A stretch of 38,821 nt of DNA from Methanobrevibacter sp. (GTDB lineage: Archaea > Methanobacteriota > Methanobacteria > Methanobacteriales > Methanobacteriaceae), in contig NZ_JAGAXX010000017.1 in NCBI RefSeq assembly GCF_017940815.1, forward strand, positions 1-38,821, read 5' to 3'. The notes under the pieces were generated by a model. The model did no database searches. It worked only from the letters and a program-made list of their open reading frames with translations, and was not told where the DNA came from. Made by a program: the position numbers and the translations under genes. Shown one piece after another: positions 1-38,821 of this stretch (its first letter is position 1; each line of letters starts with the position of its first letter).

Positions 1-1
1 A

Positions 2-412
2 TTAGCATCCGCTGAATGTGCTGCTGCAGCATTAGAGGAAGATTTATCCGGTCAAAAATTCCCAGATGAATTAGAAAGAACTGAAGGTAAAGGTGTAGGT
101 ATTGTTGAAGCTCCTCGTGGTACTTTAATCCACCATTACGGATCTGATGATAATGGATTAACCACTAAAGCTAACATTGTAGTAGCTACTATCCAAAACA
201 ACCCAGCTATGGAAATGGGTATTCACCAAGTAGCTAAAGATTACATCAAACCTGGTGTAGAAGTAGACGACAGCATTTTCAACTTAATGGAAATGGTTAT
301 CAGAGCTTACGACCCATGTTTATCTTGTGCTACCCACACAATGGATAGTCAAATGAGATTAGCTGAAGTAGATATCGTAGACAGTGAAGGAAACCTCATT
401 AAAAAATTCTAA
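2..412 (+). CDS. mvhA: F420-non-reducing (Mvh) [NiFe] hydrogenase large subunit, C-terminal part
   Basis: This is the 3' end of a gene whose start lies outside the window; the reading frame is open from base 2, giving about 136 residues. Two sequence features identify it as a [NiFe]-hydrogenase large subunit: the segment [11 protein letters not shown], and near the C-terminus the motif DPCLSCATH, whose two cysteines are nickel ligands. After the motif there is a tail of about 25 residues ending in LIKKF; families processed by a maturation protease are cut just after this histidine. The polyferredoxin gene mvhB follows by 19 bp in the same direction, which points to the Mvh enzyme that feeds electrons from H2 to heterodisulfide reductase in the cytoplasm, rather than to the F420-reducing enzyme. 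That assignment rests on this neighbour. Confidence 0.93.
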
Positions 413-431
413 ATTTAAGGGGGTTTTATAA

Positions 432-1667
432 ATGATTGTATTTAACGAAGATGGCTGTATAAAATGTGGTGCTTGTGAAGGTACTTGTCCTACATCAGCT
501 ATTGAAGTAACACCTAGCTCAATTATACACTGTGACACTTGTGGTGGAGAACCTAAATGTGCAGATGCATGTCCTAACGGAGCATTAAAAGTTGAAATGT
601 ACGAAATTGCTGAAGGTATTGAACAAGCAAGATTAGTATTCAACTCCATCTTATGTGACTCCTGTGGTAAATGTGCTGAAGTTTGCCCACAAGAAACTAT
701 TGAAGTCACTGGTGCTAAATTAAAAGAAGTTGAAGGTTTCTGTGTAATGTGTCAAAAATGTGTTGACATTTGCCCAGTAGATGTAATCGGAATTCCTGGT
801 GTATGCGAACCTAAAGAAGTTGAAATTGATCTCAAAGGTAAAGGTCCTGTATACATCCAAGATTGTGTCGGTTGTGGAACTTGTGTAGAACCATGTCCTG
901 TAAACGCAATCACTCTTGAAGAAGTAGGAAGTCCTATTACCGTAAACGATGACTGTATTAGATGTGGTTTATGTTCACAAACCTGTCCTTGGAATGCTAT
1001 TTACATTTCAGAAAAAATACCTGTCAAACGTACTAAAGAAATCAATTCATTTACCTTCGATTCAGCTAAATGTATTGGATGTAATACTTGTGTAGAAGCA
1101 TGTCCTGGTGATTTCATTGCTGCTAACAACGCAAGCTTAACTGTTGCAATTCCTAGCGTTTGTGCTGCATGTGGTTTATGTGTAAAACTTTGTCCTGTTG
1201 ACGCATTAGAAATTGATGTTGAATGGGGTGAAGGAGCTCCTGTTGACGCTGAAGGTATTGGTTGGGATTCTGAAAAATGTGAATTCATTGGTGCATGTGC
1301 TAACAAATGTCCTACTGAAGCAATCCGTGTAGTTACCAAAACTGGTATGTTATGCCCTGCTTTAGAAGAGACTGATGCAGAACCATCATTCACTAGCTGT
1401 ATCAGATGTGGAGCTTGTGCTTCTGTATGTTCTAATGACGCTTTATCCGTTGGTACTATTGAAATAGAAATCGACGGTGAACCTGTCACTAGAGACAGAA
1501 TCGAGTTCAACCCATCTAAATGTGATGCATGCGGTGACTGTATCGAAGCATGTCCATATGATATGCTCCACAAATCAGACAATCCTAAATTACCAATTGC
1601 AGGGTTCTGTACCTTATGTGGTCAATGTATGGAAGCTTGTCCGGAAAACGCTTTATGTTATAAATAG
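432..1667 (+). CDS. mvhB: Mvh hydrogenase polyferredoxin subunit
   Basis: A 411-residue polyferredoxin made almost entirely of ferredoxin-like motifs. Twelve Cys motifs can be counted in order, starting with CIKCGACEGTCP and ending with CTLCGQCMEACP. Each canonical motif supplies ligands for a [4Fe-4S] cluster, so the protein is an iron-sulfur wire linked to the Mvh hydrogenase. The second motif carries a short insertion (CDTCGGEPKCADACP) and the ninth lacks the second cysteine (CEFIGACANKCP). The start is supported by a GGGGG Shine-Dalgarno about 10 bases upstream and by its position 19 bp after mvhA, so the two genes are probably co-transcribed. The stop codon lies inside a strong hairpin terminator. 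Known Mvh polyferredoxins have the same general plan; the exact electron path is inferred. Confidence 0.93.
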   Translation: MIVFNEDGCIKCGACEGTCPTSAIEVTPSSIIHCDTCGGEPKCADACPNGALKVEMYEIAEGIEQARLVFNSILCDSCGKCAEVCPQETIEVTGAKLKEVEGFCVMCQKCVDICPVDVIGIPGVCEPKEVEIDLKGKGPVYIQDCVGCGTCVEPCPVNAITLEEVGSPITVNDDCIRCGLCSQTCPWNAIYISEKIPVKRTKEINSFTFDSAKCIGCNTCVEACPGDFIAANNASLTVAIPSVCAACGLCVKLCPVDALEIDVEWGEGAPVDAEGIGWDSEKCEFIGACANKCPTEAIRVVTKTGMLCPALEETDAEPSFTSCIRCGACASVCSNDALSVGTIEIEIDGEPVTRDRIEFNPSKCDACGDCIEACPYDMLHKSDNPKLPIAGFCTLCGQCMEACPENALCYK

Positions 1668-1704
1668 GTGGAAACACACACCTATTTATCATTTCTTTTT
1701 TTTT
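1660..1704 (+). terminator. Hairpin-plus-T-tract terminator of the mvh operon, spanning the stop codon
   Basis: An 11-bp perfect inverted repeat (1660-1670 pairing with 1679-1689) has an 8-base loop and is followed by nine T residues at 1696-1704. The mvhB stop codon TAG (1665-1667) is in the left arm. The A run at 1705-1710 could serve the convergent pyrC gene as a T tract on the other strand. Confidence 0.8.
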
Positions 1705-1715
1705 AAAAAAATTAG

Positions 1716-2972
1716 TTATATTTTATTCATTACTACTTTTCCATTGACTATTGTCATTATTGGAATTCCTTTGTATTCCCAACCGTCAAATGGGGAGTAT
1801 TCTGCTTTTGTTTTGAATGTTTCAATATTGAATTTTCCTTCTTGTTTTAAATCAATTACTGTAAAATCAGCATCATTGCCTATTTTTATTTCGCCTTTGC
1901 TGGTGAGACCATAAACTTTTGCGGCATTCTGGCTGAATATCTTAGGGATTAACTTAAAGTCTAGGTTTCCTTTGTTTACTTCAGTTAACATAAGTGGAAC
2001 TACTGTTTCTAGGTTTGGTATTCCCGGTGATGAACTCCAAACTCCTTTTGTTTTATCTTCTAGCGTATGTGGTGCATGGTCTGTTCCAATTATTGAACTT
2101 TCATCCAAATCGCTGACTGTCACTGACTTTCCATTTTCTCTTAATGGAGGATTTGTTTTTATGAATGTGTCATATACATTGTATGCAGAATTGTCTAGCA
2201 ATAAATGATGAGGTGTAAATTCCCAGCTTACAGGCATGCTTTTACTTGCACTTTTTGCTAAACTTAATGATTTGCTTGAACTTAAATGGCAGATATGCAA
2301 TCTTAAATTATTTTCCCTTGCAAGTTCAATTGCTTGTCTTACCGATTCGTCTTCAGATTCTGCAGGACGTCCATAGGTATAGTCTATAGCTTTGTTTTCT
2401 TCCTTTTCTTTTAATTTTTCTGTTTCTCTTTCAACAATGGATTTTTTCTCACAATGTGTTGCTACAAGTCCATTATAGTTTGTTTTTTCTTTTAAGAGAG
2501 ATAAATCGTGGAATATTTTTTCAAGATTCTCGTCACTTTCCAAATCCATGAAAATTTTAAATGAAATAGGGTCAAGTTCCATCATCTTTTCCATTTCTTC
2601 AAGGGTGTTGGTTCCTGCCTGAAGTTCAAAGTTGACAACAGACTTTTCTGTGGCTATTTTGATTTTTTCTTTGAGTGCCTTGTAGGTATTTGTTTTAGGC
2701 AAGGTGTTCGGCATATCGATTACTGTTGTGAAACCGCCATTTGCAGCGGCCATGCTTCCTGTTTTGAAATCTTCTTTTTGAGTTAATCCCGGATCTCTAA
2801 AATGTATATGAGGGTCGATAAAACCTGGAAGCACATAATTGTCTTTTATGTCGATTGTCTGTGATGCGTCTAAAGGTGTTTTTGAAATGTCGGCAATCTT
2901 ACCGTCAATAATTTTTATGTAATATTCGCCAGCGTTATCAACCATCTTACAATTTTTCAAAACTAAATCCAT
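1716..2972 (-). CDS. pyrC: Dihydroorotase
   Basis: A 418-residue amidohydrolase that cyclises N-carbamoyl-L-aspartate to dihydroorotate in pyrimidine synthesis. The binuclear zinc site is visible: the DPHIHFRDPG motif with H55 and H57, the candidate carboxylated lysine K139 in SFKIFMD, H173 in ATHCEK, HICHLSS around residue 230, and GTDHAPHT near residue 297. The length is normal for class I dihydroorotases. An AAGGAG Shine-Dalgarno stands 6 bases before the ATG, which fixes the start. It is transcribed towards mvhB, and the two genes share a 48-bp T/A-rich intergenic terminator region. The gene upstream is divergent. Other cyclic amidohydrolases such as allantoinase are less likely, because the DMPNT and GTDHAPH signatures are typical of dihydroorotase. 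Confidence 0.93.
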   Translation of the reverse strand: MDLVLKNCKMVDNAGEYYIKIIDGKIADISKTPLDASQTIDIKDNYVLPGFIDPHIHFRDPGLTQKEDFKTGSMAAANGGFTTVIDMPNTLPKTNTYKALKEKIKIATEKSVVNFELQAGTNTLEEMEKMMELDPISFKIFMDLESDENLEKIFHDLSLLKEKTNYNGLVATHCEKKSIVERETEKLKEKEENKAIDYTYGRPAESEDESVRQAIELARENNLRLHICHLSSSKSLSLAKSASKSMPVSWEFTPHHLLLDNSAYNVYDTFIKTNPPLRENGKSVTVSDLDESSIIGTDHAPHTLEDKTKGVWSSSPGIPNLETVVPLMLTEVNKGNLDFKLIPKIFSQNAAKVYGLTSKGEIKIGNDADFTVIDLKQEGKFNIETFKTKAEYSPFDGWEYKGIPIMTIVNGKVVMNKI

Positions 2973-3063
2973 GATTATTCTCCTTAAAGTTCTTGTTTGA
3001 ATATTTGTTATTCCATATTTTTAAATCATAACTTTTTTTTAATTTAAAAACAAATTTTTTATT

Positions 3064-4149
3064 ATGTCCCAAGTTTCTAAAATTCTTAAAAGAGATATGA
3101 AATTATTTTATAATGATCATGATACTGATGCAAATTTTTCTCAGGGGGTATCTGACATAACTTTGGTCTCTGATTTCACTGAATACAATCCATTACATAA
3201 TGGTCATTTTCATTGCATGAAGACTGCTAAAGACATGTTTCCTGACTCATTATTTGTAGCTATTGTGCCTGGACTTTTTGAAAGAAGCGGCAGAGGCATA
3301 CCGTATATACTGCCAAGGGAAATCCGGGCTGAAATTGCAATTTCTGTTGGAGCGGACATCGTGGTTGAGGGTCCTCCTATGGGAATAATGGGGTCTGGCC
3401 AATATTCCTTATGCTTATGTAAAATGTTTCAGGCATTAAATACAGACTACATCCCTCGTGGTTACAAACCTGTTGAGGGGATGGATGAAATATTAAAAAG
3501 GATTAACATGGGACATCACATAGCGTCAAAACCTTATAAGATTGTTGACAAGACCACTCATGAAACTCTCTTAAAGGGAAAACTTGAAGAGGACAATTAT
3601 GTCATCACATCTTTTTCAAATTCATTAAGCAAGATAGGATTTGATTATTCGAATAAATTCCTATTTGTTGAAAGAATCGAGGGTGTTAGTGGAACTTTAA
3701 TCCGAGAAAGTATCCAAAAGGACAATTTTGACATGGTCAAGGACATGATGCCTGAAAAAACAATTGAAGTTTTAAAAAGGGAAATAGCGAACGATTCAAT
3801 AATCTATGGCATTCGTGATGAGGAATCAATACTGGATACCGCAAACAATTTCTCATTTGAGGATTTGTCATCTCTCAATCTATTTAATAAAAAATTAGCA
3901 AGGAATATTATAAACAATAGGCCTTATGACAATTTGGAAGACTTGCAAAAGTCAATATTGCATGGATTTTCATCTCATTTTAACCAAAGGGTGTTAAGCA
4001 TTCTGGAAAATCCAATTCCAAAAAAAGTAATCTCTGAATATATTGACAGATATCCGTCAAATATCAGAGTTTTGGGTTATAAAAATAAAAATAGTTTAAA
4101 AAAATTTAAAGAAAAAATAAATACTGAAAATATTCAGATTTGTGGTTGA
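3064..4149 (+). CDS. HIGH-superfamily nucleotidyltransferase, TmcAL-like (UPF0348 family)
   Basis: A 361-residue protein. Its N-terminal half carries the nucleotidyltransferase signature DFTEYNPLHNGH (residues 37-48, an HxGH-type ATP site) and a later SGTLIRES motif, corresponding to the ISSTxIR loop of the superfamily. The family is related to TmcAL, which in bacteria uses ATP and acetate to acetylate the wobble cytidine of elongator tRNA-Met. The archaeal members are largely uncharacterised, so a tRNA-modification role is inferred. The C-terminal third is helical and contains an HhH-like segment (LFNKKLARNIINNRPYDNL). No Shine-Dalgarno precedes the ATG. An AT-rich TATA-like element near 3012-3028 suggests a short-leader transcript, and the ATG at 3097 is an alternative start. 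The 3' end overlaps the convergent B-box gene by 16 bp. Confidence 0.72.
   Translation: MSQVSKILKRDMKLFYNDHDTDANFSQGVSDITLVSDFTEYNPLHNGHFHCMKTAKDMFPDSLFVAIVPGLFERSGRGIPYILPREIRAEIAISVGADIVVEGPPMGIMGSGQYSLCLCKMFQALNTDYIPRGYKPVEGMDEILKRINMGHHIASKPYKIVDKTTHETLLKGKLEEDNYVITSFSNSLSKIGFDYSNKFLFVERIEGVSGTLIRESIQKDNFDMVKDMMPEKTIEVLKREIANDSIIYGIRDEESILDTANNFSFEDLSSLNLFNKKLARNIINNRPYDNLEDLQKSILHGFSSHFNQRVLSILENPIPKKVISEYIDRYPSNIRVLGYKNKNSLKKFKEKINTENIQICG
4098..4137 (-). terminator. Stop-codon hairpin and T tracts of the B-box gene, inside the convergent ORF
   Basis: A 5-bp stem (4124-4128 with 4133-4137) and 4-base loop include the TGA stop (4134-4136 on the minus strand). Two T tracts follow in the transcript, of six (4112-4117) and seven (4098-4104) residues. 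All of it lies in coding sequence of the opposing gene. The stem is short, so the call is moderate. Confidence 0.45.
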
Positions 4150-5153
4150 GGAGTTAAAATACCATTAATCACATTTTGTGGATTTTGAAGTGCAAATATC
4201 GCATCAGTAAATGTTGGATATGTTGCTTGTAACACAAATATGTAGATTAAGTAATAGATAACTACTAAAATAACAATGATTAACACGATTGTTAAAAGAA
4301 TGTCAACAGCATCCATTGATTCTTTTTCATCTTGATAATTTAAGTTATGGATATTTCCTTCTTTTTCTTTTTTGCCTCTAATTCCTCTTCTTTTACCTTT
4401 ACCTTCGCTTTCTGCTAAAATTTCAGCTCTGATTCTAGCTTCCATTTCTTCAGGGGTTTCAGGTCTGGAAGGTTTTTGTTCGAGTACTGGTTCTTCTCTT
4501 CTAGGTTGATATGGGCGTCTAGTTAAAGATCCATATTCCTCTTCATCTTTAGCTAATTGTTCTCCTAATGGAACTTCAGCTTCATCAAAGTATAAATCAT
4601 CTAAATACTTTTCGTATTTATCTTCTAATTCAACTCTAGCACTAGTTGGTTGTGGTTCGTAAGAGTGATCAGGATAAATAAACTCTTGGGAATTATCAAC
4701 AGGTTGTTGCATAATTTCCGGTTGAGGTTCATATTCGTTTTGAGTGATTTGTGGTTGGATTTCTTGCACTTGTGGTGCAACTTCATTCTCACTTAAATAA
4801 GATGATTCAGGACCTCCAGAATAACTAATATTGTCTTTTATATTATATGGAGAATCATCTCTAATTTGTTTGATTTCGTGAGTAGGTCTCACTTCTTCTT
4901 GTGGTTGATAAATACTTTCATCAACAGGTTTTTTATTAAGTCTTACAGGTTCTGTTCTAGCTGGTTGTTCAGGAACTGCTTGTTGAGGTTCTGCAGGAGC
5001 TTTATTTTCAATTCCAAGACCTACAATTTTTTCTAAACACTCCTTACAGTAGGTTTTACCAGCAATTTCTAAACCGCATTCTTTACAAATTGATTTTCCA
5101 CATATTGCACAGGTATCTGTACTTTCTCTTTCAGGATGATAATAACATTCCAT
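4134..5153 (-). CDS. Membrane-anchored B-box zinc-finger protein with disordered linker
   Basis: A 339-residue protein of unknown function. Residues 3-45 form a B-box-type zinc finger with ligands in CYYHPE, CAICGKSICKECG and YCKECLEK. Residues about 50-265 are rich in Gln, Glu and Pro, look disordered, and end in a basic patch (GKGKRRGIRGKKEK). One hydrophobic segment follows, about residues 285-310, and then a short tail of about 30 residues. The likely arrangement is a cytoplasmic zinc finger tethered to the membrane near its C-terminus. A GAGAGTG ribosome site precedes the ATG, and a TATA-like element lies at 5208-5222. The Pcc1 gene is upstream on the same strand. The stop codon falls in a small hairpin located within the 3' end of the opposing gene. 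No function can be assigned. Confidence 0.8.
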   Translation of the reverse strand: MECYYHPERESTDTCAICGKSICKECGLEIAGKTYCKECLEKIVGLGIENKAPAEPQQAVPEQPARTEPVRLNKKPVDESIYQPQEEVRPTHEIKQIRDDSPYNIKDNISYSGGPESSYLSENEVAPQVQEIQPQITQNEYEPQPEIMQQPVDNSQEFIYPDHSYEPQPTSARVELEDKYEKYLDDLYFDEAEVPLGEQLAKDEEEYGSLTRRPYQPRREEPVLEQKPSRPETPEEMEARIRAEILAESEGKGKRRGIRGKKEKEGNIHNLNYQDEKESMDAVDILLTIVLIIVILVVIYYLIYIFVLQATYPTFTDAIFALQNPQNVINGILTPQPQI

Positions 5154-5207
5154 AAATTACACTCTCATAACGAATTAATAATAAATATTGAATGTATATA
5201 TGTTTTT

Positions 5208-5222
5208 TTTATTTATATAAAA
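5208..5222 (-). promoter_or_regulatory. TATA-like promoter element of the B-box gene
   Basis: The minus strand reads TTTTATATAAAT here, about 55-70 bases before the ATG at 5153. It lies in the 76-bp gap after Pcc1, so the B-box gene probably has its own promoter and a leader of about 35 bases. This is a motif match only. Confidence 0.4.
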
Positions 5223-5229
5223 CTTTTCA

Positions 5230-5457
5230 TTATTTTGTTTTATTTATTATATTTTCTACAACAATTTCAGAAGCAATTAAATCATCAACTGTTGCAAGAA
5301 AACTGCCCAGTTTGTCATTATTGATTTGATATTCAATTGAATTCCCATTTAAACTGGATTTAAGATAATTTTCATTATCAACTTCCAGTGAATCAAATAC
5401 CACCCTGGCATTACTTTCACTTTTATATGTAAAAATGATCTCCCCATTAATTTTCAT
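5230..5457 (-). CDS. pcc1: KEOPS complex subunit Pcc1
   Basis: A small protein of 75 residues when started at the ATG 5455-5457 (MKINGEIIFTYKSE). The frame stays open upstream, but that extension has no ribosome site. The pattern of a beta strand, then ARVVFDSLEVDN, a strand with SLNGNSIEYQI, and SFLATVDDLI matches the Pcc1/CTAG family. Pcc1 is the dimerisation subunit of the KEOPS complex, which makes the t6A37 tRNA modification. The length is typical. The gene is divergent from the L10e gene, so both translation-related genes share the 5458-5659 promoter region. A TATA-like element about 25 bases before the ATG suggests a leaderless mRNA. Confidence 0.78.
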   Translation of the reverse strand: MKINGEIIFTYKSESNARVVFDSLEVDNENYLKSSLNGNSIEYQINNDKLGSFLATVDDLIASEIVVENIINKTK

Positions 5458-5473
5458 AAAGTATATTATGTTC

Positions 5474-5490
5474 TTATTATAATAAAATAA
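5474..5490 (-). promoter_or_regulatory. TATA-like element implying a leaderless pcc1 transcript
   Basis: The minus strand carries TTATTTTATTATAATAAG here, centred about 25 bases upstream of the ATG at 5457. Archaeal initiation about 25 bases downstream of the TATA centre would put the first base at or next to the start codon. No Shine-Dalgarno is present, which is consistent. Confidence 0.4.
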
Positions 5491-5659
5491 TTTGGTCAAA
5501 AATGTTGAAAATATGGTAACCTTTATTAATAACTAAAATAATATATTTAAGTATTCTATTATATTACGATATAATTTATTATATAGCTATTGTTGGAAAT
5601 TTACTATTTTTAGCTATCTTTAATTAAAAACAAATTATGTTTATTTCGGAGGAATAATA

Positions 5660-6142
5660 ATGGTTCGTGCTTATACAAGAAGAGATTATATTAGAAAAAC
5701 CCCAAATTCAAGAATCGTACAATACGACATGGGAAACTTAAAAGATGAATTCCCAGTACAAGTAAGTTTAGCTGTAAAAAAACCAGCTCAAATCAGACAC
5801 AATTCTTTAGAAGCTGCAAGGATTGCTTCTAACAGATTAATGCAAAGGGCTGCAGGAAGAATGGGTTACCACTTAAAATTAAGAGTTTACCCACACCAAA
5901 TCGTAAGAGAAAACCCGATGGCAACCGGTGCAGGTGCGGATAGGGTACAAAGTGGTATGAGAAACGCTTTCGGTAAACCTATTTCTGTTGAAGCTATCGT
6001 TAAAAAAGGTCAAAGAATAATTACCATTGACTGTAACGCTAAAAACTTTGAAGAAGCTAAAGTCGCACTCAAAAGAGCAGGTATGAAATTACCAGTTCCT
6101 TGTAAAATTGTTGTCGACAAAGGCGCAGATTTAATTAAATAG
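5660..6142 (+). CDS. rpl10e: Large ribosomal subunit protein L10e (uL16)
   Basis: A 160-residue archaeal L10e, the counterpart of bacterial L16 and eukaryotic uL16, which sits near the peptidyl-transferase centre and the tRNA sites of the 50S subunit. Recognisable blocks are [12 protein letters not shown] at the N-terminus, the conserved [20 protein letters not shown], then [13 protein letters not shown] near residue 100. Length and composition are typical. A strong GGAGG ribosome site lies 7 bases before the ATG. The gene is divergent from pcc1 and upstream of ppsA. Its stop codon is in an 11-bp hairpin followed by T tracts, so it is probably monocistronic. Confidence 0.97.
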
Positions 6143-6177
6143 ATTTATTTAATTAATCTTTTTCTACTCTTTTTTTT
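6131..6177 (+). terminator. Stop-codon hairpin terminator of rpl10e
   Basis: An 11-bp perfect, all A/T stem (6131-6141 with 6146-6156) has a 4-base loop. The TAG stop (6140-6142) straddles the stem and loop. T tracts follow at 6159-6163 and 6170-6177. Confidence 0.65.
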
Positions 6178-6311
6178 AATTTCTTATTTTTATTGTACTT
6201 TTTTTCAAATACTTTTTTTCATTAAATATTTAAACATTAAAAAATATATTAAAATATAATATTGGCTATTGTCAATGTAATAATAATTTTTAATCCAAGA
6301 GGTCATATCTC

Positions 6312-8591
6312 ATGTATGTTAAAAAATTTGAGGAATTAAGTAAATCCGATATCGGAATTGCTGGTGGAAAAGGTGCTAATTTGGGTGAATTAACTCAAGC
6401 GGGTATTCCAGTGCCACCAGGTTTTGTAGTAACTGCTCAAGCTTATGAATATTTCATGGATGAGGCAGGAATCAACGATAAAGTCATGAGCATTCTTGAA
6501 AAAATTGACATTAATGATACAAAAGAACTTCAAGCTGCTGCTGAAGAAATTAAAAAAATCATTAATGAAGCTCCTATTCCAGAAGATTTAGTTATTTTCA
6601 TCCGTGAATATTACAATGAACTTTGTCAAAGAGTAGGTGAAGATGACACTGATGTTGCAATCAGATCATCTGCAACCGCAGAAGACTTACCTGAAGCTTC
6701 ATTTGCAGGTCAACAAGACACTTTCTTGCACGTGTCCGGTGATGACGAAGTAATTGAATTCATCAGAAGATGTTGGGCTTCATTATTTGAAGCAAGAGCA
6801 ATCTTCTACAGGGAAGAAAACAACTTCGAACATTCAAAAGTATACATTGCTGTTGTTGTTCAAAAAATGGCAATTGCTGACAAAGCAGGTGTAATGTTTA
6901 CCGTAAACCCTTCAACCGGTGAGGAAATCGCTTTGATTGAAGGATCATGGGGACTTGGTGAAGCAGTTGTATCAGGTGATGTAACTCCTGATAACTATCA
7001 AGTTGATAAAAAGGACAATGAAATCATCAACGTGACCATTAGTGATAAAAAAGTAATGTACACTAATGATGAAAACGGTACAAGTGTAAAAGTTGAAGTT
7101 CCTGAAGAAATGAGAAAAGAAAGAGTATTGTCTGATGAAGAGCTCATTGAATTAACAGAAATGGGTAAAAGAGTCCAAGCTCACTATGGTGAACCAATGG
7201 ATACTGAATGGGCATTTGAAAAAGACATGTTATTCTTATTACAAGCTAGACCTATCACTACTTTAGGAGATGCTGTTGAAGAAGGAGAATCCGAATCCTC
7301 TGACTTAGGTGATGTTTTAGTAAGAGGTCTTGGAGCAAGTCCTGGAATGGCATCAGGTAAAGTAAAAATCATTTTAGATATTGACGAGTTAGACAAAATC
7401 AAAGAAGGAGACATTATGGTTACAACAATGACCACTCCTGATATGGTGCCTGCTATGAAAAGAGCAAGCGGTATCGTAACTGATGAAGGTGGAGTAACTT
7501 GTCACGCATCTATCATTTCACGTGAACTCGGAATTCCTTGTGTTGTAGGAACTGGAGATGCTACATCCACATTAAAAGAAAATGACGGTGTAACATTAGA
7601 CGGTAAAAAAGGATTAGTATTTGAAGGTATTTCCGAAACCAAAGAAGAAGCTGCAACTGTTCAAGCAGGTGCTGTAGAAGCAGCTCCTATTATAACTGTA
7701 ACTGAAGTTAAAGCTAACGTAAGTATGCCTGAAGCTGCAGAAAAGGCAGCAGCAACCGGTGCAGATGGTGTAGGTCTTTTAAGAACCGAACACTTAATGT
7801 TAACATCTGGTATCCACCCAGGTAAATTCATCGCTGACGGTGAAGAAGATAAATTAATCGACACAATTGCAGAAAAAGTTCAAATTGTGGCAGATGCATT
7901 CTATCCAAAACCAGTATGGTACAGAACTTTAGACGCACCAACCGATGAGTTCATCGCATTAGAAGGTGGAGAAAACGAGCCTAGAGAACACAACCCAATG
8001 CTCGGTTGGAGAGGTATCAGAAGAGAGCTCGATCAACCTGAAATCCTCAAATGTGAATTTAAAGCTATTAAAAAATTACACGAAAAAGGATACACAAACA
8101 TTGGAATCATGATTCCATTATCACAAAATCCTGCAGAACTCAGACAAGCTAAAGCAATCTGTTCTTCAATAGGATTTGAACCTCACAAAGATGTTGACTT
8201 TGGAATGATGGTTGAAATTCCTGCAGCTGCAATCCTGATTGATGAGTACATTAAAGAAGGTATAGACTTTGTAAGTTTAGGAACCAATGATTTAACTCAA
8301 TACACTCTTGCAGTTGACAGAAACAATGAATTTGTAGCAAAACACTACTCAGAAGAACACCCTGCAGTAATGAAATTGATTGAAAGAACAATCAGAAAAT
8401 GTGCTGAAGCAGGTGTAACCTGTAGTATTTGTGGTCAAGCAGGTAGTGTACCTCACATTGTTGAAAAACTCGTTGCATTTGGAATTACCAGTGTATCTTC
8501 AAATACCGACGCTATTGCTGATGTGAGAAAAACTGTTGCTCGTGCAGAACAAAAAATTATTCTTGACGCCGCTCGTAAACGTTTAGAATAA
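6312..8591 (+). CDS. ppsA: Phosphoenolpyruvate synthase
   Basis: A 759-residue enzyme that converts pyruvate, ATP and water to PEP, AMP and phosphate, the entry to gluconeogenesis from the pyruvate made by autotrophic methanogens. There are three modules. The N-terminal ATP-grasp domain includes GGKGANLGEL and IRSSATAEDLPEASFAGQQD. The phosphohistidine swivelling domain has GGVTCHASI with catalytic H398. The C-terminal TIM barrel includes GVGLLRTEHL and FVSLGTNDLTQYTL, and ends with the catalytic-loop segment CSICGQAGS. Length and order match PEP synthase rather than pyruvate phosphate dikinase. An AGAGGT ribosome site precedes the ATG by about 10 bases. The gene has its own AT-rich promoter region and a stop-codon hairpin at its end. 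Confidence 0.96.
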   Translation: MYVKKFEELSKSDIGIAGGKGANLGELTQAGIPVPPGFVVTAQAYEYFMDEAGINDKVMSILEKIDINDTKELQAAAEEIKKIINEAPIPEDLVIFIREYYNELCQRVGEDDTDVAIRSSATAEDLPEASFAGQQDTFLHVSGDDEVIEFIRRCWASLFEARAIFYREENNFEHSKVYIAVVVQKMAIADKAGVMFTVNPSTGEEIALIEGSWGLGEAVVSGDVTPDNYQVDKKDNEIINVTISDKKVMYTNDENGTSVKVEVPEEMRKERVLSDEELIELTEMGKRVQAHYGEPMDTEWAFEKDMLFLLQARPITTLGDAVEEGESESSDLGDVLVRGLGASPGMASGKVKIILDIDELDKIKEGDIMVTTMTTPDMVPAMKRASGIVTDEGGVTCHASIISRELGIPCVVGTGDATSTLKENDGVTLDGKKGLVFEGISETKEEAATVQAGAVEAAPIITVTEVKANVSMPEAAEKAAATGADGVGLLRTEHLMLTSGIHPGKFIADGEEDKLIDTIAEKVQIVADAFYPKPVWYRTLDAPTDEFIALEGGENEPREHNPMLGWRGIRRELDQPEILKCEFKAIKKLHEKGYTNIGIMIPLSQNPAELRQAKAICSSIGFEPHKDVDFGMMVEIPAAAILIDEYIKEGIDFVSLGTNDLTQYTLAVDRNNEFVAKHYSEEHPAVMKLIERTIRKCAEAGVTCSICGQAGSVPHIVEKLVAFGITSVSSNTDAIADVRKTVARAEQKIILDAARKRLE

Positions 8592-8620
8592 ATTTTTTAT
8601 TCTCTTTTTTTATTTTTTTT
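8585..8620 (+). terminator. Stop-codon hairpin terminator of ppsA
   Basis: An 8-bp stem (8585-8592 with 8596-8603) with a 3-base loop contains the TAA stop (8589-8591). Seven T residues (8605-8611) and eight more (8613-8620) follow. Confidence 0.65.
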
Positions 8621-8649
8621 ATATTAATTTTAATTAACTAGGTTATTTT

Positions 8650-9807
8650 ATGGACGATAAACCAATAGACAAACAGGATATTCTAAAAGAATTGGATGAA
8701 CTTCATAGTTTGGATTATGATTATGCAGACGGTAGGATTTTAGGCTCAATGTGTACTCAGGCACATCCTTTTGCAAAAGAAGTTTATTGCAAGTTTTTAG
8801 ACACTAACTTGGGAGATCCGGGTCTTTTTAAAGGAACCAAATTGATTGAAAATAAGGTCATTGAATCTATTGGAAAATTATTGTCTTTGGATAAAGCTTA
8901 TGGAAATATTGTGACTGGTGGCACAGAAGCAAATATAATGGCAATTCGTGCTGCAAGAAATCATGCTCGAAAATATAAGGGAATTGTAGATGGTGAAATC
9001 ATAATTCCGGATTCTGCACATTTTTCCTTTAAGAAAGCTGCAGACATGTTGAACTTGAAGATTGTCGAGGCTAAATTGGATGATGATTATAAAATTGATG
9101 TTGATTCCGTAAAAGAAGCTATATCTGACAAGACTGTAGCTATTGTGGCCATTGCGGGAACTACTGAATTGGGTTTAATCGACCCGATTGAGGAAATTTC
9201 AGAAATTGCTTTTGAAAATAATATCTATTTCCATGTTGATGCTGCATTTGGTGGATTTTCAATTCCTTTCTTAAGGGATGCGGGTTATGGCATGCCAGTA
9301 TTTGACTTTTCTTTAAGAGGCGTTTGCTCCATAACTGTTGACCCTCACAAGATGGGTTTGGCTCCAATCCCTGCTGGCGGAATTATCTTTAGAAAAGAAG
9401 AGTACTTGGATGTGATGGCAGTTGATTCACCGTATTTAACTGTTAAAACTCAGTCAACAATTGTTGGGACTCGTTTAGGAGCTTCTTCAGCAGCGACTTA
9501 TGCAATTATGAAATATTTTGGAAAAGATGGTTATTCTAAAAAAGCTCAAGAGTTAATGGACAATACTCGATTTTTGGCTGAAAACTTAAAAGGAATAGGT
9601 TACGATCTTGTTTGCGAACCTGAGTTAAATATTGTTGCATTCAATCATCCTGATATGGATGCTCATGAATTGGCTCAAAAATTAGAAGATTTGGACTGGA
9701 AGGTTTCAGTTGCAAAATGTCCAGTCGCAATCAGAATAGTTTTAATGAATCATATTAAGATTACTCATTTAAAAGAATTGTTAGAAGATTTAAAAGAATT
9801 GTATTAA
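8650..9807 (+). CDS. mfnA: L-tyrosine (and L-aspartate) decarboxylase, methanofuran biosynthesis
   Basis: A 385-residue PLP-dependent group II decarboxylase. MfnA makes tyramine for the furan-phenylethylamine head of methanofuran; archaeal homologues can also make beta-alanine from aspartate for CoA. The PLP lysine is K234 in [16 protein letters not shown]. Upstream are [10 protein letters not shown] (phosphate pocket) and FHVDAAFGG (Asp that contacts the pyridine nitrogen). The length is that of archaeal MfnA. An AGGTTAT stretch just upstream is a weak ribosome site. It stands 58 bp after ppsA in the same direction and converges on mptD, with the two stop codons nearly abutting. Archaeal glutamate or tyrosine decarboxylases without methanofuran function are an alternative, but the cofactor context favours MfnA. 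Confidence 0.9.
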
Positions 9808-9827
9808 CTTCTAATCTTCTATTTTTT
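9782..9827 (+). terminator. Stop-codon hairpin terminator of mfnA
   Basis: Nine-base arms (9782-9790 and 9813-9821) are perfect complements with a 22-base loop. The loop holds the TAA stop (9805-9807), and six T residues follow at 9822-9827. The right arm also covers the end of the opposing mptD gene. Confidence 0.5.
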
Positions 9828-10182
9828 CAACATACATTAAAGGATAGTTCAACTCTTCAATAAACTCAATTCTTATTATTGCTTTGACATTTTCCACTTT
9901 TGTATGGATTTTAACGTCTAGCATATCTCCTGTCAATGATGTGTAGTCGAATTCGGTCATTGATTCTTCGAGTTTGTCAAATCTTATTTCAACTTCTACG
10001 TCTTCAATTGCGGGTTGTAATTTTAAAGATTCTTCCATGCTTGTTTCCAAGCTTTCTTTAGTGTTTTTATTAACGGGAGTTCCTACAAATTGGTGGAATA
10101 ATGCTCCCATACTGATGGCTCCCTCAAATATTGCTCTTTCTCTAGTGGTTATATTAGAGAAATATTCTTTATCAACGTCCAT
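9811..10182 (-). CDS. mptD: Dihydroneopterin aldolase, archaeal MptD type
   Basis: A 123-residue protein of the archaeal dihydroneopterin aldolase family (formerly DUF372), which releases glycolaldehyde from 7,8-dihydroneopterin to give 6-hydroxymethyl-dihydropterin for tetrahydromethanopterin. The diagnostic N-terminal block is ERAIFEGAISMGALFHQFVG with conserved Glu and His; ISMGALFHQ and SLTGDMLDVKI are the best family marks. The length is as expected. Its ATG overlaps the sortase stop codon by one base (TAATG) and is served by a GGAGG site lying within the end of the sortase gene, so the two are translationally coupled. It is the last gene of a minus-strand operon otherwise devoted to the envelope, an odd pairing. 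Confidence 0.85.
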   Translation of the reverse strand: MDVDKEYFSNITTRERAIFEGAISMGALFHQFVGTPVNKNTKESLETSMEESLKLQPAIEDVEVEIRFDKLEESMTEFDYTSLTGDMLDVKIHTKVENVKAIIRIEFIEELNYPLMYVEKIED

Positions 10183-10901
10183 TATAATCCTCCGTTTAAA
10201 AATATTATTTTATCATAAATCAGCTCTGAAGGGATTGGATTTATGCAACAGTAGAACAGCACTGCTGAAATTATTAATACTGTGGCTAGTATGTATATTC
10301 TATTCTCTTCCGGATAGAAAAAGCTGAATATCAGTCCAATCACTAAGAATATTGCGGATATGATTAGTGCATTTGATTCTTGTGGATTGTTTTTAATAAT
10401 TTTTTCATCAACAGGATTCAAATCATTAACTTCCCCTTGGATAATCAGTCTATTTTCAGTAGACCCTATAGGATCGCAAGTTATCAGATATGTTGTGTTC
10501 GCCCCTTGTGCATTTAATTCATATGTTGCAGGAACAATTGTTGTGTTCACAACACTGTAATTCAATTCTCCAACTCCTGGCCATTCTATAAGGAACGTAT
10601 CTCCAACAGAAAGCTCATTTAATCTTAAGAAAGGTGATCCTTGCAGTGTTCTATGACCGTATAATATGATTGGGTCATGTGTAGGGATATTCTTTCCAGG
10701 GTCACTTAAAACACCTTGATTTAGAGATTCGTTGTTGATTTTCTCTTCAACCCCTATTGATGGGATAATTATTTTGGGTGATTCGATATTCTTTTCACTC
10801 ACTATTTTTGATGAAAAATAATTCACTTCCCCCATTGCATACAATCCAATTATTAATAAACAAATAATAACAATTATTGTTGAAATACTTGGTTTTTTCA
10901 T
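10182..10901 (-). CDS. Archaeal sortase-family transpeptidase, membrane-bound
   Basis: A 239-residue sortase-fold protein. There is an N-terminal membrane anchor (residues 7-24), then the extracytoplasmic beta-barrel domain with the full catalytic set: H83 in ILYGHRT, C142 in YLITCDP (TLxTC-like) and R151 in TENRLIIQG. Two more hydrophobic segments follow (about 176-193 and 199-217). Sortases join surface proteins carrying a C-terminal sorting motif to a nucleophile; in pseudomurein-walled methanogens the acceptor is not settled, and the substrates would be secreted adhesin-like proteins encoded elsewhere. The extra C-terminal membrane pair differs from classical class A enzymes. It lies between the DUF515-like gene (36 bp upstream) and mptD, which it overlaps by one base. 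The catalytic motif is certain; the biological substrate is unknown. Confidence 0.85.
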   Translation of the reverse strand: MKKPSISTIIVIICLLIIGLYAMGEVNYFSSKIVSEKNIESPKIIIPSIGVEEKINNESLNQGVLSDPGKNIPTHDPIILYGHRTLQGSPFLRLNELSVGDTFLIEWPGVGELNYSVVNTTIVPATYELNAQGANTTYLITCDPIGSTENRLIIQGEVNDLNPVDEKIIKNNPQESNALIISAIFLVIGLIFSFFYPEENRIYILATVLIISAVLFYCCINPIPSELIYDKIIFLNGGL

Positions 10902-10937
10902 AATAATTGTTTTGTAAAATCTATTATAATACTTTTT

Positions 10938-12116
10938 TTAATTCTGGTAAGTTGAACTGATTTCCTTTATCATCCAATCTGGGGCTTCGGAAGTTGGGAT
11001 TGTCAAGACGATATTGTCCATATTATTTAAGATATAATTGACCTTTTCTTGAGGCACTTCAATTAAAAGCATATATTGCGCGTCCAGATCTCCTAAATTA
11101 ATTTGACGTTCATAATTGGATAGTTTCACGCCATAGCTTTTCAGCATCTCAAATGTTTTGTTTTCATCATAACCTTTAACAATTGCTCCTTTAATCATTT
11201 CCAAAACGTCAGAAGAGAATCCCTGTGTATTTTCATGAGGATTTGTATTGTTTCCTTTAACATTCATTTTTGTTTTTGAGTACTCAGAATCTATTTCGCC
11301 GTTTTCCTCATATCTCATGATTGACAGAACAGTGCAGCCGCTAATTTCGGGTTCTGTGATGTTTGAAGTGTAATTGTCTTCTGTCGAATTGAAGTTGGAA
11401 TAGATGTCCACCACACTTCCGACCTTGACAAGGCCCGCTCCTGCCTGCAGTCTTGAAACGAGAATGGGTACTGAAACGGTATTTGGTTCTTCAAATTTAA
11501 TTTTTGAAAGAACTGTAGCATCATTTTCATTGATGATTTTCATAGCTTCTGAGGCTGAAATTATTGTATTTTTACTTTCATTTTCATAAACTGCCATTGT
11601 TCTGTTGTATTTGTCTTGATTTGTATTTATTGACTTTTTATGGAACGATTTCCAGTCTTTTGTTGCTGGTGTTATTATGTTTATGCTTTCAATTTCTTCA
11701 CGGCTTCCAGCATCATTTATTTTATTTTCTAGTAACATCTCGTTGGGGGATGTTGCAAGCGCTCCGGAATATAAGTCGTGAAGTTCATTCAGTTTTGTTG
11801 TTTTTGCAATTGACAATTGCTCCTGTGAAGGTTCATAAATTATAAAATAATATGCTGAGACAATTAATGTCAGTACTATTAAAGTAGTTATTATCACTCC
11901 AATTTTTCTTTTTTTCTCATCATCACTTATTTCAGTTGTTTTTGGAGACAGATAAACTCCAATCTTATGATTCAACTTTTTCAATGGAGACAGTTCATCT
12001 TCAAGTCCTTCTTTTTTATTAGGTTTTGGAAATTCTTCAGAAATTTGCTTTCTCAATTCCCTTGTTTCTTCAAAACCTCTGGGGTACAATGGATCTCTTG
12101 GTTTTTTATTATTCAT
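10938..12116 (-). CDS. DUF515-like membrane protein with CpaB/SAF-like segment
   Basis: A 392-residue protein resembling the DUF515 family of Methanobacteriales. A basic, proline-containing cytoplasmic region (1-70) precedes one membrane helix (72-94), and a large extracytoplasmic domain follows. Within it, the run SVPILVSRLQAGAGLVKVG and then SVVDIYSNF resembles the SAF/RcpC-like domain of CpaB, a Flp-pilus assembly protein; this is a resemblance by eye, not a proven homology. The neighbours are archaetidylserine synthase upstream and sortase downstream, so a surface-assembly role is inferred. A GGAG ribosome site precedes the ATG and forms one arm of an inverted repeat in the leader, suggesting translational control. 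Confidence 0.7.
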   Translation of the reverse strand: MNNKKPRDPLYPRGFEETRELRKQISEEFPKPNKKEGLEDELSPLKKLNHKIGVYLSPKTTEISDDEKKRKIGVIITTLIVLTLIVSAYYFIIYEPSQEQLSIAKTTKLNELHDLYSGALATSPNEMLLENKINDAGSREEIESINIITPATKDWKSFHKKSINTNQDKYNRTMAVYENESKNTIISASEAMKIINENDATVLSKIKFEEPNTVSVPILVSRLQAGAGLVKVGSVVDIYSNFNSTEDNYTSNITEPEISGCTVLSIMRYEENGEIDSEYSKTKMNVKGNNTNPHENTQGFSSDVLEMIKGAIVKGYDENKTFEMLKSYGVKLSNYERQINLGDLDAQYMLLIEVPQEKVNYILNNMDNIVLTIPTSEAPDWMIKEISSTYQN

Positions 12117-12124
12117 TTTTATTA

Positions 12125-12164
12125 CTCCTAATTTGGTGTTAATGATGGTTAATTTAATTAGGAG
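12125..12164 (-). promoter_or_regulatory. Inverted repeat that can sequester the ribosome site of the DUF515-like gene
   Basis: Nine-base perfect complementary arms lie at 12125-12133 and 12156-12164, separated by 22 bases, between the archaetidylserine synthase stop and the next ATG. In the minus-strand transcript the 3' arm contains the GGAG Shine-Dalgarno of the downstream gene, and the 5' arm is CU-rich anti-Shine-Dalgarno-like sequence. A second register (12123-12128 with 12164-12169) is also possible. No T tract follows, so a terminator is unlikely. Confidence 0.5.
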
Positions 12165-12176
12165 GAGTATGGTGCC

Positions 12177-12872
12177 TTATATTTTAATTAAATTAATTAT
12201 CAGGTAGTATAGACAGAATAATAATAGTAGTAATGCAGGGATATTGATTCCAAATAAAACTATATTTATCGGTAATATCAACAGAACAATTAAAATTGCA
12301 GATATTGCAATCAGTGGAATGTTGTCGAACTTAGGGTATCTGATATTTGAAACCATCAATAGTGATACGATAACGCTTAATATTATTGCAAGATATGGGT
12401 TAAATAATCCACTAAGGTATAATGTTGCTAAAATGAAGGATATTCCTGGTATTGGAAATCCGATAAAATCGGTGGTGTCGATTTTTCCAGCAATCACATT
12501 GTATCTTGTCAATCTTAAAACGCCACAGATAACAATTAATAAACTGATTAATATTACTGCTATTTGAAAGATTCCGGGGGTGGTGTTAATGCAGCTGTAC
12601 AGGAATGTAGCTGGCGCAACTCCAAATGAAACAATATCTGATAAGGAATCTATATTTTTTCCAAATCCCAAATCATCTTGCCTATTTGTTTTTCTTGCTA
12701 CCCAACCATCACATGAGTCGAATATGATTGCAATAATCATGAGGATTGCGGCTAGTTCAAAATTATTGTTCACTGAACTTATGATTGCCAAAAATCCAGA
12801 AGACATATTCAAAAGGGATATTATGTCTGATATTGCAATGAAACTTTCCATCTTGGTGTTCATATTACTCAT
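12177..12872 (-). CDS. pssA: Archaetidylserine synthase (CDP-alcohol phosphatidyltransferase family)
   Basis: A 231-residue polytopic membrane enzyme that transfers L-serine to CDP-archaeol, giving archaetidylserine, the precursor of archaetidylethanolamine. The CDP-alcohol phosphotransferase motif begins at D52 with DSCDGWVAR (52-60) and continues to the acidic residues D75 and D79 in GKNIDSLSD, followed by SFGVAPA, typical of serine-using members. The spacing between AR and the next Gly of the motif is ten residues rather than the usual eight. About seven hydrophobic segments fill the remainder. The start has a GGAG site 7 bases upstream. It heads the minus-strand operon with the DUF515-like gene, sortase and mptD. 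Serine as acceptor is inferred from the family pattern; an inositol or glycerol acceptor is less likely. Confidence 0.82.
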   Translation of the reverse strand: MSNMNTKMESFIAISDIISLLNMSSGFLAIISSVNNNFELAAILMIIAIIFDSCDGWVARKTNRQDDLGFGKNIDSLSDIVSFGVAPATFLYSCINTTPGIFQIAVILISLLIVICGVLRLTRYNVIAGKIDTTDFIGFPIPGISFILATLYLSGLFNPYLAIILSVIVSLLMVSNIRYPKFDNIPLIAISAILIVLLILPINIVLFGINIPALLLLLFCLYYLIINLIKI

Positions 12873-13297
12873 ATTTTAACTCCAGTAATAATTTTATTTT
12901 CATCTTTTATTAATTTTATCTTAGTTCTTAGCTCATTTTCATTTATTCATGTATTTAATTATACAAATTTGTTATTTTTATCTAATTCCTAAAAATCATT
13001 ATATATTTTATTATCTACTTATTTATTAAAGTAATTTTTGTTTTTATCATGTAATTTTTGCTTTATTAATTTAATAATTATATTTTCAACAATATTTTTT
13101 AAAAAAATCCATTAAAAGATAAAATATATATAATAATATTTTTAATAAATATTAATTGTTAGACTTTAATAAATAAGGCAAATTTCTGAATTTATTGGTC
13201 TCTTTGGGCTTTATTTCCATATTGGATTAATATTTTCATGAAATTTTAGTAGTTGATTTATTTGAATAGTTTATATTAATGAATTGTGAGTAGTTAA
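12873..13297. other. 425-bp AT-rich divergent intergenic region
   Basis: No ORF or tRNA is visible. The region separates the minus-strand pssA operon from the plus-strand MreB operon and must hold both promoters. A long A/T stretch at 13123-13148 could be a TATA region. Downstream, 13172-13179 and 13208-13215 can pair in RNA (8 bp with one G-U), around a rather G/C-richer segment; this might be part of a leader or small RNA but is weak. A TATA-like box at 13270-13279 sits just before the first gene. Confidence 0.5.
13270..13279 (+). promoter_or_regulatory. TATA-like box of the MreB operon
   Basis: The sequence TTTATATTAA is centred about 24 bases before the ATG at 13298. Archaeal spacing would start transcription at or within a few bases of that ATG, giving a leaderless mRNA. 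No good Shine-Dalgarno is present, which agrees. Confidence 0.45.
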
Positions 13298-13936
13298 ATG
13301 ATAGAAGATAATATACGTGTCCTAAGACAAGCTGCAAGAGTTTCATCAGGAAACAATCAGCCAATTCAAAAAGAATGGTGTGTTATTGCAGGAAATGTTG
13401 ATTTGGTTGATAATATGGCATATAAGGCCATTGCATCAAATCATAATGTTAAAATCTTGTTCAGGGAACATGTGATTCTTAAAGAAGGCAAATTGGATAA
13501 AAAATTTGATTTTATCATGCTTTATGGGAATCCTTTGATTCTTAATGATTTTAGAAATACTACTCTAAAGCTTGGTGGTGCATTTATACAAATTGCAAGG
13601 GAATACTTGGCAAAAGAGCCTAATTTGATGGTATTGGTCGCACCAGATGATGTGATCAGGAACACCGTTTCCACTATCGAAAAATCTAAATTGCCTTTTG
13701 CAATTATTAAAGAATCTCAGACCACTGGTTTCATTGATATTGATTTAAATAATGATGTAAAATTGCCTAATTTTGTTAAATCTGCTTTAAAACCATTTTA
13801 CAATGCTAATGAAGTTGTTTTATCAACAATTTTAATTTCTGTTGAAAAAGATGGTGATGTTGGAAAAGTTCAGAGTATAGCTACATCTAATAAAATTTTC
13901 GTTATTGATTTTAGAGACATTGTAACGGAGGATTAA
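13298..13936 (+). CDS. Conserved-looking protein of unknown function linked to MreB
   Basis: A 212-residue soluble protein with no family that I recognise. It has no signal peptide or membrane segment. The composition suggests an alpha/beta fold: alternating hydrophobic strands such as WCVIAGNVDLV, FDFIMLYGNPLIL and LMVLVAPDDVI are separated by helices. There is no obvious P-loop or catalytic signature. It begins with a probable leaderless start and ends two bases before the mreB ATG, whose GGAGG ribosome site lies in its last codons, so the two proteins are almost certainly made together. A role in filament regulation or morphogenesis is inferred from position only. Confidence 0.8.
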   Translation: MIEDNIRVLRQAARVSSGNNQPIQKEWCVIAGNVDLVDNMAYKAIASNHNVKILFREHVILKEGKLDKKFDFIMLYGNPLILNDFRNTTLKLGGAFIQIAREYLAKEPNLMVLVAPDDVIRNTVSTIEKSKLPFAIIKESQTTGFIDIDLNNDVKLPNFVKSALKPFYNANEVVLSTILISVEKDGDVGKVQSIATSNKIFVIDFRDIVTED

Positions 13937-13938
13937 TC

Positions 13939-15012
13939 ATGAATATTTTTGGAAATGAAGAAGAAGTACCAGAAGCTGAAAACACTAAAGTTATCAGTAA
14001 TAGTTTAGGAATTGATTTAGGAACTTTAAATACTGTTATTGCAAAACCTTCCGGAGATAAATTTGACTTATATCAAATTCCATCTGTAGTAGCAGTTAAA
14101 AAAGATGACCCTGCTGAAGTTTTAGCAGTTGGTGAAGAAGCTAAAAAAATGCTTGGAAGAACTCCTGAAGATATTCTCGCAGTAAGACCTTTGAAAAAAG
14201 GAGTTATTGAAAATGTTGTGCAAGCACAAGCATTACTCATTAAAGCAATGCAAATTGGTATTAATGAAGGTGAAACCGTAGGAAGAATTGTCATTGGTAT
14301 TCCGGGGGATGCATCTGAAGTGGAAAAGAATGCTGCTGAAGAAATCGGTAGAAAAGCCGGTGCACAAAATATTTTAGTAATCAGTGAAGGATTAGCTGCT
14401 GCTATTGGTGCAGGATTGCCAATTGCAGAACCAAATGGTACTATGGTTATTGATATTGGTGCAGGTTCAACCGATATTGTGATTATTTCTCTCGGTGGTA
14501 TCAACGATATTGAAACAGTTAGATGTGGTGGAGACGACATTGACAATAAAATTGTTGAAATTGTTGCAGAAAAATACGATGTAGCTATTGGTATTCATGA
14601 TGCAGAATCCGCTAAAATGGAAGTTGGTATGGTGCACTGTTCCGAACAACTTGAAAACTTAAGTGTTGAAGTTATCGGTAAATCATTAGAAACCAACAGG
14701 CCTAAAAAAGTAGTGATTGATTCAATGCTCGTTGCAGATGCAGTAGAACCATACATGCAACAAATAGTCGATGGATTAAATGTAATCTTAGAAAGATTAT
14801 CTCCAGAATTGATGATGGGAGTTTACAACAACTCAGTTGCAGTTGGTGGAAGTTCAAGACTCCGTGGATTAAAAGAAAGAATCTTTGATGAAATTGCTAT
14901 CCCTGTAGAAATTTCAGAAGATCCAATGACTGTTGTAGCAAAAGGTACTGCAATCGTTGCTGCAGAACCATTAGCTTTAGAACCTGAAGTCCGTCTTAGG
15001 GCTATGAAATAA
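13939..15012 (+). CDS. mreB: Archaeal MreB-like actin-family ATPase
   Basis: A 357-residue actin/Hsp70-fold protein whose motifs follow bacterial MreB: phosphate 1 loop GIDLGTLNTVIA (24-35), PSVVAV, VRPLKKGVIENV, VIGIPGDASEVEKNAAEE, phosphate 2 loop VIDIGAGSTDI, and the adenosine motif VAVGGSSRLRGL near the C-terminus. The length fits MreB (about 340) rather than DnaK. In Bacteria MreB filaments guide wall synthesis; in pseudomurein-containing Methanobacteriales the homologue is thought to act likewise, which I infer here. The 15-residue N-terminal extension is acidic. The ATG follows a GGAGG site and stands two bases after the preceding gene. A stop-codon hairpin and T tract end the operon. 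Confidence 0.9.
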   Translation: MNIFGNEEEVPEAENTKVISNSLGIDLGTLNTVIAKPSGDKFDLYQIPSVVAVKKDDPAEVLAVGEEAKKMLGRTPEDILAVRPLKKGVIENVVQAQALLIKAMQIGINEGETVGRIVIGIPGDASEVEKNAAEEIGRKAGAQNILVISEGLAAAIGAGLPIAEPNGTMVIDIGAGSTDIVIISLGGINDIETVRCGGDDIDNKIVEIVAEKYDVAIGIHDAESAKMEVGMVHCSEQLENLSVEVIGKSLETNRPKKVVIDSMLVADAVEPYMQQIVDGLNVILERLSPELMMGVYNNSVAVGGSSRLRGLKERIFDEIAIPVEISEDPMTVVAKGTAIVAAEPLALEPEVRLRAMK

Positions 15013-15038
15013 ATTTATTTTATTTCACTTCTTTTTTT
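15005..15038 (+). terminator. Stop-codon hairpin terminator of the MreB operon
   Basis: A 9-bp perfect stem (15005-15013 with 15019-15027) has a 5-base loop. The TAA stop (15010-15012) lies in the left arm, and seven T residues follow at 15032-15038, with another T run later. Confidence 0.65.
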
Positions 15039-15059
15039 ATTATTTTTTTGTTGATTTTT

Positions 15060-15674
15060 ATGGATATTTTAGGTATTGATGAGGCTGGCAGAGGATCTGT
15101 TTTAGGCCCGTTAGTCATTGCAGGAGTGATTGTTCCTGAAAAAATGGAAAAAGTCCTTGAAAGGATGGGCGTTAAAGATTCCAAACGTTTGGCTCCTCAT
15201 AGACGTACTATTTTATCTCGTAAATTAAAGAAAATGTTTGAATATGACATCATTGTCATTTCTGCTCGTGAAATTGATGAAATGAGGGCAGAAGGAATTA
15301 ATCTCAATGAAATTGAGAAAAATGCAATGGAAGAACTTATTTTAAGATTAAAACCTGAAAAGGCCATTGTCGATGCTGTTGATGTGAAAGCTGAAAGGTT
15401 CCAGGAAAATTTACGTAAAGACACTGGATTTGACATTACTGCGGAACACAAGGCCGATGACAATTATATACAGGTAAGTGCGGCATCAATTATTGCAAAA
15501 GCGGAAAGGGATGATCAGATAGCTGAAATTAATAAGGAATTCATTAAACAAGGTGGAATAGGTTCAGGTTATCCGTCTGACCCGACCACTAAAAAATTTT
15601 TAACAAATTATACATATGATGAAATGCCTGATTTTGTTAGAAGGTCATGGAATACCGTTGCTAAAATGAAATGA
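15060..15674 (+). CDS. rnhB: Ribonuclease HII
   Basis: A 204-residue endonuclease that cuts the RNA strand of RNA-DNA hybrids and removes single ribonucleotides and primers. The family motif GIDEAGRGSVLGPLVIAG is at the N-terminus with D7 and E8. The third acid is in KAIVDAVDV, and the last lies in EHKADDNYIQVSAASIIAK, which includes the conserved Ser-Ile-Ile-Ala-Lys. The ATG at 15060 puts the motif in the usual place; an in-frame TTG at 15048 would add four residues. No strong ribosome site is seen, and the gene begins 47 bp after mreB. It ends in its own small stop-codon hairpin and a nine-T tract. Confidence 0.95.
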   Translation: MDILGIDEAGRGSVLGPLVIAGVIVPEKMEKVLERMGVKDSKRLAPHRRTILSRKLKKMFEYDIIVISAREIDEMRAEGINLNEIEKNAMEELILRLKPEKAIVDAVDVKAERFQENLRKDTGFDITAEHKADDNYIQVSAASIIAKAERDDQIAEINKEFIKQGGIGSGYPSDPTTKKFLTNYTYDEMPDFVRRSWNTVAKMK

Positions 15675-15691
15675 TTTTCATCTTTTTTTTT
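15666..15691 (+). terminator. Stop-codon hairpin terminator of rnhB
   Basis: A 6-bp stem (15666-15671 with 15676-15681) has a 4-base loop formed by the TGA stop and one T. Nine T residues follow at 15683-15691. Confidence 0.55.
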
Positions 15692-15767
15692 AAATAATTT
15701 TAAGTATATGAATTAATATAATATTCTTATAAACGATTTTCAAAGATAATACTTTAAGAGGATGAAA

Positions 15768-16607
15768 ATGATTGTTGAGTATATTATGCCATTTATTGAT
15801 GGAATGATGGATATTTTTACTCAAGGAGGGATTATAACTTATATAATTCTTTTTGTAGGTATTTATGGTCTTATTATTGCATTAAGAAAAATAGCATATC
15901 TTAGAAAAATTAGTAAAGTTGATACAACCGAAATATTTGGGGTTGTAACTGCTTCTATGGAAAGAGGCGGTGCCGTTGAAGCTTTAAAACAGATTAATGG
16001 TTTTAAAAATCCTATTTCTAGAATTATTTCAGAAACCTTAAAAATCGGTTATAAAAATAAAACCGAGGTTGAAGAAAGTATGGAGCAAATTTTCATTGTT
16101 GAAGTTGCTAAAATGACTAAAGGTTTAAACACCATAAAAACTATTATTGAACTTGCTCCATTTTTAGGTTTAATCGGTACCGTTATTGGTATTTGGATGA
16201 CTTTCAAATCTTTAGGGGTTCATCCAGACTCTGCAGCTATGGCAGAAGGTATTTATGTTGCTTTAACCACCACTATTATGGGTCTTTTAGTGGCTATTGT
16301 TCTATTGCCATTGTACACTTATATCCAAGGGCTTATCGAAGCTGAAATGGATAAAATTGAACTTGCTACCAAAATGACTAACTGGGGTTACGCTGTAGTT
16401 AAAGTTAGAGTTGATTCTAATGTTGAATGTGCACTTGAAGCTTTACAAGAAGCTGAAGGTGTTGTAAACACTAGATTGATTTCTGACCCTTATGCCAATA
16501 TAAAAGTGTCTTTTAAACCAAGTATGTTAGATAAAAGTATTGCGAATATTATTTTAGAGAAATGTAATGTTAATGCTGAAATTACTGAAAGTAAACTAAG
16601 ACAATAG
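15768..16607 (+). CDS. MotA/TolQ/ExbB-family proton-channel protein
   Basis: A 279-residue membrane protein of the ExbB/TolQ/MotA family. There is one N-terminal helix (about 19-39), a cytoplasmic loop of about 85 residues, and then the characteristic helix pair: FLGLIGTVIGIWMTFKSLG (about 130-150) and the Thr/Gly-rich helix ALTTTIMGLLVAIVLL (about 165-185). In Bacteria these proteins form pentamers around ExbD/TolR helices and couple ion flow to mechanical work. A C-terminal domain of about 75 residues (roughly 205-279), with alternating beta and alpha pattern, is longer than in typical ExbB. The ATG at 15768 has GAGG at proper spacing; the ATG at 15762 touches that site. The ExbD-like gene follows after 8 bp. 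Confidence 0.85.
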   Translation: MIVEYIMPFIDGMMDIFTQGGIITYIILFVGIYGLIIALRKIAYLRKISKVDTTEIFGVVTASMERGGAVEALKQINGFKNPISRIISETLKIGYKNKTEVEESMEQIFIVEVAKMTKGLNTIKTIIELAPFLGLIGTVIGIWMTFKSLGVHPDSAAMAEGIYVALTTTIMGLLVAIVLLPLYTYIQGLIEAEMDKIELATKMTNWGYAVVKVRVDSNVECALEALQEAEGVVNTRLISDPYANIKVSFKPSMLDKSIANIILEKCNVNAEITESKLRQ

Positions 16608-16615
16608 GTGAAAGA

Positions 16616-17029
16616 ATGGCAATTGATGTTAGAAAACATAAAAAGAAATTGGATCAAAAGCCAAATATCAATTTAGTTCCGTTCATTGACATTCTTTTCA
16701 CAATAATGATTTTCTTAGTTGTCACTAGTAATTTTTCAGCTACTGATGTTCAAGCTGATGATGCTGCTAAGGACATTGACCAAGGCAGTGGAAAACCAAA
16801 TGTTACCGATGTTTCTGGTGATCAGGAATATTATGTCATGCCTGTCGCTAACTTGCATAAAGTTACTGTAGACGGTCAAGACCGCTCGGATGCGATAGCC
16901 GGAAGCGCCGTTGGTGTTCAAGCAAGAGTTATTGATGAAGGACAAGTTACTATCAAACCTGGTGAAATTGTAATTAAATGCCCTCCAGGAATTTCTGCAG
17001 ATAAGGCTGTCCAACGTCCTGAACTTTAA
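16616..17029 (+). CDS. ExbD/TolR-like biopolymer transport protein
   Basis: A 137-residue protein with a basic cytoplasmic N-terminus, one membrane helix (21-39) preceded by NINLVPFIDILFT, and an external domain. D25 in VPFIDILF is the conserved protonatable aspartate of the ExbD/TolR/MotB helix. The external part is only about 97 residues and includes an acidic, glycine-containing linker, then a strand-rich segment ending VQRPEL. No peptidoglycan-binding OmpA-type domain is present, so it is not MotB. It has a GGTGA ribosome site and stands 8 bp after the ExbB-like gene and 15 bp before purO, so these are one transcript. What the motor drives in a cell without an outer membrane is unknown. 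Confidence 0.85.
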   Translation: MAIDVRKHKKKLDQKPNINLVPFIDILFTIMIFLVVTSNFSATDVQADDAAKDIDQGSGKPNVTDVSGDQEYYVMPVANLHKVTVDGQDRSDAIAGSAVGVQARVIDEGQVTIKPGEIVIKCPPGISADKAVQRPEL

Positions 17030-17044
17030 ATTTGAGGAGTTAAA

Positions 17045-17671
17045 ATGTATACTGGAAGAATTTTATCAACTGGGATGAATTGTGATGGTAAACCTTTTGT
17101 GGCTTATAGGGTGTCAAGCAGGTCATTTCCAAATAGGAGATGTTTAAAATCTGATGATGCGGCAGCTATTGTTCCAAAGGAAGGTTTTGAAAATGATATT
17201 TATAAAAGTCCATATATAGCATACAACAGTATTTGCATTGTTGGTGATTTGGCTGTTGTATCAAATGGATCTCAAACTGATGTTATAGCTGATAAATTGG
17301 CTGTAGGGATGAATATTAAGGATGCGCTTGCATATTCTTTACTCACCATGGATTATGAGAAAGATGATTATAACACTCCAAGAATCGCAGCGGTTGTTAC
17401 AGCAAGTGCAGAAGAAGGTGAATATGACTGTTATGTCGGAATTGTAAACGACAAAAAAATATTGGTCGAGCAAGTTCCGTTTGGCGAAGCAGTATTCATT
17501 TCAACATACGGCAGTCAAGTGCCTGATAAAGTTGAGTTTGAAGCTAAGACATCTGAAGAAGCTGCAAAATATATTTTCGATGAGGGTGTTTTTGCAAACT
17601 ATGAAAAACCAGTAACTTCTTGTGCTGCTGTTTTTGATGGTGAATGGACTATTGATGTCTATAATCCATAA
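17045..17671 (+). CDS. purO: Archaeal IMP cyclohydrolase PurO
   Basis: A 208-residue enzyme that closes FAICAR to IMP, the last step of purine synthesis, replacing the cyclohydrolase part of bacterial PurH. The N-terminal [12 protein letters not shown] and the conserved [12 protein letters not shown] are the PurO signature, and the length (about 200) matches archaeal members. The start has GAGGAG seven bases upstream, 15 bp after the ExbD-like gene. The operon link between a purine enzyme, a putative ion-driven motor and F420 genes looks like shared expression rather than a common pathway. A T-rich stretch follows the stop codon without a good hairpin, so some termination before cofE is possible. 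Confidence 0.93.
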
Positions 17672-17709
17672 CTTTTTTCTTTTTTTTTAATTATTTTCAG
17701 ATGATTATT

Positions 17710-18474
17710 ATGAGTATTGAATTATTTGGCTTAGAAAACATTCCCATTATTGATGGGGATAGTGATATTTCACAGATTATTAAGGAGGCTATTGAAAAAC
17801 AAGGTTGCAATTTGAATCATGGGGACATTATTTTAATTGCTGAAACCTTAATTTCAAAAGCAGAGGAAAATTTCATTAAATTAGATGAATTAAACCCATC
17901 TGATGATGCTATTGAATTGGCAAATCAATCAGGCAAGGATCCGAAGATTGTCCAAGCGATTTTGGATGAATCAAATGAAGTGGTTCGTGTAGGTCCTAAT
18001 TTTATCATAACTGAAACAAAACATGGTTTCGTCTGTGCTAATGCAGGTATTGACGAGTCTAATGTTGGTGACGGTTTAGCCACTCCAATGCCTAAAAACG
18101 CTGATGAATCTGCAGCTGAGATTCGTAAATTTTTAGAACAGGAATTCGGTGAAGAGATTGCGGTTATTATCACTGACACTCAGGGAAGGGCGTTTAGGTT
18201 TGGAGCTATCGGAACTGCAATCGGATGCTCTGGAATTTCACCTATCTGGAAGAGAGTCGGTGAAAAGGATTTATATGGAAGGGAATTGGAAACCACTGAA
18301 ATTGCAACCTGTGACGAATTGTCCGCAGCTGCATCTCTTATAATGGGTCAGGCTGATGAAGGATTGCCTGCAGTTATCATCCGTGGTTTTGACAGTTTTG
18401 ACTTATTGAGAAATGAAAACTCATCCATTAAATCTGTTTTAATGCCAAAAGAGTTTGATGTATTTAGAAAATAA
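17710..18474 (+). CDS. cofE: Coenzyme F420-0:L-glutamate ligase
   Basis: A 254-residue enzyme that uses GTP to add L-glutamate residues to F420-0, making F420-1 and F420-2. Visible family marks are [13 protein letters not shown] at the N-terminus, [17 protein letters not shown] around residues 100-117, [20 protein letters not shown], and the C-terminal [12 protein letters not shown]. The length is typical for a free-standing CofE without the bacterial FMN-binding extension. The start chosen, ATG 17710, is preceded by a GATGAT partial ribosome site that overlaps an in-frame ATG at 17701; the latter would add three residues. cofD begins 8 bp downstream, so both F420 enzymes are made together. 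Confidence 0.93.
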
Positions 18475-18482
18475 GTGATATT

Positions 18483-19388
18483 ATGATTACTGTTTTATCT
18501 GGAGGAACAGGAACTCCAAAATTATTGCAAGGAATAAAGGAAATAGTCGACCCGGAAGAGTTGACAATCATTGTCAATACTTTGGAAAACGATTATTTTT
18601 CAGGGGTTTATGTCTCAGCAGACATTGATACAGTATTGTATACCATGTCTGACATGATTAACGATGAGCTGTGGTATGGTGTTAAGGACGATACTTTCAT
18701 TACTCATGAGCGTCTTGAAGAAATTGGCTGTCCCGAACTGTTGCGCATTGGTGACATTGACAGAGCCACCAAAATACAGAAGACTCAACTTATGGAAAAA
18801 GTTGGACTTGCAAAAGCCTGTGAGATTCAAGCTAAAAATATGGGAATCAAATCAAGAATCATCCCCATGAGCGAAGAGCAGTCTGACATAAAAATCATTT
18901 CAGACATTGGAGAATTGGAATTTCATGACTTCTTAATCAAGCACCAGTCTCAACCGGAGGTTTTGGATGTTAAGTTTTCAAATGTAACTCCTTCTCCAGG
19001 TGTTGTTGATGCAATAAAAAATTCCGATGCGGTAGTTATTGGACCTTCAAATCCTGTCACTTCAATTTCACCAATATTGTCTTTGGAAGGTGTTCGTGAT
19101 GTTCTAAAAGACACATATGTTGTGGCAGTATCTCCAATTATAGGCTCTGATGCTGTTTCAGGTCCTGCAAGCAAATTCATGAAGGCTTTGAACATAGATG
19201 TTTCTTCAGTTGGTGTTGCATCATTATACTCTGATTTTTTAGATAATATTGTTGTTGACGATAAAGATTCTAATCTAAAATCACAATTAAATCAAATAGT
19301 TAATAAGGTAACAGTTACAAATACAATAATGAATAGTTTAGATGCTAAGAAAAATTTGGCACAAAAAATTATAGAGAGTATTCCTTAG
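18483..19388 (+). CDS. cofD: 2-phospho-L-lactate transferase (F420 biosynthesis)
   Basis: A 301-residue enzyme that transfers the phospholactyl group from lactyl-2-diphospho-5'-guanosine to FO, giving F420-0. The N-terminal [16 protein letters not shown] is the CofD nucleotide-binding loop, followed by [20 protein letters not shown] with the conserved asparagines and Asp. [12 protein letters not shown] and [11 protein letters not shown] occur near residues 170-200. The length is typical of archaeal CofD. A GTGAT ribosome site lies 3-8 bases before the ATG. The gene is 8 bp after cofE, and GTP cyclohydrolase III follows after 19 bp. No odd residues are seen. Confidence 0.95.
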
Positions 19389-19407
19389 TGAAAGAGGCGG
19401 ATATCGT

Positions 19408-20169
19408 ATGATACAAATGACATTAATACAAATTGACAATTACGGTCCTTGGACAGTTACTCCAAGGCCTAGAACTGAATCTGACTTACAAATGCTTCAA
19501 GCAAATTTATTTGCTGACTTAAATAATCATTTCGGTAATAAAAAAGGATTAGTTTTCTTTACAAGATTTGATAATTTACTTGCGATTTCAAACGGTCTTG
19601 ATGAGGAAGACCACTTAAGAATTCAAAGATCAATCAGAAACAGATACCCAATCACTGTAAGTATGGGTGTTGGTGCTGCTGAAACTCCTCACGAAGCTCA
19701 AAAATTAGCAACTATTGCTCTTCAAAAAGCAGGAAGTGCTCAATCAGGTGAAAGGAAAGAAATTTTGGCTATTGACAGTTTAGTTTCAGAAGAAGACAGT
19801 TATGTTCAAGCAGCTCACATTGACATCAACAGTGTAACTGAAACCTTAACCGATATTGAATCTGCTTTTGATACAAGTTTCATGGTTAACAAAGCTCAAC
19901 ACTATTTGATGACCAAATTAATCAAAAGAGGAGCATTGTTATTCTTCATTGGAGGAGACAACTTCATGTCTCCATGTAATGGATTAAGCGAACAAGATAT
20001 CGAAGATATCATGGTCGAAATTGATGAAGAAATTGGTATCAAACTTAAAGCAGGTATTGGAAGAGGTAAAAACGCTGAAGATGCAGCATACATGGCTGAT
20101 ATTGGTCTTGAAGAAATCCGTGCACATAATAATGAAATGTGGACTTGGGTTGTCGAAAAAGAGTACTGA
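19408..20169 (+). CDS. gch3: GTP cyclohydrolase III
   Basis: A 253-residue enzyme that hydrolyses GTP to the formamidopyrimidine FAPy, the first step of archaeal riboflavin and F420 chromophore synthesis. The fold is a tandem pair of GGDEF-like (palm) modules, and both repeats are visible: [15 protein letters not shown] near residue 50 and [15 protein letters not shown] near residue 180, each followed by the glycine-rich stretch VSMGVGA or KAGIGRG. The length is typical. The ATG at 19408 has a GAGGCGG stretch upstream; the ATG at 19417 is an alternative. Its position after cofE and cofD connects early and late F420 steps in one operon. The Dus-like gene follows after 9 bp. Confidence 0.93.
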
Positions 20170-20178
20170 GGATGCATC

Positions 20179-20910
20179 ATGATTAAGGTAGTTGCACCAA
20201 TGGCAGGAATAACTGATGCTGAGTTTTTAAACAAGGTTATTCCTTATGGTTTTGATGTGGCTACTTTAGGTGGATACAGTTTGGATCAACCTACAATTGA
20301 TGCAAGCAGAAAAATTATCGAAAGGGGAAGAAATGAATTTGATTTTTCCCTGGATGAGATTTTTTCACATATTGAAAGTGAAGTAAACTCAATTAAAAAA
20401 GTTCACAGTAATGTAAAGGTTTCAGCAAATGTGCGTGCAACAACTCCTCGGCCACTTATCAAAGCGGGGAATATAAAAAATTTAGATATTATTGAAATTA
20501 ATTGTCATTGTCGCCAAGATGAAATTGTAGCTATTGGTTGTGGTCAAGAAATGTTAAATCGTCAGGATTTAGCAGATTTCATTTCTGAAGTTGTTGATAA
20601 TGTTGATAGCGAAGTTTCAGTTAAGATTAGGGCAAATGTCGAAGGTATTGATACATTGGCCATTGCTCATTTAATTGAAGATGCAGGCGCTGACTATTTG
20701 CATATTGATGCTATGAAAAAAGGTGTCTTTGAGGCGGACTGGGAACTTTTAACTGAAATCTGTAATAATGTTGATATAAAAGTTATTGGAAATAATTCTG
20801 TAAACTCTCGTGAAAATCTTGAAAAAATGATTGATACGGGAGTTGATGGGTTTTCAATAGCTCGTTCAGTTATTTCAGGCAATTTGGACTTTGATATTTC
20901 TAATTTTTAA
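20179..20910 (+). CDS. Dus/dihydroorotate-dehydrogenase-like TIM-barrel flavoprotein of unknown substrate
   Basis: A 243-residue TIM barrel related to tRNA-dihydrouridine synthases. The N-terminal VVAPMAGITDAEF is a close match to the Dus flavin-binding strand, VSVKIRANVEG corresponds to the substrate-side strand, and VIGNNSVNSRENL then DGFSIARSVI correspond to the C-terminal phosphate-binding part. In place of the Dus NMGCP active-site loop it has EINCHCRQDE, with two cysteines around a histidine. It also lacks the C-terminal helical tRNA-binding domain, being about 100 residues shorter than Dus. The reaction is therefore not assigned. It starts nine bases after GTP cyclohydrolase III with a GAGGATG ribosome site, so a function linked to F420, flavin or pterin metabolism is plausible. 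Confidence 0.75.
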   Translation: MIKVVAPMAGITDAEFLNKVIPYGFDVATLGGYSLDQPTIDASRKIIERGRNEFDFSLDEIFSHIESEVNSIKKVHSNVKVSANVRATTPRPLIKAGNIKNLDIIEINCHCRQDEIVAIGCGQEMLNRQDLADFISEVVDNVDSEVSVKIRANVEGIDTLAIAHLIEDAGADYLHIDAMKKGVFEADWELLTEICNNVDIKVIGNNSVNSRENLEKMIDTGVDGFSIARSVISGNLDFDISNF

Positions 20911-20982
20911 TTTATTAAAACAATTGTTATTAGTAAACCTTATTAATAGTTTAAAATAAAAATTATCTTAATAGGTGATTTC

Positions 20983-22584
20983 ATGGATTTTATTACACTT
21001 AAGAATGTTACAAAAACTTTTGATGGTGTTGATGTTCTTAAAGATATTAATTTGAAGATTAATGAAGGAGAGACTTTAGGTATATTAGGACGTAGTGGAA
21101 GTGGAAAATCAGTTTTAATCAACATGCTTAGAGGTACATTGGATTATAAGCCTGATGCAGGTAATATTATTTTCAATGTCGCTGTTTGTCCTGATTGTTT
21201 GGCTGTAGAGTCACCATCTCACAATGGTGAAAAATGTAGCTGCGGAGGAACATTCGAGGTAAAAGAAGTTGATTTCTTCAATGCTGAAAGAAAATTATTT
21301 GCAAGTATCAAAAGAAGAATTTCCATTATGTTACAACGTAACTTCGCATTATATGACGAAGAAACTGTAATTGAAAATGTAATGAGGGCTATGCCTGACA
21401 CATATGAACATGAAGAAAGTTTATATGCTGCTTTAGAATTATTAGAAATGGTTCAAATGAACCATAGGATTACTCACATTGCTCGTGACTTAAGTGGGGG
21501 AGAAAAGCAAAGGGTAGTGCTTGCAAGACAATTGGCTAAAAATCCAATGATGTTTTTAGCAGATGAACCTACCGGTACTTTAGACCCACAAACTGCTGTA
21601 AAACTTCACAATACCTTAAAAGAAGGTGTAAAAGATGAAGGAATCACCATGCTAATCACTTCTCACTGGCCTGAAGTAATGACTGAACTTGCTGACAATG
21701 TAATTTGGCTCGAAGATGGTCAAATCAAGGAGGAAGGTGATCCTCAAGTTATTGTAGATAAATTCATGGAAACTGTTCCAGTCCCTGAAAAACCAGAAAT
21801 TCCTGAATTCGGTGAGCCTGAAGTGGTTTTAGAAGATGTTAAAAAGCATTATTATTCAATTGAACGTGGTGTTGTTAAGGCAGTAGATGGAATCAGCTTA
21901 ACCATCAATAAAGAAGAGATATTTGGTATTGTAGGATTAAGTGGTTCCGGTAAAACAACCACAACCAGAATGTTGATGGGATTAACTGAGCCAAGTGGAG
22001 GTAACATTGAAATCAAACTTGGTGATGAATGGATTGACATGACAAAAGTAGGTCCTCTCAACCGTGGACGTATCATGCCTTACATCGGATTATTACATCA
22101 AGAATATTCATTATATCCTCACAGAACAATCTTAGGTAACTTGACCGATGCAATTAGTTTAGATTTACCTGCAGAATTCGGTAAAATTAAAGCTATTCAC
22201 GCATTAACAACTGTTGGTTTCACTGATGATGTGGCAGTAAACATCCTGGATAAATATCCTGACCAATTAAGTGTAGGGGAAAGACACAGGGTTGCTCTTG
22301 CACAAGTTTTAATCAAAGAACCTAAACTCATTGTTTTAGATGAACCTACAGGAACAATGGATCCTGTAACAAGAGTTATTGTAACTGACTCTATCTTGAA
22401 AGCTCGTACCGAATTAGAACAAACATTCATTATCATTTCTCACGATATGGACTTTGTTTTAGATGTTTGTGACAGGGCAGCTTTAATGAGAGGAGGTAAA
22501 CTCCTAGACATAGGTACTCCTGAAGATATTGTTGAACAATTAACTCCTGATGAAAAAGAAGACATGCTTAAAGAAAACAGATAA
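20983..22584 (+). CDS. atwA: Methyl-coenzyme M reductase activation component A2 (twin ABC ATPase)
   Basis: A 533-residue soluble twin ABC ATPase without membrane domains. The first cassette has Walker A GRSGSGKS (36-43), signature LSGGEKQR and Walker [13 protein letters not shown]. The second has GLSGSGKTT (around residue 326), signature LSVGERHR and Walker [13 protein letters not shown]. Component A2 uses ATP with the McrC/A3a complex to activate MCR by reducing its nickel F430. Between Walker A and signature of the first cassette is a small insert with C69, C72, C85 and C87, a likely zinc or iron-sulfur knuckle that is a useful family mark. A GGTGAT ribosome site lies six bases before the ATG. 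It is convergent with the metallopeptidase gene. Confidence 0.92.
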
Positions 22585-22588
22585 CTTC

Positions 22589-23278
22589 TTATTCATTCAA
22601 TATTTTTTTTATTTTTTTCCAGTCTGGACAAAACTTGTCCATTAACTTTTTAAATTTTTTTCCATGATTGAATTCTATAAGATGGCACAATTCATGGATA
22701 GTTACATATTCCAGGCAAATTGGATTTTTTTTTGCAAGATTTAAGTTAAGTGTTATTCTTCCGTCCTGCTTGCAGTTTCCCCAATTTTTCATTTTGCGGA
22801 CTGTAACGCTTGTAGGTTTCCTTCCGACAATCTTAACGCAATTGTCCAATGTTTGAGGTATTGCTTTTTTCAGCTCTTCACGGTAAAACTCGTCAAGGAT
22901 ATTTTTTCTTTTCTCTATTGTGCTTCTTTTTGGCACGGGCAAATAAATCAACGACTTTTCCTCATCGATTATGACACGTTTAATGTTGTCATTTTTAATT
23001 AGCTGTAATGTGTAATCCTTTCCCCAAACTTGGTGGGTCTCTCCATTGGTGTATTTTAAGGGGGCCTTTATCTTGTTTTCAGAAATCAGCCTTTGCTTTT
23101 CCAAAATCCATTCTTTTCTAGATTTGACAAAATCAGCTATGTCTATATCTGATAGGAACAAAGGTGCGGAAACCTTAACCTCTCCGTTGGAAGGATTAAT
23201 TCGAAGATACATGTTTTTAATGTTTTTGCGGTATAATGTGATGGTAATGCCTTCGATTGAAATTCTTTCTTTTGCCAT
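22589..23278 (-). CDS. YgjP-type (DUF45) zinc metallopeptidase
   Basis: A 229-residue protein of the DUF45/YgjP family, relatives of SprT and M48 peptidases. The zinc site TIHELCHLIEFNHGKKF (HExxH plus a third His) is near residue 190, preceded by the conserved basic segment RKMKNWGNCKQDGRITLNLNL and followed by the typical WKKIKKILN end. The length is normal. Function is not well established for the family; some members are tied to restriction enzymes, but none is seen here. No Shine-Dalgarno stands before the ATG; the gene starts 32 bp after the small membrane protein gene on the same strand. It converges with atwA, with stop codons 4 bases apart. Confidence 0.85.
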   Translation of the reverse strand: MAKERISIEGITITLYRKNIKNMYLRINPSNGEVKVSAPLFLSDIDIADFVKSRKEWILEKQRLISENKIKAPLKYTNGETHQVWGKDYTLQLIKNDNIKRVIIDEEKSLIYLPVPKRSTIEKRKNILDEFYREELKKAIPQTLDNCVKIVGRKPTSVTVRKMKNWGNCKQDGRITLNLNLAKKNPICLEYVTIHELCHLIEFNHGKKFKKLMDKFCPDWKKIKKILNE

Positions 23279-23293
23279 ATATAAAAATAAGTA

Positions 23294-23315
23294 AATAAGG
23301 TTAAAAAACCTTATT
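23294..23315 (-). terminator. Stop-codon hairpin after the duplicated membrane protein
   Basis: A 9-bp perfect stem (23294-23302 with 23307-23315) has a 4-base loop. The TAA stop on the minus strand (23311-23313) is in the arm. Only five T residues follow (23283-23287), and the next gene starts at 23278, so termination may be partial or the hairpin may act in mRNA processing. Confidence 0.45.
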
Positions 23316-23769
23316 GATTCATAGGGTCAAACCTGAATACCTTTTTTGCAAGTCCGAATCCTATTGGGTATATTACGATGTTGATTAGCAGGTATGCGGT
23401 TACCCATCTTACCGGCCATAGGTAGAACAGCATGTCTACAGGCATTCCCATTGGAAGACCGAATATTGCCGCCATGATAAAGCTCATCATCAGGCTTATG
23501 AAAAATGCCGCAGGATTCCAAAGGCCCATTCCGTAACGGTCAGGATTGAAATGGAATACCTTTTCGGCCAATCCGAATCCTATTGGGTATATTGCGATGT
23601 TGATTAGCAGGTATGCGGTTACCCATCTTACCGGCCACAGTATTAGGCACAGGTCCCATTCAAGGCCGGGAATGTTTAAAATGTATGGAACAAACATTCC
23701 AAAGATTATTGCCATAATCATGCTCATCATTAGGCTTATGAAGAATGCGGCAGGGTTCCAAAGTCTCAT
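23311..23769 (-). CDS. Small membrane protein made of two near-identical halves (DUF2798-like)
   Basis: A 152-residue hydrophobic protein built from two copies of a module of about 75 residues. Each copy begins LWNPAAFFISLMMS and ends with PVRWVTAYLLIN followed by an IYPIGFGLA-type segment. Each half has two membrane helices, so four in all. The start is the ATG at 23767-23769, with a GGAGG site six bases upstream; the upstream TTG lies beyond the usual spacing. The repeat is also strong at the DNA level (about 23345-23418 against 23565-23638), which implies recent duplication or gene conversion. The layout resembles DUF2798, whose function is unknown. Confidence 0.8.
   Translation of the reverse strand: MRLWNPAAFFISLMMSMIMAIIFGMFVPYILNIPGLEWDLCLILWPVRWVTAYLLINIAIYPIGFGLAEKVFHFNPDRYGMGLWNPAAFFISLMMSFIMAAIFGLPMGMPVDMLFYLWPVRWVTAYLLINIVIYPIGFGLAKKVFRFDPMNQ
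23345..23638. repeat. Direct DNA repeat inside the duplicated membrane protein gene
   Basis: The two halves of the gene share nearly identical DNA. About 75 bases around 23345-23418 and 23565-23638 differ at few positions, and a shorter block near 23480-23530 matches 23720-23770. The unit spacing is about 220-240 bp. Third-codon positions are mostly unchanged in the first block, which points to recent copying rather than protein-level selection alone. Confidence 0.75.
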
Positions 23770-23924
23770 CTTCAACCTCCATTTTTTTATCTTTTATTAA
23801 TTAATGAATTTGAAGTTAATAATAGTTTCCATAAAAAAGATTATATATTCATTGTTCAAATAAATTATATTAATATTTTATATTTATATGAATATTATTT
23901 TGAAAATTAGTTTGGAGGATTATT

Positions 23925-24407
23925 ATGACTTGGGAAGATGCACCATCTCATATTTGTAGAGGGGGAGATGTTAGAGGACTTGCTTTTTGTTGTCCTCCAG
24001 TAAAACCATGCCCAGTTTTAAACGCATTACAGGAAGTTAATTTAACTCCTCAAGAGTATGTTAATATTAAAATTCAATTCGGAAGAGAGACTAGATTAGG
24101 TGAAGGAGCTGGAACTTGTTTCGGGTCACTTGTTTGGTGTTGCAAACCATCAAAGCCATGCCCCTTGAGAGACATGACCTTAAACAATATGGGTATGAGC
24201 CATGATGAATATTTGGACTTGAAAAAACAATTGTCTGAAAGGTTAGTTGGCGTAAAAAAACCTGATCCTGATGAAAGAGCTGAAGCATTAGCTGAAACAT
24301 TCAACATATCTAAACTCGAAGCAATGAATGTTTTGACTGAATGCAATAATGATTTAAGAGCAGCAGTTAAAGTATTGCATGCCAAATCATTAGAGACTTC
24401 TGATTAA
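23925..24407 (+). CDS. Methanogenesis marker protein 9-like Cys-rich protein
   Basis: A 160-residue protein that matches what I recall of the methanogenesis marker 9 domain, a conserved protein of unknown function in methanogens. Residues 11-79 hold two similar four-cysteine sets: C11, C22, C23, C29 and C65, C72, C73, C79, each ending in a CCxPxKPCP motif, so two metal or iron-sulfur sites are likely. Residues about 117-153 ([20 protein letters not shown] and following) look like a small UBA-type three-helix domain. A GGAGG site lies seven bases before the ATG. The precorrin-2 dehydrogenase gene starts one base after its stop codon, linking it to tetrapyrrole (F430) synthesis. The family name is from memory; the cysteine pattern is seen directly. 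Confidence 0.75.
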
Positions 24408-24408
24408 A

Positions 24409-25029
24409 ATGGATTGGACTTCTCTTTATTTGAAAACTTCAGGTTTGAATGTTTTTATTTTAGGCACAGGTGAGGTTGCAACCAGACGTGCAAATAAATT
24501 TTTAGACCACGGAGCCTGTGTCAAGTTGGCGGGAAAGAATTTGGATGATGAGTTGAAAGATAAGGGGGCTATACTGTGCTCCACTCAAGATGTTGAAGAA
24601 TTGGTCGAATGGTCCGATTTGGTTGTGGTCGCTAGCGGTGATGAGAAGTTATGCAATCATGTTTCTGAGATTTCTAAAGATAAACTGCTCAATCGTGCAG
24701 ATTACCCTCAGGAGGGCAATGTCATTGTTCCGACAAGTTTCAATATTGGGGAAATTGAGATATCTATTTTTACTAATGGCAAAAGCCCACTGATGGCAAG
24801 ACAGTTGCGCAAAAAAATCCAATCAATAATCACTGAAGAGGACATATTGGAAATTGAGCTTCAGGATTATGCTAGAAATAGATTGAAGGAAGTTGTCGAT
24901 GACCAGAAAGAGCGCAGAAGTTATCTTTATGAAATTCTTGATGATGAAAAGATTAATGACCTGATTAATGAAAGAGAGATTGGTCAGGCTAAGGGTTATA
25001 TTGATGAGTTTATAAGGGGATTACAGTGA
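24409..25029 (+). CDS. Precorrin-2 dehydrogenase / sirohydrochlorin synthase (CysG N-terminal-like)
   Basis: A 206-residue protein corresponding to the NAD-dependent dehydrogenase part of siroheme synthase, which oxidises precorrin-2 to sirohydrochlorin, the branch point to siroheme, cobamides and F430. The Rossmann loop VFILGTGEVATRRANKFLDH is at residues 15-34, followed by ADYPQEGNVIVPTSFNIGEI and SPLMARQLRKKI, which are typical of this family. There is no methyltransferase domain, so it is the stand-alone archaeal form; ferrochelatase activity cannot be judged. It begins one base after the marker-9 gene and its TGA overlaps the GTG start of hemA (GTGA), so the three are translationally linked. 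Confidence 0.88.
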   Translation: MDWTSLYLKTSGLNVFILGTGEVATRRANKFLDHGACVKLAGKNLDDELKDKGAILCSTQDVEELVEWSDLVVVASGDEKLCNHVSEISKDKLLNRADYPQEGNVIVPTSFNIGEIEISIFTNGKSPLMARQLRKKIQSIITEEDILEIELQDYARNRLKEVVDDQKERRSYLYEILDDEKINDLINEREIGQAKGYIDEFIRGLQ

Positions 25030-26225
25030 TACTTAATTTAAGAGTTGACCATAAGATAGCAGACATTAGTTCTATGGAGGATATTTCAAAGGAGATTGAT
25101 GAGTTGTTTCGTCAATTGCAGGAGAAATATTCAATAGGAGAATACATTGAAATTTCAACATGCAACAGAAAGGAGTACTACATTAACAATGACTACATTT
25201 CTGAAGATGATGAACTTTTGTCTCATGAAAATCAAAGCATTGTAATCGATTATGGTCAATCTGCAGTTATGCATTTGCTTAGGATGACTTCAGGTTTGGA
25301 ATCCATGATAGTTGGTGAGGATCAAATCTTAGGTCAGGTAAAGGATGCTAAGCATAATGCTTCTAAAAATCATCACTGCGGAAAATCCCTTGACGCTATT
25401 TTCACAAAAGCCATACATGTAGGTCAGGTAGTGAGGAACAAGACCAATATCAACAAGGGTTCTGTTTCTATCGGTTCTGCTGCAATTGATCTTGCAGAAA
25501 AGCATATGGGCAGCCTTGATGACAAATCCGTTTTGGTCATTGGTGCTGGAAAGATGGGAAAACTCGTTGCCAAGGCACTTGCTGAAAAAGATTTGAATGC
25601 TATTTTTGTTGCAAACAGGACTTATTATGTTGCTGTTCAATTGGCTGAGGATTTGGGCGGTGAAGCTATTTTATTCAATGATTTGGAGGAATATCTTGCC
25701 ACTGCAGATTTGGTAATCAGTGCAACCAGTGCTCCACATCCAATCATCACTAAAAATCGTCTTTTAGGTATTGACATGGATTATGAGAATGTTATGATGG
25801 TGGATATTGCTAACCCTCGTGACATTTCCGATGATGTTAGTGAATTGGGTGTCAAGTCATTCAATATTGATGACTTAAGGGAAATTGCCGATGAGAACAC
25901 CAAGCTTAGAATCAAGGAATTTGGTGAAGCTGAAAATATCATCAATGAGGAGTTCATTTTACTTAAAGAATCCTTCAAAATAATGGAAGTTGATGATTTA
26001 CTTGGTAATTTAAGAGCATCTATGGAAGATATAAGAGAACGTGAAACTCAAAAAGCAATGGTTAAGTTAGCAGATGTAGATGGTAGTGCAAAAATTTTAG
26101 ATAATTTAACAAATTCCATAGTCAATAAGATATTTTATGACATTTCAAAAAATGTTAAGAAAGCTGCAAAAAATGAAAATAAGAAAATTATTGATGCAGC
26201 TGAATATATATTTGATTATAAATAA
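25026..26225 (+). CDS. hemA: Glutamyl-tRNA reductase
   Basis: A 399-residue enzyme that reduces glutamyl-tRNA to glutamate-1-semialdehyde, the first step of tetrapyrrole synthesis by the C5 route used for F430 and cobamides. The catalytic cysteine is C46 in ISTCNRKEYY. GLESMIVGEDQILGQVKDA (about 89-107) is the family signature, and VLVIGAGKMGKLVAKALAEK is the NADPH Rossmann loop. A C-terminal helical dimerisation domain follows. The start codon is GTG at 25026 and overlaps the preceding stop, so reinitiation is likely. Length is normal. The gene ends four bases before the convergent AAA ATPase gene. Confidence 0.95.
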   Translation: MILNLRVDHKIADISSMEDISKEIDELFRQLQEKYSIGEYIEISTCNRKEYYINNDYISEDDELLSHENQSIVIDYGQSAVMHLLRMTSGLESMIVGEDQILGQVKDAKHNASKNHHCGKSLDAIFTKAIHVGQVVRNKTNINKGSVSIGSAAIDLAEKHMGSLDDKSVLVIGAGKMGKLVAKALAEKDLNAIFVANRTYYVAVQLAEDLGGEAILFNDLEEYLATADLVISATSAPHPIITKNRLLGIDMDYENVMMVDIANPRDISDDVSELGVKSFNIDDLREIADENTKLRIKEFGEAENIINEEFILLKESFKIMEVDDLLGNLRASMEDIRERETQKAMVKLADVDGSAKILDNLTNSIVNKIFYDISKNVKKAAKNENKKIIDAAEYIFDYK

Positions 26226-26229
26226 TATT

Positions 26230-27351
26230 TTATTCAAACATTCCTTTTATGTCTGAATTTTTAATTTTACTTGATTTTAATGCATAATCAATGTTTTCCA
26301 TTGTGATTATGTCACAATCATTTGATATTGCATTGTGAAGGGCTGTCTTCAATATTTTTTCTTTAAGGTCCCTTCCAGACAATCCTTTTGTAAGCTTGAC
26401 CATTTTTGGTAAATTCAAGTTGTATTCCAAAGGCATTGTCTTTAGATTGTTCTCGAGAATGGCCAACCTTTCATTGTCATCAGGCAATTTGAATTCAATT
26501 TCCTCTTCAAACCTGCTTCTTACAGCGTAATCTAAGCTGGTTGGATTATTGGTAGCTCCAATTGTTATGACTGACTTGTTTTCATTGATTCCGTCCATTT
26601 CAGTCAAAAGAGAGTTAACGATTTCTGAAACGTCTCCCCTTAATGATTGGAAAGATCTATGCAGTGCAATTGCGTCAATTTCATCAATGAATATTATTGA
26701 TGGCGCATTATCAGATGCCTTCTTGAACAATTCATGTATCTTAGATGAGGAATCGCCCACATGTTCTCCTATTAATGAGGTTGCCTTAATTAGATACAAT
26801 GGAACCTCAAGCTCATTTGCAAGTGCCTTTACAAGCATTGTTTTACCGGTACCTGGAAGTCCATAAAACAAGATGTTTTTTGGAGCCCAAGGTCCGAAGC
26901 TTTCAGGATTTTCCAAGTATCTTGTTATGACCTTAACCTTATTTTTGGCATTTTCCTGACCTACAATGTCAGAAAGGCGAATGTCCGATTTGATCTTATT
27001 GTCAACCTTCTTGTCAATCTTGTCAGTAATAATCTTGATTTTGGTCATTTCAGAAATTATTGAATTGTCCGGTTTTGCAGTCACGATTTCAAAACCGAAA
27101 TCTGGAATGATTTTTTGATCGAATAAGTGTGATTTTTCACGAACAACCAATCCCTGCCATTGTTCACGAGCATACTCTTCAAATAATTTTGGGTTAGTAA
27201 TCTCTATTTCATCGTCCATCATCTGAAAATCGAAAGGATAACCCACGGGTTTGATAATTACTAATTCAGCATATTCTTTGTCTTCATTATCGATTTTAAT
27301 TTGTTTTTGATTAGTTGTTTTGGTTTCAATCTTTTTGTTATCACTTTTCAT
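26230..27351 (-). CDS. AAA+ ATPase of the Cdc48/FtsH-like group with novel N-terminal domain
   Basis: A 373-residue single-module AAA ATPase. Walker A GLPGTGKT (164-171), Walker B IIFIDEID (219-226), sensor 1 IGATNNP and the arginine finger region AVRSRFEEEI are all present, followed by the helical lid with GLSGRDLKEKIL. The order and wording are like archaeal Cdc48-related and proteasome-activating ATPases. The first 125 residues are charged and do not match the double-psi barrel of Cdc48 by eye; no coiled coil or membrane segment is seen, so it is not FtsH or PAN. The ATG at 27349-27351 has a perfect GGAGGTGAT site; an upstream in-frame GTG lies inside that site. It is divergent from the phosphoesterase gene. 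Substrate unknown. Confidence 0.88.
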   Translation of the reverse strand: MKSDNKKIETKTTNQKQIKIDNEDKEYAELVIIKPVGYPFDFQMMDDEIEITNPKLFEEYAREQWQGLVVREKSHLFDQKIIPDFGFEIVTAKPDNSIISEMTKIKIITDKIDKKVDNKIKSDIRLSDIVGQENAKNKVKVITRYLENPESFGPWAPKNILFYGLPGTGKTMLVKALANELEVPLYLIKATSLIGEHVGDSSSKIHELFKKASDNAPSIIFIDEIDAIALHRSFQSLRGDVSEIVNSLLTEMDGINENKSVITIGATNNPTSLDYAVRSRFEEEIEFKLPDDNERLAILENNLKTMPLEYNLNLPKMVKLTKGLSGRDLKEKILKTALHNAISNDCDIITMENIDYALKSSKIKNSDIKGMFE

Positions 27352-27442
27352 AATTATCACCTCCGATTTTTCTAATACATTTCAACATTAGTTTTAATTA
27401 TTTAAATAATTAGTGGAATATATATTTTTTAAGAGGTAGATT

Positions 27443-28510
27443 ATGAGTTTCAGAACAAGAAGAGTACTATTCATCACTCCATTCTACATGCTGTTTGAGT
27501 TTTTCCTATTGAAATACATCTTTTTGCTGTTAGGAGGAATTGATGATGCTTACATATTGATTTTAACAATTCTGATAGGTTTAAATCACTTTGTTCCAAT
27601 GCTGTTTGAATCAAGAAAATCAAGATGGATTACAAGGTTTCTCACAACTGCAGACGGGGTGTGGATGTGGGCATCAGTCCTATTTTTAATAGATATTCTG
27701 ATAATTTATCTAATAGGTTCATTTGTTAATTTGTCTGTAGAAGTTAATTTGATATTGTTGGCTATTGTCCCGATATTGGGAATTTATAACTACTGGCATG
27801 CTCATAAGCTGGTTATTCATGAAAAAACATTGTATCTGGATAATCTGGAAAGGGACATCACTATTGCACATTTATCTGATGTTCATTTCGGGTCTGTGCG
27901 CCACAGGCAAATAATCGAACAGGTTGCAGGCAAGTTAAGAGATCTTGAAGGCTCTTGTGATTTGGCAATAATTTCAGGAGACCTGGCCGATGGATCATCC
28001 GTTGTTGAGGAAGATGATTTCATGGCGTTAAGTGAAGTGAACCTGCCAATAATATTCACTCCTGGAAACCATGACTTTTATCCGGGAATTGAAAATGTAA
28101 TAAGGGCCTGTCGCAAGGCAGGAATGATTGTTTTGGATAATGAGTCATTTGAATTTGATTGCATTAACATTTTCGGATTGACATTCAGCTTTGGGAATAG
28201 GGACGTTCCAACGATTGATGAATCTATCATTGTAAACGACAAAGTTAACATACTCAATTATCATGTTCCCTACTACTGGGATAGGTTTTCAAATTTGGGA
28301 TTTGACGTTCAGCTGTCTGGACACACTCACGGAGGGCAGTTTTATCCTGCAGTTTGGTTTGCGGATAAAATGTTTGAATATAACATGGGATTGTTTAAAG
28401 ATGAATCTGGCAAGTATATTCATGTAACCACTGGTGTGGGTTCAATGGACACTCCTATGAGATGGGGGACAGACTCTGAAATTGTTGTTTTAAGGTTGAA
28501 AAAATCATAA
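27443..28510 (+). CDS. Membrane-anchored calcineurin-type metallophosphoesterase
   Basis: A 355-residue protein. The first 120 residues contain about four hydrophobic helices (7-31, 35-54, 72-92, 100-118), followed by a metallophosphoesterase domain. Metal-binding motifs are in order: SDVHFG with D146 and H148, SGDLADG (D180), GNHDF (208-212, N209 and H210), then NYHVPY and SGHTHGGQF. The arrangement is that of YaeI-like phosphoesterases, whose substrates are mostly unknown; some related bacterial enzymes act on lipid-linked pyrophosphates. The active site is predicted on the cytoplasmic side if the N-terminus is inside. A GAGGT ribosome site precedes the ATG. It is divergent from the AAA ATPase gene across 91 bp. 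Confidence 0.88.
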   Translation: MSFRTRRVLFITPFYMLFEFFLLKYIFLLLGGIDDAYILILTILIGLNHFVPMLFESRKSRWITRFLTTADGVWMWASVLFLIDILIIYLIGSFVNLSVEVNLILLAIVPILGIYNYWHAHKLVIHEKTLYLDNLERDITIAHLSDVHFGSVRHRQIIEQVAGKLRDLEGSCDLAIISGDLADGSSVVEEDDFMALSEVNLPIIFTPGNHDFYPGIENVIRACRKAGMIVLDNESFEFDCINIFGLTFSFGNRDVPTIDESIIVNDKVNILNYHVPYYWDRFSNLGFDVQLSGHTHGGQFYPAVWFADKMFEYNMGLFKDESGKYIHVTTGVGSMDTPMRWGTDSEIVVLRLKKS

Positions 28511-28544
28511 CTATTTATTTAACTTATTTACAAAATAATACTGT

Positions 28545-29057
28545 ATGACTGAAGATAATCATAATCATTTTTGTATTTACTGTGGAGCAAGATTGGTTCC
28601 TAATCAGCATTTCTGCTCACAATGTGGTAAGGAGGTCTATCACGAGCCTGAGCCTCCTAAGGTTCACATCCCTTCCAAATATGAAAAGGAAGTTGACAGA
28701 ATTGAGAAAGAATATGACTTAAAACAGGGCAAGGCTATGGAACTTGTCAATAAGCTTTTTAATCCATCACACATGTCCTATCAAAAGTTCACTCAAGCCA
28801 TAAAAAAATCCAATGGATTGTTTGACAATCAGGTTATAGTTGCAAGAAAAATGATTGAGTTGGATGATGGTAACAATCAGGTTGTCGAAAGGGAAATAGA
28901 AAATAAATTGGTCACTTTAAATGCTTTCATTGATAAGATGGAAGATTTGACTAATGAGCTTGTCATCCAGTTAAGCTCAAATAAAGAAGATGATGAAGAT
29001 ATAAATAATCTCTTCAATGATTTGGATGATTTAATAGGCTCCGTTAAGGATTATTAA
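28545..29057 (+). CDS. Zinc-ribbon protein with helical C-terminal region
   Basis: A 170-residue protein. The N-terminus carries a zinc ribbon with C10, C13, C24 and C27 (FCIYCGARLVPNQHFCSQCG), like the zinc_ribbon_2 type found on many archaeal regulatory or membrane proteins. The remainder is highly charged and helical, with a probable coiled coil about 105-145 and an acidic tail. No membrane segment or enzyme motif is seen, and no function can be given. There is no Shine-Dalgarno; a TATA-like CTATTTATTTAACT at 28511-28524 suggests a leaderless mRNA starting near the ATG. Its end overlaps the convergent endonuclease IV-like gene by 4 bp. Confidence 0.75.
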   Translation: MTEDNHNHFCIYCGARLVPNQHFCSQCGKEVYHEPEPPKVHIPSKYEKEVDRIEKEYDLKQGKAMELVNKLFNPSHMSYQKFTQAIKKSNGLFDNQVIVARKMIELDDGNNQVVEREIENKLVTLNAFIDKMEDLTNELVIQLSSNKEDDEDINNLFNDLDDLIGSVKDY

Positions 29058-29890
29058 ATCATTTCTTCATATATTTTTTTCATTCTAAGTGAATCTTCAT
29101 CTCTGAGTGGAGTTTCACAAATGATGTTTGCACTCCAACCGTTATCAATCAATACAGATAACAGGTCTTCGATATGTGGTCCGTATTCGTCGCTTTCAGC
29201 TAATGTGTGATGTTTAACTTCTCCACCTTGGCCATATTCGATAGTTGTGAAATGGCAATGTAGGATGTCAATGTCCAATTGATTTTCAATTGTTGAAAAT
29301 ATGCAATTGTAATCCTCTTTTTCGTTTAAAAATCCTCTTCCACGGGCATGAACATGTGCAAAATCTATTGTCGGTTCAAAGTGGTCAAATGTGGCACATA
29401 GCTCAACGACCTCCTCAACATTTCCGAGTTGGGTTCTTTTGCCTGTGGTTTCTGGAGCAAATGTGAATTCCTCAATTCCTTCTGATTCAAGCTCTTCAAA
29501 TAACTTTTTCACGGTATTTTTTGATATTTCCATGGCTTTTTCAGGTTTCCTGTTAAGGTAAGCTCCTGGGTGGAATACAAGTCTGTATGCTCCCATCCAT
29601 TCTCCCGCACGTGCAGCTGCAATCAAGTGTCCGATACTTTTTTCAAGCTTTGATTCCTCTTTTGCACATAGGTTGATGTAATATGGTGCATGCATTGAGA
29701 CTAGAATGTCATGTTTTTCAGATTCTTCCTTCAATGTGTTTGCAGCATTTTCTCCAATCCTTACTCCATAAGGGGATTGGTACTCATAGGAGTCAAGTCC
29801 CTCTTCCTGGATGTATTTTGGAGCTTTGTATGCTGCACCCTTATAATTTACAGGACTTCCTGCAGGTCCAAAAAGTACTCTATGTTTCAT
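29054..29890 (-). CDS. Endonuclease IV-like TIM-barrel (AP endonuclease family 2)
   Basis: A 278-residue TIM barrel of the xylose-isomerase-like/AP endonuclease 2 superfamily. Metal-ligand-like positions of endonuclease IV are visible: SMHAPYYINL, LVFHPGAYLN, FAPETTGK, TIDFAHVHARG, HCHFTTIEYGQGGEVKHHTL, and the final IICETPL. These fit the tri-metal site of enzymes that cut 5' to abasic sites, so a base-excision repair role is likely. The conserved Asn-Leu after HAPY supports Nfo rather than a sugar isomerase. The start has no clear ribosome site; GAPDH lies 35 bp upstream in the same direction, with a hairpin terminator between. Confidence 0.82.
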   Translation of the reverse strand: MKHRVLFGPAGSPVNYKGAAYKAPKYIQEEGLDSYEYQSPYGVRIGENAANTLKEESEKHDILVSMHAPYYINLCAKEESKLEKSIGHLIAAARAGEWMGAYRLVFHPGAYLNRKPEKAMEISKNTVKKLFEELESEGIEEFTFAPETTGKRTQLGNVEEVVELCATFDHFEPTIDFAHVHARGRGFLNEKEDYNCIFSTIENQLDIDILHCHFTTIEYGQGGEVKHHTLAESDEYGPHIEDLLSVLIDNGWSANIICETPLRDEDSLRMKKIYEEMI

Positions 29891-29910
29891 TAAAATCAGT
29901 AAAAAATAGT

Positions 29911-29938
29911 AAAAAAAGAGGGAATTTATAATATTCCC
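29911..29938 (-). terminator. Stop-codon hairpin terminator of gap
   Basis: A 6-bp stem with three G/C pairs (29920-29925 with 29933-29938) encloses a 7-base loop that contains the TAA stop (29926-29928, minus strand). Seven T residues follow on that strand (29911-29917). Confidence 0.65.
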
Positions 29939-30942
29939 ATAGCTTTGTTAGTTTTAGCGATAGATTTTTCGTTGTCGCTTTCCATTTCAAGAAGTGCACG
30001 GATAGCATCGATGTTTTCAGGTATTACATCAGACTCTTGATGCACTGCTTGCATGTAGAACAATTCATTGCCTACTACGTTAATGGATTCTTTCCAAACT
30101 GGAATTTCGTATAAGTCGTTTCTGTTTCTTCCAAGTTCTTTAGCGTATTCCATTAATTCAGCAGTTGAACCTAAACCTTCTTCTGCGGAAACAACAATTA
30201 CTCTTGAACGTTTTTCTAATGCTTCAACAATCTCTTCGGTTTCCACATCATTATTGATTTCAACCATGATGTTGTGTTGGTGCATTAAAGTGGTTGGCAC
30301 GAGCAATGCCATGGTTGTAACATCAATACCGTCCATAACGGTCTTTACATCAGGGCCGTGGTGGGAAGGTACTTTTGGAGGATTTGGAACAATAGCATTG
30401 ATTGGTCCTTTTTTAACTTCAGATGGGTCTGATCCTCTTCTAACCATTACTGCACGTACTTTTTTAATGTCAGCTATTGGGTCGATAGTGGATAATGTAC
30501 GGGTTAATCCTGTAGTGTTACATGATACTACACGGGTGTAGTCTGCACCATAGGAGTCATCATAATTGGAAATAGCGTTGAATGAAAGGCCGGTTAGTTC
30601 ATGGTCTTCTCCACCTTGGTAAATAGCTTTAACACCTGCTTTCTTATACATTTCAAGGTTTTGAGGTCCGATGCTTCCAGGAGTACAGTCAACAACAACG
30701 TCTGCCTCTTTAATCATATCTTCAACGGTACCTGCGATTTCAATTCCAGCGTCTTTAAACATTTGTTCCCTTTCTGGAATTCCAATGTATAATGGGTAGC
30801 CTTTTTCTTCAACTGCAGTTCTTGCCTCATAGTTTGGTCTAGTTTTACTTACACCAATAACTTTCATGTCATCTTGAGCGGCCACTGCATCAGCCACTCT
30901 TTTACCGATGGTTCCATAACCATTAATTGCAACAGTTTTCAT
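29926..30942 (-). CDS. gap: Archaeal (class II) glyceraldehyde-3-phosphate dehydrogenase
   Basis: A 338-residue NAD(P)-dependent GAPDH of the archaeal type, which interconverts glyceraldehyde-3-phosphate and 1,3-bisphosphoglycerate; in methanogens it works mainly in gluconeogenesis with PEP synthase. The N-terminal Rossmann loop is [17 protein letters not shown]. The catalytic cysteine is C141 in [11 protein letters not shown], and HHGPDVKTV and the C-terminal helix are as expected. The length matches archaeal enzymes. An AAGGGAT ribosome site precedes the ATG. It is followed by a stop-codon hairpin with seven T residues. Confidence 0.96.
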
Positions 30943-31048
30943 TTTAATCCCTTTGTCAATTTAGAATTTAATCTATGGATTAAAATTTATTTTTTAAATT
31001 ATATATAATTTGATATTTAAAAATAGAAAAATAATTTGAAGTTAAAAT

Positions 31049-31082
31049 AAAAAAAAGAAAAGTAAGTAGAATTATTCTACTT
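31049..31082 (-). terminator. Stop-codon hairpin terminator of the metal efflux operon
   Basis: An 8-bp perfect stem (31064-31071 with 31075-31082) has a three-base loop that is exactly the stop codon of the HMA gene. Eight T residues follow on the minus strand (31049-31056). Confidence 0.65.
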
Positions 31083-31275
31083 TGAAACCTGCTTCTTCAA
31101 CAGCTTCGTTAATGTCAGTGTCACTTACGTCGCCGGACATTGTGATGGTAGTGATTCCGGAATCCAAATCTGCTTTTGCATCTTCAATTCCGTCAACATC
31201 TTTTAAGCATAATTCTACAGCGTTTACACATGAAGGGCAGTGCATGCCCACTACTTTGATTTCTTTTTCAGCCAT
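31072..31275 (-). CDS. Heavy-metal-associated (HMA) domain copper-chaperone-like protein
   Basis: A 67-residue free-standing HMA domain with the ferredoxin-like beta-alpha-beta-beta-alpha-beta pattern. The metal loop is GMHCPSCVNAVE with C14 and C17. Such proteins carry Cu(I) to P-type ATPases. A GGTGAT ribosome site lies just upstream of the ATG, 30 bp after the ATPase gene in the same operon. The ATPase itself lacks an N-terminal HMA domain, so this protein may supply that function in trans. The stop codon is the loop of a hairpin terminator. Confidence 0.88.
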   Translation of the reverse strand: MAEKEIKVVGMHCPSCVNAVELCLKDVDGIEDAKADLDSGITTITMSGDVSDTDINEAVEEAGFKVE

Positions 31276-31305
31276 GATAAATCACCTTATTATCGATAGT
31301 TAATA

Positions 31306-33171
31306 TTAGGATATTGATTTATTTAAACTTTTAGTCATGCCTAATTTTTTACTCTTCAAATAGTCTTTTCTTGAAAGCTTGTAGTTGACCAGTGTTGAGG
31401 AATATATGATGACAATTACAGATCCGATATTGTGTATTAGTGCTCCGGCAATAGGGTCCAGTATTCCTAAAACAGCCAGTATCATTGCAATTATATTTAA
31501 AGCAAGGGAGAATGCGATATTTAAATTAATTGTGTTTAATGTCTTTCTGGCTATTCCAATTAAATGGGGTATGTCGCCGATATTGTCATTGATTAGTGCA
31601 ATGTTTGAGGCCTCAATTGAAACGTCGCTTCCAATGCTTCCCATTGCTATTCCGACATTCGCCTTTCTTAATGACGGCGCATCATTTATTCCATCACCAA
31701 TCATCGCTACCTTATTGTCTTTCAACTGCTCCTCTTTGATGTATTCGGTTTTGTCTTCAGGCAAGCAATTGAATTGGGCATTTGTAACTTTGACTTGTCT
31801 TGCTATGTAACGTCCGGTTTCCTCGTTGTCTCCTGTGAGCAATGTGGTTTTTATTCCAAGGCGTTTTAGCTTTTTAATGGTCTGTTTTGAATTATTACGC
31901 AATGTGTCTGCAAGATAAATCTTTCCAATGACTTCGTTGTCCTTCGCCACATAGATTTCGATTTCACCGTTAGTTGCATCATGGACATATTCGGAAGTGA
32001 TGTCTTCAGATTCAAGGAGTTTCATATTTCCGGCGGTCACTTTTGAGTTGCCTATAATTCCGGTGACTCCCTTTCCAATGTGCATCTTAAACTCATTAAC
32101 TTCAGCCAAATCGGTGCTGTCGTAATATTTCACAATTGATTTTGCCAAAGGATGTTCGGATTTTGATTCAAGGGATGCAACAAGATGCATCATTTCACCA
32201 TTGTCTTTTGAAACAACCCTTACGACTTCAGGTGTCCCGTATGTCAATGTTCCGGTTTTGTCAAACACCAATTCATTAACGTGAGCCAATTCTTCAAGGG
32301 ATTCTCCGTCCTTGACGAGTATTCCGTACTTGGTCAGATTTCCTATGGCCGCCATGATTGCTGTAGGTGTTGCCAGTACCAATGCGCAAGGGCAGAACAC
32401 CACCAATATTGTAACGGACCTGATTATTTCTCCGGTGACAAAATAGGTTATTATTGCAGATAGGAATGCGATGACTACAATCCATGTTGCCCACCTGTCT
32501 GCGGACCTTACGATTTTAGCGTTTTCAGGCTTTGATGATTCAACTAATTTGATTAGCTTTTGAAGGGAACTGTCTTCACTCACTTTTGTTGTTTTCATTG
32601 TGAATGATCCGTAAAGGTTAATTGTTCCGCTGTACACCTCATCGTTGACCTTCTTGTCTACTGGTATTGATTCTCCGGTTAATGTGGATTGGTCGATTGA
32701 TGTTTCTCCACTGAGAATGGTTCCATCTGTTGGAATACTTTCTCCTGGAAGCACTTTCAATATGTCTCCAATTTTCACATCTTCTACTGGTATTTTTTCT
32801 TCAACCTTTCCTTTGATTCTTGTGGCGATTTGAGGGGTCATGTTCACAAGCTCTTCGATTCTTCCTTGTGTCTTGTTTACAGTGTATTCCTCTAAAAATC
32901 CGCCTATTGCCATGATTGTTGCGATTTCACCCGCTGCAAAAACTTCACCAATGATTATTGATGCGATGATTGCGATTGTCACAAGCAAATCTGCCTTTAT
33001 GTCAAATTCGGTTATCAATCCTTCAATACATTCCTTAAATATAGGCACTCCACATAAGACCACTGCAATCCAAGAGATATGGTCGAGAGATAGGATAAAG
33101 CTTGCAATTACACTTATTGTGGAGATTATTATAAGTAGGATGTCTACCTTTTCATCTCTTGTAAAATTCAT
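31306..33171 (-). CDS. P1B-type heavy-metal-transporting ATPase
   Basis: A 621-residue metal export ATPase. Numbered from the ATG at 33171, it has the actuator motif TGES (165-168), the membrane metal site CPC (260-262), the phosphorylation motif DKTGT (304-308), a SEHPL nucleotide-binding motif, and the hinge GDGINDAP. There are six to eight membrane helices and no N-terminal metal-binding domain. The CPC motif occurs in both Cu(I) and Zn/Cd pumps. The last helix (GALIHNIGSVIVIIYSSTL) does not match the usual Cu(I) signature, whereas the operon regulator has a copper-type site, so the metal is left open. An in-frame TTG at 33186 is an alternative start. The CsoR operator lies immediately upstream. 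Confidence 0.9.
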   Translation of the reverse strand: MNFTRDEKVDILLIIISTISVIASFILSLDHISWIAVVLCGVPIFKECIEGLITEFDIKADLLVTIAIIASIIIGEVFAAGEIATIMAIGGFLEEYTVNKTQGRIEELVNMTPQIATRIKGKVEEKIPVEDVKIGDILKVLPGESIPTDGTILSGETSIDQSTLTGESIPVDKKVNDEVYSGTINLYGSFTMKTTKVSEDSSLQKLIKLVESSKPENAKIVRSADRWATWIVVIAFLSAIITYFVTGEIIRSVTILVVFCPCALVLATPTAIMAAIGNLTKYGILVKDGESLEELAHVNELVFDKTGTLTYGTPEVVRVVSKDNGEMMHLVASLESKSEHPLAKSIVKYYDSTDLAEVNEFKMHIGKGVTGIIGNSKVTAGNMKLLESEDITSEYVHDATNGEIEIYVAKDNEVIGKIYLADTLRNNSKQTIKKLKRLGIKTTLLTGDNEETGRYIARQVKVTNAQFNCLPEDKTEYIKEEQLKDNKVAMIGDGINDAPSLRKANVGIAMGSIGSDVSIEASNIALINDNIGDIPHLIGIARKTLNTINLNIAFSLALNIIAMILAVLGILDPIAGALIHNIGSVIVIIYSSTLVNYKLSRKDYLKSKKLGMTKSLNKSIS

Positions 33172-33195
33172 ATTAAACAGCCCCAAATGTATAGG

Positions 33196-33213
33196 TATAC
33201 CCCATAGGGTATA
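33196..33213 (-). promoter_or_regulatory. CsoR-type operator upstream of the metal ATPase gene
   Basis: A perfect 7+4+7 palindrome, TATACCC-CATA-GGGTATA, lies 24 bases before the ATPase ATG. On the minus strand the TATA-like CTTTATAC (33209-33216) overlaps it, so bound repressor would block promoter access. The G/C-rich core flanked by A/T matches the style of known CsoR operators. Confidence 0.75.
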
Positions 33214-33231
33214 AAGTTATTTTAAAAAAAA

Positions 33232-33492
33232 TTAAAGTCTGGAGTAATATTCTAAAATTGATGAGATGTCACTAATTGCCTCATCTGAATCATCATCTTC
33301 AATGGCTTGCTTTACACAATGTTCCAAGTGTCCTTCTACAATGATGTGTCCAACTTTATGTAAAGCGGATTTTGATGCATTTACTTGCATTAGAATCTGT
33401 TCACAAGGAATATCTTCATCAATCATACGATCAATTGCATTGATTTGTCCGATGATTTTTTTAAGTCTTCTGTGTAAATTTTCACTATCCAT
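33232..33492 (-). CDS. csoR: CsoR/RcnR-family metal-sensing repressor
   Basis: An 86-residue all-helical DNA-binding repressor of the DUF156 family. From the ATG at 33490-33492, the metal ligands are C30 (IPCEQIL), H55 and C59 (GHLEHC). The C-H-C set with spacing 25 and 4 is that of Cu(I)-sensing CsoR rather than Ni/Co-sensing RcnR. The upstream TTG at 33504 in the same frame would add four residues. It lies first in the operon with the ATPase and HMA genes, and near-identical palindromes stand upstream of both csoR and the ATPase gene, implying autoregulation. The copper preference is inferred from the residue pattern. Confidence 0.9.
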   Translation of the reverse strand: MDSENLHRRLKKIIGQINAIDRMIDEDIPCEQILMQVNASKSALHKVGHIIVEGHLEHCVKQAIEDDDSDEAISDISSILEYYSRL

Positions 33493-33516
33493 ACATTCTT
33501 TCAAAATAACACAACC

Positions 33517-33534
33517 TATACCTACTAGGGTATA
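33517..33534 (-). promoter_or_regulatory. CsoR-type operator upstream of csoR
   Basis: The palindrome TATACCT-ACTA-GGGTATA differs from the first operator by one arm base and the spacer. It lies 25 bases before the csoR ATG. A TATA-like TTTATATACTAAAA on the minus strand (33541-33554) would place the transcription start inside this site, as expected for autorepression. Confidence 0.7.
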
Positions 33535-33574
33535 TGAAAGTTTTAGTATATAAACATTCGCTCAAAAATAGTTT

Positions 33575-33622
33575 AAAAAAAATAAAAAAAAGTAGGGAGG
33601 AAAAGTTCAAGCCTATGCTTGA
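33575..33622 (-). terminator. Stop-codon hairpin and T tracts of the top6 operon
   Basis: A 6-bp stem (33607-33612 with 33617-33622) has a 4-base loop that contains the TAG stop (33613-33615, minus strand). Two runs of eight T residues follow on the minus strand (33584-33591 and 33575-33582), about 15 bases beyond the stem. Confidence 0.5.
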
Positions 33623-34710
33623 TTTTCCATTTCTTCAAATTTAGCTGGGAAGTATTCGTCTACTACGTATTCAAGCCCATATTTGGAGAAAGATTGCTGT
33701 TCTGCTTTTTTACCGATTTTAAGCATCTTTTTAATTTCAGTTTGCCAGAAATCAGTTTTATACCTTGGGTCTTTGGAAAGCTCTTTGAGCCTCATGACGT
33801 CCACATCTTTGAGCTTATCTGTTGGTAAGTCATAGTTGATAATGTCTGATGCGGTCACTCCAATGAATTTAGCGTCAGGAGTAGCTAAGTCATGGTTAAC
33901 GTGAGCTAATTTTGCACTTCCGGAAATAATTACCTGTGCAATGTGGAATCCCCAAGGGTCTCCGTCGTTACAGATGTAAACTGGTAATTTTAATTCGGTA
34001 TTGACTCTTTTAATGAATCTTCTTGTTGCACGAGCAGCTTGTCCTTTAAGCCCAACGATTAGACAGTTGAATCTTTCGTGTGCGTTTTCTTGCACTAACC
34101 TGTGGAACATTCCCATGGTTTCCACTGCAAGTACTTTGTCAACATTATGGTCTAAAAATTCCACTTGGTCAATTGTAGGGGAAATTGTATAACCGGATTT
34201 TCCCATTTTTGCAGCGTTGACTTCCACTTCATCAAGGAGGGTGATGTCTCCGTAAACGGATGCGCCGTCTTCCTCTGGCATTAGACCTAAGTCTTCACGA
34301 GTGGTACCGAGGGTTACTTCTAAGTCCTCTCCAACAATGTTGGATTCTTGTTGTGATTTGAAGCTGATTCCCCAACCTTCGGAAACGTAGTACATTTCCC
34401 TGATGGTAGCGGTTTTTTCTCTTGCAACTAAATCTTTACAGAAGTTAGCAACATAAACCATTTGTCCTAACTTTCTGATTTGCTTTACATTACCTAATGA
34501 TCTTCTTCCGAATCTGTCACCTAATACATAGTATCTTTTAGCATCGTCGTAAACGATGTTTCCAGTACCTCTTGATGGAACTCTGATGTTAGGAACTTTA
34601 TTTTTTTCAATCTCTTCAATGATTTCCTGACCTAATCCTTTGAGTTTGTTATAGGTGTATTCCTTCCTAAGTTCTTTATGTGTTTTTCCTTCTTTATCTA
34701 CTTCAGCCAT
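33613..34710 (-). CDS. top6A: DNA topoisomerase VI subunit A
   Basis: A 365-residue subunit related to Spo11, which cleaves both DNA strands in the type IIB topoisomerase. The winged-helix CAP domain includes the active tyrosine in [11 protein letters not shown] (Y107/Y108). The Toprim domain includes [12 protein letters not shown] and the metal-binding DGDPWGFHI. The C-terminus contains [17 protein letters not shown]. Length is typical. A GGTGAT ribosome site is six bases before the ATG. The gene follows top6B by nine bases in the same operon, as in most archaea, so both subunits are made together. The stop codon is in a small hairpin. Confidence 0.97.
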
Positions 34711-34719
34711 CTAAATCAC

Positions 34720-36426
34720 CTAATCTTCAAATCCGTCTTCAACGTCATCTTCAATAAAGTTGTCTAATGATGAGTTACCATCTTCAACAGCGTTTCCGAA
34801 TTCATCAACTTCTTCCATGATGATAGCGTCAAGTTCTTCTTCTTCCTCTTCCTCTTCAACTTTTTCACCAAGCAATTCTGCAAGAGCCCTTTTTGTTACT
34901 TTTGCAAGCACTTCTTGGTATTCCGGAACTCCGGTCTCACCGAGTTTTGCAGCTTCTTCGATGATGACTGGCACATATTCTTCAAATACTTTTGAACGTT
35001 TTTCTTTTTCCTTAGCAGCTCTTTTTGCTCTTAAGTGTTTTTGTAATTGGCGAGCTAGTTTCATGGTTGCCTGTCTGATTTCGTGAACGATTTCAGGTTC
35101 AGGTGAAACACTTTGCTTACCTGTTGATAAGTAAGGAACTTGAGTTGATATAATGTTTACGAATAGGGTTAATGGGGTGTTGTCCATATCTTTTAAACCG
35201 TAACGTTTCCAATCGATACTTTTGAGCGCTTCTGTAATTGCACAGCTTCCTGCATCGAATGTTAATGGAACCCTGTTTGCAAATCTCATGATTTCAGATT
35301 TCCTTTTCTCATTGACCACTCTACCGGAGTCTCCTCCGTATGCAAGACCTGCTTCAATAATGAATGACACACCACCTGCATAGGTTACAGGTTTTCTTGT
35401 GATTGTTGTCACAAATTCAGGTTTAAGAATTTGTTTCATACCCTTTTCGATTTGCTCTGATCCGATTGGTATGAGTCCGTCTGTTGGCGGAGCCATGAAT
35501 TTCATTTTCTTGAAGCAGTGGACAATAGCCTCTGCTTCCTGGAAAGTCATTGCTTTTGGACGTTTGTTCATGTCGATTCCGGTCATTTCACCGATTTCAT
35601 CAACCCTTTTAGCTGACATCCTGGACAATGATGAAGTCAACATACTTTTGTATCTTCTGCTGTCGGTGTTTTTAGCCATTGTCATTAAGTCGTCAGCGCT
35701 TACACCTTTAGGGTGTGGCAATACTTCTTTTGGTTGCACTGGAACAACGTCTGCTGCCCTTTTGAATATGTACTTGTGTCCTGATGGGTCCCTGAATGTG
35801 ATTCTTGCGTGAGGGTTACCGATCATGGTTCTTCTGATGTATTCAAAAGCACCTTGTTCCGCTAATGAGTATGAAACCTCTTTGAATTGCAATTCAATGC
35901 ATACTCCAGTTGATTCTGCAGGATAGTCTTCCCTTTCCATTAAGATTCCACGGTTGTTTTCAACATCCATTTGGAATTTCATTTTCACTCCCTTAATTTC
36001 ATCGCCGTCCTTGTAGCATGAAATTACGCGAGCTGGTTTACCTGTGGTCATTTGGGATAATAGCACACAACCACTACAACCTAATCCTTGTTGTCCTCTT
36101 GATTGGATGTTTCTGAACTTGGATCCTGCAAACATCATACAGTATACTTGCATCACGTAATCTTCAGGAATTCCCGGTCCGTTATCCTTGTGTCTTAGGA
36201 TATAGTGTTCCTTGTCGACACGTTTCAATTCGATGTCTATATCTGGCAATATTCCGGATTCTTCTGCTGCGTCAAAACTGTTTGTAATCAATTCGTGGAA
36301 AACAATAGTTAATGAACGGATTTTACCAGTAAATCCTAACATCTGCTTGTTCTTTCTAAAAAATTGGGATGGTGTTAACCTTTGGAAGTCCTCTTCCCAA
36401 TCAAGTCCTAATTGTTCTTGAGCCAA
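34720..36426 (-). CDS. top6B: DNA topoisomerase VI subunit B
   Basis: A 568-residue GHKL ATPase subunit of topoisomerase VI. The Bergerat fold is shown by [14 protein letters not shown] (N-box), DNGPGIP (G1) and [11 protein letters not shown] (G2). The H2TH and transducer regions follow, with the switch lysine region near [12 protein letters not shown]. The C-terminal 50 residues are very acidic, including a run of eight Glu. The start codon is TTG, supported by a GGAGG site seven bases upstream and no nearby ATG. A TATA-like box at 36475-36487 provides a promoter. top6A follows after nine bases. Length and motifs are normal. Confidence 0.96.
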
Positions 36427-36779
36427 AATTTTTCCTCCTACTTCGGTTTATATGTTTTAACTTATTATGGCATGGTATATTTAAATCAAATCAGAGAGCA
36501 TATGAAAAGTAATATTCACACGGTACCCTATCTACTTGCTTAAATATTGGGTAAAATAATAATTTTAAAACATGTAAAAAATATAGTATTTGTAATACAC
36601 TATCTATATAAGTTGGTTAAAGTATATAAAAGTTTTTAAGTATTGCATTAATTTTCATAGCAAATTACTATTAAAATTATAGTTGTATTGTAATATTTCT
36701 TTGATTGTGTAATATTGTGGGGTGTTAAACTTTTGTAATGGTGATTAAATTATAAAAAAAGTTATAGGAGTTGGAACTC
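36427..36779. other. 353-bp AT-rich region between the KH and top6B genes
   Basis: No ORF or tRNA is visible. It holds the top6B promoter at one end and the KH gene terminator at the other. In between are several A/T-rich TATA-like stretches (for example near 36607-36637) and no pairing that I trust. A promoter for something short cannot be excluded, but no product is evident. Confidence 0.5.
36475..36487 (-). promoter_or_regulatory. TATA-like box of the top6 operon
   Basis: The minus strand reads ATTTAAATATACC, about 50-60 bases before the TTG start of top6B. This would give a leader of about 30 bases containing the GGAGG ribosome site. Confidence 0.5.
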
Positions 36780-36782
36780 CTA
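36754..36782 (-). terminator. Stop-codon hairpin terminator of the KH gene
   Basis: Eight-base perfect arms (36765-36772 with 36775-36782) contain the TAG stop (36780-36782, minus strand), and seven T residues follow (36754-36760). With the two-base gap the practical loop is about six bases on a 6-bp stem. Confidence 0.65.
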
Positions 36783-37397
36783 AAAGTCTTTTTCATCAAA
36801 GTCGATGCCGTCCTTGAATTCGATTTTATCATCTTCAATTCCGACAAGATCCTTGAATTCCTTCATTTTTAAAGTTTCTTTCTTGTGTTCTAAAAATCCG
36901 TAAACGGATTTGTGTCTTGAACCGTTAAGTATCATCTCAATGGCCTCTTTAGCAACCATGATGTTGTCCATCTCACCTATGAGTGAAACGGTCTTACCAT
37001 AAACTGCCATGTCGACTTCAGCCATTTCCATGATTATCTCACGTGTTTTTCCATCTTTTCCGATAATTCTTCCTTTATGTCTTGCAAGGGCCTTTTTGGA
37101 TTTTCCGATATATAACGGTAAGCTGATTACTTCCAAATAAATCTCATCACTAACGAGCTTAAGTGCAACTTCAGGATTAAATCCTCTTGCCACAGCCTTT
37201 ACAATGTGATTTGCATTCCAGACTCCTAACGGGTCTTCCATATCATCTCTAGGTGTGATATAAACTGTACCTTCATCGCTGTCAATGTCAAGAATGGTAC
37301 CAGTTGCTTTCTCAATGGACTTTTTCACATTTCCATTGCTTCCGATTAAAGCCCCCACTCTATTTTGAGGTATTTTTAAATAATCTGTTTCTGGCAT
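36780..37397 (-). CDS. Dim2/Pno1-like KH-domain RNA-binding protein
   Basis: A 205-residue protein with two KH domains. KH1 has GALIGSNGNVKKSIEKATG and KH2 has KGRIIGKDGKTREIIME; the GxxG loops are clear. The arrangement and the C-terminal NGSRHKSVYGFLEHKK match archaeal Dim2/Pno1, which binds the 3' end of 16S rRNA during 30S maturation. The ATG at 37395-37397 has a perfect GGTGAT site; an in-frame GTG at 37406 falls inside that site. In many archaea this gene stands next to rio1 and eIF1A; here the upstream gene is a transporter on the same strand, so the usual neighbours are absent from the window. Confidence 0.85.
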   Translation of the reverse strand: MPETDYLKIPQNRVGALIGSNGNVKKSIEKATGTILDIDSDEGTVYITPRDDMEDPLGVWNANHIVKAVARGFNPEVALKLVSDEIYLEVISLPLYIGKSKKALARHKGRIIGKDGKTREIIMEMAEVDMAVYGKTVSLIGEMDNIMVAKEAIEMILNGSRHKSVYGFLEHKKETLKMKEFKDLVGIEDDKIEFKDGIDFDEKDF

Positions 37398-37591
37398 AAA
37401 TATCACCTTTTAATAAATTAGAATTAATTATATTTATTTAATTTAAATTTTTTAAATGTTTTTATAAAAAATAATATTTAAAATTTGGGATTTCTATGTT
37501 CTCATAAAAATGATGTTTGCATGTGGTAGCTCAGATAGCATTTATGCAATAAAATTTGATTTAATTGCTCAATCGGATTAGTATTTTGTCA

Positions 37592-38533
37592 TCATGATTG
37601 ATATTTTCTGAATGCATAGGCAAGAATTGATCCTGCAAAATTCTGGAAGACTGAATAAATCGCTCCCGGAACCGTTGCCTGGGACAAGTCTGGAAAGTGT
37701 GTTTTTGCAAGGCTGGTTGACAATCCTGAATTTTGAAATGCCAGTTCGATGGCTACTGTTATTGTCTGTTTCCTGTCCATTCCTGCAAGGCGGCCAATTC
37801 CAAATCCAATTGACATTGCAAGGAAATATTGCAGGACAATAACAATGAGTATTATTGTGGATGAAGTTAAAATAGCCTGTTTATTGGCCCCAATCACTCC
37901 TGCAACGATTAGGCAAACTACAATTGATGATGCTGTAGGCAAATAAATTTTCAGTTTTTCACAAAAGTCAGGGAACTTGTAATTCAGAATCAAACCTAAG
38001 ATTATTGGGACAATCACTATTTGGACAATTGAGATAAACATGTCTATTGGGTTAAAGTGAATTTGGTTGCCAATTAAGAGTAACGTGATTACTGGGGTTA
38101 GTATTGGTGAAATCACGGTGGAAACTGCAGTCAGGGAAACTGAAAGTGCCACATCTCCCTTTGCAAGAAAAGTAATGACATCAGATGCGGTTCCTCCAGG
38201 AACTGTTCCAACAAGAATGAGTCCGACTGTCAAGGCGGTGTCAAGAGAAAATGCGCTTGCAAGAGTAAATGCTATAATTGGCATTACTATGTATTGCGCT
38301 GAAATTCCAACTGCAATTGCCTTGGGATTTTTGAACACATTAAGGAAGTCGTCCACTTTCAATGTGGTTCCCATTGTAAAAAGAACAATGCTTAAAAGTA
38401 AATTGAGGATATTGATACCGTTATATTCACTTAAAACCCATTTAAATGAATTTGGATAAACTAGAGAAATGGCTACTGCCACCAATATCACTATAAAAAA
38501 ATATTTCTCGATAAATTCAAAAATCCCTTTCAT
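37592..38533 (-). CDS. Bile acid:sodium symporter (BASS) family transporter
   Basis: A 313-residue membrane protein with nine or ten hydrophobic helices, of the BASS superfamily. Family marks are LFTMGTTLKVDDF, LVGTVPGGTASDVITFLAKG (sodium-binding crossover region) and IELAFQNSGLSTSLAKTHF (second crossover helix). The length is usual for prokaryotic members, which carry organic anions such as pantoate, pyruvate or keto acids with Na+; the substrate is unknown here. No Shine-Dalgarno stands just before the ATG. A weak 6-bp inverted repeat (37569-37574 with 37596-37601) surrounds the stop codon without a T tract. The gene is isolated, with no operon partner visible. Confidence 0.9.
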   Translation of the reverse strand: MKGIFEFIEKYFFIVILVAVAISLVYPNSFKWVLSEYNGINILNLLLSIVLFTMGTTLKVDDFLNVFKNPKAIAVGISAQYIVMPIIAFTLASAFSLDTALTVGLILVGTVPGGTASDVITFLAKGDVALSVSLTAVSTVISPILTPVITLLLIGNQIHFNPIDMFISIVQIVIVPIILGLILNYKFPDFCEKLKIYLPTASSIVVCLIVAGVIGANKQAILTSSTIILIVIVLQYFLAMSIGFGIGRLAGMDRKQTITVAIELAFQNSGLSTSLAKTHFPDLSQATVPGAIYSVFQNFAGSILAYAFRKYQS

Positions 38534-38783
38534 ATTTTCAATTTTTGATTTTGAATGTTAAAAAGGTATTGATTATAAGGGTAATGATTCGTAATAAATG
38601 ATTCTAAAACTTATGACTCCCTTTGTGAAAATGTTCTGACAATATTTACACAATAATGGATTAATTGTTTTATTAATTTGTGTCTCTTTCAAAAACTTGT
38701 GTGATTTGAATTTTCACTAGTTTTTGAGTCTCGAAATTTTTTCGTTCTATTTTTTCTTTATTTTTAATTTAAAAGCAGTAAAA

Positions 38784-38795
38784 TTAATATATAAG
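38784..38795 (+). promoter_or_regulatory. TATA-like box near the window end
   Basis: TTAATATATAAG is a good archaeal TATA match, centred about 25 bases before an ATG at 38815, so a leaderless transcript of the next gene is likely. Confidence 0.4.
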
Positions 38796-38814
38796 GTGGA
38801 ACTTAAATATTAAT

Positions 38815-38821
38815 ATGTCTA
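38815..38821 (+). CDS. Possible start of the next gene, cut by the window end
   Basis: Only ATG TCT A is visible, preceded at proper distance by a TATA-like box. A GGTGG stretch at 38796-38800 is too far away for a normal ribosome site. The identity cannot be told. Confidence 0.25.

Follow-up and report, generated by a model that had tools for sequence, protein, structure and literature searches.

RodZ, MreC and MreD, the dedicated partners of MreB in bacteria, are membrane proteins with folds other than the one predicted here, and SepF consists of an N-terminal helix, a linker and a small alpha/beta domain. Among archaea, the arcadins are encoded beside the actin-like gene of crenactin and are suggested to be regulators (PMC7613921, in the section drawn on here). 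A different arrangement is that of PilN, a conserved N-terminal motif of which docks in a pocket of the FtsA-like protein PilM, and whose core domain, like that of PilO, contains ferredoxin-like motifs (PMC5805733, again in the part used here). Closest to the present subject is cluster C of Lupo et al. (2025). Its OG0001176, described as a "coiled coil protein", is retained in each of the five pseudomurein archaea, and an MreB/DnaK-like OG is "always located downstream" of it; in the portion of that paper considered here, cluster C is judged probably unrelated to pseudomurein (PMC11915815).

We analysed a window of 38,821 nucleotides, a stretch of DNA from Methanobrevibacter sp. (contig NZ_JAGAXX010000017.1), in which a gene for an uncharacterised protein, here designated P1, stands directly upstream of mreB (Table 1). 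The P1 ORF runs from an ATG to a TAA that is separated by two bases from the mreB ATG, and the mreB Shine-Dalgarno sequence, seven nucleotides ahead of that ATG, lies within the last P1 codons; the junction is thus as the initial annotation had described it. P1 appears soluble, having no transmembrane stretch (the top mean hydropathy over 19 residues is 0.95). The gene that follows encodes a bona fide MreB, which matches Pfam MreB_Mbl over residues 21-343 against a cut-off of 27 bits (score in Table 1) and scores under the curated NCBIfam MreB cut-offs (278.5 of 293 and 264.5 of 365.75). The sole other MreB_Mbl match in the genome of the window, at 69.2 bits, is to a 626-residue frame that, from its length, is probably DnaK.

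Table 1. Features of the P1-mreB locus, in window coordinates.
Feature	Position	Strand	Basis
P1, 212-residue uncharacterised MreB-linked protein (stop included)	13298..13936	+	ORF; no Pfam, NCBIfam or PDB family
Conserved N-terminal peptide MIEDxIxxLRxAAxVS, codons 1-16 (proposed docking peptide)	13298..13345	+	Cross-phylum identity; low pLDDT
Variable linker, codons 17-25	13346..13372	+	Mean majority-residue fraction 0.33
Predicted ferredoxin-like domain 1, codons 26-104	13373..13609	+	Structure model
Predicted ferredoxin-like/ACT-like domain 2 with extra helix-strand, codons 105-209	13610..13924	+	Structure model
GGAGG, mreB Shine-Dalgarno inside P1	13927..13931	+	Sequence
mreB, 357 residues	13939..15012	+	Pfam PF06723, 323.5 bits
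Archaetidylserine synthase gene, left flank (next to rnhB in genomes that lost P1-mreB)	12177..12872	-	NF038087, 306.9 bits
Ribonuclease HII gene (rnhB), right flank	15060..15674	+	TIGR00729, 225.4 bits

P1 shares with OG0001176 its occurrence in pseudomurein archaea, a position immediately ahead of an MreB/DnaK-like gene and a bidirectional cluster that also holds sortase E and RcpC/CpaB genes, and it likewise has neither a signal peptide nor a TM segment. The gene order reported for OG0001176 was found in the window and in most mapped loci, and P1 is almost certainly of that family, the two being equated by position and annotation only. We would guess that the "coiled coil" label may reflect the charged extension that M. 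ruminantium-type members carry at the C-terminus. This extension is variable among the P1 proteins of that genus (L109, L110, L128, L132 and L145), in which mreB starts some 260-400 bp further on and is uncoupled. Neither a fold nor a peptide is given for this protein in the part of PMC11915815 considered here, in the main text of which the word Methanosphaera is absent, and the openly licensed literature yielded no report of the P1 fold, of its peptide or of co-loss with MreB. The synteny is already in print (PMC11915815); the fold, the peptide and the loss pattern described in the present analysis seem to be new.

P1 had initially been left without a family, and our searches bear this out: no match to Pfam or NCBIfam was obtained at E up to 1, and no relative in the PDB was found by sequence (best E 0.73) or with a profile of 44 homologues (best E 0.36, to WalK). 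Searched against Pfam, the 44 homologues touched merely 20 families, each matched weakly by one or two members. A single match had an E below 0.001, to RR_TM4-6 (3.9e-4, under its cut-off), and was rejected; it covers residues 167-281 of an M. ruminantium-type homologue, largely its charged C-terminal extension. Unlike RodZ, MreC and MreD, neither P1 nor its 43 homologues match the Pfam families of those names, and unlike SepF, neither P1 nor its homologues match the SepF family at E up to 1. The PilN and ACT families of Pfam were likewise unmatched by P1 and its homologues.

The order of the two genes was inspected in 86 loci (L063-L148), 76 of which carry both genes in full enough form to be counted; the ten left out comprise nine with a truncated, weak or absent P1 or MreB (P1 being weak or partial in L121, L122 and L142) and one, L141, with neither gene. 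Strand and order were identical in all 76 counted loci, a number that includes several contigs fetched twice. The intervening gap is at most 4 bp in 57, 5-700 bp in 17 and larger in two (1.2 and 6.8 kb), with the values for L095 and L100 inflated by a mis-called mreB start. A GGAGG-like mreB Shine-Dalgarno sequence lies inside P1 in 58 of the 59 loci whose gap stays within 45 bp, duplicate contigs included. The adjacency of P1 and mreB exceeds chance. In the most widely separated case (G045, L113), about 6.8 kb of other genes stand between the two, and both are retained. An internal deletion of about 14 residues was seen in the second domain of P1 in L099 (G061), where the adjacent mreB is intact.

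Around the pair, the genes for archaetidylserine synthase, an RcpC/CpaB-like protein (DUF515) and a sortase diverge from P1 in the window, the sortase-family and RcpC/CpaB-like genes occupying 10182-12116 on the minus strand, and mreB is followed by rnhB, an ExbB/ExbD pair and purO. This order is kept in part in most of the 43 mapped loci, those of g5, g11 and some of g13 excepted. The pair after rnhB (15762-17029), of ExbB/MotA/TolQ and ExbD type, a proton-channel energiser in cells that have no outer membrane, is kept near this position in most mapped loci, including the Methanosphaera-like L202-L204. In some Methanobacterium- and Methanothermobacter-like genomes (L111, L112 and L117), a gene of the phosphatidylserine decarboxylase type (PF02666, tested for L117) is found between archaetidylserine synthase and P1.

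Occurrence of the two genes was scored in 149 genomes of the order Methanobacteriales, with P1 matches accepted at E up to 0.01 and MreB matches at E up to 1e-20. Raw matches placed P1 in 117 and MreB in 116 genomes; two weak P1 matches, in G089 (E 0.0056, in a 901-residue frame) and G090 (E 0.008), were dropped as chance. Both genes were then present in 113 genomes, neither in 31, P1 alone in two (G126 and G134) and MreB alone in three (G103, G136 and G137), a co-occurrence for which the Fisher p of 3e-26 is descriptive only, as it ignores relatedness. In all of the five discordant genomes except G126, the one gene sits at a contig end. Ninety genomes reach 90% completeness with no more than 5% contamination; P1 and MreB were each found in 75 of these, and none of the 90 is discordant. 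The conservation of the pair across the order that the initial annotation had asked about is thus borne out, and P1 is not widespread without MreB, a single genome of the 149 showing this beyond the contig-end cases.

The pair extends beyond the order. Across the phylum, a profile search restricted to genomes of 80% completeness or more recovered P1 in 104 of 131 genomes, including G149, of the same class and another order, where it is again directly upstream of mreB. In the Methanopyri, a whole-genome profile search found P1 in two of five genomes, but MreB is present in all five. When the frame immediately before mreB was compared with the P1 profile in a small local search, each of the five matched (E 3e-11 to 2e-16). 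Since the Methanopyri also carry P1 upstream of mreB, the pair probably either predates the split between Methanobacteria and Methanopyri or was transferred between these groups as a unit. In the methanopyral locus L200, an RcpC/CpaB-like gene and archaetidylserine synthase are also found, about 2.5 kb before P1, and a small OapC-like gene (PF09845; L200:4349-4603) immediately precedes P1, so that the operon there may be longer. In one other archaeal phylum, that of G154, P1 was found in none of 115 genomes, in a search that had no positive control and so carries little weight, and the divergent G126 protein, used as a query, found no match in ten of eleven genomes outside the phylum, the eleventh being a Methanopyri genome. 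Among the genomes searched, which include little beyond these groups, P1 occurs solely in the two groups with pseudomurein.

In genus g3, which we take to be Methanosphaera, both P1 and mreB are absent from all 20 genomes, with the weak G089 match set aside. In all six of these that were examined (gene maps were drawn for three), archaetidylserine synthase and rnhB adjoin, with 278-347 bp between the matched stretches, at the place where relatives carry P1-mreB. Missing assembly is ruled out as the cause, as the flanking genes abut in each of the six. The absence represents one loss event, not twenty. Members of the class make pseudopeptidoglycan, and Methanosphaera is coccoid among rod-shaped relatives, according to the part of PMC13135261 drawn on here. 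Because these genomes lack both genes in a class reported to have pseudomurein, the pair seems not to be required for making a pseudomurein wall, and the link to pseudomurein synthesis put forward in the initial annotation is not upheld. Mur ligase matches were obtained in 149 of 149 genomes, with five to nine Mur_ligase_M matches in each Methanosphaera genome; as proof of pseudomurein we rejected this family, which also matches the controls Methanocaldococcus jannaschii and Haloferax volcanii. A simple rule by which MreB equals rod was rejected too, for clade C, to which M. smithii and with it the genus of the window belong, is described as having cocci or coccoid rods (PMC13135261, same part), and its genomes retain both P1 and mreB. 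The pair follows elongated shape better than wall synthesis, though not strictly.

Eleven further genomes have neither gene. In nine of these rnhB was also not found, and in the other two it is near a contig end, so that in most of the eleven the sequence is probably missing. This argument is weak for G056 and G086, whose mapped relatives (g11 and g5, respectively) carry the pair away from rnhB. Moreover, some 1.5 kb next to archaetidylserine synthase in G056 and about 0.5 kb before rnhB in G090 are assembled, and neither stretch contains the pair. These three genomes, which belong to genera other than g3 and are 94% (G056), 86% (G086) and 85% (G090) complete, may represent real further losses of the pair.

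Shared loss could in principle reflect operon neighbourhood alone, P1 being a housekeeping protein whose gene was taken together with mreB by a single deletion in Methanosphaera. The short gap in most loci means that one deletion would indeed take both genes, and the loss in Methanosphaera is one event. However, both genes are kept in genomes where 0.1-6.8 kb separates them, a housekeeping P1 would be expected elsewhere in the Methanosphaera genomes, where none was found, and P1 has decayed selectively in the case where only mreB was lost. We therefore consider this explanation highly improbable.

The last point comes from G126, a single MAG of the genus of the window, 75% complete. In its locus (L120), P1 is followed 32 bp later by rnhB, with no mreB between, and mreB was not found anywhere in the genome in the MreB search at E up to 1e-20. 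The neighbouring genes of L120 are about as similar to those of the window as are the neighbours in L130 (rnhB 75 and 77%, ExbB 83 and 81%, archaetidylserine synthase 58 and 60% identity, for L120 and L130, respectively), whereas P1 is 30% identical to that of the window in L120 and 59% in L130. At the N-terminus, the first 16 residues of the G126 protein are 14% identical to those of the homologues, against 68% among the homologues themselves, and its two domains show 34 and 26% identity against 54 and 47%. The N-terminal motif is absent in every frame upstream of the G126 P1 start. In this one MAG, then, which has lost mreB alone, P1 has decayed selectively and its N-terminal peptide is gone.

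A structure of P1 was predicted with AlphaFold2 from 37 sequences, that of the window and those of 36 of 46 genome-contig loci, giving a mean pLDDT of 82.4 and a pTM of 0.77. In this model, residues 26-104 and about 105-209 each adopt a ferredoxin-like arrangement; comparing profiles gave no sign that the two domains arose by internal duplication (probability under 1%). Foldseek returned 12 matches at E up to 0.001 (best 2.6e-6), with whole-chain TM of 0.26-0.29 (about 0.3), most of them to SerB2, for which one title names an ACT domain, and to a putative glycine cleavage repressor, a protein with ACT domains. By VIA-align, the engineered protein 4hhu aligned across both halves with Z 11.6, and single ferredoxin-like domains aligned with either half at Z of about 8-9.6; a Z of about 8-9 per half is common to many unrelated ferredoxin-like proteins. 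These structural matches support the predicted ferredoxin-like fold class, not a function, and nothing in the predicted fold points to an unrelated metabolic enzyme, which would have told against the partnership first proposed.

Such resemblances raise the alternative that P1 acts in the MreB pathway without contact, for example by sensing a ligand in the manner of ACT domains and adjusting elongation or operon expression. The titles of most Foldseek matches are in keeping with this, as is an invariant G-N after the first strand of domain 1, a position that is a ligand site in ACT domains. On the other hand, the low whole-chain TM, the sharing of the Z-scores with many unrelated ferredoxin-like proteins and the lack of an ACT Pfam match all count against a sensor, which would also leave unexplained why a detached N-terminal peptide should be the best conserved part of the protein and be lost with MreB. 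We regard a contact-free role of this kind as unlikely.

Residues 1-16, which make up this peptide, are the best conserved of the protein, with a mean majority fraction of 0.76 against 0.67 and 0.60 for the two domains, and pLDDT falls below 50 at residues 2-5 and 9-21. Between Methanopyri and Methanobacteria the peptide is 52% identical, as against 15-17% for the folded part, where the domains are hard to align, and each of the twelve best 12-residue windows in this comparison begins at one of residues 1-12. The pattern [IVL][KRQ][VILAM]LR.[AIL]A was found in 76 distinct contexts in 2.6 million redundant six-frame residues, all of them reading as P1 N-termini. A segment so conserved, yet predicted not to fold with the body, was probably kept for binding another molecule.

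What it binds could be the membrane rather than a protein. P1 would then be a tether, its amphipathic N-terminal helix lying on the membrane and its body holding MreB, as SepF does for FtsZ, and the layout of a short N-terminal helix, linker and globular domain does resemble that of SepF. The peptide is predicted to be helical, with a median hydrophobic moment of about 0.4, and of the two thresholds applied to the lipid-binding score, 0.68 (lower) and 1.34 (stricter), the lower is exceeded by 26 of 44 homologues. Just eight of the 44 reach the stricter one, however; net charge ranges from -2 to +4, the hydrophobic moment is unremarkable relative to shuffled sequences (median p 0.07), and what is conserved is a set of exact residues (LR.AA), not amphipathicity. 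Moreover, some archaeal MreBs begin with a hydrophobic-basic stretch (e.g. MFGFGKK) that may be an anchor of their own; that of the window begins MNIFGNEEE. A lipid-binding helix is less likely than a peptide that docks on MreB, and the tether seems to us quite improbable.

For the proposed docking peptide, PilN offers a parallel. Like PilN with PilM, P1 combines a conserved N-terminal peptide with ferredoxin-like domains, a likeness of analogy and not of homology; P1 differs in being soluble, in having two ferredoxin-like domains and in showing no sequence relation to PilN, a protein with a transmembrane segment and a domain in the periplasm. P1 also resembles the arcadins in that its gene stands beside an archaeal actin-like gene, that of crenactin belonging to another archaeal group. 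A model of P1 and MreB as a fused chain reached a pTM of 0.38, its MreB part being misfolded from a shallow alignment; P1 had the same secondary structure in it as before, from the sequence of another species.

Because the peptide is gone where MreB is gone, MreB is its likely target. On balance we favour, with some reserve, the view that P1 is a dedicated cytosolic partner of MreB that serves cell elongation. The short N-terminal peptide, on its flexible linker, would dock onto MreB, and the two ferredoxin-like domains would make a further contact, whether to another protein, to a ligand or to P1 itself, which might control the filament or tie it to the elongation machinery. P1 and mreB would be expressed as a coupled pair, in the service of elongation rather than of wall making. 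The pairing and its antiquity, the co-loss, the predicted fold, the conservation of the peptide and its loss in G126 were computed directly; from these we infer the target of the peptide and the role of the body, bearing in mind that genes of one operon can share a fate without contact between their products. The initial suggestion of a soluble, archaeal-specific MreB partner is thereby strengthened as to the partnership, in that P1 is soluble, restricted to two pseudomurein groups in what was searched, and both co-occurs and is co-lost with MreB; its proposed target shifts from wall synthesis to cell elongation. A more specific scenario, possible but doubtful as a whole, would make P1 the elongation adaptor of those archaea that combine a bacterial-type MreB with a murein-like wall, a soluble protein of tandem ferredoxin-like domains with a linear MreB-docking peptide, convergent with PilN-PilM, and would have filament and adaptor lost together as the rods of Methanosphaera became true cocci and kept their pseudomurein.

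The deletion in Methanosphaera sets cell shape apart from wall synthesis in these archaea. A protein inherited and lost with MreB, and best conserved in a detached peptide, provides a handle on how the filament might be wired.
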